Shown in pieces: positions 1 to 64,000 of a stretch of 64,000 nucleotides of DNA; the stretch's first letter is position 1; the number at the start of each line of letters is the position of its first letter. Location: assembly GCA_937872175.1 (NCBI GenBank), contig CALMPI010000016.1:62001-126000 (forward strand), in the 5' to 3' direction. The stretch comes from an uncultured Flavobacteriales bacterium (GTDB lineage: Bacteria > Bacteroidota > Bacteroidia > Flavobacteriales_F > PHOS-HE28). A model generated the notes under the pieces. The model was not told where the DNA came from. It saw only the letters and a program-made list of their open reading frames with translations, and did not search any database. A program made the translations under genes and the position numbers.

Positions 1-1978
1 CCTCCACACCCATGTAATACGCGACCACCGTACCCGCCGGCTGGGGTGGTATGGTCGCGTGGTAATCGTTGCTTCCGAAATCCACCATCGGAAGGGTGTT
101 CCAGACGGTCTCATCGTTCAGGCGGTAGAACAGCTTCACCTCCGAGAGGAAGGGAAGGAAGTCGAAGTCGAGGATCAGCTGCGCATCCAGGTCGATCCCC
201 TGCGCCTCGGCCGCCATCTCCAGGTTGCTGTGCACCAAGGTGGCGTTGCTCAGCAGGGTGATCCCATGCAGGGCGAAGGCCTCCACGATGGCCCCTGCGT
301 TCGGGGTCCCGTTGGTGATGTCCCCATCGTTGTCGTCCGCCTGCAGCGCATCGAGCAGTACATCGCGGAAGGCCTGTCCTTCATTCCCGTTCACCGTGTT
401 CGCCTGCAGACCGGGGAACGCCTCCACGAACAGGGTGAGCATCGCGTTCATGTCACTGCCCAGAAGCAGGTACGTGTCCCACCAGGCTCCGGCGATGATC
501 TCACCGTCCGCATGCACCTGGCCCACCAGGTCCACCGGATACACCTTCCGGTTCTCATCATAGCGGCGGATGTAGTCGTCGGGATCGCTCAACGAGCTGC
601 CCTCGGCCAGCACCGGGTCCTCGGTGATCGACAGGGCCCACACATCGGCGTAGCCCTCGTTCATGGCCCCGTTGGTGAACTGGCTCAACAGCTCGCCATA
701 GAACTTGTCGTTGATGCCATGGCCGTACTCATGGTACACCACCTCGGCGATCTGCGCATAGCTCTGGCAATCGTTACCCTCCTGATAGAAATTGATCGAG
801 CCCCCATCGTAGAAGGCGTTGCAGTTGCCCGCCACATCCACGTTCGTCGCGAAGGGGACGTCCAGCGCGGTGAAACTGGGCAGCCAGTCCTTCATGTGGT
901 CGTGCACCACGTTCACATGGTAGTATGCGCTCCGCTCACGGAGATTGGCGTCCGCATTGAAGCTCACCGCGTTCGGACCCTCCTGCAGGGTGGTCTGGAA
1001 GCTCGGCGTGCTCCCTCCCGTTTTCACGTTGCACCACCGGCCGTCCAGGAAGAAGGTCGCGTTCACCGGACCACCCACTCCGGTGTTCAGGTAGCCCTGG
1101 TCATCCAGATACTGGCTCAACCCGTTCACGACCACGCGCAGATCGGGAAGCACCTCGGTGGTGGCCGGCACATAGGGGTTCACAGTGTGGGCCGTGGCGG
1201 TGGCGGCGATCTCGGCTCCGGCGGATGCCGGTGGAGCATGGTGCACCACCAGGTCCTGGCGGTAGAGCAGCTCCCCCGAATGCGCGTCCACCCAGCACGA
1301 CCACCGTCCGGGGATGCCCTGCTCCATGGTATGGATGACGACCTCATGCACCAGCCGGTGCTCCACGGAGCGATGCCCGGGTACCGGCAGGATGCGCAGG
1401 CCGTTGACCTCGGAGCCCGTGATGCCGGTGAGTCCACTGGAGGCGTTCGCCACGGCGGCGGCGCCGCCGATGCCCGGCTGCATCTCCACCTGGATGCCCG
1501 GATAGAGGTCGGTGCCGAACGCGATCACCCGCCCCTGTCCATCCAGCTTCACCATCGCCTGCCCGAACACCACGGGAAGGCCTGCATGCGTTTGGGAGAA
1601 GTGCACGAAGGTGTGCTTCGCAGTGGGGTATACGGCGCGCACGCTCACCTCCCCGAGCGGAAGCCCGAAGCCTGCAAGCTGGTGTTGCAGGAAGTCCCAC
1701 GCCTTCGCCACGGGATCCGCACCCACCGTTCCAATGGGCGTTCCGAAGGCCCGATGCGGCAGCCCGTTGGCCTCGTTGAACTCCGTCCACCACGTGCCAT
1801 GCCCGGCCACGAAGGCACGCCACTGTGGTCGCGCGCGCAGCTCGGCCTGCCAGGCAAGGTCCGGTGTGCGCTTCGGATCGCGGATGAAGGTCACGTTCCG
1901 TTCATCCCGGCCGCCATTCACGGCCATCACATTGAGAATGCCGGTGAGCAGACCGGCGCTGAGAAGGGTTCGACGCAT
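1..1978 (-). CDS. M36-family (fungalysin-like) secreted metallopeptidase, 3' end outside window
   Basis: Secreted zinc endopeptidase. The 659 visible residues begin with a short signal peptide (MRRTLLSAGLL...), followed by a long propeptide region (about 30-240) containing a PepSY-like stretch WSCWVDAHSGELL. The catalytic zinc motif HEYGHG is at residues 416-421 and the third ligand lies in NEGYAD at 440-445, the spacing expected of M36/M4-type gluzincins. The reading frame runs off the left edge of the window, so the C-terminus, where a T9SS sorting domain would be expected, cannot be seen. Start chosen at 1978 because it gives the signal peptide and a GAACTTCG promoter-like box (1999-2006, complement) lies 20 nt upstream. 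Family assignment is firm; substrate unknown. Confidence 0.88.
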   Translation of the reverse strand, partial: MRRTLLSAGLLTGILNVMAVNGGRDERNVTFIRDPKRTPDLAWQAELRARPQWRAFVAGHGTWWTEFNEANGLPHRAFGTPIGTVGADPVAKAWDFLQHQLAGFGLPLGEVSVRAVYPTAKHTFVHFSQTHAGLPVVFGQAMVKLDGQGRVIAFGTDLYPGIQVEMQPGIGGAAAVANASSGLTGITGSEVNGLRILPVPGHRSVEHRLVHEVVIHTMEQGIPGRWSCWVDAHSGELLYRQDLVVHHAPPASAGAEIAATATAHTVNPYVPATTEVLPDLRVVVNGLSQYLDDQGYLNTGVGGPVNATFFLDGRWCNVKTGGSTPSFQTTLQEGPNAVSFNADANLRERSAYYHVNVVHDHMKDWLPSFTALDVPFATNVDVAGNCNAFYDGGSINFYQEGNDCQSYAQIAEVVYHEYGHGINDKFYGELLSQFTNGAMNEGYADVWALSITEDPVLAEGSSLSDPDDYIRRYDENRKVYPVDLVGQVHADGEIIAGAWWDTYLLLGSDMNAMLTLFVEAFPGLQANTVNGNEGQAFRDVLLDALQADDNDGDITNGTPNAGAIVEAFALHGITLLSNATLVHSNLEMAAEAQGIDLDAQLILDFDFLPFLSEVKLFYRLNDETVWNTLPMVDFGSNDYHATIPPQPAGTVVAYYMGVE

Positions 1979-2060
1979 GGCGCAACAGGTTGGGGGATCG
2001 AAGTTCGGTGGTGGATGGACAGGGAACAACTCCGACCCTGAGGTTGTGCGTGGATGCCCA

Positions 2061-2831
2061 TCAGGGGTCGGGCAGCTCCACGGACAGCCCATCATGGGCC
2101 AGCTCCACGCCATCCGGCAGGGCCGGCAGCACCTCGGCGTGCGGCCCCAGCAGATGGCTGATGTGGGTGAAGTAGGTACGGCGCGCCGCCAACTCCCGCG
2201 CCAGGTCCAACGCTTCCTCCAGGTTGAGATGCGCCGCATGAGGCTCGTGCCGCAGAGCGTTCAGCACCAGCACCTCCGAGCCGCGCACCCGCTCCTTGGT
2301 GGCCGGTGGCAGCTGCTTCGCGTCGGTGATGTAGGTGAGGCCACCGATGCGGAAACCCAGCACCGGCATGCCCAGGTGCTGCACGTCAACGGCTTCGAGG
2401 CCGATGCCGGCAGCGGTGAAGGGGCCCGCGGCGATCGGGTGCAGTTCCAGCTCGGGTACGCCCGGATAGCGCACCTCCGCGAACGCGTACGCGTAGATCC
2501 GTCGCACGGCGGCGAGCGTGGCCTCGGAGGCATGCACCGGCATCACCGCGCGCTGGCGGTGGTTGAAACTGCGCAGTTCGTCCATGCCGCTGATGTGGTC
2601 CATATGCTCATGGGTCAACAGCACCGCATCCACATGGTCCATCCCGGCGCGCAGGCTCTGCTGGCGCAGGTCGGGGCCGGCATCGATCAGCACGGACCGC
2701 CCGCCCACCTGCAGCCAGCCCGCCGTCCGCAGGCGCCGATCGCGCGGGTCGGTGCTCGTGCAGACCGCGCAGCGGCAGCCGATCACCGGCACGCCCTGGC
2801 TGGTACCCGTTCCGAGGAAGGTGAAGCGCAT
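2061..2831 (-). CDS. PhnP-like MBL-fold metal-dependent hydrolase
   Basis: A 256-residue metallo-beta-lactamase-fold hydrolase of the PhnP/phosphoribosyl cyclic phosphodiesterase-like group. The di-metal motif HEHMDH is at residues 74-79; downstream metal ligands are suggested by TDAKQL and HISH. The N-terminal GCRCAVC (18-24) matches the structural zinc-binding cysteine cluster of PhnP. No other phosphonate gene is nearby, so a role in C-P lyase metabolism is unlikely and the real substrate, a cyclic nucleotide or phosphoester, is unknown. Start at 2831 because the family begins MRFTFLGTGTSxGVP; the open frame further upstream would run through the tRNA gene. A box-like GTATTTTG lies about 10 nt upstream of the ATG. 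Confidence 0.88.
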   Translation of the reverse strand: MRFTFLGTGTSQGVPVIGCRCAVCTSTDPRDRRLRTAGWLQVGGRSVLIDAGPDLRQQSLRAGMDHVDAVLLTHEHMDHISGMDELRSFNHRQRAVMPVHASEATLAAVRRIYAYAFAEVRYPGVPELELHPIAAGPFTAAGIGLEAVDVQHLGMPVLGFRIGGLTYITDAKQLPPATKERVRGSEVLVLNALRHEPHAAHLNLEEALDLARELAARRTYFTHISHLLGPHAEVLPALPDGVELAHDGLSVELPDP

Positions 2832-2864
2832 GAAGGGTGCGCAAAATACCCCATCGCCGGGCGC

Positions 2865-2872
2865 TACCTTCG
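2865..2872 (+). promoter_or_regulatory. -7 box TACCTTCG of tRNA-Ser promoter
   Basis: TACCTTCG matches the Bacteroidota -7 consensus TAnnTTTG with one change and ends 9 nt before the tRNA acceptor stem, as expected if transcription starts just ahead of the mature 5' end. It backs onto the oppositely oriented PhnP-like gene. Confidence 0.55.
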
Positions 2873-2881
2873 CCCGCGCTC

Positions 2882-2968
2882 GGAGAGGTGGCAGAGCGGT
2901 CGAATGCGGCGGTCTTGAAAACCGCTTTACCCGCAAGGGTAACGGGGGTTCGAATCCCTCCCTCTCCG
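2882..2968 (+). tRNA. tRNA-Ser (anticodon UGA)
   Basis: A class II tRNA: acceptor GGAGAGG (2882-2888) pairs with CCTCTCC (2961-2967), discriminator G at 2968, and CCA is encoded at 2969-2971. The anticodon arm is GCGGT-CTTGAAA-ACCGC with anticodon TGA at 2916-2918. A long variable arm (around TTTACCCGCAAGGGTAA) and the GGTTCGAATCC T-arm fit tRNA-Ser, which reads UCN codons. Confidence 0.97.
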
Positions 2969-2976
2969 CCAAGCCG

Positions 2977-3051
2977 CCCCGCGAAAGCGGGGTGTGTTCG
3001 TTCCCGGCAGCGAGGCGATCGCGATCGACCGAGCGGACGGAACGAACACAC
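2977..3051 (+). terminator. Hairpin plus long inverted repeat downstream of tRNA-Ser
   Basis: CCCCGC-GAAA-GCGGGG (2977-2992) is a compact hairpin with a GNRA tetraloop and could end the tRNA transcript. Starting at its last base, GTGTGTTCGTTCC (2992-3004) and GGAACGAACACAC (3039-3051) form a perfect 13-bp inverted repeat around 34 nt that include the palindrome CGATCGCGATCG. The first hairpin is probably a terminator; the role of the larger repeat is not known. Confidence 0.5.
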
Positions 3052-3204
3052 GCGGACGCGAAGCGGGCGCGGCTTGAAGCCTCCCCCCCAACGGGATGCG
3101 CAGCCATCCCTCCCGCCGCGCCGAACCGCTTGTTCAGCACGCACAGGGCGCGGGAACGGCTGCACTGCTCCAAGGAACGGCGGAGGAACGCCCCGCGACC
3201 GACC

Positions 3205-3212
3205 TACCTTTG
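3205..3212 (+). promoter_or_regulatory. -7 box TACCTTTG, 5 nt before a start codon
   Basis: An exact TAnnTTTG match ending 5 nt before the ATG at 3218. With the normal distance from box to transcription start the mRNA would begin at or very near the start codon. Confidence 0.6.
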
Positions 3213-3217
3213 AACGT

Positions 3218-4669
3218 ATGTCACGCTCGATCCTCCCGTTCGCCCTGCTGTCGGTTTCACTACCCACCGGCGCTCAATCGCTGCCGGAGTTCATGGTGGA
3301 GGCGCGGCGCTTTGAAGTGCCCGGGCAGGGCCCCTTCGTGGACATCAGCGTGGCCGTGCTCGGCGCGTCGGTCCACCACGAGGACTCCGCCGCAGGCCTG
3401 TCCCAGGCCCGGTTGGAACTGGTCGCGCTGATCGAGAGGTCCGGCAGCATCGTGGACCACCGCAAAGTGGAGCTCACCGGCCCACCGCGCACCACGGAGC
3501 TTCCGCCCGATCTTCTGTACACCACGGCCTTCGCCCTTCCGTCCGGTGACTATACCTTGGAAGTGCAGGTGCGCGACCTGCAGGGAGCGGACTCGGCCCG
3601 CATCGAACGCCGCCCCCTGCTCCTACCCGCTCTCCCCGCCGGACCGACCTTCTCGGACGTGCTCCTCGTTTCGGGCACCGGCGCGGAGGGAGCGTCCGGG
3701 CACACCCACGCCGGCCGCACCTTCATTCCGTTCGTGGGGGCCTACTACCCCAGCTCGGTGGAACGGCTGGACCTCTACGCCGAGCTCTACGGGATGGACG
3801 ACCGGCTTGGAGGCGACAGCCTCTACCTGCTGAGCTACCAGATCGAGGGTCAGGGCACGGGTACGCCTGTCGGGGCGTTCCGGGCTGCCGCACGGGTGAA
3901 GGCGCGCGCGGTGGAACCGGTGCTGGGCGGCTTCGATATCCGCTCGCTGCCCAGCGGCAACTATGTGCTGGCCTTGGAGGCGCGCGACCGCTCCGGACAG
4001 CTCCTGGCCCGCACCGAGCGGTTCCTCCAGCGCAACAACCCGATCGCCTACCGGATGGACGACCTGTCCACCGTGGCCATGGGCGGCACATTCGCCGACC
4101 GCATCACCGAACCCGACAGCCTCGCCGAGTTCATCCACTGCCTGCGTCCCATCGCCGATGACCTCGAGCGCAAGATGATCGATGATCGCTGGAAGGACCG
4201 CGAGATGGACCTCATGCGCCGCTTCTTCTACAGCTTCTGGTTCAACCGCAACGGAATGGACCCGGAAGGTGCGTGGTCGGCTTACCGCGCCGAGGTCGTT
4301 CGGGTCAATCGGATGTACGGTTCGCGCATCAAGCGGGGGTACGAGACCGACCGTGGCTACGTGCATCTGAAGTACGGAGCGCCCAACACGATCGTGGACC
4401 GGCCCAGTGACATGGGGGTCTACCCCTATCAGATCTGGCACTACTACCGCGCAGGGCGCTACACCGACCGCCGGTTCGTGTTCTACCTGCCGGACATGGT
4501 GACCAACGACTACGAGCTGCTGCACTCCGAGGTCCCCGGTGAGATCCAGAACCCCCGGTGGAACCAGGTGCTCCACTCGCGCGACACGCCCATGAACAAC
4601 GTGCAGCCCGGCGCGGTGAACAGCCTGAGCGGTGAGCGGACGGACGAGTTCTTCCTGAACCCGCGCTGA
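3218..4669 (+). CDS. GWxTD domain-containing exported protein
   Basis: Exported protein of 483 residues with a signal peptide (MSRSILPFALLSVSLPTGAQS). The C-terminal third carries the GWxTD-family signature, here GYETD at residues 374-378 followed by RGYVHLKYGAPN, so the family tryptophan is a tyrosine. The middle part resembles repeated beta-sandwich modules (for example SGDYTLEVQV and SGNYVLALEA). GWxTD proteins are common in Bacteroidota and related phyla but have no established biochemical role. Start at 3218 because it gives a clean signal peptide and lies 5 nt after a perfect TACCTTTG box; the frame upstream would read through the tRNA. Next is a glycosyltransferase, 43 nt downstream. 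Confidence 0.85.
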   Translation: MSRSILPFALLSVSLPTGAQSLPEFMVEARRFEVPGQGPFVDISVAVLGASVHHEDSAAGLSQARLELVALIERSGSIVDHRKVELTGPPRTTELPPDLLYTTAFALPSGDYTLEVQVRDLQGADSARIERRPLLLPALPAGPTFSDVLLVSGTGAEGASGHTHAGRTFIPFVGAYYPSSVERLDLYAELYGMDDRLGGDSLYLLSYQIEGQGTGTPVGAFRAAARVKARAVEPVLGGFDIRSLPSGNYVLALEARDRSGQLLARTERFLQRNNPIAYRMDDLSTVAMGGTFADRITEPDSLAEFIHCLRPIADDLERKMIDDRWKDREMDLMRRFFYSFWFNRNGMDPEGAWSAYRAEVVRVNRMYGSRIKRGYETDRGYVHLKYGAPNTIVDRPSDMGVYPYQIWHYYRAGRYTDRRFVFYLPDMVTNDYELLHSEVPGEIQNPRWNQVLHSRDTPMNNVQPGAVNSLSGERTDEFFLNPR

Positions 4670-4712
4670 CGGAGGCACCGCCTCGGCCATCTTTGCCGCC
4701 GCACGCCCTCCC

Positions 4713-5750
4713 ATGCGCGATACGGCGATCGTGATCCTCAACTGGAACGGCCAGGCCTGGCTCCAGCGCTTCCTGCCCGGTGTCGTGCGCGAGGCCGAAG
4801 GCGCCGAGGTGGTGGTGGCGGACAACGGCAGCACCGATGGCTCCTTGGATTGGGTGCGCACGTACATGCCACAGGTGCGGGTGATCGCCCTTGACCGGAA
4901 CCTCGGGTTCGCGGGGGGGTACAATGCTGCTTTGGCGCAGGTGGAGGCCCCGTACTTCGTGCTGCTCAACTCGGACGTGGAGGTCCGTCCGGGCTGGCTC
5001 TCCGCCATGCGCGCCCTGTTGGATGCCGACCCGCGGATGGCGGCCTGCCAGCCCAAGGTGTTGGCCCATGCCCACCCGGACCGCTTCGAACATGCCGGTG
5101 CGGCGGGGGGATTCATCGACCGCAACGGCTACCCCTTCTGCCGCGGCCGGATCTTCGAGATCACCGAGACCGACCATGGGCAGTACGACGACGACCGCGA
5201 GGTGTTCTGGGCCACCGGCGCCTGCCTGATGGTGCGGGCGCGCGCCTTTCGCGAGAGCGGCGGCTTCGACGCCTCCCTGTTCGCGCACATGGAAGAGATC
5301 GACCTGTGCTGGCGCCTCAGGCGACGCGGCTGGCGCATCGGCTATACGGCCCGGGCCAGCGTGCTGCATGTGGGCGGCGGGGCGCTCGGCTACGGCAGCC
5401 CACGGAAGACCTACCTCAACTTCCGCAACAGCCTCATCGTCCTCACCAAGAACCTCCATACGGGCTGGCTGCCGGGCCGCTTGCTGCGCCGCTTCCTCCT
5501 GGACGGTGCGGCCGGTTGGAAGTTCCTGCTGGAAGGGCATGGCGCGCACAGCTGGCAGGTGGCCCGTGCGCATGTGCACTTCATCGGCCGGCTTCCGGCC
5601 CTCCTCCGCGAACGCGCCAGGCTCATGGACCAGGAGCAGGAGCCGGACCTCACGGGCATGTACACCCGCAACATCGCGTTCGACCGGTTCATCCTCGGGC
5701 ACACCCGGTTCAGCGACCTGCCACGGGAGGCCTTCGTGCGGCGTCCCTAG
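4713..5750 (+). CDS. Family 2 glycosyltransferase
   Basis: Predicted cytoplasmic or membrane-associated GT2 inverting glycosyltransferase of 345 residues. The Rossmann-like nucleotide-sugar region begins VILNWNG, with the donor-binding DNGSTDGS motif at residues 37-44 and a DXD-like LLNSDVEV further on; CWRLRRRGW lies where the acceptor-side ED-x-W region is expected. The family includes rhamnosyl- and other sugar transferases for surface polysaccharides, but donor and acceptor cannot be read from sequence. It has a CATCTTTG box (4688-4695) 17 nt upstream. Its stop overlaps the 3' end of the convergent aroQ by 4 nt. Confidence 0.9.
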   Translation: MRDTAIVILNWNGQAWLQRFLPGVVREAEGAEVVVADNGSTDGSLDWVRTYMPQVRVIALDRNLGFAGGYNAALAQVEAPYFVLLNSDVEVRPGWLSAMRALLDADPRMAACQPKVLAHAHPDRFEHAGAAGGFIDRNGYPFCRGRIFEITETDHGQYDDDREVFWATGACLMVRARAFRESGGFDASLFAHMEEIDLCWRLRRRGWRIGYTARASVLHVGGGALGYGSPRKTYLNFRNSLIVLTKNLHTGWLPGRLLRRFLLDGAAGWKFLLEGHGAHSWQVARAHVHFIGRLPALLRERARLMDQEQEPDLTGMYTRNIAFDRFILGHTRFSDLPREAFVRRP

Positions 5751-6181
5751 TGGAGGATCGGACGACGCAGCAGGTGCTCCACCGCCAGACGGTAGCTCTC
5801 CACGCCGAACCCCATGATGCTGCCCACGCATACGGCCCCGACCAGGGAGGTGTGGCGGAACGGCTCGCGCGCGAGCAGGTTGGTCAGGTGCACCTCCACC
5901 ACGGGCACCGACACGGCGGCCACCGCGTCGCGCAGGGCCACTGACGTGTGGCTGTAGCCCCCCGCGTTCATCACCACCCCTGTGTACACGCCATCCGCCT
6001 CGTGCAACCAGTGGATCAGTTCGCCCTCCAGGTCGCTCTGCCGGTGATCGATCCGGTGCTTCGGAAACGCTTCGCGCAAGCCGGACATCAGGCCCTCCAG
6101 ATCGGTGCTGCCATAGACCGAAGGCTCGCGACGACCAAGTAGGCCAAGGTTGGGGCCGTTGAGCACCAGGATGTCCGCCAT
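5747..6181 (-). CDS. aroQ: Type II 3-dehydroquinate dehydratase
   Basis: Third step of the shikimate pathway: dehydration of 3-dehydroquinate to 3-dehydroshikimate by a dodecameric cytoplasmic enzyme. The 144-residue length is normal for the family. NGPNLGLLGRREPSVYG holds the flexible lid Arg residues and the catalytic Tyr23; NAGGYSHTSVALRDA and EVHLTN are the other conserved substrate-binding blocks, the first with the catalytic His. A TTACTTCG box (6187-6194, complement) ends 5 nt before the ATG. It is divergent from xerD, so both promoters lie within 45 bp. Confidence 0.97.
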   Translation of the reverse strand: MADILVLNGPNLGLLGRREPSVYGSTDLEGLMSGLREAFPKHRIDHRQSDLEGELIHWLHEADGVYTGVVMNAGGYSHTSVALRDAVAAVSVPVVEVHLTNLLAREPFRHTSLVGAVCVGSIMGFGVESYRLAVEHLLRRPILH

Positions 6182-6225
6182 GCGGGCGAAGTAACGAAAG
6201 GCCCGCCCGATGGCATCTTTGTGCA

Positions 6226-7143
6226 GTGGACTGGCCCCGCGCGCTCAACCTGTTCCGCACCCACCTAAGGCTGGAACGCTCCCTGAGCGACCGCACCGTG
6301 GAGGCCTACCTCTCCGATCTGTCCAAGCTGAGAACCTTCGCTGAGGCCCGCTCGCCCGCCCTACCGCCTGATGCGCTGCGGCTCGATGACCTGCAGGCCT
6401 TCCTCATGCATGCGGTGAAGCAGGGGCTCGGCCCGCGCAGCCAGGCACGGCTGATCAGCGCCGTCCGCGCCTTCCATCACGCGCTGCTCGTCGACCGACG
6501 CATCGACACGGACCCCACCGAACTGCTCGAGGCACCGCGGCTCGGAAGGCACCTGCCGGAGTTCCTCAGCGTGGCCGAGATCGATGCCATCGTCGGGGCC
6601 ATCGACCTGTCCAAGCCCCTGGCCCATCGCGATCGCGCCATCGTGGAAACACTGTATGGATGCGGCCTGCGCGTGAGCGAGCTCTGCGGCTTGCGCATCA
6701 GCGACATCCACGGCCCCGAGCGGTTCATCCGCGTCATCGGCAAGGGCGACAAGGAGCGGCTGGTGCCCATCGCAGCCCATACCCTCGACCGGATCCGTGA
6801 CTACCAAGAGCACGAACGGGTGCATCAACCCGTCACCACACGTGCCGGGGATACGCTCTTCCTGAACGCCCGCGGCGGACCGTTGTCCCGTGTCTCGGTA
6901 TTCAACCTGGTGCGCACCCTCGCCACCAGGGCCGGCATCCTCAAGACCATAAGCCCGCACACCTTCCGCCACAGTTTCGCCACCCATCTTGTGGAGGGCG
7001 GCGCCGATCTGCGGGCGGTGCAGGAGATGCTCGGCCACGCCAGCATCACCACCACGGAGATCTACACCCACCTGGACCGCGAATACCTCCGAAGCAACAT
7101 CCTGCAGCACCATCCCCGCGCCCGGGGGAGAGCGGAGGATTGA
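6226..7143 (+). CDS. xerD: Site-specific tyrosine recombinase XerD
   Basis: Tyrosine recombinase of 305 residues that resolves chromosome dimers at dif together with XerC and FtsK. An N-terminal SAM-like core-binding domain (1-95, with RLERSLSDRTVEAYLSDL) is followed by the catalytic domain. Catalytic residues are visible as R149 in GLRVSEL, H245 and R248 in HTFRHSF, H271 in LGHAS and nucleophile Y280 in EIYTHLD. The start is GTG at 6226, only 4 nt downstream of a CATCTTTG box (6214-6221), which implies a leaderless mRNA. XerD rather than XerC is favoured by the HTFRHSFATHL and STTTEIYTHLD-like blocks typical of Bacteroidota XerD, but the two are hard to separate. Confidence 0.92.
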   Translation: MDWPRALNLFRTHLRLERSLSDRTVEAYLSDLSKLRTFAEARSPALPPDALRLDDLQAFLMHAVKQGLGPRSQARLISAVRAFHHALLVDRRIDTDPTELLEAPRLGRHLPEFLSVAEIDAIVGAIDLSKPLAHRDRAIVETLYGCGLRVSELCGLRISDIHGPERFIRVIGKGDKERLVPIAAHTLDRIRDYQEHERVHQPVTTRAGDTLFLNARGGPLSRVSVFNLVRTLATRAGILKTISPHTFRHSFATHLVEGGADLRAVQEMLGHASITTTEIYTHLDREYLRSNILQHHPRARGRAED

Positions 7144-7671
7144 TCAATTCAGCTTCGCCAGGGCACCCCGGGCGGCCAGCGCGCGCGTCACCGCGTCCAT
7201 CAGGGTGCCCACCTCGCCCCGGATCCGGCCATCGTAGGCCTCGTCCCAGTCCATCCGCCCGTCCAGCGGGTCGAACCTTGCGATGCCCATCGGCAGGTCG
7301 AAGAAGGACAGGTCCATGTCGGGCACCTGCTCGAACAGCGTCATTTCGATGAAGACCTCCTTGATGCTGTGGTCCCCTTCCCAGATCGGTCCATGCGTGG
7401 TGACCGTGAAGCACTTGGTGACGTGCCCCGGCATCACGAAGCGGATCACATAGTCCGCATTGTTGTCCAGCAGCAGCTCGTAGCGCCCGTTCTGGCCGGT
7501 GGTGAAGGTCCGCACGCGCTCACCGTTGCGGTACACACGCACCTGCGCCTCGGCCAGCGGCGCCGCCGTGAACTTGTCGGTCACCATGCCGACGATCCTG
7601 AGCTGGGCCGCCTCCGCGGTCGAAGCGAACCACAGGGTGGCCAACAGGATCAGGTCACGCAGACGTTCCAT
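7144..7671 (-). CDS. Small exported protein with carboxypeptidase-regulatory-like domain
   Basis: A 175-residue secreted or periplasmic protein. A signal peptide (MERLRDLILLATLWFASTAEA) precedes one carboxypeptidase regulatory-like beta-sandwich, about residues 25-100, recognised by the pattern VTDKFTAAPLAEAQVRVYRNG and the strand TGQNGRYELLLD. The rest (LDLSFFDLP... onward) is typical of uncharacterised Bacteroidota proteins that carry this domain. Start at 7671 gives the signal peptide; a TAGTTTCG box (7708-7715, complement) lies 36 nt upstream. Its stop directly abuts the stop of xerD (7143/7144), so the two genes are convergent. Function unknown. Confidence 0.72.
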   Translation of the reverse strand: MERLRDLILLATLWFASTAEAAQLRIVGMVTDKFTAAPLAEAQVRVYRNGERVRTFTTGQNGRYELLLDNNADYVIRFVMPGHVTKCFTVTTHGPIWEGDHSIKEVFIEMTLFEQVPDMDLSFFDLPMGIARFDPLDGRMDWDEAYDGRIRGEVGTLMDAVTRALAARGALAKLN

Positions 7672-7808
7672 CCGGGTGTTGGTCCGGCTGGTGCACGGAC
7701 CGGGCGGCGAAACTATCCGCGTCACCCACGGGATCCAAGGCCCCGATCCGCTCCCGGCCGGCGATCGATCAACAGCCGGATGTGCACAACCTCGCATCCA
7801 CGGAAAAA

Positions 7809-7841
7809 GCAGCGGGGCGGCCCGAAGGACCGCCCCGCTGC
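7809..7841 (-). terminator. Intrinsic terminator of the T9SS repeat-protein gene
   Basis: Arms GCAGCGGGGCGG (7809-7820) and CCGCCCCGCTGC (7830-7841) form a 12-bp stem. On the minus strand it is followed by TTTTTCC, a classic rho-independent terminator 17 nt beyond the stop codon of the gene at 7858-11250. Confidence 0.85.
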
Positions 7842-7857
7842 CTGTATTCCGGTAGGA

Positions 7858-10800
7858 TCACTGCACCACGATCCGCTGCTCGCTGGTCCGGTCGTCCGTG
7901 CTGACGCGCAGGATGTAGGTGCCGGCCATGAGGGCTTCGGCGCCATCGCGCACCGGGTTCATGCCGGTGCTCAGCGTGCGCCGGTCGCTCCACACCACGC
8001 GACCCGTGGCGTCGAAGAGCTCCAGACGCGCGTCGGTCGCCATCGCCGGCCACACGATGGACAAGCTGCCTTCGGTCGGGTTCGGGAACACCGTCCAGCC
8101 GTCCACCGAAGCTTCCGTGAGCGCGGTGCTGATGGCAGCGGACAGGCAGATCTCGAAGTTGCCGCCGCCTCCGTACTGCGTGTTGGAGTACACACGCACC
8201 ACATGGTCCGTGTTCGGAGCCACCGTGACGTCGTATGCAGCGATCGGGCCGATCTCACAGCTCACCTCCGCACCGTTGCACCCATCGTACACCACCACCA
8301 CGGCATCGCCCATGCTGATGTTATTGAAGGTGATCGTCACGGCATTGTTCGGCCCGGAGTTGAACGAGTACCACATGTCGAGGTAGGTGCCCGTGGTCGT
8401 ATCACAGCTGGGGTCACCGGCGTCCTGGGTCGCTTGCACGTTGTTGCCAAGGGCGCTGTTCTGCGGGCAATCCGTCACCGCCCACACCGGCAGGCCGATG
8501 GCATCGGCGCAGTCATCGTTCGCCGGAGGACCGGCACAGGCCGCTGCGCTCACCGCCATGGTGTACGGGCCGGTGGTGCCGGATCCGAACTGTCCCACCG
8601 GCAGCCAATACGTGCCGGGCTGCAGGTTGACGAACGCGATGGTGATGTTCCCGTCCGGGCAGGTGGTGAAGTCGAAGGTGCCCGCATAGAACGTATCCGC
8701 CAGGCAGGTCGTCCACACGATGTAGGCCTGATCGAACACCGGGGTCGTGCCGCAATAGGACACGGTGACGTCCGCACAATCGGACAGCGTGAACGCATGC
8801 CACACCTTGGGCACGTTGTCGTCCATCGGCGAACCGGGGACCGCATCACCCGTGGTCGTCGCACCCACGGTGGTGCCCGTGAAGTTCACGGTTCCGCCGA
8901 CGGCGAGCGGCTGGGGCGTCACGTTGGCGCAATCGTCGTTCGCCGGGGCCGTACCACCGCCGAACACGCAGATCTCGAAGATGGTGGTCACCGGGATGTC
9001 CGTGTAGTAATGGTACACCCGGACGTGATAGGTCTGTCCGATGGTCAGTCCGGTGGCCTGGATCACTTCGGTGCCCCCTTCAAGGGTCGCATCCGCGCAA
9101 TCGAGGCTCGTCGGGTTCGCACAACCGCCGGAGAAGAGCTCGACGACCGCGTCCAGCGAATCGGACCCCGCCACCTCCACGGTGAGCTGCGCGGCCGTGG
9201 CCACGAAGCTGAACCACACATCATCGTTCGCATCGCCGGTGAAGCCGTTGCAGGAAAGCGCTGGCAGCGATTCGGTGGCGTTCGCGACATCACCGGTCAC
9301 ATACTGGCAGGTGGTCCCCGCCGTGAGCGACGTGGCCCCGCCGCAGTCATCATTGGCCGGAACACCGGCACAAGCCGTGGCCGTCAGCTCCAAGGTGTAC
9401 GGGCCGGTCGTCGTTGAACCGAACTGGCCGATGGGCAGGTAGTAGGTGCCAGCCGGCAGCGCGTTGAAGAACACCGTGCCATTGCCGTCGGCGCAGGTGG
9501 TGAAATCAAAGGTCCCCAGGTTGAAGGTGCTCGCCGGACAATCCGTCCACACGATGTAGATCTCATCGAACACCGGGGTGGTGTTGCAATAGGACACCTG
9601 CACGTTGGCGCAATCGTTCAGCGTGAACGCGTGCCAGACCTTGGGAACACCATCGTCCATGTCGGACAGGGGCACGGCATCATTGGTGGTGGTGGCCCCC
9701 ACGGTGGTCCCACTGAAGTTCAGCGACCCGCCCACGCTGAGCGCCTGGGGAACGACGTTCTGGCACTGGTCATTGGACGGTGCGATACCGCCACCGAAGA
9801 CGCAGATGGTGAAGTCCGTGGTGGCGGGAAAGCCCGCGGCGTAATCGTAGACACGCACGTAATAGGTCTGCCCCACCGTGAGCCCCGTGGCCTGAATGGT
9901 CTCCACCCCATCGGCCACCGTGGCGTCGGCACAGGCGATGTTGGTGCCGTTGCACGCTCCGCTGCGCAGGTCCACCACCGCATCGAAGCTCGCTGAACCA
10001 TCCACCTCGATGGTGAGCGAGGCCGCCGTGGCCACGAAGCTGTACCAGACGTCATCGTTCGCATTGCCCGTGAAGGTGGCACAGGTGAGCGCGGCGATGG
10101 ACTCCGTGGCCCCCGCCACATCACCGGTCACCGGCGTGCAGGTGGTGTTCACCGGCAGCTGCTGGGCGCCGGCGCAGTCGTTGTTCGCCGGGGCCGCACC
10201 GCACGCGGTGGCGTTCAGTTCGATGGTGTAGGGGCCGCTGCTTCCGGCGCCGAACTGGCCGATGGGGATGTAGTAGCTCCCGGCAGGCAGCTGCGCGAAG
10301 ACCACCGTTCCGTTGCCGTCCGCACAGGTGGTGAAGTCGAAGGTGCCAAGGACCCCCGCATCGGCCGGGCAGGCCGTGGCCAGGGCGATGTAGATCTGAT
10401 CGAACACCGGCGTGGTCCCGCAATAGTCCAACGTCACGTTCGCACAGGTGCTCGTGGTGAACCGATGCCACACCTTGGGAACGGCGTCGTCGAAATCACC
10501 GCCGACCACCACATCGTTCGTGACCGTGGCCCCGGCGGTGCTGCCCGTGAAGTTGAGGGTGCCTCCAACGCTCAGGTTCTGGGCCACCACGTTCGCACAC
10601 TGGTCGTTCGCCGGTGGCGGTGGCGTGCCGAACACGCAGATCGTGAAGTCCGTGGTCGGGGCCGCGCCCGTGTAGTAGTCGTACACCCGCACATAGTAGG
10701 TGGCTCCCACCGTGAGGCCGGCCAGGGAGACCTGCTCGATGCCATCCTCCACCGTGGCGTCGGCACACCCGATGTTGGTGCCGTTGCAGGCGCCGCTGCG

Positions 10801-11250
10801 CACATCCACCACGGCATCGTACTCAAGCGAACCGTCGACCTGAACGGTCAACGCGGCCGCCGTGGCCGTGAACTTGTACCATACATCGTCATCGGCATCA
10901 CCGGTGAAGGTGTTGCACGTGATCGCAGCAAGGCTGTTGGTGGCTCCGGCCGCGTTGCCCGCCACAGGGTTGCAGGTGGCGCCCACCGTGAGGGTGATGG
11001 CACCGGGACAATTGTCGTTCACCGGAGCGCCACCCCGGAACAGCCCGGTCTGCGCCGGGCGCTGCGACTTCACCGTGCCACCCGTGTGGATGGGCAGCTG
11101 CTTCCCGCCGGGCGACGCCGCCCGATCGGGGCCGGCCTTGCGTGCGGCAGGGTGCCGTTCGATGTCCTGTTTCGTTCGTTGCGCGGAGGTGTCCAGAGCC
11201 GTCAAGGCCATGGCCGCCACCACGATGTTCATCGCGTATGGTCTGATCAT
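7858..11250 (-). CDS. Repeat-built T9SS cargo protein (PPC-like domains, type A sorting domain)
   Basis: Large secreted surface protein of 1130 residues. After a signal peptide and a low-complexity linker it has alternating modules of about 135-140 residues in the order A1-B1-A2-B2-A3-B3-A4. A modules contain NDxCxxA...DDVWYxF...YYVRVYDY; B modules contain PxANDQC...DxVPKVWH...CGTTPVFD...PAGxYYxPIGQFG. They resemble bacterial pre-peptidase C-terminal (PPC) beta-sandwiches with paired cysteines. The end (DGWTVFPNPTEGSL ... AGTYILRVS) is a type A sorting domain, so T9SS export and surface anchoring are inferred. Start at 11250 (MIRPYAMNIVV) lies 20 nt after a TAGTTTCG box (11271-11278, complement); 11232 is an alternative. 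Probably an adhesin-like or structural protein. Confidence 0.85.
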   Translation of the reverse strand: MIRPYAMNIVVAAMALTALDTSAQRTKQDIERHPAARKAGPDRAASPGGKQLPIHTGGTVKSQRPAQTGLFRGGAPVNDNCPGAITLTVGATCNPVAGNAAGATNSLAAITCNTFTGDADDDVWYKFTATAAALTVQVDGSLEYDAVVDVRSGACNGTNIGCADATVEDGIEQVSLAGLTVGATYYVRVYDYYTGAAPTTDFTICVFGTPPPPANDQCANVVAQNLSVGGTLNFTGSTAGATVTNDVVVGGDFDDAVPKVWHRFTTSTCANVTLDYCGTTPVFDQIYIALATACPADAGVLGTFDFTTCADGNGTVVFAQLPAGSYYIPIGQFGAGSSGPYTIELNATACGAAPANNDCAGAQQLPVNTTCTPVTGDVAGATESIAALTCATFTGNANDDVWYSFVATAASLTIEVDGSASFDAVVDLRSGACNGTNIACADATVADGVETIQATGLTVGQTYYVRVYDYAAGFPATTDFTICVFGGGIAPSNDQCQNVVPQALSVGGSLNFSGTTVGATTTNDAVPLSDMDDGVPKVWHAFTLNDCANVQVSYCNTTPVFDEIYIVWTDCPASTFNLGTFDFTTCADGNGTVFFNALPAGTYYLPIGQFGSTTTGPYTLELTATACAGVPANDDCGGATSLTAGTTCQYVTGDVANATESLPALSCNGFTGDANDDVWFSFVATAAQLTVEVAGSDSLDAVVELFSGGCANPTSLDCADATLEGGTEVIQATGLTIGQTYHVRVYHYYTDIPVTTIFEICVFGGGTAPANDDCANVTPQPLAVGGTVNFTGTTVGATTTGDAVPGSPMDDNVPKVWHAFTLSDCADVTVSYCGTTPVFDQAYIVWTTCLADTFYAGTFDFTTCPDGNITIAFVNLQPGTYWLPVGQFGSGTTGPYTMAVSAAACAGPPANDDCADAIGLPVWAVTDCPQNSALGNNVQATQDAGDPSCDTTTGTYLDMWYSFNSGPNNAVTITFNNISMGDAVVVVYDGCNGAEVSCEIGPIAAYDVTVAPNTDHVVRVYSNTQYGGGGNFEICLSAAISTALTEASVDGWTVFPNPTEGSLSIVWPAMATDARLELFDATGRVVWSDRRTLSTGMNPVRDGAEALMAGTYILRVSTDDRTSEQRIVVQ
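8500..11040 (-). repeat. Three tandem coding repeats of about 825 bp
   Basis: The A-B module pair recurs three times inside the T9SS cargo gene with strong DNA similarity, for example the recurring TACACGCAC/TAGGTCTG-type and GTGGTGAAGTCGAAGGT blocks near 8670, 9500 and 10330. Such repeats are prone to recombination and to assembly collapse. Boundaries are approximate. Confidence 0.7.
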
Positions 11251-11331
11251 CAGGATGGGAGTTGAGGCGTCGAAACTAGCCGACACCGACATACGCATGT
11301 CGCACCGCTCCCCGGAACTTATCGACAACCC

Positions 11332-13758
11332 TCAGCGCCGCACCACCACCGGCTTCCGCAGCACTCCGCCTTCCCGCGAGCGGACCTCCAGCACATGCGC
11401 ACCCGGGGAAAGGCCGGCCAAGGACAGACGCTGGACAGGCTCGCGCGTGGCCATCTGCCGCATCAGCACCCTGCCATCCGCGCCCACGAGCACCAGTTCA
11501 TCGGCCAGAAAGCCGTCCGGCAGTTCCACCTGCAGTTCATCCCACGCCGGCACCGGATACACGGAGAGCTCCTCTGCAACGTCGCCGGCACCACCGGGCA
11601 CCGTCGCGATCGCCCCGCTCTTCCCCAGCGCGTACTCCCCTTGAAGCAGGGAATCCAGCTCCATGTAACCCGTGCCATTGGTGAGCGAGCCGGCCACCAC
11701 CACTTGATAGGGGTAGGTGGTCCAAGGTTGTCCGGGATGCGCACGGTACAGCACTGCGGCACCCGCCTCCGTGGCATCGTAGAGGTCGTGGTCCAGCTGG
11801 CTCACCGAGGCCCCGTAGTAGTTGATGCGGGCCGAAAGGTGCGTTCCCGCTGGCCAACGCCCATCCACCACCCAGTAATGCGTGCCGCTGATGGCCTCCA
11901 CTTCCGCCGTTGTCTGCGAGGCCTCCGGCGCGGCCCAGATATGGTCGATGCGGAACAGTGCCGAATCCGGGACCGCCTCCGGGAAGAGGCGGAAGTCCAC
12001 CCGGGGCAGTGTGGAACTGAAGCTCTCGCCCGGGCGGATGACGAACTCATGGTCCATGCGCGCCTGGTTCAATCGCCGGTGACCGTTCACCACGGCCATC
12101 ACCGGCTCGAACGGGGTGATCAGGCTCACGGTGGTCAGCTCGCCGTCAGCCACCACCTGATGCTCGCTGCGCTGCCAGCCTTCGCCGATCAGGGTCACGT
12201 CCAGGGGTACCGCCTCGTGGAAGCCGGTGGTACCGCGCAATCGTTGCCGGAGCGTCAGGTCCACCGCCCAGGATCCGCCCTGGGGTGCCGCGCTCATCGC
12301 GTCCACCACGAACACACTGAATCCGGGCGCGAAGACCCAGGCATCGAAGAAGGCATCAAGGTCCGAACCGGTCACCTGCTCCAAGGCATCACGGAATCCC
12401 GCAGCGTCCAAGGCCGTGTCCGCGAAGACCTGTTGCACACCGGTCATGGCCTGCCGGAACAGCGTGTCGCCCAGGTAGCCGCGGAGGTTGTGCATCACCG
12501 AGGCCCCCTTGTAGTACGTGTGATGGCCATAGATGTACGGATCCGGCATCGGCGAAAGGGGCTGGAAGCCCCCATCCTGCAGGTGACTGTTCTTCAACAC
12601 ATCGTACTGGTTGTTGAGCACGGTGGTGATGAACTGGTCATGTCCGTACACCCATTCATCCACCAGGTGGCCGCTGTATTCCGCAGGACCTTCCTTGAGC
12701 CACATGTCATTATGGATGTACGGGGTCACGATGTCGCCCCACCAATGATGGCCGAGCTCGTGGCTCAGGAGCTGCCTGTTGTCCGAGACGGGCTGGCCGG
12801 TCATGAACTGCGGGTAGGCGATGTTGGTGGGGATCTCCAGGGCCCCATCCGTGGTGAGCACATAGCCGACCCGGCCCCAACCATAGGGGCCATACCAGTG
12901 TTCGCAGGCATCGATGGCCCCGCCCAGATCGCCGAACCGGGCCACCATGCCGGCCAGCTGCGCCGGTTTGGCGCTCAGGGTCACGGGGATGGTGCCGTAG
13001 GCACCCGCATGCAGGTAGGTGCTGTCCACATAGCTGGACACCGCGACGGCGGAGACGTGCGTCGGCAGGGCCCGGCCGATGCCGTAGGACCGGACGACCG
13101 TATCGCCACCGAGCTGCACTTCACCCAGGAAGTCGCCCTGGCCCCGCAGCCGATAGGTGCCTGCGCTTTTCACATGGTAGGTATAAGTGGCCCGTTCGAC
13201 GAAGGAGTCGAAGCACGGATACCACACCTTCCCGAAGTTGGGCGGAATGGTGCTGATGCCGATGCCCAGGTTGTAGACATACCCGCTCTCGAAGTAGAAG
13301 CCGCCCCAGTCGGGATCGCGATGCGGGCTGCCCTGATAGTGCACCGTCACGGTGCGCTGCTCCCCCACGGCCGGTGCACCGAGCAGGTCCACGGTGAGGA
13401 ACTCGCCGTCGTAGGCGTGAGGATGGACGCCCGAACCGCTCGTCACCGAATCCACGATCAGGTCGTACAGGTCGAACCGGATGCTCGTCTGCCCGGGCAG
13501 GCGCGGCGTGAAGGTCACCGCACAGGCTCCGCTGAGCCACTGGTCCTGGACACGGGTCACATCCAGGCTGATGTCGTAATGAAGGATGTCGAACGTGTCG
13601 CTCCGCGCGATGGTCTGATCGATCTGGGTGCGCTGCAGCGCGCTCAGTTCGGGCCCGGGTCGATAGGGCTCGTGCAGGATCCGGCAGCCCATCCGGTAGG
13701 GCTGCGCCCACGCCGCAAGAACGAGCAGCACGGTGAGGAGGGTGGTGGCGATGCGCAT
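11332..13758 (-). CDS. M1-family metallopeptidase with T9SS sorting domain
   Basis: Secreted aminopeptidase-N-like zinc protease of 808 residues. Signal peptide MRIATTLLTVLLVLAAWAQ, N-terminal beta-sandwich, then the gluzincin motif HELGHHWWGD (H333, E334, H337) with the third ligand E356 in KEGPAEYSG. The exopeptidase GxMEN motif is GALEI, lacking the usual asparagine. A C-terminal type A sorting domain (EELSVYPVPAWDELQVEL ... SPGAHVLEVRS) suggests T9SS export, so it acts outside the cell on peptides. A TAGCTTCG box (13779-13786, complement) lies 20 nt upstream of the ATG. It is head-to-tail with the repeat cargo gene and divergent from the ATHIMGGE gene. Confidence 0.93.
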   Translation of the reverse strand: MRIATTLLTVLLVLAAWAQPYRMGCRILHEPYRPGPELSALQRTQIDQTIARSDTFDILHYDISLDVTRVQDQWLSGACAVTFTPRLPGQTSIRFDLYDLIVDSVTSGSGVHPHAYDGEFLTVDLLGAPAVGEQRTVTVHYQGSPHRDPDWGGFYFESGYVYNLGIGISTIPPNFGKVWYPCFDSFVERATYTYHVKSAGTYRLRGQGDFLGEVQLGGDTVVRSYGIGRALPTHVSAVAVSSYVDSTYLHAGAYGTIPVTLSAKPAQLAGMVARFGDLGGAIDACEHWYGPYGWGRVGYVLTTDGALEIPTNIAYPQFMTGQPVSDNRQLLSHELGHHWWGDIVTPYIHNDMWLKEGPAEYSGHLVDEWVYGHDQFITTVLNNQYDVLKNSHLQDGGFQPLSPMPDPYIYGHHTYYKGASVMHNLRGYLGDTLFRQAMTGVQQVFADTALDAAGFRDALEQVTGSDLDAFFDAWVFAPGFSVFVVDAMSAAPQGGSWAVDLTLRQRLRGTTGFHEAVPLDVTLIGEGWQRSEHQVVADGELTTVSLITPFEPVMAVVNGHRRLNQARMDHEFVIRPGESFSSTLPRVDFRLFPEAVPDSALFRIDHIWAAPEASQTTAEVEAISGTHYWVVDGRWPAGTHLSARINYYGASVSQLDHDLYDATEAGAAVLYRAHPGQPWTTYPYQVVVAGSLTNGTGYMELDSLLQGEYALGKSGAIATVPGGAGDVAEELSVYPVPAWDELQVELPDGFLADELVLVGADGRVLMRQMATREPVQRLSLAGLSPGAHVLEVRSREGGVLRKPVVVRR

Positions 13759-13824
13759 GGATCAACGTTCGGTCCGCACGAAGCTACGAGCCGGTTACCT
13801 TCACCCGCAGGGCAACCGCCCCTC

Positions 13825-15576
13825 ATGCCTGATCGTCAAACCCGAAACCGGACCCACATGCACCGCCTTGTTGCGCTCGCCTTGCTCGTCCTACCAGGAC
13901 TGTTACCCACAGTGAAGGCCACCCATATCATGGGCGGTGAGCTCACGTACCGATGGCTCGGTGGATCGGACTACCTCGTCAGTCTCGTCCTGTACAGGGA
14001 CTGCGCCGGCGTTCCGGTGGTCTCCCAGGAGAACGTGTACATCTCGTCGAGCACCTGCGGCTACAGCCAGCTGCTGCCCGTGAACCTGGTCGACACGGCC
14101 GTCATCGCATCGCCCTGCGCGGGACTGTTGTCCACCTGCGACGGGGGGCAGGCACCTGGATTGGAGGTCTACGTCTATCGCGACACCATCGCGCTGCCCC
14201 AGGCCTGCCCGGACTACGAATTCACCTGGACCACCTGCTGCCGGAACGCAGCGGTGACCAACCTTGTGGATCCGAGCACGCAGAGCGGCTTCCTACAGGC
14301 ATGGCTCAACACCGTCGATGGCCCGGGCAATTCCGCACCGGTGTACCAGGAGCTCCAGATGCCCTTCATCTGCTCCAATGTGATGTTCTGCCAGGACAAC
14401 AGCACCTTCGACGTCGATGGGGATTCGCTCGTGTTCAGCATGGTGCCCGTCCAGAACGGAACGCTGGGCCCCGCGGCCTACGCCGCGCCCTTCAGCCCCA
14501 CGGACCCCTTTCCGACCGTGAACGGCCACGCGTTCGATGTGTCCGGTGGCAACCATTGCGCCATCCCCACCACGGTCGGTGCCTGGGTGGTGGCCTATCG
14601 CATCGACGAGTACCGCAACGGGGCGTGGATCGGCAGCACGATGCGCGAGGTGCAGCTGTGGGTGGTGAACTGTCCGTCCGCCATGCTCGGCTTCACCGGC
14701 ACTGTGATGGACTCCACCGGCACACCGGTCAACAGCGGCACGGTGGAACTGTGGGAGTACGGGCTCAACAGCCTCAGTTCCACGCTCATCGCCACCACCC
14801 CGGTGAACGCACAAGGGGAATATGCCTTCTCCGGCCATCCGAACGGTCAGTACATCCTGCGCGCCGTTCCGGATACGATGAACACGCCGGGCCACGCCAC
14901 CTCTTATCACCTGAACACCCACTATTGGGACTTCGCAGAGGTGCTGGGCGCGGTGTGTGACACCACGCTTCCCGCGGACATCACCCTGGTGGGTGTGGGC
15001 AACCTGGCCGGCACTGGATATGTGAGCGGTTATCTGGGCGACCTCGGCATCGTGCGCAGCCAGCAGGGCACTCCTTGGGAAGGCGTCAGTGTGTTCCTGG
15101 AGGCCTGGCCGTCGCACGAACCGGTCGCCTTCGACCGCACGGATGCCGATGGACTTTTCGCCTTCGCGAATGTCCCCTTCGGTGAGTACCGTGTGGTCTT
15201 CGACCATCCCGGCCTGCCGATGCTGGGTCACTACCGGTTCACCGTGAACGCCCAGAACCCCAGCCACACGGGCCTTGACCATGGCGCCGAACCGAACGGC
15301 TTCTTCCCCACCGGCATCTCCACAGGCCTGGCCGAACCTTCGCCGCTCAACCTGGTGATCTCCCCCAATCCCGTGGGGCAGGGTCGGGTGACGATCGGAG
15401 GCCTTCCCGATGGTCCGGCGACGCTGCTCGTGGAGGACGCGACCGGTCGCACCGTGGACGTGCAGCGCACCATGGTCAGCAACGGCCGGACGACGATGGC
15501 CACCGACGGCCTCCCGGCCGGCATCTACCTCATCCGGATCGCAGGGTCCGGCGCCATCCGTCTCCTGAAGCAGTGA
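13825..15576 (+). CDS. ATHIMGGE-type surface protein with T9SS sorting domain
   Basis: Exported protein of 583 residues (550 if the ATG at 13858 is used). The mature start ATHIMGGELTYRWLGG and the following SLVLYRDCAG define a large Bacteroidota family of surface proteins often annotated as gliding-associated; no function is established. Around residues 300-480 there are two carboxypeptidase-regulatory-like modules (TGTVMDSTGTPVNSGTVELW and VSVFLEAW...DADGLFAFANVPFGEYRV). The C-terminus (NLVISPNPVGQGRVTI ... PAGIYLIRI) is a type A sorting domain. I prefer 13825 because it lies 21 nt after a TACCTTCA box (13796-13803), the spacing used by its neighbours; 13858 gives a more compact signal peptide. 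Confidence 0.82.
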   Translation: MPDRQTRNRTHMHRLVALALLVLPGLLPTVKATHIMGGELTYRWLGGSDYLVSLVLYRDCAGVPVVSQENVYISSSTCGYSQLLPVNLVDTAVIASPCAGLLSTCDGGQAPGLEVYVYRDTIALPQACPDYEFTWTTCCRNAAVTNLVDPSTQSGFLQAWLNTVDGPGNSAPVYQELQMPFICSNVMFCQDNSTFDVDGDSLVFSMVPVQNGTLGPAAYAAPFSPTDPFPTVNGHAFDVSGGNHCAIPTTVGAWVVAYRIDEYRNGAWIGSTMREVQLWVVNCPSAMLGFTGTVMDSTGTPVNSGTVELWEYGLNSLSSTLIATTPVNAQGEYAFSGHPNGQYILRAVPDTMNTPGHATSYHLNTHYWDFAEVLGAVCDTTLPADITLVGVGNLAGTGYVSGYLGDLGIVRSQQGTPWEGVSVFLEAWPSHEPVAFDRTDADGLFAFANVPFGEYRVVFDHPGLPMLGHYRFTVNAQNPSHTGLDHGAEPNGFFPTGISTGLAEPSPLNLVISPNPVGQGRVTIGGLPDGPATLLVEDATGRTVDVQRTMVSNGRTTMATDGLPAGIYLIRIAGSGAIRLLKQ

Positions 15577-15579
15577 TCG

Positions 15580-15623
15580 GCGATGGAGCGGGCATCCCTC
15601 GTTGGGGATACCCGCTCCATCGC
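15580..15623 (+). terminator. Strong hairpin terminator after the ATHIMGGE gene
   Basis: GCGATGGAGCGGG (15580-15592) pairs with CCCGCTCCATCGC (15611-15623), and the loop adds ATCCC/GGGAT, giving a nearly continuous 18-bp stem only 3 nt after the stop codon. There is no U-tract. Confidence 0.75.
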
Positions 15624-15727
15624 TCATCCATCCCGCTTCGTCGAGATCGGCAGAGCAACCGGGCCCGATGCACGTATTGTTGTGTGGATCGTCCGACCCG
15701 GGCGATCGCTCACCCCCCCCCTCGCCC

Positions 15728-16480
15728 ATGAACCATCCCCGCATCCTGGTCGTCGAGGACGAAGCCCTGATCCGCAAGGACATCGAACGCAGCCTCACCC
15801 TGCTGGGCTATGATGTGGCCGGCAGCACCGGTGATGCGGAGGAAGCGGTGCATTTGGCGATGGAACAACGGCCGGACATGGTGCTGATGGACATCCGGCT
15901 CCGCAGCGCCATGACGGGCATCGACGCCGCCAAGGTGATCCGCACCGATATGGGCATCCCCGTGGTCTTCCTCACCGCGTTCTCGGAGGACAGCACGCTC
16001 AATGAGGCCAAACTGGCCGAACCGCTGGGCTACATCGTGAAGCCCTTCACCGAGGCCGCCCTCCGCTCCAACATCGAGATCGCGCTCTTCAAGGGCGGAG
16101 AGGAGGTCAAGCTCCGCATGGAACGGGACCGGCTCATGCGCTCCGTGGGAAAAGGGCAGGACGACGATCACGTGTTCATCAAGCACAAGGGCCGTTCGGT
16201 ACGCGTGGCCTTCCGCGAGATCGAGCACATCGAGGCGCTGAAGGACTATGCCTCCTTCCACCTGAAGGACCGCCGCTACGTGGTGCACGGCACCATGCAG
16301 GAGTTCGAGGCCATGCTGCCCGGGCGCGACTTCATGCGCATCCATCGTTCCCACATCGTGCGGCTTGACCGGATCCAGAGCATCGACGATGGCGATGTGA
16401 TCCTGGAAGGCGGCGGCAAGCGCATCCCCATCGGGCGCACCTACATGAGCCGCCTTCTGGCGCTGATCCCCCAGGTCTGA
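15728..16480 (+). CDS. LytTR-family response regulator
   Basis: Two-component response regulator of 250 residues. The receiver domain (about 4-120) has the acidic pocket VVEDE, phospho-acceptor D55 in MVLMDIRL, T in FLTAF and K in IVKPF. The LytTR DNA-binding domain (about 150-245) shows HVFIKHKGRSVRV, IEHIEALKDYASFHL and FMRIHRSHIV. No sensor kinase gene is adjacent, so its partner is elsewhere. Start at 15728 (MNHPRILVVEDE); upstream in-frame codons lie in the intergenic region beyond the hairpin terminator. Target genes are unknown. Confidence 0.94.
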   Translation: MNHPRILVVEDEALIRKDIERSLTLLGYDVAGSTGDAEEAVHLAMEQRPDMVLMDIRLRSAMTGIDAAKVIRTDMGIPVVFLTAFSEDSTLNEAKLAEPLGYIVKPFTEAALRSNIEIALFKGGEEVKLRMERDRLMRSVGKGQDDDHVFIKHKGRSVRVAFREIEHIEALKDYASFHLKDRRYVVHGTMQEFEAMLPGRDFMRIHRSHIVRLDRIQSIDDGDVILEGGGKRIPIGRTYMSRLLALIPQV

Positions 16481-16514
16481 GCACACTCCTGCGTGGCGTG
16501 CCTACCTTCACGCC

Positions 16515-16820
16515 ATGGAGCGCCTTCACCCGGCACGTGCCGCCCTGCTCATCGCCCTGCTGGTGCTGGGCGGGGTGGGACGTGATCGGTGGCACCTCGC
16601 CCTCCATGCGGACGACGCGGCGCATACCGGCAAGGGACCGGTGATCAAGGAGGTCTGCTCCATCTGCTCGGAAGGCCTTCCCACCGCGCTCACCGCCTGT
16701 TCACCCTCCACCGGGGTGGTGGCTCCCATCACCCGGGAAGGATGGCCGCCCTGCGTGCGGTCCGCGGAAGCGGTGGAGGTGCGTGTCCCGGCGGATCGCG
16801 GTCCTCCACACCTGGGTTGA
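16515..16820 (+). CDS. Small exported or membrane protein with CxxC motif, unknown
   Basis: A 101-residue protein I do not recognise. It has one hydrophobic N-terminal segment (residues 8-21, AALLIALLVLGGVG) that may be a signal anchor, a His/Asp-containing stretch (HLALHADDAAH), then CSIC and two further cysteines. The ATG is 4 nt downstream of a TACCTTCA box (16503-16510), which supports it being real. The next gene, 129 nt downstream, is a lipoprotein, so the two may act together at the envelope. The Cys/His pattern could bind a metal, but that is a guess. Confidence 0.5.
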   Translation: MERLHPARAALLIALLVLGGVGRDRWHLALHADDAAHTGKGPVIKEVCSICSEGLPTALTACSPSTGVVAPITREGWPPCVRSAEAVEVRVPADRGPPHLG

Positions 16821-16949
16821 TCCGCTTCCGGACCAGCACGGTCCGCGCAGCTTCGGGACCGCGCTTGCGCTCCCACCGCCTGGCCACGTTGCCGGGCCAT
16901 GTCCCATCCATCCAACCCTTCGGCGCACTGCGCCGGAACGACCCATCAC

Positions 16950-17537
16950 ATGAACCCGACGATCCACGCCGCCCTGCGCGGCCTTGCCTACCTGCTCCTG
17001 ATCATCACCCTCCTGCCATCCTGCAAAAAGGACGAGCCCGGCGCGAGCGGCCCACCGGCCAATGAGGAGGAGCTCATCACCACCGTTCGCCTCCACTTCC
17101 ATTCGGTGGGCGGCACCGAGCACAAGCATTGGACCTACCGAGACATCGACGGTCCCGGAGGCAACGACCCCGTTCTTGAGGTGGACAGCCTTTCAGCCGA
17201 TTCCGTTTACCAGGTGGAGATCGACGTGCTCGACGAAAGCGTGAGCCCCGCGGACACCATCACCGCCGAGATCGAGGGTGAAGGGGCCGACCATCAGTTC
17301 TTCTTCCAACCCAGCGGCGTGAACATCACCGTCGCCTACGACGATGCCGACGTGAACGGCCGGCCGATCGGACTGCGCTCGATCTGGACGATCGGCGCTC
17401 CCGGCAGCGGATCCATGCTGATCACCCTGCGCCACGAACCGGACAAGACGGCGCCCGGCGTTTCCAACGGCGACATCAGCAACGCCGGTGGCGATACCGA
17501 CATCGCACCGAACTTCACTTCCGTGGTGGTGGATTGA
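16950..17537 (+). CDS. Lipoprotein of the so-called type 1 periplasmic binding fold superfamily
   Basis: A 195-residue lipoprotein: signal MNPTIHAALRGLAYLLLIITLLPSC with lipobox LPSC and Cys25. The mature part (EEELITTVRLHFHSVGG, YRDIDGPGGNDPVLEVDSLS, EIEGEGADHQFFF) matches a small Bacteroidota family usually labelled type 1 periplasmic binding fold superfamily protein, often found near TonB-dependent receptors; no receptor is nearby here. ATG 16899 is an alternative start, but 16950 gives the cleaner lipoprotein signal. Ligand unknown. Confidence 0.72.
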   Translation: MNPTIHAALRGLAYLLLIITLLPSCKKDEPGASGPPANEEELITTVRLHFHSVGGTEHKHWTYRDIDGPGGNDPVLEVDSLSADSVYQVEIDVLDESVSPADTITAEIEGEGADHQFFFQPSGVNITVAYDDADVNGRPIGLRSIWTIGAPGSGSMLITLRHEPDKTAPGVSNGDISNAGGDTDIAPNFTSVVVD

Positions 17538-17555
17538 CCGCGGCCGGAACCTGAA

Positions 17556-17583
17556 CGGAAGGCGGGCGCATGCCCGCCTTCCG
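17556..17583 (+). terminator. Hairpin terminator after the lipoprotein gene
   Basis: CGGAAGGCGGGC (17556-17567), loop GCAT, then GCCCGCCTTCCG (17572-17583): a perfect 12-bp stem 18 nt after the stop codon. Confidence 0.75.
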
Positions 17584-17615
17584 CATTCCCGCTCGGCCGG
17601 TGCGATCTTCGACGC

Positions 17616-18512
17616 ATGCGTCGCAGGTGGTTGTTCGCCTCGGTCGGCCTCGCATCCGGGCTGATCGGCGCCGAGCTCGTGCTCCGCGGCCTGGGTCGAC
17701 GTGACCATCCACTGTTCGAGGCCGATGCGCGCTATGAGTACCTGATGCGGCCCCACCAGGATGTCCGGTACGGACGCATCCATTACGTCACGAACGCCCT
17801 CGGGCTCCGGTCGCCGCCGGTGGGGCCCAAGCGTGGACGACGGGTGCTGGTCATCGGCGACTCGGTGATCAATGGGGGGCAGCAGACCACACAGGACAGC
17901 CTGGCCACGGAAAAGGCCGCGCGGCGCACAGGCGTGGAGGTGATCAACCTGAGCGCGGGGAGCTGGGGGACGGAGAACGCCATGGCCTGGATCCGGGCAC
18001 ACGGCCTTCTCCATGCGGACGCCTTGTTCATCGTCCTGAGCAGCCATGATGCCTACGACCGGATGACCTTTGAGCCTCTGGTCGGCCATCATCCCTCCTA
18101 CCCCGCGGAACGACCGCCACTGGCCCTGGTCGCCGAGCTGGCACGCCGGACCCATCGCATCCTGCACCGACAGCCGCCCACGGGCCACCGCATGTTCGCA
18201 AGCGGATGGCGTGACCTTCGGGATACTGCGCTGGTGCTCGGGCTTCCCCTCACCGTGGTCCTTCATCCGGAATTGGGCGAACTCGCCATGGGCCGGTACG
18301 ACGACCGCGGCGCCAGGATCCTTGATTCCCTCGCAGCGTGGAGGGTGCCCATGGTGCCTTTGATCGGCCGGATGGACAGCGCGATGTACACCGACCGCAT
18401 CCACCTGAACGATCGCGGCCAGGCCGCCCTCGCCGATGTCCTTGTGGAACAGATCGGCCTGTTGACCGGCACGAATACCTTCGGCCATGATCCGTCCCCT
18501 GGCACCCGCTGA
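17616..18512 (+). CDS. SGNH/GDSL-type hydrolase-like membrane-anchored protein
   Basis: Protein of 298 residues with an N-terminal hydrophobic segment (7-22) suggesting export or anchoring. Block I GDS with nucleophile S83 (VLVIGDSVINGG), a block II-like LSAGSWGTEN, and block V DRIH with D260 and H263 identify the SGNH hydrolase fold; such enzymes remove acyl groups from sugars, lipids or peptidoglycan. The ATG lies 4 nt after a GATCTTCG box (17604-17611). Its last 26 nt overlap mnmH, so it is the first gene of an operon with mnmH and selD, though no functional link to selenium is evident. Confidence 0.75.
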   Translation: MRRRWLFASVGLASGLIGAELVLRGLGRRDHPLFEADARYEYLMRPHQDVRYGRIHYVTNALGLRSPPVGPKRGRRVLVIGDSVINGGQQTTQDSLATEKAARRTGVEVINLSAGSWGTENAMAWIRAHGLLHADALFIVLSSHDAYDRMTFEPLVGHHPSYPAERPPLALVAELARRTHRILHRQPPTGHRMFASGWRDLRDTALVLGLPLTVVLHPELGELAMGRYDDRGARILDSLAAWRVPMVPLIGRMDSAMYTDRIHLNDRGQAALADVLVEQIGLLTGTNTFGHDPSPGTR

Positions 18513-19524
18513 CCTGTTGGAGCAGGCGGACCCGGTCCCGTTGATCGATGTGCGCTCCCCTTCGGAACACACGCACGGGCACATCCCAGGAAGCACCAAC
18601 CTGCCGTTGTTCTCGGACGCGGAGCGCAGTGAGGTCGGCACCTGCTACAAGCAGCGCGGGCGGGATGAGGCCGTCCTCCTTGGGCTTCGCCTCGTGGGCC
18701 CCCGGCTGGGCGACCTGGTGGAGCGGGCGCGCAGCATCGCACCGGACGGACGCATCGCCGTGCATTGCTGGCGAGGCGGAGAGCGCAGCGCCAGTGTGGC
18801 CTGGCTCCTCGACAAGGCCGGATTCTCCGAGGTCCGGACGCTGCGCGGTGGGTACAAGGCGTTCCGTCGCCACACGATCGAACGCTTCGCCCGCCCCTGG
18901 GACCTGCGCGTGCTGGGGGGCTATACAGGCAGCGGCAAGACGGAACTTCTCGCGCTGTTGAAGGAACTGGGCGAGCAGGTCGTGGACCTTGAGGGGCTCG
19001 CTCGGCACAAGGGTTCGGTCTTCGGTGGACTTGGGCTGGCCGGACAGCCCTCCACCGAGCATTTCGAGAACCAGCTGTGGGAAGCCTTGGGAGGACTGGA
19101 CCTGGCCAGGCCGCTATGGGTCGAGGATGAGAGCCTGATGATCGGCCGGGTGAGGATCCCGGACGTGTTCTTCGCGCGCATGCGAAGCGCCGATCTGTAC
19201 TTCGTCGACATGCCGATGGAGGACAGGGTCATCAGGCTTGTGAAGGAATATGGCACCACGACCGTTGAGGAGCTGAAGGAACCTGTGCGCAGGATCGAGA
19301 AGCGGCTGGGCCCGCAGCACTGCAAGGCCGCCTTGGAGGCCTTGGACCGCGGCGATCTGGCCGAGGTCGCCCGGATCACCCTTCGCTACTACGACAAAGC
19401 CTATCTCCGGAGCGCGGGTGAACGCGATCCCGCACAGGTGCGGACCATCCAAGGCCGGGCGAACGATCTTAGCGGGCTTGCCCAACGCCTGGCCGAACAT
19501 GTCCGAGCCGAACACATCCCCTGA
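18487..19524 (+). CDS. mnmH: tRNA 2-selenouridine synthase MnmH
   Basis: Converts 2-thiouridine at the wobble position of some tRNAs to 2-selenouridine using selenophosphate, through a geranylated intermediate. The 345-residue protein has an N-terminal rhodanese domain with catalytic C94 in HCWRGGERS and the family motif CYKQRGRDEA, then a P-loop GYTGSGKT (145-152) in the C-terminal nucleotide-binding part. It overlaps the gene before it and selD after it by 26 nt each, consistent with translational coupling to the selenophosphate supply. Confidence 0.96.
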   Translation: MIRPLAPADLLEQADPVPLIDVRSPSEHTHGHIPGSTNLPLFSDAERSEVGTCYKQRGRDEAVLLGLRLVGPRLGDLVERARSIAPDGRIAVHCWRGGERSASVAWLLDKAGFSEVRTLRGGYKAFRRHTIERFARPWDLRVLGGYTGSGKTELLALLKELGEQVVDLEGLARHKGSVFGGLGLAGQPSTEHFENQLWEALGGLDLARPLWVEDESLMIGRVRIPDVFFARMRSADLYFVDMPMEDRVIRLVKEYGTTTVEELKEPVRRIEKRLGPQHCKAALEALDRGDLAEVARITLRYYDKAYLRSAGERDPAQVRTIQGRANDLSGLAQRLAEHVRAEHIP

Positions 19525-20554
19525 CGATCCGGTGCGCCTCACACAGTTCAGCCGCGGCTCGGGCTGCGGCTGCAAGCTGGCACCGGACCTGCTCGACCGC
19601 ATCCTGCGGAGCGACCGCCTCCACCACCCCGATCCGCGATTGCTTGTGGGCCCTGCGACCAAGGATGACGCGGCCATCTATGCCCTGGATGGTGACCAGG
19701 CGCTGATCAGTACCGTGGACTTCTTCACGCCGGTGGTCGACGACGCGCGTCTGTTCGGTCGGATCGCCGCGGCGAACGCGTTGAGCGACGTGTATGCCAT
19801 GGGCGGTTCGCCGCTGTTCGCCATCGCCGTGCTGGGCTGGCCGACCGACAAGCTGCCGGCCGAGCTGGCCGCGGACGTGATCGAGGGCGGGCGTGATGCA
19901 TGCCACGAAGCGGGCATTGCCCTCGCGGGGGGCCACAGCATTGATGCGACCGAACCGTTCTTCGGTCTGTCCGTCACCGGATCGGTCCTTCGCGCGCATG
20001 TGAAACGCAATGACACCGCGCGTCCCGGTGATGTGCTCCTGCTCACCAAACCGCTCGGATCCGGGGTGCTGGCCACCGCGTTGAAACGCGGCCAGCTCGA
20101 TGATGCCGGCCGGACGGTGCTCGGCGCCCAGCTCGCCGCGTTGAACCGTGCCGGTAGTACCCTGGGCCGGATCGATGCCGTGCACGCCATGACCGACGTG
20201 ACCGGCTTCGGTCTTCTGGGGCACCTGTGGGAGATGTGCGCGGGTTCGGGCTGCGCGGCGGAGCTTGACTGGGACGCCGTACCGATCTTGGAGGGCGCAC
20301 GGGCCTTGGTGGCCCAGGGAGTCTATGCCGACGGTGGCATGCGCAATTGGCGGTCCCTGCATGCGCACGTGGCGGGTGCCGGCTCCATGGAACGCATGAT
20401 CCTCGCTTCCGACCCCCAGACCAACGGCGGTCTGCTGATCGCCGTTGATCCGCACCAACAGGTGGCCGTGCAGAGGATGATCAAGGACACCGGAGCGATG
20501 GCCACGTGTATCGGGACGATCTCAGCGGGACCACCTGCGATCCGGATCCGATGA
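19499..20554 (+). CDS. selD: Selenide, water dikinase (selenophosphate synthase)
   Basis: Makes selenophosphate from selenide and ATP. The 351-residue protein starts within mnmH (MSEPNTSPDDPVRLTQF); the active-site SGCGCK corresponds to E. coli Cys17/Lys20, here C23 and K26, so it is a Cys rather than a Sec variant. Typical blocks follow: DDAAIYALD, VDFFTPVVDD, LSDVYAMGG, DVTGFGLLGHL, NWRS and DPQTNGGLL. Together with mnmH it provides selenium modification of tRNA; no selA or selB was seen in this window, so selenoprotein synthesis is not shown. Confidence 0.97.
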   Translation: MSEPNTSPDDPVRLTQFSRGSGCGCKLAPDLLDRILRSDRLHHPDPRLLVGPATKDDAAIYALDGDQALISTVDFFTPVVDDARLFGRIAAANALSDVYAMGGSPLFAIAVLGWPTDKLPAELAADVIEGGRDACHEAGIALAGGHSIDATEPFFGLSVTGSVLRAHVKRNDTARPGDVLLLTKPLGSGVLATALKRGQLDDAGRTVLGAQLAALNRAGSTLGRIDAVHAMTDVTGFGLLGHLWEMCAGSGCAAELDWDAVPILEGARALVAQGVYADGGMRNWRSLHAHVAGAGSMERMILASDPQTNGGLLIAVDPHQQVAVQRMIKDTGAMATCIGTISAGPPAIRIR

Positions 20555-20657
20555 ACGGATCATGGCGCGAGGTCGGACCTTTCATCATCATTCTCTGCAC
20601 AAGGTTGTAAGTTCGCGCCTGTTCTCTGTTCCATCAGGCTCACTTAACCCCAAGGAA

Positions 20658-21203
20658 ATGGCAACGAAGCGTTTCTCTGAAAAAGACATTCAACAACTCC
20701 TGCAGCATTACCGTGGCGAGCGCCGCCGTCTGGCCTATCAACTGGAAGGTGTGAAGAAGGCCCTTCGCGAGCTGCGTGCCCTTCGCGCCGGAACACCCGT
20801 TCCGGGCGAGGCGAAGAAGTCGGCGCGCAAAGCGGCCAAAGGGAGCAAACGCAAACCTGGCCGTCGGAAGAAACGGACCGTCGCCGGTGGCGGATATCGC
20901 CTCAGCGGTTGGGACACCGCGATCATGACCGCCGTGACCAACAACAACCGCATGATGACCAAGCAGCAGTTGTACGATGTCGTTCGCAAGTGGGCCAGCA
21001 AGAACGAGCCGAAGACCTCCGCGGCCGAGACAGAGGCCAAGTTGACGCGTGCGCTCCAGAAGCTCAGCGGTCGCCGTGGGCTCCTTGGCACCTACCGCAC
21101 CGGTCTGCAACGCGGCTACCACTACGGCCTGAAGGACTGGTTCTTCAAGAGCACGGGGAAGCTGAGGCCTTCCCATCTGGACAAGCTGGTCATCGAACGG
21201 TGA
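20658..21203 (+). CDS. Small basic protein of unknown function, possibly DNA-binding
   Basis: A 181-residue, lysine/arginine-rich protein I cannot assign. Residues 1-45 are predicted helical (KDIQQLLQHYRGERRRLAYQ), residues 50-75 form a highly basic linker (KKSARKAAKGSKRKPGRRKK), and the C-terminal half (SGWDTAIMTAVTNNNRMMTKQQ onward, split here) resembles a small winged-helix-like domain. The basic linker suggests nucleic-acid contact. Start at 20658 (MATKRFSEKD); a TAAGTTCG box (20608-20615) lies 42 nt upstream and a 15-bp terminator follows, so it is monocistronic. Confidence 0.72.
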   Translation: MATKRFSEKDIQQLLQHYRGERRRLAYQLEGVKKALRELRALRAGTPVPGEAKKSARKAAKGSKRKPGRRKKRTVAGGGYRLSGWDTAIMTAVTNNNRMMTKQQLYDVVRKWASKNEPKTSAAETEAKLTRALQKLSGRRGLLGTYRTGLQRGYHYGLKDWFFKSTGKLRPSHLDKLVIER

Positions 21204-21214
21204 ACCCGATGATC

Positions 21215-21254
21215 GAATGACGAAGGGCGGCCGATCGGTCGCCCTTCGTCATTC
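21215..21254 (+). terminator. Strong hairpin terminator after the basic-protein gene
   Basis: GAATGACGAAGGGCG (21215-21229) and CGCCCTTCGTCATTC (21240-21254) make a perfect 15-bp stem; the loop itself contains the palindrome CCGATCGG. Confidence 0.8.
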
Positions 21255-21292
21255 CGGCCTTCCATGTCCGCAGCGTACCTTCGGAGTTGCCG

Positions 21293-21736
21293 ATGAAGAA
21301 CATCCTTGCCGCCGTCGACCTTTCGCCCATCACCCAGGAGGTGCTGCGCATGGCCGGTGATCTGGCCCGCGAGCGCGGGGCCACCCTGTGGATCGTGCAT
21401 GTGGCCGCTCCCGATCCGGACCTCGTCGGGTTCGAGCCGGGCCCGCAGCACATCCGCGACCATCGTGCGCACGAACTGCGCGACGAGCACCAGGAGCTTC
21501 AACGGCTCGCTGGGGAGCGCACCGCGGATGGGGTCGACGCGCGGGCCCTGCTCGTGCAAGGCCCCACCGTGGCCACCATCCTGGACCAGGCCGAACGGCT
21601 TCAAGTGGAGCTCGTGGTGCTGGGCTCCCATGGCCACGGGGCGCTGCACCGGCTGTTCGTGGGCAGTGTCTGCCAGCAGGTGTTGGCCGCCACGCGCACA
21701 CCCCTCCTCATCGTCCCCTCTCCGGCCAGCGCATGA
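21293..21736 (+). CDS. Universal stress protein, UspA family
   Basis: A single-domain Usp of 147 residues, cytoplasmic. MKNILAAVDLS, IVHVAAP and the ATP-binding signature GSHGHGALHRLFVGSVCQQV (G-2x-G-9x-G-S type) mark the nucleotide-binding subgroup. A TACCTTCG box (21276-21283) lies 9 nt before the ATG. Its stop codon overlaps the start of the following sugar-dehydrogenase-like gene (ATGA at 21733-21736), so the two are probably translationally coupled. Confidence 0.92.
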   Translation: MKNILAAVDLSPITQEVLRMAGDLARERGATLWIVHVAAPDPDLVGFEPGPQHIRDHRAHELRDEHQELQRLAGERTADGVDARALLVQGPTVATILDQAERLQVELVVLGSHGHGALHRLFVGSVCQQVLAATRTPLLIVPSPASA

Positions 21737-22863
21737 CCCGTCGCGGTCTGCCGCTGCTGACCATCGTGTGCTCCGGATGGCTGCTGTCCGGTGGCGTCTG
21801 CCTGCCGACCATGCGCTCCGGACCGCCTCAGGTGGAAGGGATCGCGCTTCCTGAAGGATTCCGCATCGGCGTGTTCGCCGATGGCGTGACGAACGCGCGC
21901 GCGATGTGCTGGGGCGACCGGGGCACCCTCTTCGTGGGCAGCAAGGCGGAAGGGGTGGTGCATGCGCTGACCGACATGGACCGGGACGGTCGTGCCGACA
22001 TCCACCGGATCATCGCACGGGACCTTCGGATGCCCGCCGGTGTGGCCTTTCGGGATGGAGCGTTGTACGTGTCCGCGGTGGACCGGATCCTGCGCTTCGA
22101 TTCCATCGAGCAGCGGCTCGATGCCCCTCCAAGACCCGTGGAGCTTCCACAACGCTTCCCCGATGAGGACCACCACGGGTGGAAGTTCATCGCCTTCGGT
22201 CCCGACGGCCGGTTGTACGTGCCGGTCGGAGCCCCCTGCAATTCCTGCCTGAGCGAGGACGGTCTGTTCGCCACGATCACCAGCATGACCGCGGATGGCA
22301 GGGACCTTCGCATCGAGGCGCACGGGGTGCGCAATTCCGTGGGGTTCGACTGGGATCCCGCCACCGGGCAGCTCTGGTTCACGGATAACGGTCGCGACTG
22401 GATGGGCGATGATGCCCCGGACTGCGAGCTGGACCGTCTGGAGCAACGTGGCCTGCATTTCGGGTATCCCTACTGTCACGCAGGCGCCATCCCCGACCCG
22501 GAGTTCGGCGCGGAACACCCGTGCAGCACCTTCACCGCTCCGGCCGCCCGGCTCGGGGCGCATGTGGCCCCGCTGGGCATGCGCTTTCTTCGGGGTGCCG
22601 CGTTCCCTTCGAGGTACGAGGGGGCCATGCTCATCGCAGAGCATGGCAGCTGGAACCGCAGCACCCCCGTCGGATACCGGGTGGTGGCCGCCTTTCCGGA
22701 GCCCGATGGCACGGCCCGTACGGAGGTCTTCGCCGACGGCTGGCTCATGGGGAACCGGGCTTGGGGCCGGCCCGTGGACGTGCTGGTGGCCCCGGACGGC
22801 AGCGTGCTCATCAGCGACGATGCCGCCGACATGATCTACAGGGTGTGGTACGAAGACCCATAG
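21733..22863 (+). CDS. PQQ-dependent sugar (sorbosone/glucose) dehydrogenase-like exported protein
   Basis: A 376-residue beta-propeller of the soluble glucose/L-sorbosone dehydrogenase family. A hydrophobic N-terminus (MTRRGLPLLTIVCSGWLLSG) directs export; a cysteine at about residue 23 may be a lipid anchor, but the lipobox is weak. Family blocks are visible: RIGVFADGVTNARAMCWGD, GTLFVGSK, DVLVAPDGSVLISDD near the end, and HHGWKFIAFGPDGRLYV. The start overlaps the usp stop as ATGA. Oxidation of an aldose or sugar lactone outside the inner membrane is inferred from the family; many homologues have no proven activity. Confidence 0.82.
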   Translation: MTRRGLPLLTIVCSGWLLSGGVCLPTMRSGPPQVEGIALPEGFRIGVFADGVTNARAMCWGDRGTLFVGSKAEGVVHALTDMDRDGRADIHRIIARDLRMPAGVAFRDGALYVSAVDRILRFDSIEQRLDAPPRPVELPQRFPDEDHHGWKFIAFGPDGRLYVPVGAPCNSCLSEDGLFATITSMTADGRDLRIEAHGVRNSVGFDWDPATGQLWFTDNGRDWMGDDAPDCELDRLEQRGLHFGYPYCHAGAIPDPEFGAEHPCSTFTAPAARLGAHVAPLGMRFLRGAAFPSRYEGAMLIAEHGSWNRSTPVGYRVVAAFPEPDGTARTEVFADGWLMGNRAWGRPVDVLVAPDGSVLISDDAADMIYRVWYEDP

Positions 22864-22911
22864 GATCGATAGTTTTACTATCATATGTAGGTGTATTTGT
22901 ATCGTGAACAA

Positions 22912-22948
22912 TAGCTTTGGCACGGCTGTTGATAGCCGACCGTCAACA
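22912..22948 (+). promoter_or_regulatory. Promoter box and candidate operator of the TetR-ABC operon
   Basis: TAGCTTTG (22912-22919), an exact TAnnTTTG match, is followed after 7 nt by the inverted repeat TGTTGA-N10-TCAACA (22927-22932 and 22943-22948). The position just downstream of the box and just before the regulator gene is that of an autoregulatory TetR operator. The surrounding 22861-22911 is unusually AT-rich for the window. Confidence 0.45.
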
Positions 22949-22957
22949 TCGCACCCG

Positions 22958-23641
22958 ATGCAACGACTCGCCCAGCTGGACATGCACGTGCAGGAGCGCG
23001 TGTTCCTGAAGGACCCCGCGACCACCGACCTCGGGCGGCGCATCATCGAACGGTCCATCGGCCTTATCGATGAGCTCGGCTTCGAGCGGTTCACCTTCGC
23101 CAAGCTCGCGCATGCACTGGGCACGGCCGAAAGCTCCATCTACCGCTACTTCGAGAACAAGCACCTGCTCCTGGTGTACCTGATCGGATGGTATTGGAGC
23201 TGGCGCGAGTACAAGCTCGTGTTCGATACCGCCAACATCCCCGACCCGAAGCAGCTCCTTGAGCGGGCCATCCGATCGCTCGCCGAGCCGGTGGAGGAAC
23301 GAGGTGCCTTCAACCACGTGGACCTGCGCGCGCTGTACCGCATCGCCAAGGCCGAGAGCCCGAAGGCCTACCTGGTGAAGGAGGTGGACGCCCGCGGGCG
23401 TGACGGGCATTTCAGTTCGTTCGGCCGCCTGTGCGACCGCCTGCGTGAGCTCATCCTCGTGGTGCGGCGGGACCATCCGTTCCCGGCAGCCCTGGCCTGC
23501 ACCATCGCCGAGGGATCCCTCGACCTGCACTTCTTCCACGAACACATCCCGGGGCTCTCGGGCTTCGGGCGCAAGGACCGCACGGCCGACTTCCTGCTCC
23601 ACGTCGCCCAGGCCTCCATCGCACACCGTCCCCGGTCATGA
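22958..23641 (+). CDS. TetR/AcrR-family transcriptional regulator
   Basis: A 227-residue dimeric repressor-type protein. The helix-turn-helix lies at about residues 27-75 (TDLGRRIIERSIGLIDELGF, FTFAKLAHALGTAESSIYRY, FENKHLLL); the rest is an unclassified ligand-binding domain. GTG at 22904 is an alternative start, but a perfect TAGCTTTG box at 22912-22919 lies inside that extension, and MQRLAQLDMHVQERVFLKDP resembles the beginning of homologues. Its stop overlaps the ABC transporter start (ATGA, 23638-23641), so it heads the export operon and likely controls it. Confidence 0.88.
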   Translation: MQRLAQLDMHVQERVFLKDPATTDLGRRIIERSIGLIDELGFERFTFAKLAHALGTAESSIYRYFENKHLLLVYLIGWYWSWREYKLVFDTANIPDPKQLLERAIRSLAEPVEERGAFNHVDLRALYRIAKAESPKAYLVKEVDARGRDGHFSSFGRLCDRLRELILVVRRDHPFPAALACTIAEGSLDLHFFHEHIPGLSGFGRKDRTADFLLHVAQASIAHRPRS

Positions 23642-25317
23642 GCACGCTGATCACCCCTTTCCAGCGGCTCGTGCGGTTGCTGAGCATGGACCGGCGCGAG
23701 CTGGGCTACATCTACCTCTACGCCCTGGTGAGCGGCGCCATCAACCTGACGCTCCCATTGGGCATACAGGCCATCATCAACCTCATCAGCGGGGGGCAGA
23801 TCGCCACCAGCTGGGGGGTGCTCATCGCCTTCGTCACCATCGGGGTGGCCTTCGCCGGGGTGATGCAGATCCTCCAGCTCACCATCGGCGAGACGATCAA
23901 GCAGCGCCTGTTCGCCAGGAGCGCCTTCGACTTCGCCTACCGCCTGCCCCGCCTGCGCGCTGAAGCGGTCCAGGGGCGATACCTGCCGGAACTGGTCAAC
24001 CGCTTCTTCGACACCCTCACGATCCAGAAAGGCCTCACCAAGGTGCTCATCGACGTGCCGGTGGCCTCGCTGCAGATCGTGCTGAGCCTTGTCCTCCTCT
24101 CGTTCTACCATCCCTTCTTCATCGCCTTCGGGCTCTTTCTGGTCGCGCTGCTCTACGCCATCTTCCGCTGGACCGGCATGCGCGGTCTGCGCACAAGCCT
24201 CGAGGAGTCCAAGTACAAGTACGAGGTGGCCTTTTGGCTGGAGGAGCTCGGTCGCAACATGAACACCTTCAAGCTGGCCGGGCGCACCCGGCTCGCCCTG
24301 GACCGGACCGACCAGATCACGTCCAAGTACATTCTGGCGCGCAACGGCCACTTCAGGGTCCTCCTTCAGCAGTATGGCGCCATGGTGTTCTTCAAGGTGA
24401 TCATCACGGTCAGCCTGCTCATCCTGGGCGGGCTGCTCGTGATGGGCGAACAGATGAACCTGGGCCAGTTCGTCGCTGCGGAGATCATCATCCTGCTGGT
24501 GATGGCCGCCGTGGAGAAGCTCACCATCAGCATCGAGGCCATCTACGATGTCCTTACCGCCCTGGAGAAGATCGGCAACGTGACGGATCTTCCGCTGGAA
24601 CAGGGTGGGCGCGTGCACATCCCGGCCTCTGCCGAAGGGGCCGCCGGCATGGAGGTCGCCTTCCACGGGGTGGCGTTCCGATCACCATGGACCGGTCAGG
24701 ACGTGCTGGGCGGCATCGACCTCACGATCGCGTCCGGGCAGAAGGTCTGCCTCAGCGGGCCCAACGGGAGCGGAAAGACCACGCTGCTGCAGATGATCGG
24801 CGGCCTGGTGAGCCCCACATCCGGTACGGTCGGGCTCGACGGCCATCCGCTGGGCAGCCTCGACCTCGACCATGCACGCAGCATGATGGGGGACAGCCTG
24901 AACCAGGACGAGGTGTTCAGCGGGACCATCGAGGAGAACATCACCATGGGCCGGCCCTGGGTGACCCCGGAGGATGTGCGCTCGGCGGCCGAGCGCACCG
25001 GGCTCGCTGACAGGATCGCGCGCCTGCCGATGGGACTGATGACGCCCCTGGACCCGAACGGCACACGCCTTCCGCGCTCGCTGGTCAAGCGCGTCATCCT
25101 TTCGAGGTGCCTGGCCTCGCGCCCGCGTCTGTTGCTCATCGAGGATGACCTGTCGATGTTCGACCCCGTGGACCGCGACACCCTGCTGCATGAGCTCACC
25201 GCCCGGGAGGCCCCATGGACCCTCGTGCTCGTCAGCAACGACCCCGCCGTGCAGGCCCGCTGCGAACGTCACCTACATCTGGCGGGCGGGAAGCTCATCG
25301 AGATCCGCCACGCCTGA
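23638..25317 (+). CDS. ABC transporter with fused membrane and ATPase domains, non-canonical ATPase motifs
   Basis: A 559-residue half-transporter: membrane domain with about six helices (residues 20-300), then an ATPase domain. Walker A is normal (SGPNGSGKTT, about 373-382), but the signature LSGGQ is replaced by LPRSLVKR and the Walker B end reads LLLIEDD, where LLLDEP is usual, so the Asp-Glu pair appears as Glu-Asp. There is no C39 peptidase domain. With HlyD and TolC partners downstream it forms a type-I-secretion-like tripartite exporter. The substrate is unknown; whether the ATPase hydrolyses ATP normally is an open question. Confidence 0.88.
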   Translation: MSTLITPFQRLVRLLSMDRRELGYIYLYALVSGAINLTLPLGIQAIINLISGGQIATSWGVLIAFVTIGVAFAGVMQILQLTIGETIKQRLFARSAFDFAYRLPRLRAEAVQGRYLPELVNRFFDTLTIQKGLTKVLIDVPVASLQIVLSLVLLSFYHPFFIAFGLFLVALLYAIFRWTGMRGLRTSLEESKYKYEVAFWLEELGRNMNTFKLAGRTRLALDRTDQITSKYILARNGHFRVLLQQYGAMVFFKVIITVSLLILGGLLVMGEQMNLGQFVAAEIIILLVMAAVEKLTISIEAIYDVLTALEKIGNVTDLPLEQGGRVHIPASAEGAAGMEVAFHGVAFRSPWTGQDVLGGIDLTIASGQKVCLSGPNGSGKTTLLQMIGGLVSPTSGTVGLDGHPLGSLDLDHARSMMGDSLNQDEVFSGTIEENITMGRPWVTPEDVRSAAERTGLADRIARLPMGLMTPLDPNGTRLPRSLVKRVILSRCLASRPRLLLIEDDLSMFDPVDRDTLLHELTAREAPWTLVLVSNDPAVQARCERHLHLAGGKLIEIRHA

Positions 25318-25328
25318 GCCCTTCCGCG

Positions 25329-26720
25329 ATGCTGAACATCTCCCCCGCCCCCGAGTGCGCCACACCCGAGCTGGACCGGACCAGCTTCGAGTCGTTCCGT
25401 CGGGTACTGCCCGCGCGCGCCGGCAAGTTCTTCGGCCGGCTCACCGCGTTCGCGCTCATCCTCTTCATCACCGGTCTCTTCCTGCCGTGGACCCAGAACA
25501 TCCGGGCGCGTGGTGTGGTCACCAGCCTTGCGCCACAGCAACGTCCACAGACCATCCCGAGCATCATCGCCGGCCGGATCGAGCAGTGGTACGTGCAGGA
25601 AGGCCAGCTCGTGGAGCGGGGCGACACCATCCTCCGGCTCAGCGAGGTGAAGCCGGAATACATGGACCCCAAACTGCTCGACCGCACCCAGGAACAGATC
25701 ATGGCCAAGGAGGCCACGGCCCGCAGCTATGCCGAGAAGGTCAACAGCCTGGATGCACAGATCGATGCGCTGAGCGGTGCGCTCACCATCAAGCTGGAAC
25801 AGGCGCGGAACAAGATCAAGCAGGCCGGTCTGAAGGTGCAGAGCGACAGCATCCGTGTGGTGGCGGCACGCACCGAGATCAAGGTCGCCCAGGACCAACT
25901 GCTGCGCGGTGAGGAGCAATACAAGGAAGGCCTCCTGAGCATGGTGGAACTCGAACGCCGCCGGGTGAACGAGCAGCGCGCGAACGCCACCATGATCGAT
26001 GCCGAGAACAAGCTCCTCGACAGCCGCAACGAGCTGCTCAATGCCCAGCTCGACCTGAACGGCATCCGGCAGGATTACCGCGACAAGCTGAGCAAGGCCG
26101 AGAGCGAGAAGTTCTCCAGCCTCAGCCAGATGTACACCACCGAGGGCGAGGTGACCAAGCTCCAGAACGACTATGCCAACTACAGCGTGCGCTCCGGATA
26201 CTACTTCATCACCGCCCCGCAGCGCGCCTACATCACCAAGGCCGTCCGCCAGGGCCTTGGAGAAACGGTGAAGGAAGGCGAACCCCTGGTGACCTTGATG
26301 CCCGCCCGCTTCGACCTGGCCGTGGAACTCTATATCCGCCCGATGGACATGCCCCTGATCCGCACGGGCAACAAGGTGCGTTTCATGTTCGATGGCTGGC
26401 CGAGCATCGTGTTCAGCGGATGGCCCAACACGAGCTACGGCACTTTCGGAGGCCAGGTGGTCGCCATCGACAACTTCATCAGCGCGAACGGCAAGTACCG
26501 CATCCTGGTCGGCCCGGATACGACCGACACCACCTGGCCTGCCGCCCTGCGGGTGGGCAGCGGTGCCATCGGCTTCGCCCTGCTCCAGGACGTGCCGATC
26601 TGGTACGAGCTCTGGCGACAGTTGAACGGCTTCCCGCCGGACCTCTACCTGGAACCCTCCACGCCCTACAACTCCTCGTCGAAAGGCGGGACCACCACCC
26701 AGGCCGAGGCGTCCAAATGA
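25329..26720 (+). CDS. HlyD-family periplasmic adaptor subunit
   Basis: A 463-residue membrane-fusion protein linking the inner-membrane ABC transporter to TolC. One transmembrane helix at about 36-57 (FGRLTAFALILFITGLFLPW), a biotinyl-lipoyl-like half-motif (IAGRIEQWYVQEGQLVERGD), a long coiled-coil hairpin (about 130-290) and the returning beta-barrel region (GYYFITAPQRAYITKAV, GETVKEGEPLVTLMP). Starts 11 nt after the ABC gene and overlaps the TolC gene by 4 nt (ATGA), so it is an operon member. Confidence 0.93.
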   Translation: MLNISPAPECATPELDRTSFESFRRVLPARAGKFFGRLTAFALILFITGLFLPWTQNIRARGVVTSLAPQQRPQTIPSIIAGRIEQWYVQEGQLVERGDTILRLSEVKPEYMDPKLLDRTQEQIMAKEATARSYAEKVNSLDAQIDALSGALTIKLEQARNKIKQAGLKVQSDSIRVVAARTEIKVAQDQLLRGEEQYKEGLLSMVELERRRVNEQRANATMIDAENKLLDSRNELLNAQLDLNGIRQDYRDKLSKAESEKFSSLSQMYTTEGEVTKLQNDYANYSVRSGYYFITAPQRAYITKAVRQGLGETVKEGEPLVTLMPARFDLAVELYIRPMDMPLIRTGNKVRFMFDGWPSIVFSGWPNTSYGTFGGQVVAIDNFISANGKYRILVGPDTTDTTWPAALRVGSGAIGFALLQDVPIWYELWRQLNGFPPDLYLEPSTPYNSSSKGGTTTQAEASK

Positions 26721-28138
26721 TGCGTGCAGCGCTCTCCATCGCCCTGCTGGCACCGTGGGCGGCCTTCGCCCAGCCGGGATCGCCCGTGCTTACCCGGGAT
26801 GCGTTGGTGAGGTTGGTGCTGGACAACCACCCCGTGGCCCGCCAGGCCGCGCTGCGCCCTGAGCTGGGTGAAGCCTCGGTACGCAGTGCACGCGGCGGTT
26901 TCGATCCCGTGGTGCAGGCCGACCTCGACGAGAAGACCTTCGATGACAAGGACTACTTCCGCCTGCTCGATGTCGGGCTGAAGGTCCCCACGTGGTATGG
27001 CATCGAGGTGCTCGCGGGGTTCCAGGAGAACACGGGCGACCTGCTGGACCCGATGCTCTCCACACCCAACGAGGGGCTGATGAAGGCCGGGGTCAGCCTG
27101 GCCCTGGGCCAGGGGCTCCTGATGGACCAGCGCAGGGCGGCGCTCCGCCGCGCACAGGCCTTCCAGGATGCCGCGCTCGCCGAACAGGAACAGATGCTCA
27201 ACGCCGTGCTGTACGCGGCTCTGGCCGATCATGTGGACTGGGTGGCCGCGCACCAGGCGCTCCGCATCGCGCAGGAGGCGGTGCAACTGGCCCGCGACCG
27301 CAACACCTTCGTGCGCGGCAGCTGGCGGGGAGGCGACCGGCCCGCCATTGACACGCTGGAGGCCTTCCTGCAGCTGCAGGACCGCGAGATGCGGCTCGCC
27401 CAGGCCGAACTGAACGTGCGCAACACCGCCCTGCGCCTTTCCAATCACCTTTGGGACCCGACCCTTAGGCCGCTCGAACTCGACCCGTCCACGCGGCCGA
27501 TGGAGGTCGACCTCGCAAGCCCGGACGGTGCACCCTCCACGGACAGCCTCGTGGTCCGCGCCGAAGTGGCACACCCCCTGCTGCTGCAGGCGCGGGCACG
27601 CGTCGACCAACTGGAGGTGGACCGCCGGCTCCGTGCCGAGATGCTCCGTCCACAGCTCGACCTGAAGTACATGGTGCTGGGCGATGCGCGCCGGCTGAGC
27701 GGCGAGGGTGGGCCGTGGCTCGATGGCGGCGACCAGCAATGGGGCGTCGGCTTTCGAATGCCCCTTCTCCTGCGCCGCGAACGTGGCGAGCTCAGCCTGG
27801 CCCGACTGCGGGTGACGGAGGCCGAGCTGGGCCTTGCACGGGACCGCACGGTGATCGCCAACCGGGTGGCCGAACGCGCCAATGAAACGGGCACCCTGCG
27901 GCAGCAGACCGACCTCGGTGCGCTGACCGTGCGGAACTACGGGGCCCTGCTCGAGGGCGAGAACCGCCGCTTCGAGGTGGGCGAGAGCTCGCTCTTCCTG
28001 GTCAACGCCCGCGAAGTGGCCCTGCTGGAGGCCCGCATCAAGCAGGTGGAACTGGAAGCCAAACTGCGCAAGGCCTGGTTCGCCACCGACCTGGAGGCCG
28101 GCGTCCTGTGGCGTTCACTCACCGGACAAACCCCCTGA
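26717..28138 (+). CDS. TolC-family outer-membrane efflux protein
   Basis: A 473-residue outer-membrane channel subunit with signal peptide MMRAALSIALLAPWAAFAQ. The typical TolC start LTRDALVRLVLDNHPVARQA and the two long helical repeats (about 30-240 and 250-460, with LLQARARVDQLEVDRRLRAE) are present. It would form the exit duct for the ABC-HlyD pair encoded immediately upstream. The start overlaps the HlyD stop (ATGA, 26717-26720). Confidence 0.93.
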   Translation: MMRAALSIALLAPWAAFAQPGSPVLTRDALVRLVLDNHPVARQAALRPELGEASVRSARGGFDPVVQADLDEKTFDDKDYFRLLDVGLKVPTWYGIEVLAGFQENTGDLLDPMLSTPNEGLMKAGVSLALGQGLLMDQRRAALRRAQAFQDAALAEQEQMLNAVLYAALADHVDWVAAHQALRIAQEAVQLARDRNTFVRGSWRGGDRPAIDTLEAFLQLQDREMRLAQAELNVRNTALRLSNHLWDPTLRPLELDPSTRPMEVDLASPDGAPSTDSLVVRAEVAHPLLLQARARVDQLEVDRRLRAEMLRPQLDLKYMVLGDARRLSGEGGPWLDGGDQQWGVGFRMPLLLRRERGELSLARLRVTEAELGLARDRTVIANRVAERANETGTLRQQTDLGALTVRNYGALLEGENRRFEVGESSLFLVNAREVALLEARIKQVELEAKLRKAWFATDLEAGVLWRSLTGQTP

Positions 28139-28140
28139 TC

Positions 28141-28452
28141 ATGTTGAGGATCTCCTTCCTGACCCGCGAGAAGGCCGACGCCATCGCACTGGCACGGTCA
28201 CTGCACCATGCCAAGCTCGCCCTCTTTCTCACCATTGAAGGGCATACCGAGATCGAGCTCAGGGATGACGCCATCGTGGACACACCGCTCATCCACCTCA
28301 GCGGCATGACGAAGGCCCTGCTGTACCGGCAGGTGGAGGAGCATGCCCAGGCCGTGCTCGGTGACCGCCTCGTCCGCACTTGGGCGGAAGCGGTCACCAG
28401 CCTGGACCCCGCCAGCACCGAGCACCTCTTCCGCCTCGTGCGACCCGTGTAG
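28141..28452 (+). CDS. Small protein at the end of the export operon, unknown
   Basis: A 103-residue protein I do not recognise, 2 nt after the TolC stop, so co-transcribed with the exporter. No signal peptide or membrane segment; compact alpha/beta pattern (MLRISFLTREKADAIALARS, LFLTIEGHTEIELRDDA, HLSGMTKALLYRQVEEHAQA). The size and opening are loosely reminiscent of the CutA-type ferredoxin-like fold, but I see no diagnostic motif. The position suggests an accessory or substrate-related role. It ends 6 nt from the convergent PAP2 gene. Confidence 0.68.
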   Translation: MLRISFLTREKADAIALARSLHHAKLALFLTIEGHTEIELRDDAIVDTPLIHLSGMTKALLYRQVEEHAQAVLGDRLVRTWAEAVTSLDPASTEHLFRLVRPV

Positions 28453-28458
28453 ACAGGC

Positions 28459-29118
28459 TCATCGGGTGCGGCCTGTGGGCCAGGGCCGGCGATCGAGCCA
28501 TGGCGCACGGGCCCATGCCGAACGATACAGCACCGCCCAGACCAGGACGCCCGTGGCTACGCCCACGGCCGCTCCGGCCAGCACGTCCTCGGTGAAGTGC
28601 TGCGACAGGTACACCCGGCTGAACGCCAGCATCGCCGCCCCGGCAGCCCATAGTGGAGCGCGGCGCGGACCGCTCTCCATCACCGCGAAGGCCAGGCACA
28701 TGGCGAAGGCGCAGGTGGCATGGCCCGAAGGGAAGCTGAAATGGTGGTTCATCGTCACCCCGTCGACCAGATGGAGCAGGGGCATGTCATGCGCGAACAT
28801 CACCGGACGGTCGTGGTCCGCGAACACCTGGCGCTTGAGCACCTGCACCACGATGGCGCTCAGTCCGGTGCTCAGCCCGAGCATGAAGAAGGTCCGCCAG
28901 GTGCCCACGAAGAGCAGGATCACGGCGACGGCAGCAGGTACCAGCCCGTCCGCCAGATGGGTGGCCACACTGAACAGCGCATCGCTCCACGGAGCATGCC
29001 ACCGGTTCACCGCCGCGTGCAGCACCACCTGCTCGGTGCGCCAGACGGTGATCGCTGCTGGTAGCGCCAGCACGATCGACGCGCCCACGAAGGCGGAGAC
29101 GTTCCGGGACCGGTCCAC
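28459..29118 (-). CDS. PAP2-family membrane phosphatase
   Basis: A 219-residue integral membrane phosphatase of the type 2 phosphatidic acid phosphatase family, with about six hydrophobic segments. The three active-site motifs are seen: KRQVFADHDRP (KxxxxxxRP), PSGH in SFPSGHATCAF, and SRVYLSQHFTEDV (SRxxxxxHxxxD). Members dephosphorylate undecaprenyl pyrophosphate or lipid phosphates on the periplasmic side; the exact substrate is not evident. Start is GTG at 29118, 4 nt after a perfect TAGTTTTG box (29123-29130, complement), so the mRNA is probably leaderless. Confidence 0.92.
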   Translation of the reverse strand: MDRSRNVSAFVGASIVLALPAAITVWRTEQVVLHAAVNRWHAPWSDALFSVATHLADGLVPAAVAVILLFVGTWRTFFMLGLSTGLSAIVVQVLKRQVFADHDRPVMFAHDMPLLHLVDGVTMNHHFSFPSGHATCAFAMCLAFAVMESGPRRAPLWAAGAAMLAFSRVYLSQHFTEDVLAGAAVGVATGVLVWAVLYRSAWARAPWLDRRPWPTGRTR

Positions 29119-29122
29119 GGGC

Positions 29123-29153
29123 CAAAACTAACCGAGGCCGGGTGCTACTTTCG
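29123..29153. promoter_or_regulatory. Divergent pair of -7 boxes
   Basis: TAGTTTTG on the minus strand (29123-29130) serves the PAP2 gene and TACTTTCG on the plus strand (29146-29153) serves the exported protein at 29157. The boxes are 15 bp apart and their start codons 4 and 3 nt downstream, so each promoter's upstream half must lie within the other's coding sequence. Confidence 0.55.
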
Positions 29154-29156
29154 GGC

Positions 29157-30299
29157 ATGCGTTCCCCCGCCCTATCCGTCGCGCTCCTGTGCCTCCTCGG
29201 AACATCGCCGGTCCGTTCGCAATCGTTCGAGACGCGATGGGGAGCGGCGGGGTCGCTCGGCCTGGGTGCCGTTGCACAGGCCCCGGGCATGGTGGTGGGC
29301 GTATCCGCGTTGAACGCCGATCAAGAGCGGACCGCGATCCTGGTATCGATGAACGGAACAGGCCAGGTCACCGGGTCCGTGCCCCTGCCCTTGGCCGGGA
29401 GGGTGTTCGGCCAGGCCTTCGTTCCCGCTGCGGGAGGCGGTGGATACCTGGTGGGAAGCATCATTCCCGACGGTGGCGACGACCACGACCTGCTGGTGGT
29501 GCGCATCACCGCGCAGAACGCGGTGCAGTGGGTGTTGACCGAGGCGGCGCCGTACGACCAGCAGGTGATGGACGCTGCCGAAGGGGGCGGTGCCGGACTG
29601 TACATCACGGGGATCGACAACACGAGCGGATCGCACGATGTGTTGCTGGGCCGCGTCACCACGGCCGGTGCGCTGCTGTGGACGACCGTGGAGGGCGGTC
29701 CGCTCGATGAGGAGGGCCTGGGCGTGGCCGGGGATGCGAACGGGGCGTTGGTGACCGGCCGGCAGATGAACTTCAGCGGAGAGAGCGATGCGCTCCACAT
29801 CGGGATGGACGCCACTGGGAACGTGCTCTGGGCGTCGAGCTGGGGTGGCGTGGCGAATGATGTCGGCCGGGCCCTGATCCGGCGCTCCAACGGCACCTAC
29901 GTGATGGCCGGCACCACAGGCAGCTACGGCATCACCGATCAGCTGGGAAGGCGCAAGGACCATGTATGGCTGATGGCCCTGGAAAGCGATGGCGACACGT
30001 TGTGGACAAGGGCCATCGGCGACACGGTGGACGCACGCGGGGCCTTCGCCCTGGTCGAGGCGGTGAACGGCGACCTTCTGGTGGCCGGTGAAGTGGGCCT
30101 CGGTCATTCCACCGATGCGATGCTGATCCGCCGCACCCCATTGGGCGCCCCGATCTGGGAGCGACGTTACGACGCAGGCCAGGAGGAGCAGCTCACAGGG
30201 ATCCGAGAGGATCCGTCGGGCATCTGGGCGGTGGGCCGCAGCTTCGACGCGTCGGGCCTGCAGCTGCTGGTGGTGAGGAAGAACGGACAGGGGCTTTGA
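29157..30299 (+). CDS. Exported propeller-like protein, unknown function
   Basis: A 380-residue protein with signal peptide MRSPALSVALLCLLGTSPVRSQ. The body consists of repeated blade-like units of about 45-50 residues with patterns such as GGYLVGSIIPDGGDDHDLLV, GLYITGIDNTSGSHDVLLGR and TYVMAGTTGSYG, resembling SBBP-type or Kelch-like beta-propellers of Bacteroidota that are often labelled as lipoproteins or T9SS cargo; here no sorting domain or lipobox is present. ATG 29157 lies 3 nt after a TACTTTCG box; the GTG at 29142 lies before the box and is unlikely. Confidence 0.75.
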   Translation: MRSPALSVALLCLLGTSPVRSQSFETRWGAAGSLGLGAVAQAPGMVVGVSALNADQERTAILVSMNGTGQVTGSVPLPLAGRVFGQAFVPAAGGGGYLVGSIIPDGGDDHDLLVVRITAQNAVQWVLTEAAPYDQQVMDAAEGGGAGLYITGIDNTSGSHDVLLGRVTTAGALLWTTVEGGPLDEEGLGVAGDANGALVTGRQMNFSGESDALHIGMDATGNVLWASSWGGVANDVGRALIRRSNGTYVMAGTTGSYGITDQLGRRKDHVWLMALESDGDTLWTRAIGDTVDARGAFALVEAVNGDLLVAGEVGLGHSTDAMLIRRTPLGAPIWERRYDAGQEEQLTGIREDPSGIWAVGRSFDASGLQLLVVRKNGQGL

Positions 30300-30407
30300 C
30301 CGGCGTCGTTCACGATCCCCGGTGCATCGTTCGGCCCGCGGCTCCCCCGATCATGGTATAGGATGCGGCATGCATGGAGGAGCACCTTCGTCCTCACAGC
30401 CGAACCC

Positions 30408-30581
30408 ATGTCCACCACAGGAAAACGCTTCACCGATCGCACCGGCGACCGCTCCGTGCGACGCATCCTTGATCATCGCACCCGCACGGTCCTCGACCGC
30501 GTGCTGAGCGAACAGCGGGGCCAGCGCCTCGAGGCCTACCTGATGGCCCTGGGTCAGCGCCGCACAGGGACCGTCCGCTGA
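30408..30581 (+). CDS. Possible small basic protein
   Basis: A 57-residue open frame (72 from 30363), rich in Arg and Thr: MSTTGKRFTDRTGDRSVRRI, LDHRTRTVLDRVLSEQRGQR. It occupies most of the 284-bp space between the exported propeller gene and the convergent PKD protein gene. No motif recognised and no clear promoter box, so it could be spurious. Confidence 0.35.
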   Translation: MSTTGKRFTDRTGDRSVRRILDHRTRTVLDRVLSEQRGQRLEAYLMALGQRRTGTVR

Positions 30582-30583
30582 GC

Positions 30584-33500
30584 TCAAGGCAGTTGTTCCA
30601 ACCGCACCGCGGTGGGAAGCGTGCCCCCGATGTTGAACAGGATCGGATCGCGATCATTGGACGAGCCGGCGTATTTCACCACCCCGTCCAGGTTCACATC
30701 CTCGCTCCAATAACCGCTGGTGGTGGCCGTGGGCACCGTGCCTCCGATGCGCACCAGGATGGGGTCACGGTCATTGGACGCCCCGGCGTACTTCAGCTGT
30801 GCATCGCGCAGCACGTTGCCGGACCACAGCGCCCGTTTCCCGTTCGCCAGCACGGCGCGCGCGTCCGTGCCGTGCACCGCGGTGGAACCGAGGGACAGGT
30901 CCACCAGCTTCTGATCCTTGTTCAGCAGCGTGCTGGCGGCGGTCATCACGCCCAGATGGTTCCGGTGACGCACGGCCACGTAGTAGTTGTCCGTGGCCAC
31001 ATTGAAGAGCAGTCGGGGCAGTCCATTGGTCCCCACGATGTCGCCATCCCGCTGCAGCAGGGCGCTTCGTGTGGCCACCACCTGGGCCGGGTTGTTCTTG
31101 TTGCGCAGTTCCACGAAGACCCAGTCCACCACCGCGTTCGCGCCCGTGGTGGCCAGCACGCCGGCGCCCACCGTCTCGCCTCCGCCACCGCCCGCGTGAG
31201 TGAACCCGAGCGCAGTGAAGGGCTCGGTGGTCGGGATCAGGCCATTGGTGCGGAGCGCGTCACGCATCAGGTTGGCCTGGGTGTCGAAGGCGCCCTGCAG
31301 CACCGCCCGCAGGTTCACGCTCGGCGGGCAGTCCTGCCACCGCGAAAGCACGCTTCCCGGGATGATCGTCCGCGTGCTGTTCGTCGGCGTCTGCCAGTAC
31401 AGGGCGAGGTGGTCGCCGCCGGAGCCCTCCTTGTGCAGCATCTCCACGTAGTAGTAGATGCCGGCCTGCAGGGTGATGCCCGCGCTGGTCTGCTGGGGAT
31501 ACTTGGTGAACTCCGCCTCGTTCGTCCAGCCCGGTACCGAGCAGATCTGCTGCTTGTAGCGGGGATCGGCGTTCGGGCTCAGGTACACGATCGACTCATC
31601 ATCGGACACGGCGGTGAACACGTAGGTGCCGGTGGTCGGGGCCAGGATGTAGCCACGCATGCGCGTGCCGTAGTTGTTCCCGTACAGGATCGAATTGGCC
31701 TGGAAGCTCGTGGGGTAGCTCGTGCTCGTGGGGTTGTCCGGATAGTTCGGGCTGGCCACCAGGGTGGACACCGTGGAGCCGGAGATGCCGCTCCAATACT
31801 GGCGGAGCACGCTGCCGGAGGCTCCGATGCACTGCGGCGGGTCCAGGGTGATCACGGTGATCACCACCGTGGCCTGGCCCGTCAGGCCGTCATCATCCGT
31901 CACCGTCAACGTCACCGTCCGGTCCCCCGTGTCCGTGAAGGTCTTCGACGGGTTCATCTGCGTGCTGGTGGTGCCATCGCCGAAATCCCAGAAGTAGCTC
32001 ACGATGGTGCCGGGGTCGTGCGAGGCCTCCCCGTTGAACTGCACGTTCAGGGGACCGGCGCCGATGGTGACGTTGGTGCCGATCACCGCGATGGGTGCGA
32101 TCGCGCTGCAGCGCGGGAACAGCCAGTGCGTGTCCGTGGAGCTGAGCCCACCCGCATCGGTAACGGTCAGCCTGATCTCATAGCTGTACGTCTCCCCGTC
32201 GCAGCCCACACCACTGATCACCGTGCTGGTCACCGGGGCCGCATCGATGGGCTCGGGGTGGGTGTGGGTGTTGTGGTGCAGCGTGGTGCGCCATGCGTAG
32301 GTGAGCTGCGCCTGGCCATGTTCGGTGTCGTTCACCGCCGCCTCGAGCAGGTAGGTGGTGTCCACCCCCACAGGGTAGGTGCCTCCATCGGCGAAGCTGG
32401 TGATGTTCACCACCGGCGGCGTGTTGTTCACGCTCACCAGGAGGGTGGTCTGGTTCGTCTGGTTGTTGTTGTCCGTCACGGTCAGCGTCACCGTGAAGCT
32501 CGTGGGGGTGTTGGGCGGCGCGTTGAACACATGGCTCGGGTTCACGGCCGTGCTGGTCTGGCCATCGCCGAAGTTCCACAGGTGGGTCAGCGGACCCGAC
32601 TCCGGATCGTAGGAGGCGCTGCCCGTGAACTGCACGGTGAGCGGCCCCGGTCCGTACTGAACGTCCTGCGAGGCCACGGCCACGGGCGGAAGGTTCACCG
32701 CCAACGTGTAGCAGATGCGGCGGATCTCGTTCGTGGCGTAGTTCGAGTAGTAGAGACAGCCTTCAGGTCCTTCGCCCACCCACACGATGGCGCCCAGGTT
32801 CGAGCCAAAGTCATGGCCGCTCATCGGCTGATCCTGTCCATTGAACACGAACCGTTTGATCCAGGCACCGGGGTAGTCCGCGTGGAAGTACACGTTCTGA
32901 TAGCCTGCCGGCCAGCCGTTACCGGTGATCCACGTGCCGCCGATGGAGGCGTAGCCGCCGAACATGGGGCCCGGCACCGGTGAGTTCGGGTCGTTCAGGT
33001 CGGTGGCCGTGGCCGTGCTGCCGTTGAAGGTGGCCGTACGCGCCCAGTTCTGTCCATGCCGCCAGTCGATCGCCGGACGGGCATGGTAGAACTTATGGAT
33101 GGTGTTGGGGATCTGCACCCCGCTGTTGCACGGGTTGGGATGGCCGTTCAGGTGGATGGGCGTGTCCTGCTTGCACAGGTCCTGGAAGCGGAGGTACGGG
33201 ATCGTGCAGTTGATGCCATCGTACATGGGGTTCGGAGCGTCCATGTTGTACGTGAGCGTGTTCATGTAGCTGTTCAGCGGGGTCATGCCCTCGAACAGCG
33301 GCCAGCCGAAGTTCATCCCGCCTTCGTAGCACACGTTCATGTCCTCCCACGTGTTCCACTGCACATCGCCGATGTAGATGGTGCCCGGATCGCCGGCGGC
33401 GGGATCGGTGCTGCCCGAGCCCGGCCGCAAGGTGCAGCGATAGGGGTTCCGGAGGCCAAGCGCCCAGGTGCGGCTCTGTGGCGACCTCGGCTGGGCCGCG

Positions 33501-34279
33501 TTCCAGAACGGGTTCGACGGCAAGCCGTTCCCGGTGGCCGGGTCCAGGCGCAGGATCTTGCCGTTGAAGCTGTTCACCATCTGCGAACGGAAGGCGCCCA
33601 CGTTCTCGGCCGGGCGGATGATGCCATCGGTCAGGGCCTGCTGCCAGTAGGTCTCCGAGGCGCTGCCCACGTCGGTGCTGGAGTAGCTCGCCCCATCGCC
33701 CACGCTCACCAGCAGCGTGCCGTCCGTGCCGAACATGATCGTGCCCGTGCTGTGCGATTCATGCAGCAGCGGCACGCCTGTGGAGGGGCTCTCCCCCAGC
33801 AGCACCAGCCGGCTGCCGTAGTTCACCGTGTTGAACGTGGGCCCCACCGCCGTGTAGCGCGTCAGGCGCATGATGGTGGCACTGAAGTACTCGTTCGTGT
33901 TCGCGTTGTAGCTGCCCGTGCCGAAGTTCATCAGATGATGGCGGTCCACGGCGTACAGCAGGTAGATGTATCCGTTCGAGAGGAAGTTGGGATCCAGCGC
34001 AAAGCCCAGGAAACCATGGTCGCGCCAGTCGCCCACCTCGGGGCTGATGTCGATCAACGGGTTGGGCAGCCGGACACCGTTCTCCACGATCCACACCTTG
34101 CCCGCCTTCTCCCACACGTACATCCGGTCGTTCGCGTCCCAAACGGCGCCTTGCGGGGCGTTCCATCCGCCCATCACCAGGACGTCCGCAAAGCCCGAGG
34201 GCACCGATTGCGCCGGCATGGTGAACGCGGCGAGGAGGGAGGAACACAGGATCACCGCGCGGAGAACGAGCTGCTTCAT
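30584..34279 (-). CDS. Secreted PQQ-dehydrogenase-like protein with PKD, PA14 and dockerin-like modules
   Basis: A 1231-residue secreted protein. Signal peptide, then a glucose/sorbosone dehydrogenase-type beta-propeller (about 25-520; DVLVMGGWNAPQGAVWD, GFLGFALDPNFLSNGYIYLL). Two PKD domains follow (about 530-620 and 728-815, with HLWNFGDGQTST and YFWDFGDGTTST), then a PA14-like domain (about 816-980, YWSGISGS ... SDDESIVYLS). The last 250 residues belong to a Bacteroidota surface-protein tail (TEPFTALGFTHAGGGGGETV, DWVFVELRN) and end in two motifs NDRDPILVRIGG/NDRDPILFNIGG joined by DVNLDGVVKYAG, like a calcium-binding dockerin. PA14 and PKD modules suggest carbohydrate contact; enzymatic activity unproven. 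Confidence 0.85.
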   Translation of the reverse strand: MKQLVLRAVILCSSLLAAFTMPAQSVPSGFADVLVMGGWNAPQGAVWDANDRMYVWEKAGKVWIVENGVRLPNPLIDISPEVGDWRDHGFLGFALDPNFLSNGYIYLLYAVDRHHLMNFGTGSYNANTNEYFSATIMRLTRYTAVGPTFNTVNYGSRLVLLGESPSTGVPLLHESHSTGTIMFGTDGTLLVSVGDGASYSSTDVGSASETYWQQALTDGIIRPAENVGAFRSQMVNSFNGKILRLDPATGNGLPSNPFWNAAQPRSPQSRTWALGLRNPYRCTLRPGSGSTDPAAGDPGTIYIGDVQWNTWEDMNVCYEGGMNFGWPLFEGMTPLNSYMNTLTYNMDAPNPMYDGINCTIPYLRFQDLCKQDTPIHLNGHPNPCNSGVQIPNTIHKFYHARPAIDWRHGQNWARTATFNGSTATATDLNDPNSPVPGPMFGGYASIGGTWITGNGWPAGYQNVYFHADYPGAWIKRFVFNGQDQPMSGHDFGSNLGAIVWVGEGPEGCLYYSNYATNEIRRICYTLAVNLPPVAVASQDVQYGPGPLTVQFTGSASYDPESGPLTHLWNFGDGQTSTAVNPSHVFNAPPNTPTSFTVTLTVTDNNNQTNQTTLLVSVNNTPPVVNITSFADGGTYPVGVDTTYLLEAAVNDTEHGQAQLTYAWRTTLHHNTHTHPEPIDAAPVTSTVISGVGCDGETYSYEIRLTVTDAGGLSSTDTHWLFPRCSAIAPIAVIGTNVTIGAGPLNVQFNGEASHDPGTIVSYFWDFGDGTTSTQMNPSKTFTDTGDRTVTLTVTDDDGLTGQATVVITVITLDPPQCIGASGSVLRQYWSGISGSTVSTLVASPNYPDNPTSTSYPTSFQANSILYGNNYGTRMRGYILAPTTGTYVFTAVSDDESIVYLSPNADPRYKQQICSVPGWTNEAEFTKYPQQTSAGITLQAGIYYYVEMLHKEGSGGDHLALYWQTPTNSTRTIIPGSVLSRWQDCPPSVNLRAVLQGAFDTQANLMRDALRTNGLIPTTEPFTALGFTHAGGGGGETVGAGVLATTGANAVVDWVFVELRNKNNPAQVVATRSALLQRDGDIVGTNGLPRLLFNVATDNYYVAVRHRNHLGVMTAASTLLNKDQKLVDLSLGSTAVHGTDARAVLANGKRALWSGNVLRDAQLKYAGASNDRDPILVRIGGTVPTATTSGYWSEDVNLDGVVKYAGSSNDRDPILFNIGGTLPTAVRLEQLP

Positions 34280-34375
34280 GATCGGGGTGCTAGCGAGTTA
34301 TTCTTCGACCAAACGATCGAAAATGCCGACGAATCTACCTCGATCGTCGCCCACAAGTCAAGCGATCTTTACCCC

Positions 34376-34654
34376 ATGTCCAGCCTGGTCCGCGTCCGCC
34401 TGCTGATCCAGGGCACCGTGCAGGGCGTGTGGTACCGCAAGCACGCCGCCGACGAGGCCATCCGCCTGGGCCTCACGGGCTGGGTGCGCAACCTGCCCGA
34501 TGGCCGCGTGGAGGCCGCAGCGCAAGGTCCGCAGGAAGCGGTGGACCGCTTCGTGGCCTGGTGCCGGCAGGGCCCTCCCCTCGCCCGGGTCACCACCGTG
34601 GAGGTGCACGCTGAACCCGCGCAGCACACCGCGGAGTTCGTCATCCGCCGCTGA
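34376..34654 (+). CDS. acyP: Acylphosphatase
   Basis: A 92-residue cytoplasmic enzyme that hydrolyses acyl phosphates. The family signature GTVQGVWYRKHAADEA contains the catalytic R21 and GWVRNLPDG holds N39; length is normal. Start at 34376, 4 nt after a GATCTTTA box (34364-34371). The following thpR starts 3 nt after its stop, so they form an operon. The gene is divergent from the large PKD protein. Confidence 0.93.
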   Translation: MSSLVRVRLLIQGTVQGVWYRKHAADEAIRLGLTGWVRNLPDGRVEAAAQGPQEAVDRFVAWCRQGPPLARVTTVEVHAEPAQHTAEFVIRR

Positions 34655-34657
34655 CCG

Positions 34658-35209
34658 ATGCGCCTGTTCATCGCTGCGCCGATCCCCGACACCTGGCATC
34701 ATCGCCTGCGCGGCCTCTTGACCGGGCTCGATCTCACCGGCTGGGCACCGACCGACCCGGCCGGCTGGCACCTCACCGTGCGCTTCATCGGCGAGCGCCG
34801 ACCTGCGGAGGTCGACGCGGTCAAAGCCTTGCTGCACGAGGTCTGTGCCTCCACGTCACCGTACGTGCTGGACGCTTCGATCCTGTGCACCATGCCTGCG
34901 GAAAAGACGGGCATGATCTGGCTGCGGTCCGCCCCACACGGCGCCCACCGCGCGCTGCATCTGCGGCTGTCCCATGCCCTCGACCTGCCACCGGACGACC
35001 GTGAGCCCTTCTGGCCGCATGTGACCCTGGCGCGGAGCACGATCCGACCGCCTGCGCCGATCGAGGAACGCACCGTGCCCGGAGAGCTGCGCGTGGACCG
35101 GCTGGCGCTGTACGAAAGCCGGCGCACGTCTGAAGGGCTGCGGTACACGCCACTGCTCACCCTTCCCCTGTCGGGAACAGCTCCAGTTGCCCCTGCGGCG
35201 GTGGCCTGA
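34658..35209 (+). CDS. thpR: RNA 2',3'-cyclic phosphodiesterase (ThpR/LigT family)
   Basis: A 183-residue 2H phosphoesterase that opens 2',3'-cyclic phosphates on RNA ends. The two HxTx motifs are present: HLTV with H38 and T40, and HVTL in WPHVTLARS. MRLFIAAPIP is the usual start. It follows acyP by 3 nt. Its last 53 nt overlap the 3' end of the convergent radical SAM gene (35157-35209), so the C-terminal tail after LLTLPLSG may be unimportant. Confidence 0.9.
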   Translation: MRLFIAAPIPDTWHHRLRGLLTGLDLTGWAPTDPAGWHLTVRFIGERRPAEVDAVKALLHEVCASTSPYVLDASILCTMPAEKTGMIWLRSAPHGAHRALHLRLSHALDLPPDDREPFWPHVTLARSTIRPPAPIEERTVPGELRVDRLALYESRRTSEGLRYTPLLTLPLSGTAPVAPAAVA

Positions 35210-36236
35210 ACCCGGAGCTGTCCATCACCGGAAAGGTGCTCTGCCCGAAGATGCGCCGCCGCATCACGGTGAACAGGCGGTGGATCTGCAGCGCGAACGG
35301 GCCTTCGCCGCGCATGCGGACACCGGAGCGGGCATCGTGCATGCGTCCGCCGTGCAAGGCACTGGTCTGTGCGATCACCTTGGCGGCACGCTCGGGAAAG
35401 TGATGCTGCAGCCAGGCACGGAAGATGGGTTCCACCGCGCCGTTGGTGCGCAGTACGGTGTAGCCGGCCCCGCTGGCACCTGCATCCCTCGCGGCCCGGA
35501 GCAACGCGGGGATCTCCGGTTCGTTCAGCGTCGGGATCACCGGCGCGATCATGGCGTACACCGGGACCCCGGCCGCAGCGAGCAGCTCCATCGCTTTCAA
35601 CCGGTTCGCTGCGGTGCTCGTGCGGGGTTCCAGCACACGGCGCAGATCCTCGTTGAGGGTGGTGAGGCTGATGGCCACGGCCGCCCGGCGCTCACGGGCC
35701 ATTTTGGCCAGCAGGTCGATGTCGCGCAGCACGAGCGCGTTCTTCGTGATCACGCTCACGGGCTGCCCGAAGCGCGCGCACACCTCCAGGCAGGCCCGCG
35801 TCAGCCGCTCCTGTCGCTCCACCGGCTGATAGGGATCCGTGGCGCCCGAGAACATGATCGGCTCGGCCTTCCACCCGGCGGCGCGCAGCGCCTTCTCCAG
35901 CAGCACCGGAGCCTCGCGCTTCACCAGAATGACCCGCTCGAAATCGAAGCCCGCGCTGTAGCCCCAGTACTCGTGCGTGGGCCGCGCGTAGCAGTAGCTG
36001 CAGCCGTGCTCACAGCCCTGGTAGGGATTGAGGCTCCACGTGAAGGGCAGGTCGGGGCTGTCCACCCGGTTCAGGATGCTGCGCGGGAAGGTGGGCAGCA
36101 GCTTCGTGGCCTGATCCACTCCCAGTTCGGGCTCGTCGATGCCGCTCCAGTCCGCCACACCGTAGTGGTGCCGCAGGAAGCGGTTGGCCACCTGGCGGTC
36201 CACGCCTCGACCCTTGACGACCTTCCCGTCATCCAT
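35157..36236 (-). CDS. PA0069-family radical SAM protein
   Basis: A 359-residue radical SAM enzyme of the PA0069/SplB-like group. The iron-sulfur cluster motif is C75, C79, C82 in GCEHGCSYCYA; family blocks GRGVDRQVANRF, FSGATDPYQPVE, ITKNALVLRD and SITTLNE-like SLTTLNEDLRRVLEPRTST follow. The reaction is unknown; SplB itself repairs spore photoproduct, but this subfamily lacks an assigned function. Start at 36236 because a TACCTTCT box (36243-36250, complement) ends 6 nt upstream and GRGxxxxxANRF is near the N-terminus in homologues; 36269 and 36293 are longer alternatives. Confidence 0.9.
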   Translation of the reverse strand: MDDGKVVKGRGVDRQVANRFLRHHYGVADWSGIDEPELGVDQATKLLPTFPRSILNRVDSPDLPFTWSLNPYQGCEHGCSYCYARPTHEYWGYSAGFDFERVILVKREAPVLLEKALRAAGWKAEPIMFSGATDPYQPVERQERLTRACLEVCARFGQPVSVITKNALVLRDIDLLAKMARERRAAVAISLTTLNEDLRRVLEPRTSTAANRLKAMELLAAAGVPVYAMIAPVIPTLNEPEIPALLRAARDAGASGAGYTVLRTNGAVEPIFRAWLQHHFPERAAKVIAQTSALHGGRMHDARSGVRMRGEGPFALQIHRLFTVMRRRIFGQSTFPVMDSSGFRPPPQGQLELFPTGEG

Positions 36237-36322
36237 CGGGTGAGAAGGTAATGGGCCTTGCGGTCGCATGACGTGCGCCCCATGCGAGCCCACTACTTTC
36301 GCGCCCCGTTCCGACCACCCTG

Positions 36323-37432
36323 ATGAAGCGCATACTTCTTCTCGCCCCGCTGGCAGCCCTGGGCTGCGGCACCGCCCCCACCGACCACCAGGCGCCGCCG
36401 CCGGCCGACACGCTGACCGCCTCGGCGGACACCGCGCTCATCCTGCCCGGCGAGACCCACTTCAAGAGCCTCAAGCAGCTCACCTTCGGCGGCGACAACG
36501 CCGAGGCCTACTGGAGCTTCGCCAACGACCGGCTGGTGTTCCAGGTGACCAATCCGGCGTGGGGCGATAGCTGCGACCAGATCCGCTGGTTCAACCCCTT
36601 CACCGACGACCTGAAGCAGGGGCCGCCGACCAAGGTGAGCGTGAACGGGGGGCGCACCACCTGCAGCTACTTCCTGCCGGGCGACAGCCTGGTGCTCTTC
36701 GCCAGCACGCACGAGGCCGGACCCGCCTGCCCGCCGGTGCCGGAGCGCAAGCCGGGGGGCGCGTACGTGTGGCCCCTGTACGACAGCTTCGACATCTACG
36801 TGAGCGACCTGCAGGGGGGCATCCGCCGCAAGCTCACGAACAGCCCGGGCTACGACGCTGAAGCCACCGTGAGCCCAAAGGGCGACCGCATCGTATTCAC
36901 CAGCGTGCGCGACGGCGACCTGGACCTGTACACCATGGCCATCGACGGCAGCGACGTGAAGCGGGTGACCACCGACCTGGGTTACGACGGTGGCGCGTTC
37001 TTCAGCCCGGACGGCAGCAAGCTCCTGTGGCGCGCCAGCCGGCCCAAGACCCCCGAGGAGGTGAAGGAGTACACCGACCTGCTGAAGAAGGGGCTGGTGC
37101 AGCCCACCAACATGGAGCTCTTCGTGGCCAACGCCGACGGCAGCGATGCGCGGCAGATCACCAGCCTGGGCAAGGCCAACTGGGCCCCGTACTGGCATCC
37201 TTCCGGCAGCAAGATCATCTTCGCCAGCAACCACCTGTCCGAGCGCGGCTTCCCCTTCAGCCTCTACCTGATCAACGTGGACGGCAGCGGCCTGGAGCGC
37301 CTCACCACCAGCGACACCTTCGATGCCTTCCCGGTGTTCACCAAGGATGGGAAGCACCTCGTGTTCAGCAGCAACCGCAACAACGGCGGCACACGCGACA
37401 CCAACCTCTTCCTGGCCGAGTGGAAGGACTAA
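36323..37432 (+). CDS. PD40/TolB-like propeller lipoprotein
   Basis: A 369-residue lipoprotein (MKRILLLAPLAALGC, lipobox ALGC, Cys15). It carries at least four PD40 (TolB-like WD40) blades: DAEATVSPKGDRIVFTSVRD, GGAFFSPDGSKLLWRASRP, APYWHPSGSKIIFASN and AFPVFTKDGKHLVFSSN. The family is abundant in Bacteroidota; roles are usually described as peptidase-like or scaffold, here without a catalytic domain. A TACTTTCG box (36294-36301) lies 21 nt before the ATG. A tandem octamer repeat begins directly after the stop. Confidence 0.85.
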   Translation: MKRILLLAPLAALGCGTAPTDHQAPPPADTLTASADTALILPGETHFKSLKQLTFGGDNAEAYWSFANDRLVFQVTNPAWGDSCDQIRWFNPFTDDLKQGPPTKVSVNGGRTTCSYFLPGDSLVLFASTHEAGPACPPVPERKPGGAYVWPLYDSFDIYVSDLQGGIRRKLTNSPGYDAEATVSPKGDRIVFTSVRDGDLDLYTMAIDGSDVKRVTTDLGYDGGAFFSPDGSKLLWRASRPKTPEEVKEYTDLLKKGLVQPTNMELFVANADGSDARQITSLGKANWAPYWHPSGSKIIFASNHLSERGFPFSLYLINVDGSGLERLTTSDTFDAFPVFTKDGKHLVFSSNRNNGGTRDTNLFLAEWKD

Positions 37433-37433
37433 G

Positions 37434-37461
37434 TGCATGTGCCCATGTGCTCATGTGCCCA
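37434..37461 (+). repeat. Tandem octamer repeat NCATGTGC directly after a stop codon
   Basis: Reads GCATGTGC-CCATGTGC-TCATGTGC-CCAT, at least three octamer units, beginning 2 nt after the stop of the PD40 lipoprotein. The same unit occurs in the same orientation relative to its gene at 41354-41408. Confidence 0.75.
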
Positions 37462-37526
37462 TCCTGCCGGGTCGGGACGGGACCGGTCGTGCGCATGGGG
37501 ATCCCGTCGATCTTCGCGCCCTGGGC

Positions 37527-37835
37527 ATGAGTGAGCGCAGGGGCTGGATCGATCGTCTGGCGACGCGGTGGAACGTGAGCCCGTCGCGGGTGTTGATCAT
37601 CCTGCTGGTGTTCGCGTGCACCGGTTTCACGGTGATGTTCCTCAAGCGGCCGGTGGTGGCCTGGTTCACCGGGGGCGAGCAACGCGCGGTCTTCACCGTG
37701 CTGTACTACCTGCTGATCCTGCCCGTGTACAATGTGCTGCTGCTGGCCTACGGGGCGCTCTTCGGTCAGTTCCGCTTCTTCTGGGCCTTCGAGAAGCGCT
37801 TCTTCGGCCGGCTCTTCGGGCGGCGCACGCGCTGA
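37527..37835 (+). CDS. DUF6787 family small membrane protein
   Basis: A 102-residue inner-membrane protein with two transmembrane segments (RVLIILLVFACTGFTVMFL and the region LYYLLILPVYNVLLLAYGAL) and the conserved ending GQFRFFWAFEKRF. This matches the small Bacteroidota family DUF6787, which automatic pipelines sometimes mislabel as prolipoprotein diacylglyceryl transferase; it has no catalytic residues of that enzyme. A GATCTTCG box (37509-37516) lies 10 nt upstream. Its last 70 nt overlap the convergent vsr gene. Confidence 0.82.
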   Translation: MSERRGWIDRLATRWNVSPSRVLIILLVFACTGFTVMFLKRPVVAWFTGGEQRAVFTVLYYLLILPVYNVLLLAYGALFGQFRFFWAFEKRFFGRLFGRRTR

Positions 37836-38284
37836 TCCGCAGGACCTCCGGCCAGGCGGCGCACCACCTTGCCCACCTCCTTCCCCACATCCTTCGTCAC
37901 CCGGCACTCCCACAGCGTGATCACGGTCCAGCCGGCCTGCTTTAACGCCCGTGCCTTCTCGGCATCACGTTCGCTGTTGCGGTCGAGCTTCGCGTTCCAG
38001 AAGCTCTTGTGCGTCTTGGGCCGGCGGGGTTGGCAATGCGGACAGCCATGCCAGAAGCAGCCGTGCACGAACACCGCCACCCGGCGGCCCACGAAGGCGA
38101 TGTCGGGCCTGCCCGGCGCCTTGGCGTAGTGGAGGCGGTAGCCGGTGAGCCCTTTCTCCCGCAGCGCCTTCCGCACCAGCAGTTCCGGTCCGGTGTGCTT
38201 CGCCCGGATGCGGCTCATGGTGGCGCTCACGCGCGGGTCCCTGGGCACCGGCGCGCGGCCGTCGCGGAGGTAGGTGCGGCTCAC
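37766..38284 (-). CDS. vsr: Very short patch repair endonuclease Vsr
   Basis: A 172-residue nuclease that nicks T:G mismatches arising from deamination of 5-methylcytosine. GRPDIAF has the catalytic Asp61; FVHGCFWHGCPHC (about 72-84) and the later WECRV provide metal- and zinc-binding His/Cys residues. No DNA-cytosine methyltransferase is in the window, so it is an orphan here. The GTG start shares bases with the stop of the upstream OmpA-family gene (GTGA, 38281-38284), and the 3' end overlaps DUF6787 by 70 nt. The basic C-terminal tail (RVRRPKSRPKKRFSKAQKKR) is lineage-specific. Confidence 0.92.
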   Translation of the reverse strand: MSRTYLRDGRAPVPRDPRVSATMSRIRAKHTGPELLVRKALREKGLTGYRLHYAKAPGRPDIAFVGRRVAVFVHGCFWHGCPHCQPRRPKTHKSFWNAKLDRNSERDAEKARALKQAGWTVITLWECRVTKDVGKEVGKVVRRLAGGPADQRVRRPKSRPKKRFSKAQKKRN

Positions 38285-40278
38285 AGGATGCGCACCTCCG
38301 TCCTTCGGTTCTGCGCGCGCCCCTCCTCCGTGTCGTTGGTGGCCACCGGTCGGCTCTCGCCATACCCGGCGCTCGTCACCCGTGCTGCATCGATGCCGTA
38401 GCTGGTGAGGAACTTTGCCACGGCCGCCGCTCGCTGCTCGCTGAGCCGCTGGTTGTCCGCATCGGCGCCGACGTTGTCCGTGTGGCCCGCCACCTCGATC
38501 CGCATGGACGGATTGGCCTTCATGAGCCGCAGCAACTTATCCAGTTCGGTGTTGCTGGCGGGCAGCAGTTCCGCGCTGGCGGTGTTGAAGAAGATGTTGC
38601 GCAGGGTGATGCTGCTGCCGCTGGTCAACGGGCTCAGCTTCGCCTCCAGCGCCGGCGGCACTCCGTCCTTCGCCGCCGCCACGCTGTAGTTGGCGCTGAA
38701 GAAGAGGTAGCCCTCGGCGGTGGCGTTCAGGGCATAGTCCCGCCCGGTGGGCAGGCAGACCAGGAACTCGCCGTTGCTGGGATCGCTGTAGGCCGCCGTG
38801 GCCAGCTTGCCGGTGGTGAGGTCGTACAGCTCCACATCGGCCTCCACCGGCTTGCCGTTGGTGATGTCGGTGACCACGCCGCGGATGTAGGTGACCGCCT
38901 CGGGCCGGGCCTCGGGGTAGAGCTCGAAGCTGTAGAGGTCCAGCTCGCCCAGCCCTCCGGCGCGATCGCTGGCGAAATAGGCGATACGCCCATCGGCACT
39001 TACGAGCAGGCTGTTCTCGTCGCCCCCGCTGTTGATGGGCCAGCCGAGGTTCAGCGCGGGACCCCACACATCGTCCCCGCCCTTGCGGCTCACGAAGATG
39101 TCCAGCCCGCCGAAGGCCGGATGGCCATTGCTGCTGAAGTACAGCGTGCGCCCATCCGGGTGGATCTGCACGCTTTCCTCCTGGAAGGGCGTGTTGATCT
39201 GCGGCCCGAGCTTCTCCGGTGCGCTGAAGGTGCCGTCGTCCTGGATCCGGGTGACGAAGATGTCCATGTTCTGGATGCCGTCGCGCGCCTGCATGCCACG
39301 GACGAAGTAGAGCGTGCGACCATCGCTGCCCAGGCTGGGCTGGCTCTCCCAGTTGCGCGAGTTGACGGGCGTGCCCAGGTTGTCCGGCGGGCTCCAGCGG
39401 TTGCCGATGCGCCGGCTGATGAAGAGGTCGCAACTGCCCAGGCCCTTGCGCCCGGCCCCGTAGTCGCCGTCGATGCCCGCGCAGGCGGTGAAGATGATGA
39501 AGCGCCCGTCCGGCGACAGGGTGCCGGCCCCTTCGTTCGCCGGGGTCACCACACCGGACACCGGCCGGGCCGGGGTCCACGCGCCCTGCTCATCGCGGGT
39601 GCTCACGTAGAAGTCCTCCTGGTGCCCCCATGGCGAAGCCCCATCGGGCAGGTCGCGCGTGAACAGCAGGGTGCGGTCGTCGGCGGTGACGCAGGGGTAG
39701 TACTCGGCGTTGGGTGAGTTCACCGCAGGGCCCATGTTCTTCGGCTCGAAGGGCACCGGCTGCAGGATGGCCTTGGCCGCGAACGCGCAGTTGTCCACTC
39801 CGAGCCTGGCGCGCTGCCGCCGCACCGGCTCATCCTCCAGTTCCAGGTAGTTCTTGTAATGCCCTTCCGCCGCCGCGAAGTCCTGATTGCGGAACTCGAT
39901 GTCGGCCAGATGGAGGTACGCGTTCGGAAAGAAGCGCGGGGCGATGCCGATGGCCTCGCGGTACCACTTCATGGCCTCCGGATCGTTGCCCTTCATGTCG
40001 TACAGCTCGGCCAGTGCGAAGCGCGGCTCCACGAATCGCTCGTCGAAGGCGGCCGCCTTCTTCAAGCTCCCCTCCGCCGCGTCCCACTTGCGCGCGTGCA
40101 TGGCATCCAGGCCGTCCTGGTACAGCTTGATGGCCTTGCTCTCCTTGGTGGTGTAGCCGCCGGGGGGTTGGGCAAGAGTGGCGAGTGGCGAGTATTGAGT
40201 GGCGAGTGTGAGCACTGCGAGGCGCAGGCACCACACTCGCCACTCGGTGGGAAGGCAGCGTGCGCAGGCGACCACCAT
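38281..40278 (-). CDS. OmpA-family protein with TPR, PD40 and carboxypeptidase-like modules
   Basis: Cell-envelope protein of 665 residues from ATG 40278 (686 from 40341). After the signal region come TPR repeats (KLYQDGLDAMHARKWDAAE, FPNAYLHLADIEFRNQDFAA), PD40 blades (GRFIIFTACAG, GRTLYFVRG, GRTLYFSSNG), one carboxypeptidase-regulatory-like domain (about residues 455-540) and a C-terminal OmpA peptidoglycan-binding domain (IFFNTASAELLPASN, VAGHTDNVGAD, SEQRAAAVAKFL). This is the PorE/OmpA-like architecture seen among T9SS-associated envelope proteins. The signal peptide is encoded by a GGCGAGT heptamer repeat tract, so the exact start is uncertain. Confidence 0.88.
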   Translation of the reverse strand: MVVACARCLPTEWRVWCLRLAVLTLATQYSPLATLAQPPGGYTTKESKAIKLYQDGLDAMHARKWDAAEGSLKKAAAFDERFVEPRFALAELYDMKGNDPEAMKWYREAIGIAPRFFPNAYLHLADIEFRNQDFAAAEGHYKNYLELEDEPVRRQRARLGVDNCAFAAKAILQPVPFEPKNMGPAVNSPNAEYYPCVTADDRTLLFTRDLPDGASPWGHQEDFYVSTRDEQGAWTPARPVSGVVTPANEGAGTLSPDGRFIIFTACAGIDGDYGAGRKGLGSCDLFISRRIGNRWSPPDNLGTPVNSRNWESQPSLGSDGRTLYFVRGMQARDGIQNMDIFVTRIQDDGTFSAPEKLGPQINTPFQEESVQIHPDGRTLYFSSNGHPAFGGLDIFVSRKGGDDVWGPALNLGWPINSGGDENSLLVSADGRIAYFASDRAGGLGELDLYSFELYPEARPEAVTYIRGVVTDITNGKPVEADVELYDLTTGKLATAAYSDPSNGEFLVCLPTGRDYALNATAEGYLFFSANYSVAAAKDGVPPALEAKLSPLTSGSSITLRNIFFNTASAELLPASNTELDKLLRLMKANPSMRIEVAGHTDNVGADADNQRLSEQRAAAVAKFLTSYGIDAARVTSAGYGESRPVATNDTEEGRAQNRRTEVRIL

Positions 40279-40330
40279 TCGCCACTCGGTGCGCAGGGCT
40301 TGGGCGCAGGCACTCGCCACTCGCCACTCG
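40176..40330. repeat. GGCGAGT heptamer tracts in both orientations
   Basis: Plus-strand tracts of GAGTGGCGAGTGGCGAGT type at 40176-40211 and inverted copies ACTCGCCACTC-type at 40234-40247, 40277-40289 and 40311-40330. The segment lies right after the queE stop codon and inside the N-terminal coding part of the OmpA-family gene. Confidence 0.75.
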
Positions 40331-40352
40331 TGCACAGGCATTGCGGGAAGCT

Positions 40353-40991
40353 TCAAGGGATGTTCAGGGTTTTGTGGATCTGGAGGGAGATGCGCCATCG
40401 CGGATCGGCCATGACCTTCTCCACGATCAACGGCATCACGCGATCGCGCTTCTCCCATTCGGGCTGAAGGAAGAGCACGCAACCGGGGTCCACCTGGGCG
40501 GCGTGCGCATCGGCCCAGCCGAGGTCGTGCCGGTTGACGACGATGACCTTCAGTTCATGGGCAAGGCGGTGGAAGCCGTGCACGGGTGCTTTGAACTTCT
40601 TGGGGCTGAAGCACACATGGTGCCAATCGCCTGTCAAGGGGTGGGTACCGGAGGTTTCAAGATGGGTGCGAAGGCCGCGGGCCCGCAGGGCATCGGTCAG
40701 TGGTGTCAGGTCGTGCATCAGGGGCTCCCCGCCGGTGACCACCACGATGCGGGCGGGATGCGAGTCCGCCTCGGCCGCCAGGTCCGCCGCCGAGCGCTGC
40801 GGGTGGACGGACGCGTCCCAGCTTTCCTTCACATCGCACCACGCACAGCCCACATCGCAGCCTCCAAGCCGGATGAAGCAGGCCGCCTGACCACTGTAGA
40901 GCCCCTCGCCCTGCACGGTGTGGAAGATCTCCATCACCGGGTAGGTCGTGGCCGCGGTGGGTTCCGCACGGGTGGTGATGGAGGCGTTCAC
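40353..40991 (-). CDS. queE: 7-carboxy-7-deazaguanine synthase QueE
   Basis: Radical SAM enzyme of the queuosine/7-deazaguanine pathway, converting 6-carboxytetrahydropterin to 7-carboxy-7-deazaguanine. The 212-residue frame from GTG 40991 has MEIFHTVQGEG, the QueE-type cluster motif C45-x3-C49-x2-C52 (CDVGCAWC), VVTGGEPLMH, LETSGTHPL and the C-terminal LQIHKTLNIP. GTG 41045 is an in-frame alternative but would lie inside the terminator of the upstream RNA. The gene starts 9 nt after that terminator's U-tract, so expression may depend on readthrough. Confidence 0.92.
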   Translation of the reverse strand: MNASITTRAEPTAATTYPVMEIFHTVQGEGLYSGQAACFIRLGGCDVGCAWCDVKESWDASVHPQRSAADLAAEADSHPARIVVVTGGEPLMHDLTPLTDALRARGLRTHLETSGTHPLTGDWHHVCFSPKKFKAPVHGFHRLAHELKVIVVNRHDLGWADAHAAQVDPGCVLFLQPEWEKRDRVMPLIVEKVMADPRWRISLQIHKTLNIP

Positions 40992-40997
40992 GGCAGG

Positions 40998-41235
40998 ACA
41001 AAAAAAGCCCACACAGGACCGAAGTTCAAAGAACCCATGGATCACATGAGCGGGTCGGACAGAAAGGGGTCAGTAATCCGCGTTGTGCCCGGAGGCATCA
41101 TCGCCCGAAGGAGATGCGCGGCCCGCCTTTGCCCTTTGGATCTTCCGTCCCTGAGCAAATAATGTTGGTTCTGAGACTATAGGCCTGTGTGGGCTGGTCG
41201 TTGATCAGCGCACGGCTGAGAAAGAACGCGTCTGC
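40998..41235 (-). ncRNA. Candidate structured RNA, rod-shaped and 6S-like, with terminator
   Basis: In the 420-bp gap between queE and the gene at 41412, four nested helices are seen on the minus strand (plus-strand coordinates): 41184-41195 with 41006-41017 (12 bp, AGCCCACACAGG/CCTGTGTGGGCT), 41167-41172 with 41030-41035, 41143-41150 with 41057-41064 (one G-U pair), and 41117-41121 with 41078-41082. The closing helix ends in a run of seven T, a terminator. The resulting core is about 196 nt with near-symmetric internal loops, the architecture of 6S RNA. A TACATTCG promoter box is at 41240-41247 (complement). A queE leader or attenuator is the alternative. The rest of the gap (41250-41350) holds nothing I recognise. 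Confidence 0.55.
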
Positions 41236-41353
41236 GCTACGAATGTATAGCGCGCGAACAGCCTTCTGCAACCACCGGTTGAAAAATCATCCCCTCCCCT
41301 GCCCGTCGCCATCGGACCGGCCATCGCCCTGGACCGGAGCATCCGCCTCGAGG

Positions 41354-41408
41354 GCACATGGTCACATGAGCACATGAGCACATGCGCACATGGTCGCATG
41401 GGCACATG
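41354..41408 (-). repeat. Tandem octamer repeat directly after a stop codon
   Basis: Seven octamers of the type GCACATGN/TCACATGA on the plus strand, that is NCATGTGC when read in the direction of the gene whose stop is at 41412. Same unit and same relative orientation as at 37434-37461. Confidence 0.78.
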
Positions 41409-41411
41409 GTC

Positions 41412-41951
41412 CTACTCCCCTTTCTGCCCCACGAAGTGATCCTCCTTGTCCTCGAAGAGAATGTTGAAGGTGGTGAGGCTGCCGTAGCAGCGGGTGATGT
41501 ACTGCTGCAGCTCCACCTTGTCGGCTTCGCTGAGCGCCGCGTGGGCGTTGACCTTCTGCTCCAGCACGCGGAAGCGGTCGCGGATCATGACGATCTTGTG
41601 GAAGAGGTCGTCGATGGGCACTTCCTTGCTCTTCAGGGTGGGGTCCTTCGGCCGCAGTTCCATCACCCCTCCTTCGTACCGTCGCGCCATGCTCACCGGG
41701 CGCTGCGGCATCTGCAGTTCCTCCAGCACCTCGCGCAGGGCGTCCTTCACGTGCTCCAGATCGAGCGGCTCCTGGCCGATCTCCACGCCCGGGGCGATGG
41801 TGACCAGCCCTTCGAAGCTGCGGCTGATGGGCTGTTCTCCATGCTCGCGGAAGAAGACGTGCACGGTGCGCGGATCGATGTCGTAGACGACGCCCACGCC
41901 CAAGGTCGGGTGCTTCACGCGGGCCCCGATGCTGATGTCATGCAGTTCCAT
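41412..41951 (-). CDS. Conserved hypothetical protein paired with a GreA-like factor
   Basis: A 179-residue soluble protein of a Bacteroidota-restricted family without assigned function. The first 50 residues (ISIGARVKHPTLGVGVVYDI, VHVFFREHGEQPISRSFEGL) look like a small SH3/Tudor-like barrel comparable in pattern to the RNA-polymerase-binding domain of CarD, followed by helical sequence (DDLFHKIVMIRDRFRVLEQK). Only 2 nt separate it from the GreA-like gene upstream, so a shared role with RNA polymerase is a reasonable inference, not a demonstrated one. Confidence 0.75.
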   Translation of the reverse strand: MELHDISIGARVKHPTLGVGVVYDIDPRTVHVFFREHGEQPISRSFEGLVTIAPGVEIGQEPLDLEHVKDALREVLEELQMPQRPVSMARRYEGGVMELRPKDPTLKSKEVPIDDLFHKIVMIRDRFRVLEQKVNAHAALSEADKVELQQYITRCYGSLTTFNILFEDKEDHFVGQKGE

Positions 41952-41953
41952 GC

Positions 41954-42412
41954 TCAGAGAATGTCGCGGATGATGTAGGTAACGCCGTTGACGGTGGCCT
42001 GTTCACCGACGCGCTTGCCGCTGAGGGCCTGGTAGAGCGGGGCCCTGACGGACAGGCCCAGATAGGTGCGGCCCGCGGCCTCGAACTCCTCCACACTGGT
42101 GGCGATCAGCAGGTCGCGCCGGTCGGTATGCACCACCGAACCGAAGGACACCCCCTCGTGGATGGCACCGGCCTCCACCTGACCCAGCAGGGCCATGTCC
42201 CGCTCCAGCTGCTCCAGCTGCTCACCCAGTCCGTTCATCAGCTCCACATCGGCACCGCGGCGCCCTTCGCTCTGGCTGGCGGATTCCGCAAGGTCGTTCT
42301 CCATCGTCACGGACCGGAGGTCCTCCAGCCGTTCGCGGTGTTCGGCAATGGCCTCCTGCAACCGGCGGCGGGCGCCGTCGATCACCTGTTGCTTCACGTT
42401 CCTTCGGTCCAT
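41954..42412 (-). CDS. GreA/GreB-family transcription factor-like protein
   Basis: A 152-residue protein with an N-terminal helical hairpin (ARRRLQEAIAEHRERLEDLR ... LEQLERDMALL) and a C-terminal FKBP-like half (VSFGSVVHTDRRDLLIATSV, LSVRAPLYQALSGKRVGEQA) typical of GreA. In Bacteroidota such short Gre-like proteins are often mislabelled as 3-oxoacyl-ACP synthase. GreA itself stimulates RNA polymerase to cleave backtracked RNA; whether the hairpin tip here keeps the acidic residues (ENDLAESASQSEGRR) is compatible with that. A TACCTTGC box lies 24 nt upstream. Confidence 0.82.
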   Translation of the reverse strand: MDRRNVKQQVIDGARRRLQEAIAEHRERLEDLRSVTMENDLAESASQSEGRRGADVELMNGLGEQLEQLERDMALLGQVEAGAIHEGVSFGSVVHTDRRDLLIATSVEEFEAAGRTYLGLSVRAPLYQALSGKRVGEQATVNGVTYIIRDIL

Positions 42413-42510
42413 GATGTCCGTTCGGGTCAGGGTGCGGCAAGGTAACCAGCGGCATGGGTCACCGTGTTGACCGCTGACAGCCCCCTCGCCGGTGCTAGAC
42501 TTGCAACCGC

Positions 42511-43107
42511 ATGCCCCGCGTCCTTGTCCTCTTCGCCCATCCCCGGCTCGAGCGCAGCCGCACCAACCGCGCGCTGCTGAAGGCCCTGCCCGTGTCGGAC
42601 CGCATCACCTTGCGCGACCTGTACGAGCTGTATCCGGACATGCAGGTGGACGTGAACGCGGAGCAGGACCTGCTGACCGCGCACGACGTGGTGGTGCTGC
42701 ACCATCCGTTCTATTGGTACAGCGTGCCACCCCTGTTGAAGCAGTACATCGACCTGGTGTACGCCTTCGGCTGGGCCTACGGTCCGGGCGGCACGGCCCT
42801 GCGCGGCAAGGTGCAGTTCCATGTGGTGACCACGGGAGGAGGCCCGGAAGCCTACACCGCCGACGGCTTCCACGGCCATACGCTATCGGAGTTCCTGCTT
42901 CCGCTGAAGCGCACGGCCACCTTGTGCGGCATGCGGTGGGCCCCGCCCTTCGCCGCGCAAGGCACCCATCGCGTGGGCGATGCCGAGCTGGAGCGCATCG
43001 CGCACCGCTACGGACGGATGCTGCACGGGTGGGCGGACGGCACGCTGACCCTGGACCGGATGGCCGGAACGACGGACCAACATCATCTGCTGACCACCCC
43101 GACCTGA
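42511..43107 (+). CDS. KefF-type NAD(P)H-dependent quinone oxidoreductase
   Basis: A 198-residue flavodoxin-like oxidoreductase of the KefF/KefG/MdaB group: VLVLFAHPRLERSRTNRALL at the FMN site, HHPFYWYSVPPLLKQYIDLV and TTGGGPEAYTADGFHG are family hallmarks. KefF is the ancillary activator of glutathione-gated potassium efflux by KefC; here the antiporter gene follows after 3 nt, supporting that role. A TAGACTTG box (42496-42503) lies 7 nt upstream of the ATG. Confidence 0.9.
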   Translation: MPRVLVLFAHPRLERSRTNRALLKALPVSDRITLRDLYELYPDMQVDVNAEQDLLTAHDVVVLHHPFYWYSVPPLLKQYIDLVYAFGWAYGPGGTALRGKVQFHVVTTGGGPEAYTADGFHGHTLSEFLLPLKRTATLCGMRWAPPFAAQGTHRVGDAELERIAHRYGRMLHGWADGTLTLDRMAGTTDQHHLLTTPT

Positions 43108-43110
43108 CCC

Positions 43111-44991
43111 ATGGCCTCCTTTCTTGCTGATGCGGTGGTGTACCTGGGCGCGGCCGTGCTCTGCGTACCGGTGGCCAAGCGCCTGGGCCTGGGCAGTGTG
43201 TTGGGCTACCTGCTCGCCGGCGTGCTCATCGGCCCCTTCCTCCTGGGCTTCATCGGGGAGGAGGGCAAGGACATCATGCACTTCGCCGAGTTCGGGGTGG
43301 TGATGATGCTCTTTCTGGTGGGGCTGGAACTGGAGCCCGCGCTGTTCTGGCGCATGCGCCGGCAGGTGCTGGGGCTGGGCGGTGCCCAGGTGGCGATCAC
43401 CGCCGGGCTGCTTGGTGCCGTGGCGATGGCCATCGGTCTGCCCTGGCAGGCCGGGCTGGCGGTGGGGCTCGCCCTGGCGATGAGCTCCACCGCCATCGCG
43501 CTGCAGAGCCTCAAGGAGAAGGGCCTCTCGCACACCGCCGCCGGCCGCTGTTCCTTCGCTGTGCTGCTCTTCCAGGACATCGCGGTGATCCCCATCCTGG
43601 CCCTATTGCCGCTACTGGCCGCCGCCGCTCCCGTGGCCGCAGGCGGCTCATGGATCGAGGGGCTGCCGGGCTGGCAGCGCACGGTGGTGGTGCTGCTGGC
43701 CGTGGGTGCCATCGTGGGCCTGGGGCGCACCGTGGTGGTGCCGCTGCTGCGTGTGGTGGCCCGCACCCGCCTGCGCGAGCTCTTCGTGGCCTCCGCCCTG
43801 CTGCTGGTGGTGGGCATCGCCCTGTTGATGGAGACCGTGGGCCTGAGCCCTGCCCTGGGCACCTTCCTGGCCGGCGTGGTGCTGGCCAACAGCGAGTACA
43901 AGCACGAGCTCGAAAGCGACCTCGATCCCTTCAAAGGCCTGCTGCTCGGCCTCTTCTTCATGGCCGTCGGCGCGTCCATCAACTTCCCCCTCATCGCCGA
44001 ACGCCCCGCCCTGATCGTGGGCGCCACCCTGCTGGTGATGGTGGCCAAGGCGGCCGTGCTGCTCACCATCGGCCGTCGTGCGGGCCTGGGCACCGACCAG
44101 AACCTGCTGTTCGGCGCAGGCCTGGGCCAGGTGGGGGAGTTCGCGTTCGTGCTCCTGGCCTTCATCGCCCAGTTGGGTCTGCTGGACGGTACCTGGACCG
44201 ACGGGCTGATGGCGGTGACCGCGCTCAGCATGACGCTGACGCCGGTGGTGATGCTGTTCAACGACCGGGTGCTGCTTCCGCGTGTGGGCACCACCGAGGC
44301 CCCCGGGCGCGAAGCCGATGCCGTGGAGGAACGCAACCGGGTGATCATCGCCGGCTTCGGCCACTTCGGCAGCACCGTGGGCCGCCTGCTGCGCGCCAGC
44401 GGTGTGCAGGCCACCCTGCTGGACAACGACAGCGACCAGGTGGATCTGTTGCGCAAGCTCGGCTTCAAGGTCTATTACGGGGACGCCACCCGGCACGATC
44501 TGCTGGAGGCCGCCGGAGCGCACGAGGCCGAACTGCTGGTCTGCGCCATCGCTCCGGAGGCCGCTCCGGCGCTGGTGGACACCGTTCACAGGCACTTCCC
44601 CCACCTGAAGGTGCTCGTGCGCAGCCGCAACCGCATGGACGCTTACGAGCTGATGGACCAGGGTGTGCTTCACATCTACCGCGAGAGCCTCGACACGGCT
44701 CTTCGGCTCGGCGCCGACGTGCTGCGCGAACTGGGTGTCCGCGGGCATACCGCCCATCGCGCCGCGCTGCGGTTCCGGACCTACGACGAGGACGCCCTGA
44801 AGGAGCTGGCCGCCCGACGGGGCGACACCCAGGACTACATCACCGGGGTGCGCGCCGCCATCGCCGAACAGGAGGAGCTGCTGCGCAAGGACATCGGCCT
44901 GGACCTGGACGACCACGACCACGCCTGGGACAGCCAGGAACTGCGCGAGGGCATCGCGGCCGCTCAGCGCAACACGCGCACCACCGGGTAG
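43111..44991 (+). CDS. KefC-type monovalent cation:proton antiporter (CPA2)
   Basis: A 626-residue inner-membrane protein: about 12 transmembrane segments (residues 1-385) of the CPA2 Na/K-H exchanger fold, with LGLGSVLGYLLAGVLIGP and MLFLVGLELEP, then a cytoplasmic RCK/TrkA-N domain (about 405-525, VIIAGFGHFGSTVGRLL) that binds nucleotide. Coupled with the KefF-like protein it likely mediates potassium efflux and cytoplasmic acidification during electrophile stress. The stop overlaps the 3' end of the convergent M14 peptidase gene by 28 nt. Confidence 0.94.
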   Translation: MASFLADAVVYLGAAVLCVPVAKRLGLGSVLGYLLAGVLIGPFLLGFIGEEGKDIMHFAEFGVVMMLFLVGLELEPALFWRMRRQVLGLGGAQVAITAGLLGAVAMAIGLPWQAGLAVGLALAMSSTAIALQSLKEKGLSHTAAGRCSFAVLLFQDIAVIPILALLPLLAAAAPVAAGGSWIEGLPGWQRTVVVLLAVGAIVGLGRTVVVPLLRVVARTRLRELFVASALLLVVGIALLMETVGLSPALGTFLAGVVLANSEYKHELESDLDPFKGLLLGLFFMAVGASINFPLIAERPALIVGATLLVMVAKAAVLLTIGRRAGLGTDQNLLFGAGLGQVGEFAFVLLAFIAQLGLLDGTWTDGLMAVTALSMTLTPVVMLFNDRVLLPRVGTTEAPGREADAVEERNRVIIAGFGHFGSTVGRLLRASGVQATLLDNDSDQVDLLRKLGFKVYYGDATRHDLLEAAGAHEAELLVCAIAPEAAPALVDTVHRHFPHLKVLVRSRNRMDAYELMDQGVLHIYRESLDTALRLGADVLRELGVRGHTAHRAALRFRTYDEDALKELAARRGDTQDYITGVRAAIAEQEELLRKDIGLDLDDHDHAWDSQELREGIAAAQRNTRTTG

Positions 44992-46706
44992 CGGCGGTAC
45001 CCCGGCTCCATGTACGGCGAACGCTGGAACACGAAGGCCAGCTGCGCCCATCCGTCGCCCGCGAAGTCCGGGTCGGCCGCACGCCGCTCCTCCAGCGCCG
45101 CGCGCAGGGACGGGTCGCGCTTCAACAGGTCCGCCGCCACATCCTCGAACACGTAGTCGGTGAACCACTCCTTCTGCTGCAGGATGGCATCGAAGAAGCC
45201 CCAGGCGAAGTAGCTGTCCGGCGCGTCGGGCTCCAATACCTCCATCAGGAACCGATCATGGCGCGTGCCCAGGGGAACGAGCAGGTCACCGGCACGGGCA
45301 TGCACCTCCTCCACCGCGATGGTGGTGCGGATGTCGCGGTGCAGATAACGCCCCTCATAGGGCTCGCGCGCCGTGCGCAGATCGGCGATGTGGTGCACCT
45401 CGCCGCGCAGCACCGTGTCCCGCATGATCCGTTCGAAACGCACACCCGCCATGGCCAGCCGCTGCCCCACTTCACGCCAGGCCTGCGGCACCAGATAGGC
45501 CGCCGGTTTGTCCCGCACCGGGCCGGGCACGTAGGTATCATACCACGGCACGGTGCTGTCCACCGGTCGCGAGCGGTCATAGCGCAGCCGCGGCAGACCG
45601 CTCACCGCGCTGGGTTCCCACACCGTCGCATAGCCCTTCCATGGAAGGCGCTCCACACGGGTGGTATCCAGCTTCCACTGCAGCGGGAAGCCCGAGGCTG
45701 CGGCGGTGTTGCGGGCGGCTTCGGCCCTGGCCCTGCGCAGCTCGGCCCCGTGCTCATCCAACACCGCCAGCGCGCCCACCATCAACTCGAACGTGGCGTT
45801 CACCCGATCGGCGTACGGCTTCAGCATGTGGCTTTCGGCCAGGATGCCCACGGTGTTGAAGAGCGCCGCGTAGCCCGAGGTGTAGCGCGGACCGTCGTAG
45901 AAGGCCATCAGCCCGCTGTCCGGCACCTGCGCCATCGTCTCGAAGTAGGGGCACATTGCGATGTCCTTGCGGTCCATCCAGTGCTGCAGGCCGGGAACAA
46001 GCACCTGGTCGAGGAAGCGCGCCACACCGGGATCGAGCTTCTCGCGGCGGGTGGTGAGCAGCTCCATGACATAGCGATGGTCGGCGCCGTCGCTCACGTG
46101 CGTGTCGATGAGCACATCGGGATCCCAGCGTTGCAAGGCCTGCACCAAGGCCTGCGTGTTGCGCGCATCGGCCTTCACCAGGTCCCGGTTCAGGTCGAGG
46201 TTGCGCGCGTTCGCCCGCTGCCCGTGCTCGATCGGGCCGTTCTGGTCCACGCGGAACACCGTGTCGCGCACGAGCGCGCCGCTCACGTTGTACACCGGAA
46301 CGATGCAGACGGCCGTGTTGGCCGTGAGGCCCATCAGCTGGTCGCTGTCCAGCAACGCCCGGGCCAGCATCAGGCTCGCATCGATGCCGTCGGGCTCGCC
46401 CGGGTGGATGCCGTTGACGATGAAGACCACGCTGCGACCGCGCGCACGGATGCTGTCCGGTGAAAAGGGTCCCCCATCGCTGATGACGAACAGATGGATG
46501 GGCTGGCCGCCATCGTCCCGGCCCATCTCCATCAGACGCGCGGAACGTCGGCCTTCCGCCAGGGCCCGATACCGATCGATCACCTGTTCCCACGTGGGCG
46601 TGACATCACCGGTGAAGGTCCATCCCTGCGCGTGTGCGTGGACGCTCCACATGCACAGCACGAGCGGAAGCGAACGAAGGATGAGGGTGCGGATCAGGTC
46701 GGGCAT
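44964..46706 (-). CDS. M14-family secreted zinc carboxypeptidase
   Basis: A 580-residue exported protein. Signal peptide MPDLIRTLILRSLPLVLCMW..HAHAQ; the M14 zinc ligands H101 and E104 in GIHPGEPDG and a downstream His in VLIDTHVSDG; NARNLDLNRD matches the substrate-binding NxR block. The catalytic domain is about 45-300; residues 300-580 are a Bacteroidota-specific extension of unknown role. Cleavage of C-terminal residues from peptides or peptidoglycan stems is inferred. Start at 46706, 12 nt after a TACTTTCG box (46719-46726, complement). Confidence 0.9.
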   Translation of the reverse strand: MPDLIRTLILRSLPLVLCMWSVHAHAQGWTFTGDVTPTWEQVIDRYRALAEGRRSARLMEMGRDDGGQPIHLFVISDGGPFSPDSIRARGRSVVFIVNGIHPGEPDGIDASLMLARALLDSDQLMGLTANTAVCIVPVYNVSGALVRDTVFRVDQNGPIEHGQRANARNLDLNRDLVKADARNTQALVQALQRWDPDVLIDTHVSDGADHRYVMELLTTRREKLDPGVARFLDQVLVPGLQHWMDRKDIAMCPYFETMAQVPDSGLMAFYDGPRYTSGYAALFNTVGILAESHMLKPYADRVNATFELMVGALAVLDEHGAELRRARAEAARNTAAASGFPLQWKLDTTRVERLPWKGYATVWEPSAVSGLPRLRYDRSRPVDSTVPWYDTYVPGPVRDKPAAYLVPQAWREVGQRLAMAGVRFERIMRDTVLRGEVHHIADLRTAREPYEGRYLHRDIRTTIAVEEVHARAGDLLVPLGTRHDRFLMEVLEPDAPDSYFAWGFFDAILQQKEWFTDYVFEDVAADLLKRDPSLRAALEERRAADPDFAGDGWAQLAFVFQRSPYMEPGYRRYPVVRVLR

Positions 46707-46961
46707 GGGCTCCGCGCTCGAAAGTACTTCAGGTGTGCGAGCTGATCCGGGTGAACGAGCCAACAGAAGGAAGCGTGGCGCCACGGAGCTGACCGGGCCG
46801 ATGGCTCGAACAAGCTCCCCCACCCGCTGCCGATCGGTCAGGTCGTCCGCATCCATCAAGCCATCCAGACAGAAGAGGAGCCGGGCTTTCTGCCAACCGG
46901 TCAGCGATCACGCATCGGAACCGACTTTGAGCGGCTTGGGCGTCCCGACCCCGAACACACC

Positions 46962-49619
46962 ATGGACCTCAACAAATTCACCATCCGCTCCCAGCAGGCC
47001 ATCCAACAGGCGCAGACCATCGCCAGCGGATATGGCCAGCAGATGCTCGAGAACGGCCACCTGCTCAAAGGCATCCTGGAGGTGGACCCCGATGTGACGC
47101 CCTTCCTGCTGAAGAAGCTCAACGTGAACGTGCCCGCGATGACACAGGCGCTGGACCGCATTGTTCAGGGCTATCCGAAGGTGAACGGCGGGCAGATCTC
47201 ATTGTCACGCTACAGCAGCGATGCGTTGACGAAAGCCTTGGCAGCGCTCAAGGAATTCGGTGATGAGTTCGCCAGTGTGGAGCACATGCTCATCGGCATC
47301 CTCGACAGCGGTGACACCGTGGCCCAACTGCTGAAGGACAACGGCGTCACCAAGAAGGACCTGATCGCGGCCATCAAGGAATTGCGCAAGGGCAGCAAGG
47401 TGACCAGCCAGAGCCAGGAGGAGACCTACAACGCGCTCAACAAATACGCGAAGAACCTCAACCAGCTCGCCAAGGACAACAAGCTCGATCCGGTCATCGG
47501 CCGCGACGAGGAGATCCGCCGCGTGCTGCAGATCCTCAGCCGCCGCACGAAGAACAACCCCATCCTGATCGGTGAGCCGGGCGTGGGCAAGACCGCCATC
47601 GCCGAGGGCATCGCCCAGCGCATCGTCAGCGGCGACATCCCCGAGGACTTGCAAGGGAAACAGGTGTACGCGCTTGACATCGCGGCACTGATCGCCGGCG
47701 CCAAGTACAAGGGCGAGTTCGAGGAGCGCCTGAAGGCCGTGGTGAAAGAGGTGATCTCCGCCGAAGGCAACATCATCCTCTTCATCGACGAGATCCACAC
47801 GCTTGTGGGCGCGGGCGGTGGCGAAGGCGCCATGGACGCCGCCAACATCCTGAAGCCCGCCCTGGCGCGCGGCGAACTGCGCAGCATCGGCGCCACCACG
47901 CTCAACGAGTACCAGAAGTACTTCGAGAAGGACAAGGCCCTGGAGCGCCGCTTCCAGAAGGTGATGGTGGACGAGCCCAGCCGCGAGGACGCCATCTCCA
48001 TCCTGCGCGGCCTGAAGGAGAAGTACGAGAGCCACCACAAGGTGCTGATCAAGGACGCCGCGATCATCGCCGCCGTGGAGCTGAGCACGCGCTACATCGC
48101 CGATCGCTTCCTGCCGGACAAGGCCATCGACCTGATCGACGAGGCCGCGAGCAAACTACGCATGGAGATCAACTCCAAGCCCGAGGAGCTCGACGAGATC
48201 GACCGCCGCATCATGCAATTGGAGATCGAGCGCGAGGCCATCAAGCGCGAGAACGACGAGGCCAAGCTGGCCGAGCTGAACAAGGAGCTCGCGGAACTGA
48301 GCGGCCAGCGCGACGGCTTCAAGGCCCGCTGGGAGAGCGAGCGCCAGCTGGTGGACCGCATCAACAGCGCCAAGGACAAGATCGAGGAGCTGAAGCACCA
48401 GGCGCAGCAGTACGAGCGCGAGGGCGACTTCGGCAAGGTGGCCGAGATCCGCTACGGCCGCATCCAGGAGACCGAGAAGGAGCTCGCCGCCGCCAAGGAC
48501 GAACTGCTGAAGCTGCAGGCCGAGAGCAAGATGATCAAGGAGGAGGTGGACGTGGAGGAGATCGCCGCCGTGGTGAGCCGCTGGACCGGTGTGCCGGTAA
48601 CGCGCATGCTCGAAGCCGAACGCACCAAGCTTCTGAAACTCGAAGACGAATTGCACAAGCGCGTGATCGGTCAGGACGAGGCCGTGCACGCCGTGGCCGA
48701 TGCCGTACGCCGCAGCCGCGCGGGCATGGCTGATGAGCGCCGCCCCATCGGCAGCTTCATCTTCCTGGGCACCACGGGCGTCGGCAAAACGGAACTCGCG
48801 AAGGCGCTCAGCGAGATCCTCTTCAACGACGAGCACGCCATGACGCGCATCGACATGAGCGAGTACCAGGAACGCCACAGCGTGAGCCGCCTCGTGGGCG
48901 CGCCTCCGGGTTACGTAGGCTACGACGAAGGTGGCCAGCTCACCGAGGCCGTGCGTCGCAAGCCATACAGCGTGGTGCTGCTGGACGAGATCGAGAAGGC
49001 CCACCCCGACGTGTGGAACATCCTGCTGCAGGTGCTCGATGATGGCCGCCTCACCGACAACAAGGGCCGCGTGGTGAACTTCAAGAACACCCTCATCATC
49101 ATGACGAGCAACATCGGCTCGCACATCATCCAGGAGAACTTCGAAGGGCTGGAGCGCAAGAACGTGGAGGAGGTCGTGGAGAAGACCCAGCGCGAGGTGA
49201 TGGAGCTGCTGCGCAAGACCGTGCGTCCCGAGTTCCTCAACCGCGTGGACGAGTTGATCATGTTCCGTCCGCTGAGCCAGGGCGATGTGCGCGAGATCGT
49301 GAAGCTGCAGCTGCACATGCTGATGCAGAAGCTGGAGGAGAAGGACATCCACCTCATCCCCAGCGAAGAGCTGATCGCCCACATCTCCACCACGGGCTTC
49401 GATCCGCAGTTCGGCGCGCGCCCGATCAAGCGCATGATCCAGAAGGAGCTGCTGAACGAGCTGAGCAAGCAGATCATCGCGGGCACGCTGGAGACCGGCA
49501 AGCCACAGGTGATCGATGTGTTCGACGGGAAGATCGTGCTGCGGAAGCCGGTGGACGAGAAGGAGGCCGGGAAGGCGAACGGGAATGGGAAGAAGAAGGC
49601 GAAGGTGAGCGCGTCGTAA
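46962..49619 (+). CDS. clpB: ATP-dependent chaperone ClpB
   Basis: Hexameric AAA+ disaggregase of 885 residues that works with DnaK. Order: Clp-N domain (1-145; [20 protein letters not shown]), NBD1 with Walker A GEPGVGKT (about 204-211), the coiled-coil middle domain (about 400-535), NBD2 with GTTGVGKT (about 604-611) and the C-terminal D2 domain ([21 protein letters not shown]). Ends with a Lys/Asn/Gly tail. A CGACTTTG sequence (46922-46929) 32 nt upstream is the only promoter-like box; no CIRCE element seen in the 255-bp upstream gap, which otherwise holds nothing recognisable. Confidence 0.98.
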
Positions 49620-49653
49620 CGGACGGGGCATCCCAGGTCCCCACACATATCGA

Positions 49654-49690
49654 GCGCGCCCCTGGCCCAGATCGGGTCGGGGGCGCGCGC
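49654..49690 (+). terminator. Probable clpB terminator
   Basis: GCGCGCCCC (49654-49662) pairs with GGGGCGCGC (49680-49688), followed by GCTTTC, 34 nt after the clpB stop. Confidence 0.6.
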
Positions 49691-49778
49691 TTTCATTCTC
49701 CACTGACCTATCGATCGAATTCAATGCTGCATCGACAGCGCGCGGGCGTTACCTTCAGCCTTCTCCGGTCCATCGCCC

Positions 49779-50804
49779 ATGCGTATCCTGAAGCGTCTGT
49801 TATTGACCCTCCTCAGTATCGGCCTCGTGGCCTGGCTCGCCTTCTCGCTCAGCGTCTGGCCCGGTGCCATGGTGGTGCGAAGCACTTTCAAGAAAGGCGG
49901 CGAGGAGATGAGGCAAGGCCAAGTGGCCTTCGAGCGGAACGATGTGCATGTGATCCTGGATGAAGTGTACACGGCCGGCGACCCCGATGCCCGCATGGAC
50001 ATCTACATCCCGCAGCGGATGATGGGCGGTGACCACCGTCTGCCCGTCGTGGTCTGGACCCATGGCGGCGGCTGGATCGGCGGTGACAAGAGCGAGATGC
50101 GGGGATACCTGATGCACCTGGCCAATGAAGGTTACGTGGTGATCGCCATCAACTACGGCCTGGCCCCGGAGCACCGCTATCCTGCACCGCTGCACCAGAT
50201 CAATGCTGCCCTGGCCCATATCGGCGCGAATGCCGAGCGCTTCCATGCCGACATGGACCAGGTCTTCATGGCGGGCGACAGCGCCGGGGCGCAGCTCACC
50301 GCGCAGACCGCGGCCATCATCACGGACCCGGAACATGCGCAGGCGGTCGGCATTTCCCCCACCCTGGCCCCCCAACAATTGCGCGGGCTGATCCTGCACT
50401 GCGGGCTCTACGACATGTCCGTGTATGTGCAGCGTGCCAGCGCCGCCGGCGGCATTGTGGGCTACCTGGCGAACATCCTGCCTTGGGCCTACCTCGGCGA
50501 GCGCCGGCCGGACGAGGCTTCGTTGCGTCGCATCTCGCCCATCCACCACGCCACCTCAGCGTTTCCGCCCGTCTTCATCAGTGGTGGCAACGGCGACCCC
50601 CTCACCGCGCACCAGAGCCGTCCCATGTCCGCGCGGCTCGAAGAACTGGGTGTACCGGTGACCAGCCTGTTCTTCCCGGACGACCATTCGCCTGCATTGC
50701 CCCACGAATACCAGTTCCGACTGGCGGAGCCAGAGGCTCAACAGGCCTTTGCGATGACGCTTGAGTTCCTGAAGGCACGGACACGTTCACCATCGACCCG
50801 GTAA
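49779..50804 (+). CDS. Alpha/beta hydrolase, carboxylesterase/HSL-like
   Basis: A 341-residue esterase-type enzyme with an N-terminal transmembrane anchor or signal (RLLLTLLSIGLVAWLAFSL). The oxyanion-hole motif HGGGW (in VVVWTHGGGWIGGDKSE, about 93-97) and the nucleophile elbow GDSAG (about 166-170) mark the hormone-sensitive-lipase/BD-FAE-like group; the acid and His are likely in NGDPLTAHQS and DDHSPALPHE. Substrate unknown. A TACCTTCA box (49750-49757) lies 21 nt upstream of the ATG. The 283-bp gap downstream (50805-51087) holds nothing I recognise. Confidence 0.88.
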   Translation: MRILKRLLLTLLSIGLVAWLAFSLSVWPGAMVVRSTFKKGGEEMRQGQVAFERNDVHVILDEVYTAGDPDARMDIYIPQRMMGGDHRLPVVVWTHGGGWIGGDKSEMRGYLMHLANEGYVVIAINYGLAPEHRYPAPLHQINAALAHIGANAERFHADMDQVFMAGDSAGAQLTAQTAAIITDPEHAQAVGISPTLAPQQLRGLILHCGLYDMSVYVQRASAAGGIVGYLANILPWAYLGERRPDEASLRRISPIHHATSAFPPVFISGGNGDPLTAHQSRPMSARLEELGVPVTSLFFPDDHSPALPHEYQFRLAEPEAQQAFAMTLEFLKARTRSPSTR

Positions 50805-51087
50805 CCCCGCCTATCCGATCCTTCGCCCTACGCCGAGGCCCTTCCCGGGCAGAGATCGCCCTCTCCATCTATGGAACGGCGAGGTCAGAGCAGCTCCCCG
50901 CCCGGTTCTGAACGGATCGTGTGCAGCCGAACGGGCCCTGCGGAGAGGGCATCCACGGCGGATGAATACGTTGATGCGGTCCGGTCCGCTTTTCGCCCCC
51001 GATGTGCACGATCGCCTTCCGCACCAAGTCCATGGCGTGCAGGGTACCGGTGGGCCACGGTCTTTCGCACCTGCCTACTTTCACCCC

Positions 51088-51933
51088 ATGCCTTCCCCCC
51101 TGCTCGTCACCAAGGCCGATGGGTCCGTGGTGCCCTTCGACGCGGAGAAGCTTCGAACATCGCTGCGACGCTCGGGCGCCGATGACGACACTGCGGCCCA
51201 GGTGCTCAAGGACCTTCAGCCGCGACTGGTACCCTGCCTGAGCACACACAAGATCCACCGGCTGGCGTTCAAGTTGCTTCGGAAGCGCAGCCGACCCAGC
51301 GCTGCACGCTACCGCCTCAAGCAGGCCATCCTTGACCTGGGACCCTCCGGCTTCCCCTTCGAGCGCTTCATCGCCCGCATCCTGGAGCACGATGGCTACG
51401 CTGTGCAGGTGGACGTGGGGGTGGAGGGCCGCTGTGTGCAGCACGAGGTCGACGTGGTGGCTGAGAAAGGGCCGCAGCATTTCCTGGTGGAATGCAAGTA
51501 CCACAACACGCCGGGCCGCGTGTGCGATGTGAAGGTGCCGCTCTACATCAAGGCGCGCTTCGACGATGTGACCGAGCGGTGGCGCAGCGAACCCGGCAAC
51601 GGCCATCGCTTCACCCAGGGATGGCTCGTCACGAACACGCGCTTCACGAGCGATGCGCTGCGCTACGGTGAATGCGCCGGCCTGCGTATGCTGGGCTGGG
51701 ACCATCCCGCCAAAGGCAGCCTCAAGCATCGCATCGACCGCAGCGGGCTCTATCCGCTCACCTGCCTCAGCAGCCTCACCAGGGCGGAGAAGGAGCGCCT
51801 GCTGGCCGCAGGGCTGGTGATGGCCCGCGACATCATGGACCAGACCGATGCGCTGCGCCTAGCGCAGGTGAGCGGAACACGCGCGGCCCATGTCATCCAG
51901 GAATGCGAAGCGCTGTGCCACAGCATGCCGTGA
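51088..51933 (+). CDS. ATP-cone domain fused to a restriction-endonuclease-like (Mrr/PD-(D/E)XK) domain
   Basis: A 281-residue soluble protein. Residues 4-85 are an ATP-cone (LLVTKADGSVVPFDAEKLR ... ARYRLKQAIL), the regulatory nucleotide-binding module of ribonucleotide reductases. Residues 90-185 form a PD-(D/E)XK nuclease core with D122 and the E135-C-K137 motif (HEVDVVAEKG, FLVECKYH). The C-terminal 80 residues contain a helix-hairpin-helix-like segment (LTRAEKERLLAAGLVMARDI). Nucleotide-controlled DNA cleavage is inferred; no methylase or other restriction gene is adjacent. ATG 51088 lies 4 nt after a TACTTTCA box (51076-51083). Confidence 0.85.
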   Translation: MPSPLLVTKADGSVVPFDAEKLRTSLRRSGADDDTAAQVLKDLQPRLVPCLSTHKIHRLAFKLLRKRSRPSAARYRLKQAILDLGPSGFPFERFIARILEHDGYAVQVDVGVEGRCVQHEVDVVAEKGPQHFLVECKYHNTPGRVCDVKVPLYIKARFDDVTERWRSEPGNGHRFTQGWLVTNTRFTSDALRYGECAGLRMLGWDHPAKGSLKHRIDRSGLYPLTCLSSLTRAEKERLLAAGLVMARDIMDQTDALRLAQVSGTRAAHVIQECEALCHSMP

Positions 51934-51942
51934 TGCGCCCGC

Positions 51943-52287
51943 TCAGTTCGTCCACACCGCATATCCCTTCCGCCGCAACTCCAGCGCCAGGCCTTTCTCC
52001 ACCTCCAGCGCTTCGGCCCGGCTGAGCGGCCCGATGTGCTGGTACAGGCTGGGGCGCAGGTAGCGCCCGTACTTCCTCACGATGGCGCTGCTGAGGTCGT
52101 GGCCCTTCTTGCTGAGCGCGCCGGTCTTGTGCTGGGCGAAGCGCTCCTGCGGCGTTCTGCTGGTCATGCCCACGTACAGGCATTCCAGCGCCCCATTGTA
52201 CTGCGGGTTCGCCGCGCGGAACCTCCAGTTCTCCGTGAAGACCTTCCGGCTGAGCTCGATCACGTACACCGTGTAGGCCGTCGGCAT
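51943..52287 (-). CDS. GIY-YIG-like nuclease family protein
   Basis: A 114-residue protein with a divergent GIY-YIG pattern: YTVYVIEL, then CLYVGMTSRTPQERFAQHKT, the classic second strand and helix with the conserved Arg, and a later Glu (ALEVEKGLALEL) at the metal-site position. Isolated small GIY-YIG proteins occur widely and mostly lack known targets. It lies convergently 9 nt from the ATP-cone nuclease gene; no functional link is proven. Confidence 0.65.
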   Translation of the reverse strand: MPTAYTVYVIELSRKVFTENWRFRAANPQYNGALECLYVGMTSRTPQERFAQHKTGALSKKGHDLSSAIVRKYGRYLRPSLYQHIGPLSRAEALEVEKGLALELRRKGYAVWTN

Positions 52288-52380
52288 GGGGCAAGGATAG
52301 CGCGCAGCAAGGAGGACCTGAACGAGAAAGGGCGGAACGCTCCTGCGCCCCGCCCCTCCCCAAGGACCGAAGACTGCCGA

Positions 52381-52851
52381 TCAGTCGATGGTGATCTCCT
52401 TCGCCTTGCTTTCGGGCACGGCCTTGGTCTTGTTCAAGGTGAGCTTCAACACACCGTCCGTGAAGCTCGCCTTCAGGCTGTCGGCATCGGTGTTCTCCGG
52501 CAGCACGAACGACCGGCTGAAGGAGGCGTAGCTGAACTCCTTGCGGGTGTAGCCCTTCTTCTCCTCCTCGCTCTCGTGCTTCTTCTCACTGGCGATGGTG
52601 AGCAGGCCGTCCTTCACGGTCACTTTCAGGTCGTCCTTCTTGTAACCGGGCGCGGCGAGCTCAATGGCGAAGTGGTCGGTGTTGTCCTTGATGTTCACCG
52701 CCGGCATCTTCATCTCCTTGAAGAAAGGCCGGTCGAACACGCGGGCGGGCATCAGCCCGGCATCGTCCAGGAAACCTTCGGGGAAGCCGAAGGCATCATC
52801 ATCCAGGAAACGCGACAGCAGGGAACGGCGGGAGGGAATGAGCGTTGACAT
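52381..52851 (-). CDS. Hsp20/alpha-crystallin family small heat-shock protein
   Basis: A 156-residue holdase chaperone. A short N-terminal arm (MSTLIPSRRSLLSRFLDDDA) precedes the alpha-crystallin domain (about 48-140) with FAIELAAPGYKKDDLKVTV, TRKEFSYASFSRSFVLPEN and GVLKLTLNK, and a short C-terminal tail. Expected to form oligomers that hold unfolding proteins for ClpB/DnaK. The 271-bp region upstream (52852-53122) has no clear TAnnTTTG box but contains one copy of the direct repeat at 53054. Confidence 0.95.
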   Translation of the reverse strand: MSTLIPSRRSLLSRFLDDDAFGFPEGFLDDAGLMPARVFDRPFFKEMKMPAVNIKDNTDHFAIELAAPGYKKDDLKVTVKDGLLTIASEKKHESEEEKKGYTRKEFSYASFSRSFVLPENTDADSLKASFTDGVLKLTLNKTKAVPESKAKEITID

Positions 52852-53053
52852 GGCGTCGATCGGTTAGTGATTGAACCTTGCCCCGAAGGTGCACACCCGA
52901 CCAGCCCTTGTCCATGACGGAGGTCAAGGTGCTGCGGCCGTTGGGGGCACCGGGCCAAGAGCCACAGGATGTCAGGGTGCGAGCCGTTCAAAAAGCCGGA
53001 TCGCGCATCCTCGCATCAGTACATCCCATCATCCTGGTCCCCTACCCACGCTT

Positions 53054-53104
53054 CTGGCGCCCGGCTTAGCCCGTTCATCCACAGCCAGCACGGCTGTGCA
53101 TCAG
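53054..53104 (+). repeat. 51-bp direct repeat, copy A, with conserved hairpin
   Basis: CTGGCGCCCGG, then AGCCCGTTCATCCACAGCC, then GGCTGTGCATCAG; contains the hairpin CAGCC-N5-GGCTG. 43 of 51 positions match copy B at 54570-54620. Lies 18 nt beyond the 3' end of the FISUMP gene. Confidence 0.8.
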
Positions 53105-53122
53105 AGCTCAATAGCGAGATTG

Positions 53123-54454
53123 TCAATCCCGAACGCAGCGCACGCTGAATCCGAGTCGTTTACTCCAGCTGTCTCGTCCGACGGCGGTGTAGGTCACGCT
53201 CAAGGAACGGAACCAACTGAGGTCTGGATCAATGGCAGTATCAGTCCACCAGAATCCATGGTAGCCAAGGGAAACAAAAATACCGGTACCGTCCAAGCGC
53301 CAACCGCCACCAGTCCCAGTGAAGCCGGTTTCGTTCGTTCCACCCGGCGGGTGAATGTCATAGAACGTCGAAGCCTTGAGCAATGTACCTACGCCCGAAC
53401 CTCTCGGACCAATGCTGTCCAACTCGATGATCGGCATGCCCAAGGCCGCTTCAAGTTGCTGCCATTCCGCATCCGTAGGCACATGCCAGCCTTGGGGACA
53501 GAGGCCAGAGGGATCAACCACGGTGTACCAGTTGTAGAGTTTGCCGTAGATGTCATCGTTGGCCGCGTTGTTGCCGTGATTGCACCAAGCGCCGCTGTTC
53601 AATTGGGTCCAGGCGGTATTGTCCGTGACGTTGGGGATTGAGCTGCCATCGCGGTAGGTTGCAGTGCGCAGGTTCTCTGCCATCCAGCACTGGCTGCCGA
53701 TCTGCACCGTCCCGTAGGTGTTGCCATCGATGTCCGTCATCGAGGGGCTGTCCGGGCACACCAGCCCACGGGCAAGCTGAAAGAGCTCCGTGGCGGAGGA
53801 CGTGGGATCATCCTCGATGAAGGCGCTCAGCGGCCCGATGGTGTCCGATGCATATCCGAGATAGCGAAGCGTGTCCCCCGGCTGCCAGGGAAAGGACACG
53901 CTCTTCGGCCCGCCGACCGGGAGCGGACTTGAACCCGCCCAGTGCAGAACACCCGGCTGCGACGTTGATGACAGACCCACCATGCGCTGCACGGTCCGTT
54001 CCCCGTTCCAGCGCGCCACCGCATACAGCAGCCCGACCGGACCGCCGGCGAAGCTGAAGGTGTGCTGACCCGGCCCTACGCGCCGACGCAGATCCGACAC
54101 CGTCTTGCCCACCGCATCCAGCACGGTCAGCTCCAGCGCTCCTTCCCCGGCCACGGTCACCACCAGCTGCGTGTGCTCCTCGAACGGGTTCGGGCGCGGG
54201 GTGCTCAACATCAGCCCCGTCAGCACGTCGAGATCGGACGCTCCTATGGACATGCTGTTGTTCAGCACAAGCACGGTGTCCGGTGCATGCAACACCGTAT
54301 CCCCGCCCTGGGTGAGGTTGATGAACCGCACGCTGTCCAAGGGGATGTGCCCCCCGTTCAGCTCGGCGGTGAAGGTGAGCGTGACGCTCTGCGCGTGGAG
54401 GCTGCCGGCGAGCAGGGCCAGGGAGAAGACGCCGAGGGCGGATCGGAGGGTCAT
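53123..54454 (-). CDS. FISUMP-domain surface protein
   Basis: A 443-residue exported protein. Signal peptide MTLRSALGVFSLALLAGSLHA; residues 20-235 include a sorting-domain-like block in an unusual internal position (LSTPRPNPFEEHTQLVVTV ... LDAVGKTV). Residues about 245-443 form a Fibrobacter succinogenes major paralogous (FISUMP) domain with its hallmarks TDIDGNTYGTVQIGSQCWMA, YGKLYNWYTVVD, LCPQGWHVPTDAEWQQLE and FSVRCVRD. Function of FISUMP domains is unknown, though they are linked to outer-surface proteins. The FISUMP part has visibly lower GC than the N-terminal part, and the gene is bracketed by 51-bp direct repeats, suggesting acquisition or shuffling. A TACCTTGG box is 19 nt upstream. 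Confidence 0.85.
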   Translation of the reverse strand: MTLRSALGVFSLALLAGSLHAQSVTLTFTAELNGGHIPLDSVRFINLTQGGDTVLHAPDTVLVLNNSMSIGASDLDVLTGLMLSTPRPNPFEEHTQLVVTVAGEGALELTVLDAVGKTVSDLRRRVGPGQHTFSFAGGPVGLLYAVARWNGERTVQRMVGLSSTSQPGVLHWAGSSPLPVGGPKSVSFPWQPGDTLRYLGYASDTIGPLSAFIEDDPTSSATELFQLARGLVCPDSPSMTDIDGNTYGTVQIGSQCWMAENLRTATYRDGSSIPNVTDNTAWTQLNSGAWCNHGNNAANDDIYGKLYNWYTVVDPSGLCPQGWHVPTDAEWQQLEAALGMPIIELDSIGPRGSGVGTLLKASTFYDIHPPGGTNETGFTGTGGGWRLDGTGIFVSLGYHGFWWTDTAIDPDLSWFRSLSVTYTAVGRDSWSKRLGFSVRCVRD

Positions 54455-54569
54455 CGCGGCGAGGTTGGTTCCTCCAAGGTAGTGGACATGCTCGAACACC
54501 GGGGCTGGGCATGCTGGGAGCAAGAAGAATGGCGCACCGGTGCACCCTGCCCCCCGCACACCCGACCCC

Positions 54570-54620
54570 CTGGCGCCCGGTGCAGCCCGTTCATCCACAG
54601 CCCCACCGGCTGAGCATCAG
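54570..54620 (+). repeat. 51-bp direct repeat, copy B, with conserved hairpin
   Basis: CTGGCGCCCGG, then AGCCCGTTCATCCACAGCC, then GGCTGAGCATCAG. The loop of CAGCC-N5-GGCTG differs from copy A while the stem is kept. Lies 115 nt upstream of the FISUMP start. Confidence 0.8.
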
Positions 54621-54723
54621 GGATCGTGCGATCGATCGTGCAAAAAAACGGGATGCGCAACCGGCCCCGCGATCCCTGACGGGACTAGTTTGCCCCCCGA
54701 AGCACGAGCGAGAGACGAACGAA

Positions 54724-55167
54724 ATGACCTTCACCGCCCAACTGGACGACCTGTCCACCACCCTGCGCCGCACGCGTTCGCGCCTGCTGGCCCCGATCGA
54801 TCACCGCCAACACCAGCTCCCCACCGACCCCGAGGTCTTCGTGGAGGATGTGTTGCTCTTCGTCATGGACCAATGGGCCTCCGACCTCCGCGAGCAGGGC
54901 CATGTGCTGGAGGAGGACGACGGCTGGAAGGATGCGGTGAACCACTACCCGCACTACGTGCTGCGCATGGCCGGCGGCGAACCGCTGGACCTGCACTTCA
55001 CCGGCGCCTATCCGGACACGCTCCACCTCACCATCAGCAAGGCCGGCCGTCGCCTTACCCAGTTCAGCGATGCGCACGCCGTGCAGGTGACGCTGCGCCC
55101 CAGCATGGACCACACGCTGCTGCTGAACGGTCTGGTGGAGGGGCTGAAGCGCTACCACGCGCACTGA
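54724..55167 (+). CDS. Hypothetical protein, 147 residues
   Basis: A soluble acidic protein I do not recognise (MTFTAQLDDLSTTLRRTRSR, DVLLFVMDQWASDLREQGHV, LHFTGAYPDTLHLTISKAG). The strand pattern in the second half suggests a small alpha/beta fold; no signal peptide or membrane segment. It precedes the phosphohistidine phosphatase gene by 13 nt, so the two are probably co-transcribed. CTAGTTTG (54687-54694) upstream resembles, but does not match, the promoter box. Confidence 0.65.
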   Translation: MTFTAQLDDLSTTLRRTRSRLLAPIDHRQHQLPTDPEVFVEDVLLFVMDQWASDLREQGHVLEEDDGWKDAVNHYPHYVLRMAGGEPLDLHFTGAYPDTLHLTISKAGRRLTQFSDAHAVQVTLRPSMDHTLLLNGLVEGLKRYHAH

Positions 55168-55180
55168 TCGCCGCGCCGTC

Positions 55181-55669
55181 ATGCGCACGCTCCTGCTCAC
55201 CCGCCACGCCAAGAGCAGCTGGGACGATCCACGGCAGAGCGACTTCGACCGACCGCTGAACGCGCGTGGTGAACGCGATGCGCCGGCGATGGCCGAGCGC
55301 TTCATGCGACGTGGCCTTCCTCCTCCCCTGCTGGTGAGCAGCACGGCACGGCGCGCCTGGCAGACCGCGCAGGCCTTCGCCTCGGCGCTCGCCATCCCGG
55401 AACGGGACATCGTGCCCGTGCCCAAGGCGTACCATGCGGTGGAGGACACGCTGCTGGACATCGTGCATGCGCTTCCCGACAGCGCCACCACCGTGATGCT
55501 CTTCGGCCACAACCCCGGCATCAGTGGCTTCGCGCACGTCCTATGCGGCGCCACCGGCGAGATGGCCACCTGCCACACGGTGTGCCTGGGACTGGACGTG
55601 CCGCGGTGGGCCGACGTGGGCCGCGGCGCGGGCCGTCTGCTTTGGGAGGACTTTCCGAAGCTGCACTGA
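55181..55669 (+). CDS. SixA-like phosphohistidine phosphatase (histidine phosphatase superfamily)
   Basis: A 162-residue member of the histidine phosphatase superfamily: LLTRHAKSSWDD with R8 and catalytic H9, LVSSTARRAWQTA with the second Arg, and GHNPGIS with the second His. The RHAKSSW variant is typical of SixA-like enzymes that dephosphorylate phosphohistidine in phosphorelay proteins, but small-molecule substrates are also possible. It follows the 147-residue protein by 13 nt and ends 4 nt from the convergent ilvE. Confidence 0.9.
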   Translation: MRTLLLTRHAKSSWDDPRQSDFDRPLNARGERDAPAMAERFMRRGLPPPLLVSSTARRAWQTAQAFASALAIPERDIVPVPKAYHAVEDTLLDIVHALPDSATTVMLFGHNPGISGFAHVLCGATGEMATCHTVCLGLDVPRWADVGRGAGRLLWEDFPKLH

Positions 55670-55673
55670 GCGG

Positions 55674-56744
55674 CTACGCCACGGGCACCATCCAGCCGTA
55701 GGGGTCGCTCACGCGGCCGCGGCGGATGTCATCGAGCGTGCGGCCGATGTCGTTGGCCACGGTGCGCTCCTCCACGGTGGGCAGTTCGAACACCTCGTCG
55801 CCGTGCGCGATGGTGGCGATGTGCGCGATGGTGGCCGCGGTGCCGGCCCCGAAGGCCGAACGCAGTTTGCCGGAGCGCGCCGCCGAAACCACCTCCTCCA
55901 CGCTCACGCGCCGCTCGTCCACCGGCACGCCTTGATCGCGGGCGATGCGCAGGATGCTGTCCCGCGTGACGCCCTTCAGGATCGTGCCGTCCAGCGAAGG
56001 CGTCACCAGTGTGCCATCGATGTTGAAGAACACGTTCATCGTTCCGCTCTCCTCGATGTACTGGTGGGTGAGCCCATCGGTCCACACCAGCTGGTGGAAG
56101 CCTTTGTCCTGACCCAGCTTGGCGGGATAGAGGCCACCGGCGTAGTTTCCGCCGCACTTCGTTTCGCCCGTACCGCCCGGGAAGGCCCTGCTGTAGGTGG
56201 TCTCGATCTTCACCCGCACGGGTTCCTGGTAATAGGCCTGCACCGGGCAGGTGAAGATGATGAACGTGTAGGTGTCGCTCGGCTTCACCCCGATGTACTC
56301 GTCGCTGGCGAACATGAACGGGCGGATGTAGAGCGAACCCTCCTTGTCCGTCGGCAGCCAGCCACGGTCCAGACGCACCAGTTCCACGAGCGCCTCCAGG
56401 AAGAGCTCTTCGGGCAGCTGCGGCATGCACATGCGATGCGCGCTGTGGTTCATCCGCGCGATGTTGGCCTGCGGGCGGAAGAGGTGGACACCGCCCTCGG
56501 GCGTCCTGTACGCCTTGAGGCCCTCGAAGATGGTCTGGCTGTAGTGCAGCACCAACGCGGCCGGGCTCATCACCAGGTCGGCGAAGGGGGTGATGCGCGC
56601 ATCCTGCCAGCGACCGTCCTGGTAGTCCATCACGAACATGTGGTCGCTGAAGACGCGGCCGAACTTCACGTGGGCCAGGTCGGTCTCCGGCAGGCGTGAG
56701 CGCTCGGTGCGGTGGATGGCTATCTTTTGCCCGGTGGTGATCAT
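55674..56744 (-). CDS. ilvE: Branched-chain amino acid aminotransferase
   Basis: PLP-dependent fold-type IV transaminase for the last step of Leu, Ile and Val synthesis and the first step of their breakdown. The 356-residue length and blocks MFVMDYQDGRW, QTIFEGLKAYR, RPFMFASDEYIGVKPS, GGNYAGGLYPAKLGQDKGF (PLP lysine region), ESGTMNVFF and LDGTILKGVTRDS identify the long eukaryote-like BCAT subtype. Start at 56744 is 23 nt from a perfect TACATTTG box (56768-56775, complement). That box lies within the coding start of the divergent recQ. Confidence 0.95.
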   Translation of the reverse strand: MITTGQKIAIHRTERSRLPETDLAHVKFGRVFSDHMFVMDYQDGRWQDARITPFADLVMSPAALVLHYSQTIFEGLKAYRTPEGGVHLFRPQANIARMNHSAHRMCMPQLPEELFLEALVELVRLDRGWLPTDKEGSLYIRPFMFASDEYIGVKPSDTYTFIIFTCPVQAYYQEPVRVKIETTYSRAFPGGTGETKCGGNYAGGLYPAKLGQDKGFHQLVWTDGLTHQYIEESGTMNVFFNIDGTLVTPSLDGTILKGVTRDSILRIARDQGVPVDERRVSVEEVVSAARSGKLRSAFGAGTAATIAHIATIAHGDEVFELPTVEERTVANDIGRTLDDIRRGRVSDPYGWMVPVA

Positions 56745-56775
56745 GCAGCAGGATCCGTTGGTGCGTCCAAATGTA
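56721..56775. promoter_or_regulatory. Interlocked divergent promoters of ilvE and recQ
   Basis: TATCTTTTG on the plus strand (56721-56729) lies inside the first codons of ilvE and serves recQ; TACATTTG on the minus strand (56768-56775) lies inside the first codons of recQ and serves ilvE. The two ATG codons share a CATG palindrome at 56742-56745. Confidence 0.5.
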
Positions 56776-58596
56776 ACCATCGCCTCCGGTGGACTTCCCG
56801 CGGCGGGCGCGCATCCTGTAACGCCCACCCCCCTTGATCTGTTGCAGCGGCATTGGGGCCATCACGCCTTCCGCCCCATGCAGGAGGAGGTGATCCGCTC
56901 GGTGTTGGAGGGCCGCGACACCCTGGCCCTGCTGCCCACGGGAGGTGGCAAGAGCCTCTGCTACCAGCTGCCGGCCCTGGCCCTCGGAGGGCTCACCATC
57001 GTCGTCAGCCCGCTCATCGCCCTGATGCGCGATCAGGTGGACCAGGCCCGCCGGCGTGGCATCCCCGCCATGGGCGTGATGAGCGGAATGGCCGGATACG
57101 AGATCGACAACGCGTTGGAGGATGCGGCGCTTGGGCGGCTGCGCCTGCTCTACGTGTCGCCCGAACGGCTCGGCACCGATGCCTTCCGCGGCCGCCTGCC
57201 CCGCATGCCCGTCCACCTGATCGCCGTGGACGAGGCGCACTGCATCGCCCAATGGGGCTACGACTTCCGTCCGGCCTACATGCGGATCCCCGAACTGCGC
57301 GCCGTGTTCCCCCAGGTTCCCGTGGTGGCCCTCACCGCCACCGCCACCCCGGCCGTGGTGGACGACATCCAACACCGCCTGGGCTTCCGCGCGCCGAACG
57401 TGCTGCGCTCGCCCTTCCACCGGCCCGAGCTCACCTTCTGGTGCAGCCGCGGCGAGGACAAGCTCACGCGCCTTCACCGCATCGTGGACCATGTGCCCGG
57501 CAGCGGCATCGTGTACATGCGCGACCGCCGTGGCACGGTGGAGCTGACGGGCGTGCTGCAGCGCATGGGCGTCACCGCCGGGGCCTACCATGCCGGGCTT
57601 CCGCACTCCGAACGCGAGCGCGTGCAGCGCGACTGGCAGGAAGGCCGCCTTCGCTACGTGGCCGCCACCAATGCCTTCGGCATGGGCATCGACAAGGGCG
57701 ACGTGCGCACCGTGGTGCACCTGTCCCCGCCACCCGACCTGGAGAGCTACTACCAGGAGGCCGGTCGCGCGGGCCGCGATGGACGGCCCTCGTACGCCTT
57801 CCTGCTGGTGGACGACGCGGACGACCGCCGCCTGCGTGAACGCGTGGAAGGCGGCTTCCCGACCACGGCCGACGTGCGCCGCACCTACCAGGCCTTCGCC
57901 GACACCCACCGCATCGCCCTGGGCAGCGGGATGCACGAAACGTACACCCTCGACCTGCGCGACCTCGGCCGACGCAGCGGCCTGAAGCCTGCCACCGTCC
58001 TCGGAGCGTTGAAGGCACTGGAGCTGAACGAGGACCTCGTCCTCAGCGAAGGCGTGCACACCCCGTCGCGCGTGCTGCTCACCTGCGGTCCGTCCACGGT
58101 GCACGGCCTTCGGTTGAACGACGCGCGCCTCGGCCCGCTGCTGGAGGCGCTGCTGCGCCTGTACGGCGGCCTGTTCGAAGCGCCGGCGATGATCGAGGAG
58201 GAGCGCGTGGCCCAGGTGCTCTCCGCGTCCACCACCGCCGTGCGCGAGGGCCTGCGCGAGCTCCAACGCCTGGAGGTGCTGCGGTATTCGCCGCGCACCG
58301 ACGATCCGCTCGTGACCTTGATGACACCGCGTCGCGATGCGCAACGCCTCACCCTGGATCCGGAGGCGCTCGATCTGCGCCTGCACCGCGCGCTGGAGCG
58401 CGTCGAGGCCATGGCCGCCTACTTCGCTGCCGAGGCCGGGTGTCGTGAGGTGACGCTGCTCTCCTACTTCGGCGAAGGGACCACCGCGCCCTGCGGACGG
58501 TGCGACCGATGCCGCACCGGCCGCCGCGCCGATGCCAGCAGCCCGGTGGACGGCCCGGATGCGGAACTGCTGCGCTGGGAGCAGGACCAGCGGTGA
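56743..58596 (+). CDS. recQ: RecQ-type ATP-dependent DNA helicase
   Basis: A 617-residue superfamily 2 helicase: FRPMQEEVIRSVLEGRD, Walker A LLPTGGGKSLCYQ, DEAH-box VDEAHCIAQWGYDFRP, ALTATATP, FGMGIDKGDVRTVVH and QEAGRAGRDG. The zinc-binding end (YFGEGTTAPCGRCDRC) comes after a winged-helix-like region rather than directly behind the helicase core, and there is no HRDC domain, as in the shorter second RecQ of Bacteroidota. The ATG at 56743 overlaps the ilvE start codon on the other strand by 2 nt; GTG 56761 is an alternative. TATCTTTTG (56721-56729) is the likely box. aag follows after 3 nt. Confidence 0.93.
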   Translation: MQQDPLVRPNVTIASGGLPAAGAHPVTPTPLDLLQRHWGHHAFRPMQEEVIRSVLEGRDTLALLPTGGGKSLCYQLPALALGGLTIVVSPLIALMRDQVDQARRRGIPAMGVMSGMAGYEIDNALEDAALGRLRLLYVSPERLGTDAFRGRLPRMPVHLIAVDEAHCIAQWGYDFRPAYMRIPELRAVFPQVPVVALTATATPAVVDDIQHRLGFRAPNVLRSPFHRPELTFWCSRGEDKLTRLHRIVDHVPGSGIVYMRDRRGTVELTGVLQRMGVTAGAYHAGLPHSERERVQRDWQEGRLRYVAATNAFGMGIDKGDVRTVVHLSPPPDLESYYQEAGRAGRDGRPSYAFLLVDDADDRRLRERVEGGFPTTADVRRTYQAFADTHRIALGSGMHETYTLDLRDLGRRSGLKPATVLGALKALELNEDLVLSEGVHTPSRVLLTCGPSTVHGLRLNDARLGPLLEALLRLYGGLFEAPAMIEEERVAQVLSASTTAVREGLRELQRLEVLRYSPRTDDPLVTLMTPRRDAQRLTLDPEALDLRLHRALERVEAMAAYFAAEAGCREVTLLSYFGEGTTAPCGRCDRCRTGRRADASSPVDGPDAELLRWEQDQR

Positions 58597-58599
58597 GCG

Positions 58600-59169
58600 A
58601 TGCGGCTGGACCGGAGCTTCTATGAACGGCCCGACGTGGTGGGCATCGCGCGTGACCTGCTGGGCAAGGTGGTGCACACCCGGTTCGACGGTGCGCATGT
58701 CGCCGGCCTGATCACTGAGACGGAAGCGTACGTCGGAGCGGAGGACAGGGCCTCCCATGCGTTCGGCGGCAGGCGTACCGAGCGCAACGCGTCCATGTAC
58801 GCGCGTGGCGGAACGGCCTATGTCTACATCTGTTACGGCATCCATCACCTCTTCAACATCGTGACCCACACCGCCGGTGTGCCCCATGCGGTGCTGCTGC
58901 GCGGCGTGCGCATCCTCGAAGGACAGGCCACCGCCGACGGCCGCCGCGGAAAAGCCGGCGCGCGCACGGACGGGCCGGGCACCGCGGCACAGGCGCTCGG
59001 CATCCACCGGTCGCACGACGGCACCGACCTGCTGGGGCGGTCCATCTGGATCGCGGACGAAGGGCATGTGGTCGATCCCGCCGACGTGCGCATCGGTCCA
59101 CGCGTGGGTGTGGACTACGCGGGCCGCGATGCCCTGCTGCCCTACCGCTTCCGCATCGTGCGCTTGTGA
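58600..59169 (+). CDS. DNA-3-methyladenine glycosylase (AAG/MPG family)
   Basis: A 189-residue base-excision repair enzyme that removes alkylated purines and hypoxanthine. LARDLLG-type ARDLLGKVVHTRFDG, ITETEAYVGAEDRASHAFGG with the catalytic Glu, RTERNASMYARGGTAYVYIC and GPGTAAQALGI are the family blocks. It sits 3 nt after recQ and 13 nt before fmt, in a probable recQ-aag-fmt transcription unit. Confidence 0.95.
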   Translation: MRLDRSFYERPDVVGIARDLLGKVVHTRFDGAHVAGLITETEAYVGAEDRASHAFGGRRTERNASMYARGGTAYVYICYGIHHLFNIVTHTAGVPHAVLLRGVRILEGQATADGRRGKAGARTDGPGTAAQALGIHRSHDGTDLLGRSIWIADEGHVVDPADVRIGPRVGVDYAGRDALLPYRFRIVRL

Positions 59170-59182
59170 TGACCTTCGCGGC

Positions 59183-60136
59183 ATGAGCGCACCCCGCATC
59201 GTCTTCATGGGCACGCCGCCCTTCGCCGTATCCTCATTGGAAGCCTTGCACAACGCCGGGATCCCCATCGCGGCGGTGGTCACCGCGCCGGACCGGCCGG
59301 CGGGCCGGGGACGACAGGTGCGCGCATCGGCGGTGAAGGAGGCCGCGATCCGGCTTGGCCTGCCCGTCCTGCAACCCGAGCGGCTGCGTGATGAAGGCTT
59401 CCTGGAGGCGCTCCGCGCGTGTGGTGCCGACCTCTTCGTGGTCGTCGCCTTCCGCATGCTTCCGGAGGTCGTGTGGCGCATGCCCCGCTTGGGCACCGTC
59501 AACCTGCATGCATCACTGCTTCCCCGGTATCGCGGTGCCGCGCCGATCAACTGGGCGGTGATGCATGGCGAGCGCTCCACCGGGCTCACCACCTTCCTCA
59601 TCCAGCAGGCCATCGACACCGGTGACGTGCTGCTCCAGGAGCCGGTCCCGATCGGTCCGGACGAGACCGCCGGCGAGCTGCACGACCGCATGGCCACGAT
59701 CGGATCGGACCTTCTTGTGCGCACCGTGCGCGTGCTGGCCACAGGCGCGCTGGCGGCGCGCCGGCAGGAGACCCTGATCGAAGGAGGGCCGCTGTACGAC
59801 GCACCGAAGCTCACCCCGTCCAACTGCCGCATCAACTGGTCATGGCCGGCATCGAAGGTGCACGACCATGTGCGCGGGCTCTCCCCGGTGCCCGGAGCGT
59901 GGACGGAACTGGTGCGGGCCGATGGCGTCACCGAGCACTTCAAGGTGTTGCGGTCGGAGCGGACGGGCATGGGTGGGCAGGGTGTTCCCGGCTCAGTGAA
60001 CGACGCCGATGCAGGGCTGCTGGTCGTGTGCGGCGAGGGGGTGTTGAGGCTGTTGGAGGTGCAGCCCGAAGGTCGCCGCCGAATGCCCGCGGCCGCGTTC
60101 CGCGCGGGTTTGCGCGGGTCGATCCACTTCAAGTGA
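59183..60136 (+). CDS. fmt: Methionyl-tRNA formyltransferase
   Basis: Formylates initiator Met-tRNA using 10-formyl-THF; 317 residues. The N-terminal formyltransferase domain (1-190) shows [38 protein letters not shown] with catalytic Asn/His region and the [11 protein letters not shown] loop; the C-terminal OB-like domain (205-310) holds [11 protein letters not shown]. It follows aag by 13 nt; a weak GACCTTCG box ends 4 nt before the ATG, so it may also have its own start. The 230-bp gap after it carries the HU promoter. Confidence 0.97.
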
Positions 60137-60295
60137 GCGCCTGGCGCGGCTTCCGCTCCGAGGCGTTGAACCAACGGGTCGCAAGGATCGGCACAGCCCT
60201 CTTTCCGCAAACCCTTGCTGGGGGCGGGATTCCGGCGCACTTATCAACAAAACCCCTGATTTTTCAACATTCTCCGGGCACCCGTCCGGAAACCC

Positions 60296-60325
60296 TTGAC
60301 AGGCGCGGGTCTCCGAATACTTTTG
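60296..60325 (+). promoter_or_regulatory. Consensus promoter TTG-N19-TACTTTTG of the HU gene
   Basis: TTG at 60296-60298, 19 nt spacer, TACTTTTG at 60318-60325: an exact match to the Bacteroidota promoter (TTG ... TAnnTTTG). It is the best full promoter in the window and fits a highly expressed gene; the leader to the HU ATG is about 35 nt. Confidence 0.85.
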
Positions 60326-60366
60326 CGTCGAGTTCACAAACACTCACACAAACCTCCTCAACGAAC

Positions 60367-60645
60367 ATGGGACTGAACAAAGCTGAACTGATCGAGTCGA
60401 TCGCCGCTGAAGCGAAGATCTCCAAGGCTGACGCCAAGCGTGCCCTGGATGCCTTCGTGAACAACACCACCAAGGCCCTGAAGAAGGGTGATCGCGTGGC
60501 CCTCGTGGGCTTCGGGACGTTCTCCATCTCCAAGCGCGCCGCTCGCAAGGGCCGCAACCCTCAGACGGGCAAGGAGATCAAGATCGCGGCCAAGAAGGTC
60601 GTGAAGTTCAAGGCCGGTGCCGACCTCTCCAACAAGGTGAAGTAA
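60367..60645 (+). CDS. hup: HU-family nucleoid-associated DNA-binding protein
   Basis: A 92-residue dimeric histone-like protein that bends [53 protein letters not shown] and [11 protein letters not shown] match HU at every core position, including the proline region of the beta arm. Start at 60367 fixed by the family N-terminus. It has a consensus promoter and a U-rich intrinsic terminator, so it is monocistronic. Confidence 0.97.
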
Positions 60646-60662
60646 GCACCCCATCCCTCTTG

Positions 60663-60697
60663 AAAAGGTCCTCCCTCCCGGGGGACCTTTTCTTTTG
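60663..60697 (+). terminator. Intrinsic terminator of the HU gene
   Basis: GAAAAGGTCC (60663-60672) and GGACCTTTTC (60684-60693), 10-bp stem followed by TTTT. Confidence 0.88.
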
Positions 60698-60702
60698 CAC
60701 CC

Positions 60703-61389
60703 ATGGACGACCACGACCTGCTCGACCGGCTCGGCGCCTTCATCACTCCGCACAAGCGTGCGTTGTTCGACCGCCTGGCCCCGCAGCGCACCCGGCACGT
60801 GACCGTGGTGTTGGAGGACCTGCACCAGGCCCACAACGCCAGCGCCGTGCTGCGCACCTGCGACCTGCTCGGCATCCAGGACGTGCACGCCATCGAGTCG
60901 CGCAACCGGTTCACCGCGAACAAGGAGATCGCCCTGGGCAGTGACAAATGGACCACGGTGCACCGCTACGGTGGCCCTGAGGGCGCCATGCAGTGCATCA
61001 CCGCCCTGCGTGAACGCGGCCATCGCATCGTGGCCACCACCCCGCACGCCGAGGCCTGGACCCCGGAGAACGTACCCATCGACAGGCCCATCGCCTTCTG
61101 CTTCGGCACCGAGCTTCAGGGGCTGAGCAATGAGCTCATCGCGGCCTGCGATGGCGCCCTCCGCATCCCCATGCACGGCTTCACGGAGAGCTACAACATC
61201 TCGGTGTCCGCCGGGATCGTGCTGTACACCGTGATGCAGCGGCTGCGGGCGAGCACCGTGCCGTGGCGGCTGGATGAGCGGGCCCTGGATGCGCTGAAGC
61301 TGCAATGGACCCGCGCAGCGCTGCATGATGCGCAGGCCATCGAGGAACGGCTGCGCGGGGATGCCGCCCGCGGACCGTCGTCATTCTGA
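60703..61389 (+). CDS. SpoU/TrmH-family tRNA or rRNA 2'-O-methyltransferase
   Basis: A 228-residue SPOUT-class methyltransferase. The knotted SAM-binding motifs are clear: VVLEDLHQAHNASAVLRTCD, FCFGTELQGLSNE and MHGFTESYNISVSAGIVLY. The N-terminal helix bundle and length are close to TrmH, which modifies G18 of tRNAs, but the exact target cannot be read from sequence. Starts directly after the HU terminator. Confidence 0.92.
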   Translation: MDDHDLLDRLGAFITPHKRALFDRLAPQRTRHVTVVLEDLHQAHNASAVLRTCDLLGIQDVHAIESRNRFTANKEIALGSDKWTTVHRYGGPEGAMQCITALRERGHRIVATTPHAEAWTPENVPIDRPIAFCFGTELQGLSNELIAACDGALRIPMHGFTESYNISVSAGIVLYTVMQRLRASTVPWRLDERALDALKLQWTRAALHDAQAIEERLRGDAARGPSSF

Positions 61390-61479
61390 ACACACGCGCG
61401 TGGACAAGTGCGTGCGCCTGTGACCGGGGCCCGCGATCGGGCACGGGTAGTTTCGCGGCGAACCCAAACACCACCCAGC

Positions 61480-61716
61480 ATGGGCAAAGGCGACATCCGA
61501 TCCAAGAAAGGCAAACGGCGGGCAGGCAGCCACGGCAAGAGCCGGCCGAGCAAGCGCAAGGTGCGCGCGAACGAGCGTGCGAAGGCCACCACGTCCAAGA
61601 GCACTGCGGCAAGTCCCGCCAAGAAGGCCGCCAAGAAGGCGGCACCGAAGAAAGCCGCCGCCAAGAAAGCCGCGCCCAAGAAGGCCGCCGCCAAGAAGGC
61701 CGCGCCCAAGAAGTGA
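61480..61716 (+). CDS. 30S ribosomal protein THX with Lys/Ala-rich tail
   Basis: A 78-residue basic protein. The first 24 residues, MGKGDIRSKKGKRRAGSHGK and following SRPS, match ribosomal protein THX, a small 30S subunit stabiliser found in Thermus and Bacteroidota. The remainder is a tail built from AAPKKAAAKK repeats (about residues 52-78), resembling the histone-H1-like tails of basic Bacteroidota proteins and much longer than classic THX. A TAGTTTCG box (61448-61455) is 24 nt upstream; ATG 61480 fixed by the family start. Confidence 0.88.
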   Translation: MGKGDIRSKKGKRRAGSHGKSRPSKRKVRANERAKATTSKSTAASPAKKAAKKAAPKKAAAKKAAPKKAAAKKAAPKK

Positions 61717-61733
61717 TCGTCCCGCTGCGCAAG

Positions 61734-61760
61734 GAAGCCCTCCGCATCGCGGGGGGCTTC
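61734..61760. terminator. Shared terminator between THX gene and pdxH
   Basis: GAAGCCCTCCGC (61734-61745), loop ATC, GCGGGGGGCTTC (61749-61760): 12 bp with one G-T wobble, between convergent genes ending at 61716 and 61766. Confidence 0.75.
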
Positions 61761-61765
61761 GTCGT

Positions 61766-62413
61766 TCAGGGCTGAAGCCGCATGCGGCTCCAGGTGCCAT
61801 CACTGAAGTGCTCGAAGATGATGCGGTCATGGAGCCGGCTCGGCCGACCCTGCCAGAACTCGATGCGCACCGGCCGCAGGCGCATGCCCCCCCAATGGAG
61901 CGGACGCGGCACCTCCGCCTGGTCCTTGAACCGCTCGGTCCACCGCGCGTAGCGCTCATCCACCTGCGAACGGTCGTCGGCCATCCGGCTCTGATCGCTG
62001 GCCCACGCCCCCACCTGGCTCTCGCGCGGGCGCTCCCTGAAGTAGCGGTCGCTTTCCTCGGCGCTCACCTTCTCCACCTTGCCCTCGATGCGCACCTGCC
62101 GCTCCTGCTGAGGCCAGAAGAACGACAGCGCCGCTCGTGGGTCGCGCTCCAGGTCCATCGCCTTGCGGCTGTTGTAGTTGGTGAAGAACACGAAGCCCTG
62201 CGGGTCGAAGGACCTCAGCAGCACCACGCGACAACTGATGCTGAACGAACCCGCCGTGGCGAGGGTCATGGCATGCGGCTCCGGCAGGCCCTCCTCCTCG
62301 GCGGCGCGCAGCCAGCGACCGAACAGCGCGAACGGGTCGTCACCCGCTTCGCTCTCCAGGAGCACGGCCTTGCTGTAATCGATCCGATGGTCCACCGAGC
62401 GTTCGCGTTCCAT
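61766..62413 (-). CDS. pdxH: Pyridoxamine 5'-phosphate oxidase
   Basis: FMN-dependent enzyme of vitamin B6 synthesis and salvage, 215 residues. FALFGRWLRAAEEEGLPEPH, VVLLRSFDPQGFVFFTNYNS, FFWPQQERQVRIEGKVEKVS, RPRESQVGAWASDQS and HWGGMRLRPVRIEFWQGRPS cover the FMN- and PLP-binding regions of the family. Start at 62413 (MERERSVDHRIDYSKA), with a TATCTTCG box (62435-62442, complement) 21 nt upstream. Divergent from the algH-like gene. Confidence 0.97.
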   Translation of the reverse strand: MERERSVDHRIDYSKAVLLESEAGDDPFALFGRWLRAAEEEGLPEPHAMTLATAGSFSISCRVVLLRSFDPQGFVFFTNYNSRKAMDLERDPRAALSFFWPQQERQVRIEGKVEKVSAEESDRYFRERPRESQVGAWASDQSRMADDRSQVDERYARWTERFKDQAEVPRPLHWGGMRLRPVRIEFWQGRPSRLHDRIIFEHFSDGTWSRMRLQP

Positions 62414-62507
62414 GTTCCCCAATTGTGATGGCGCCGAAGATATCCGTTCGAAGCCGCAGCCCGGTGCGCACCGACCGCGATCGGACGTACCTTGACCTCC
62501 GCACACG

Positions 62508-63095
62508 ATGGGCAGGGACCTCCTCGACCTCGATCCGGAGAGCACGGTGGCACCGGCGCGCGGCCGCCTGCTGATCAGCGAACCCTACCTGCCGGACCCC
62601 TATTTCCGACGAACCGTGGTGCTGCTCTGCGAGCACAACGCCGAGGGCTCCTTCGGCTTCGTGCTCAACCGCCACCTCGACATGGACATCGGCGACCTGA
62701 TGGAGAACATGCCGCCGATCCATACGCGCGTCAGCATCGGTGGCCCGGTGCAGAGCGGCAACCTCTACTACCTGCACACCTTCGGCGCCCGGGTGGAGGG
62801 CAGCCTGGAGGTGATCGACGGCGTTCACATGGGCGGCGACTTCGACCAGCTCCGCGCCCTGCTCACCACCGACCCGCGGCTCTCACGCCATGTGCGCTTC
62901 TTCGTGGGCTATTCCGGCTGGGGCGAGCAGCAATTGGAGAAGGAGCTCGGCCAGCGATCATGGATCGTGGCGAGGGCCACCAAGCGGCATGTGATGAACA
63001 CCCAGGTGAAGGACCTGTGGGGTGATTCGTTGCGGGCCATGGGAAAGGCCTTCGCCCCGTTGGCCAACTTCCCGGAGGACCCGGCGCTCAATTGA
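62508..63095 (+). CDS. YqgE/AlgH-family protein
   Basis: A 195-residue soluble protein of the YqgE/AlgH family: GRLLISEPYLPDPYFRRTVV, GSFGFVLNRHLD, SIGGPVQSGNLYYLH and FFVGYSGWGEQQLE. The family has a solved fold but no settled biochemical role; a regulatory function was proposed in Pseudomonas. A TACCTTGA box (62488-62495) lies 12 nt upstream. The last 8 nt overlap the convergent aminotransferase gene. Confidence 0.93.
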   Translation: MGRDLLDLDPESTVAPARGRLLISEPYLPDPYFRRTVVLLCEHNAEGSFGFVLNRHLDMDIGDLMENMPPIHTRVSIGGPVQSGNLYYLHTFGARVEGSLEVIDGVHMGGDFDQLRALLTTDPRLSRHVRFFVGYSGWGEQQLEKELGQRSWIVARATKRHVMNTQVKDLWGDSLRAMGKAFAPLANFPEDPALN

Positions 63096-63930
63096 TCACG
63101 CTGCGCGACAGCAGATCGATCACCAGCTGTGCCGTGCGGTGCATGTACCGCTTGGTGCGGTAGGTGGCCACCCACTGCACCCCGCGCACGGCGTTGGTGA
63201 AGAACAGCTCATCGGCCGCCAGCAGGTTCTGCGGGTTCAGCGAGCACTCGTACACCTTGATGCCGTTCGCCAGCGCCAGATTGATCACCTGCATCCGCAT
63301 CACCCCCCCGAGGCAGCCGTCCGCGAGCGACGGTGTGTACAGCACCCCGTTGCTCACGATGAAGAGATTGCCGGTGCTGCTCTCGATGATGTTGCCCCGG
63401 TCGTTCTGCAGCAGGCAGTCGTCCAGCCCGCGCGCCTCGCTCCACAGGGAGGCCATCACGTAGTACTGGCAGTTCAATGTCTTGTGCACGGCCAGTGCGT
63501 TCACCGGCTTGCGCATGTCGGGGTAGATGTCCACCATCAGCCCGCGCTCGTTCAGCGTGTACGTCGCATCGGTCATCGGGGTCACCTCGATCGCGTACCC
63601 GCCCCGATGCGCGTCCGGACGGTAATGGCCCTGCGCATCGCGGAAGAGGGTGAGCCGGCAGCGGGCGCTCGGCGCGGCGTTGCGCTCGACCAACCGGACG
63701 ATGGCGCGCTCCAGGGCATCACGGTCGAGCCCGGGGGGCAGGTCGATGCGCAGCAGCTTGCATCCCTCCACCAGTCGGGCCCAGTGCGCATCAAGGAACC
63801 GCGGTCGACCGTTCACCACGCGAATGCTCTCGAACAGGCCGTCACCATAGTGAAAGGCCCGGTTCTCCAGCGTGATCACCGGCCGGTCCGCCGGCAGCAG
63901 CTCACCGTTGAGGTCGACGAAGCGTTCCAT
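63088..63930 (-). CDS. Aminotransferase class IV (aminodeoxychorismate lyase or D-amino acid/BCAT-like)
   Basis: A 280-residue fold-type IV PLP enzyme. VITLENRAFHYGDGLFESIR is the family N-terminus; the PLP lysine is in LAVHKTLNCQYYVMAS (VHKT), and NDRGNIIESSTGNLFIV with DGCLGGVMRMQVINLAL follow. Length suits 4-amino-4-deoxychorismate lyase (PabC) or a small transaminase; no pabA/pabB neighbour decides the matter. ATG 63930 was chosen; a TTG at 63936 would overlap the stop of the preceding frame. The last 8 nt overlap the algH-like gene. Confidence 0.9.
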   Translation of the reverse strand: MERFVDLNGELLPADRPVITLENRAFHYGDGLFESIRVVNGRPRFLDAHWARLVEGCKLLRIDLPPGLDRDALERAIVRLVERNAAPSARCRLTLFRDAQGHYRPDAHRGGYAIEVTPMTDATYTLNERGLMVDIYPDMRKPVNALAVHKTLNCQYYVMASLWSEARGLDDCLLQNDRGNIIESSTGNLFIVSNGVLYTPSLADGCLGGVMRMQVINLALANGIKVYECSLNPQNLLAADELFFTNAVRGVQWVATYRTKRYMHRTAQLVIDLLSRSVIN

Positions 63931-63932
63931 GT

Positions 63933-64000
63933 TCAACCGATGCCGGCGTGTTGCAGGGCCCTGGCAAGGCCCGAATTGGAGGGGATCAACAGGCCGCGCA
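63933..64000 (-). CDS. 3' end of an unidentified gene
   Basis: The minus-strand frame entering from the right edge encodes RGLLIPSNSGLARALQHAGI plus one more residue and stops with TGA at 63933-63935, 2 nt before the aminotransferase ATG. It reads like a natural protein C-terminus in an operon, but 22 codons are too few to name it. Confidence 0.4.
   Translation of the reverse strand, partial: RGLLIPSNSGLARALQHAGIG

Follow-up and report, generated by a model that had tools for sequence, protein, structure and literature searches.

Layout and fold of the RNA upstream of queE

The window, the whole 64,000-nt stretch of DNA that was analysed, carries a previously unannotated RNA unit on its minus strand at positions 41247-41000. 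From 5' to 3' the unit comprises a promoter, a boxA-like element, a rod of about 190 nt closed by a 12-bp stem, and a run of seven U residues. Downstream on the same strand lies queE, whose reading frame is listed at 40353-41045 and has a Radical_SAM match; its true start is downstream of the U-tract. An earlier note on this DNA placed the end of the U-tract 9 nt before the queE start, which holds only if a GTG near 40991 is the start codon. QueE homology begins at MEIFHTVQ, about 60 nt past the U-tract. On the other side of the unit, upstream of the promoter, 41352-41409 holds some seven 8-bp units (GGGCACAT) in an array; in another member of the genus (L023), a different repeat of short units separates the RNA from queE. 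The next gene upstream, at 41412-41951 on the minus strand, gives a weak RapA Tudor-like match below the Pfam cut-off. RapA acts in the recycling of RNA polymerase, which makes this neighbourhood of possible interest.

The rod core spans 41006-41195 on the minus strand. It is closed by the perfect 12-bp stem described in the earlier note, in which 41195-41184 pairs with 41017-41006. Both arms are evident in the sequence and in the covariation alignment, where 99.4% of this helix's cells are paired. The 3' arm doubles as the stem of an intrinsic terminator and runs into the seven T residues at 41006-41000; a T-rich tract follows the stem in nearly all relatives. Going up from the closing stem, two short helices lead to a large central bulge, beyond which two long helices precede a branched tip. 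The helix below the bulge pairs AGAACC (41172-41167) with GGUUCU (41035-41030), and the helix above it pairs 41151-41144 with 41059-41052. The bulge itself has about 15 nt on its 5' strand (41166-41152) and 16 nt on its 3' strand, and the apical part of the rod occupies 41131-41070. A small leader hairpin, TCAGC-CGTGC-GCTGA, is predicted just 5' of the rod at 41219-41205, and its sequence is maintained across the main group of relatives. The RNA thus has the architecture of 6S-type RNAs, namely a single rod of about 150-250 nt with a closing stem, a large central bulge and a long upper stem.

A 207-nt minus-strand segment folds at -79.9 kcal/mol, compared with -64.9 +/- 4.7 kcal/mol for 200 shuffled sequences (z = -3.2), one of which was as good as the native sequence. 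We assign the RNA to the minus strand because the promoter, the boxA-like element and the U-tract fix its orientation. Antisense matches of about 30 bits to the covariance model described below were set aside as the mirror image of a rod.

Conservation and compensatory change

The source genome is 4.3 Mb in size and 99.99% complete. Relatives that share the RNA have been deposited as metagenome bins labelled Flavobacteriales or Bacteroidetes. BLAST finds the RNA's DNA in 28 of 58 relatives, all of one genus. We built a covariance model, R1, from the genus sequences without any input from Rfam; it scores the rod core at 214.8 bits. At E < 1e-20, R1 matches 36 of the 45 genomes of the order, and a match is present in 28 of the 30 that are of good quality. 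Among 148 genomes sampled across the phylum it matches only the source genome and one other (G103), so it seldom gives false matches and is poorly sensitive to AT-rich homologues.

The nested minus-strand helices reported in the earlier note show strong compensatory change in relatives. In an alignment of 26 sequences, 97% of pair cells hold standard pairs. Double changes occur at 19 pairs, against 10.9 in shuffled and 4-7 in slid controls, and in 108 cells, against 28.5 and 7-20, respectively. The helix below the central bulge (helix 3) shows A-U to G-C compensatory changes, and the helix above it (helix 4) has double changes at all eight pairs. With five distant homologues included, double changes appear at 42 of 47 pairs, in an alignment that was fitted to the structure and is so biased towards it. 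The conserved RNA structure is real. Missing covariation, missing conservation or a match to a different RNA family, any of which the earlier note would have taken as grounds for giving up its claim, were not observed.

Promoter and boxA-like leader

The -7 element TACATTCG (41247-41240) precedes the 5' arm of the closing stem by 45 nt, as first described, and is of the TAnnTTTG type recognized by the primary sigma factor of Bacteroidota; we used the Bacteroides -7 consensus for comparison (PMC7366714). TAnnTT[CTG]G is present in all 26 relatives that include this stretch. From the position of the element, transcription would start within 41236-41231, at about 41233. Across the window, TAnnTTYG occurs at 20 places against 7.2 expected, one of them just before a tRNA at 2882, and the GC-rich source genome seems to use TTCG besides TTTG in its -7 elements.

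Between promoter and rod, the 5' leader carries a boxA-like element, CGTTCTTT, at 41228-41221. The element is found in 25 of 26 relatives; GTTCTTT or a one-base variant is present at this place in all relatives but one, and in nearly all of them the -7 element lies 18-20 nt before it. The same element occurs in 16S rRNA leaders. In four members of the genus (L117-L120), CGTTCTTT stands 27 nt after the upstream promoter of the 16S leader, and a further GTTCTTT is found there about 106 nt ahead of 16S. A search of the whole source genome for TAnnTTnG followed after 6-22 nt by CGTTCTTT returned two places, this RNA and the 16S rRNA leader, and the reversed pattern used as a control returned none. 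Six other genomes gave one to four matches each, which included the RNA, the rRNA or both, with G066 as the exception. The single match in G066 (L125) lies beside three clustered tRNA genes. One match in G024 (L133) is near a SAM riboswitch.

The motif extends to distant homologues of the RNA, five of six of which have GTTCTTT 26-45 nt ahead of the rod. The chance probability is about 1e-9, for homologues that were not picked for GTTCTTT and a motif that had been noticed before testing. Both sequence and promoter-proximal position agree with a boxA, and the element fits the GYTCTTT with which the E. coli consensus GYTCTTTAANA begins (PMC5725501), in a study whose authors by their own account left non-coding RNAs out of consideration. 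In the literature that we searched, no paper combined boxA, antitermination and 6S RNA.

These sequence patterns suggest that 6S RNA and rRNA may share boxA-type antitermination. A broader proposal is tentative, and we give it somewhat less than an even chance: that some Bacteroidota have 6S genes with an rRNA-like boxA close to the promoter, and that the Nus-modified polymerase responsible for rRNA also makes their RNA. If true, the supply of 6S RNA would be tied to rRNA synthesis and to Nus-factor levels. The boxA-like leader is what would make the locus of specialist interest; it offers a specific and testable link between 6S RNA and rRNA antitermination.

Relationship to 6S RNA families

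The searches with the Rfam 6S, 6S-Flavo and preQ1 models that the earlier note had proposed gave no match at cut-off, and a scan of the locus found no Rfam family at its gathering threshold. RF00013 (6S; gathering threshold 46.4 bits) has no match at E 10 anywhere in the source genome, and RF01685 (6S-Flavo; 85 bits) has none in the genus. The sole biologically sensible match at the locus is a weak one to RF01693 (Bacteroidales-1), at 15.1 bits here and 25.5 bits at best in the genus against a threshold of 60. The shared motif AAnGGCGGGCC...GGAUUAC falls on the apical part of the RNA (GGCGGGCC ... GGAUUAC). This locus is the best genome-wide RF01693 match in the source genome and in ten other members of the genus (G017, G012, G022, G011, G007, G015, G016, G023, G026 and G001, plus a fragment in G013), and the match is full length in two of those ten. 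Other Rfam matches (mir-941, mir-297, IRES_L-myc, ArcZ and others) are far below threshold and were discarded as chance; the first three sit on the CACATG repeat region, and that to ArcZ on the end of the rod and the start of queE.

In the reverse comparison, R1 matches G057 where RF01693 does, at 54.5 bits (E = 2e-11 genome-wide), also matches G056 and G103, and recovers the places of weak RF01685 matches in G042, G044 and G045. Homology to a recognized 6S family is thus found through reciprocal sub-threshold matches among RF01693, R1 and RF01685, and the RNA is the sole 6S candidate in the source genome, where RF01693 and R1 match only this locus. RF01685 and RF01693, which Rfam separates, behave here as one superfamily in that a single genus-level model reaches both (L060, L061 and L062, in G045, G042 and G044, respectively). 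A Bacteroides 6S RNA with two classes of pRNA has been observed by dRNA-seq (PMC7366714). That this RNA is RF01693 is suggested by the Rfam title of the family, "6S-Bacteroidales RNA suggested", together with a step of our own.

Genomic position points the same way. The zapA-rny interval holds a homologue in G042, G045, G054, G117 and G159, and in G056 one directly follows zapA. Adjacency to zapA is classical for 6S RNA in Proteobacteria, and E. coli ssrS adjoins zapA. In the source genome, zapA and rny are neighbours separated by about 60 nt that contain no RNA, and a 6S gene in that interval was therefore rejected. Taken with the model matches, this empty interval and the silence of RF00013 indicate that the RNA is homologous to 6S RNAs of Bacteroidota and sits at a different place; by the Rfam cut-offs it belongs to none of RF01693, RF01685 and RF00013. 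The 6S-like character proposed in the earlier note is in this way supported as homology, through sequence models and the zapA neighbourhood of distant homologues. We conclude that the RNA upstream of queE is very probably a divergent, relocated 6S RNA of a Bacteroidota (Flavobacteriales-type) lineage. 6S RNA is a global regulator, yet in this lineage it is invisible to database models; a genus-level covariance model recovers it, links Bacteroidales-1 with 6S-Flavo, two families that are filed separately, and shows the gene placed away from the zapA-rny site of several relatives.

In this reading, the RNA would be transcribed from its own TAnnTTCG promoter (start at about 41233) and end at the closing stem and U7 (41000), possibly under rRNA-type antitermination conferred by the boxA-like leader. 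Its gene would have moved from the zapA-rny locus, kept by several relatives, to the site upstream of queE. By analogy with known 6S RNAs, the centrally bulged rod would act as a mimic of an open promoter and sequester the sigma-A RNA polymerase holoenzyme, with the 5' strand of the bulge (CAACAUUAUUU) as the putative template for a short pRNA. The CAACA of this strand falls in invariant columns, is conserved across orders and is kept in nearly all homologues. Synthesis of the pRNA would free the 3' strand, which could then form a 7-bp hairpin and release the polymerase. Constrained folding with the 5' bulge strand unavailable gives such a candidate, GCUCAUG-UGAUC-CAUGGGU, at 41051-41033. In G021 its pairing is kept through a C-G to U-A change (CUAUG/CAUAG) outside the rod helix. 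Hairpins of other sequence are possible at the same place in G103, G057, G056 and G042, and the hairpin is unsupported in G044, G045 and the RF01693-type homologues. A release hairpin is described for E. coli 6S RNA; the candidate resembles it and may play the same part. The 3' bulge strand (CAUGU...) contains no convincing TAnnTTTG match as a -7 mimic.

Structure alone cannot separate holoenzyme binding from core binding, and the RNA might instead bind polymerase in another way, as an Ms1-like core-binding RNA or as a former 6S RNA with a new role; Ms1 resembles 6S RNA in shape (PMC9130861). We consider this unlikely in view of the homology to Bacteroidales-1 and 6S-Flavo, the 6S RNA and pRNAs reported from Bacteroides (PMC7366714) and the zapA neighbourhood of the homologues. 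A cis-acting leader, raised as the alternative in the earlier note, would have the rod and terminator attenuate queE transcription when a ligand or protein of the queuosine pathway is sensed. The gene order is indeed the same genus-wide, with queE downstream on the same strand in every member whose flank was examined and the terminator preceding the gene. However, homologues in other orders adjoin zapA/rny or other genes, and there is no adjacent queE in G042, G044, G045, G056, G057 or G103. Even within the genus, anything from about 40 to about 290 nt lies between the RNA and queE. The terminator stem is, moreover, the closing helix of the whole rod, with no mutually exclusive antiterminator seen, and the Rfam preQ1 riboswitch model has no match at the locus; a preQ1 or other riboswitch was rejected for want of an Rfam match. 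Together these observations make a queE leader very unlikely. A chance inverted repeat or terminator in the intergenic region can be dismissed: stems are common in GC-rich genomes and the fold by itself is only about 3 sd more stable than shuffles, but conservation and covariation across the whole genus and beyond refute it.

Set beside known systems, the probable 6S RNA described here is like RF00013 of the SsrS and BsrA types in its size, rod shape, central bulge, potential for a 3'-bulge hairpin and the zapA neighbourhood of its homologues. It differs in lacking a match to that family in the genome, in having a terminator within the closing stem, and in some 40 nt of additional 5' leader that bear a boxA-like box, unlike classical 6S RNA. 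This box resembles the rRNA-leader boxA of NusB/NusE antitermination, in that a TAnnTTnG promoter precedes CGTTCTTT, the arrangement also seen in the genus's 16S leader, but here the candidate element, recognized by sequence, belongs to a short non-coding RNA and not to an rRNA operon. With RF01685 the RNA has in common the CAAC bulge motif and GGAUUAC, and R1 and RF01685 find the same places in G042, G044 and G045, whereas RF01685 has a 108-nt model that spans only the inner part and matches nowhere in the genus. Relative to RF01693, the RNA is far under threshold, has GC-rich helices and lies at another genomic place, and the helix below the central bulge reads AGAACC/GGUUCU here and AAACUC/GGAGUUU there. 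The two nevertheless share a closing terminator stem (AGCC.../...GGCUUUUU), the apical AAnGGCGGGCC...GGAUUAC, polarity and size.
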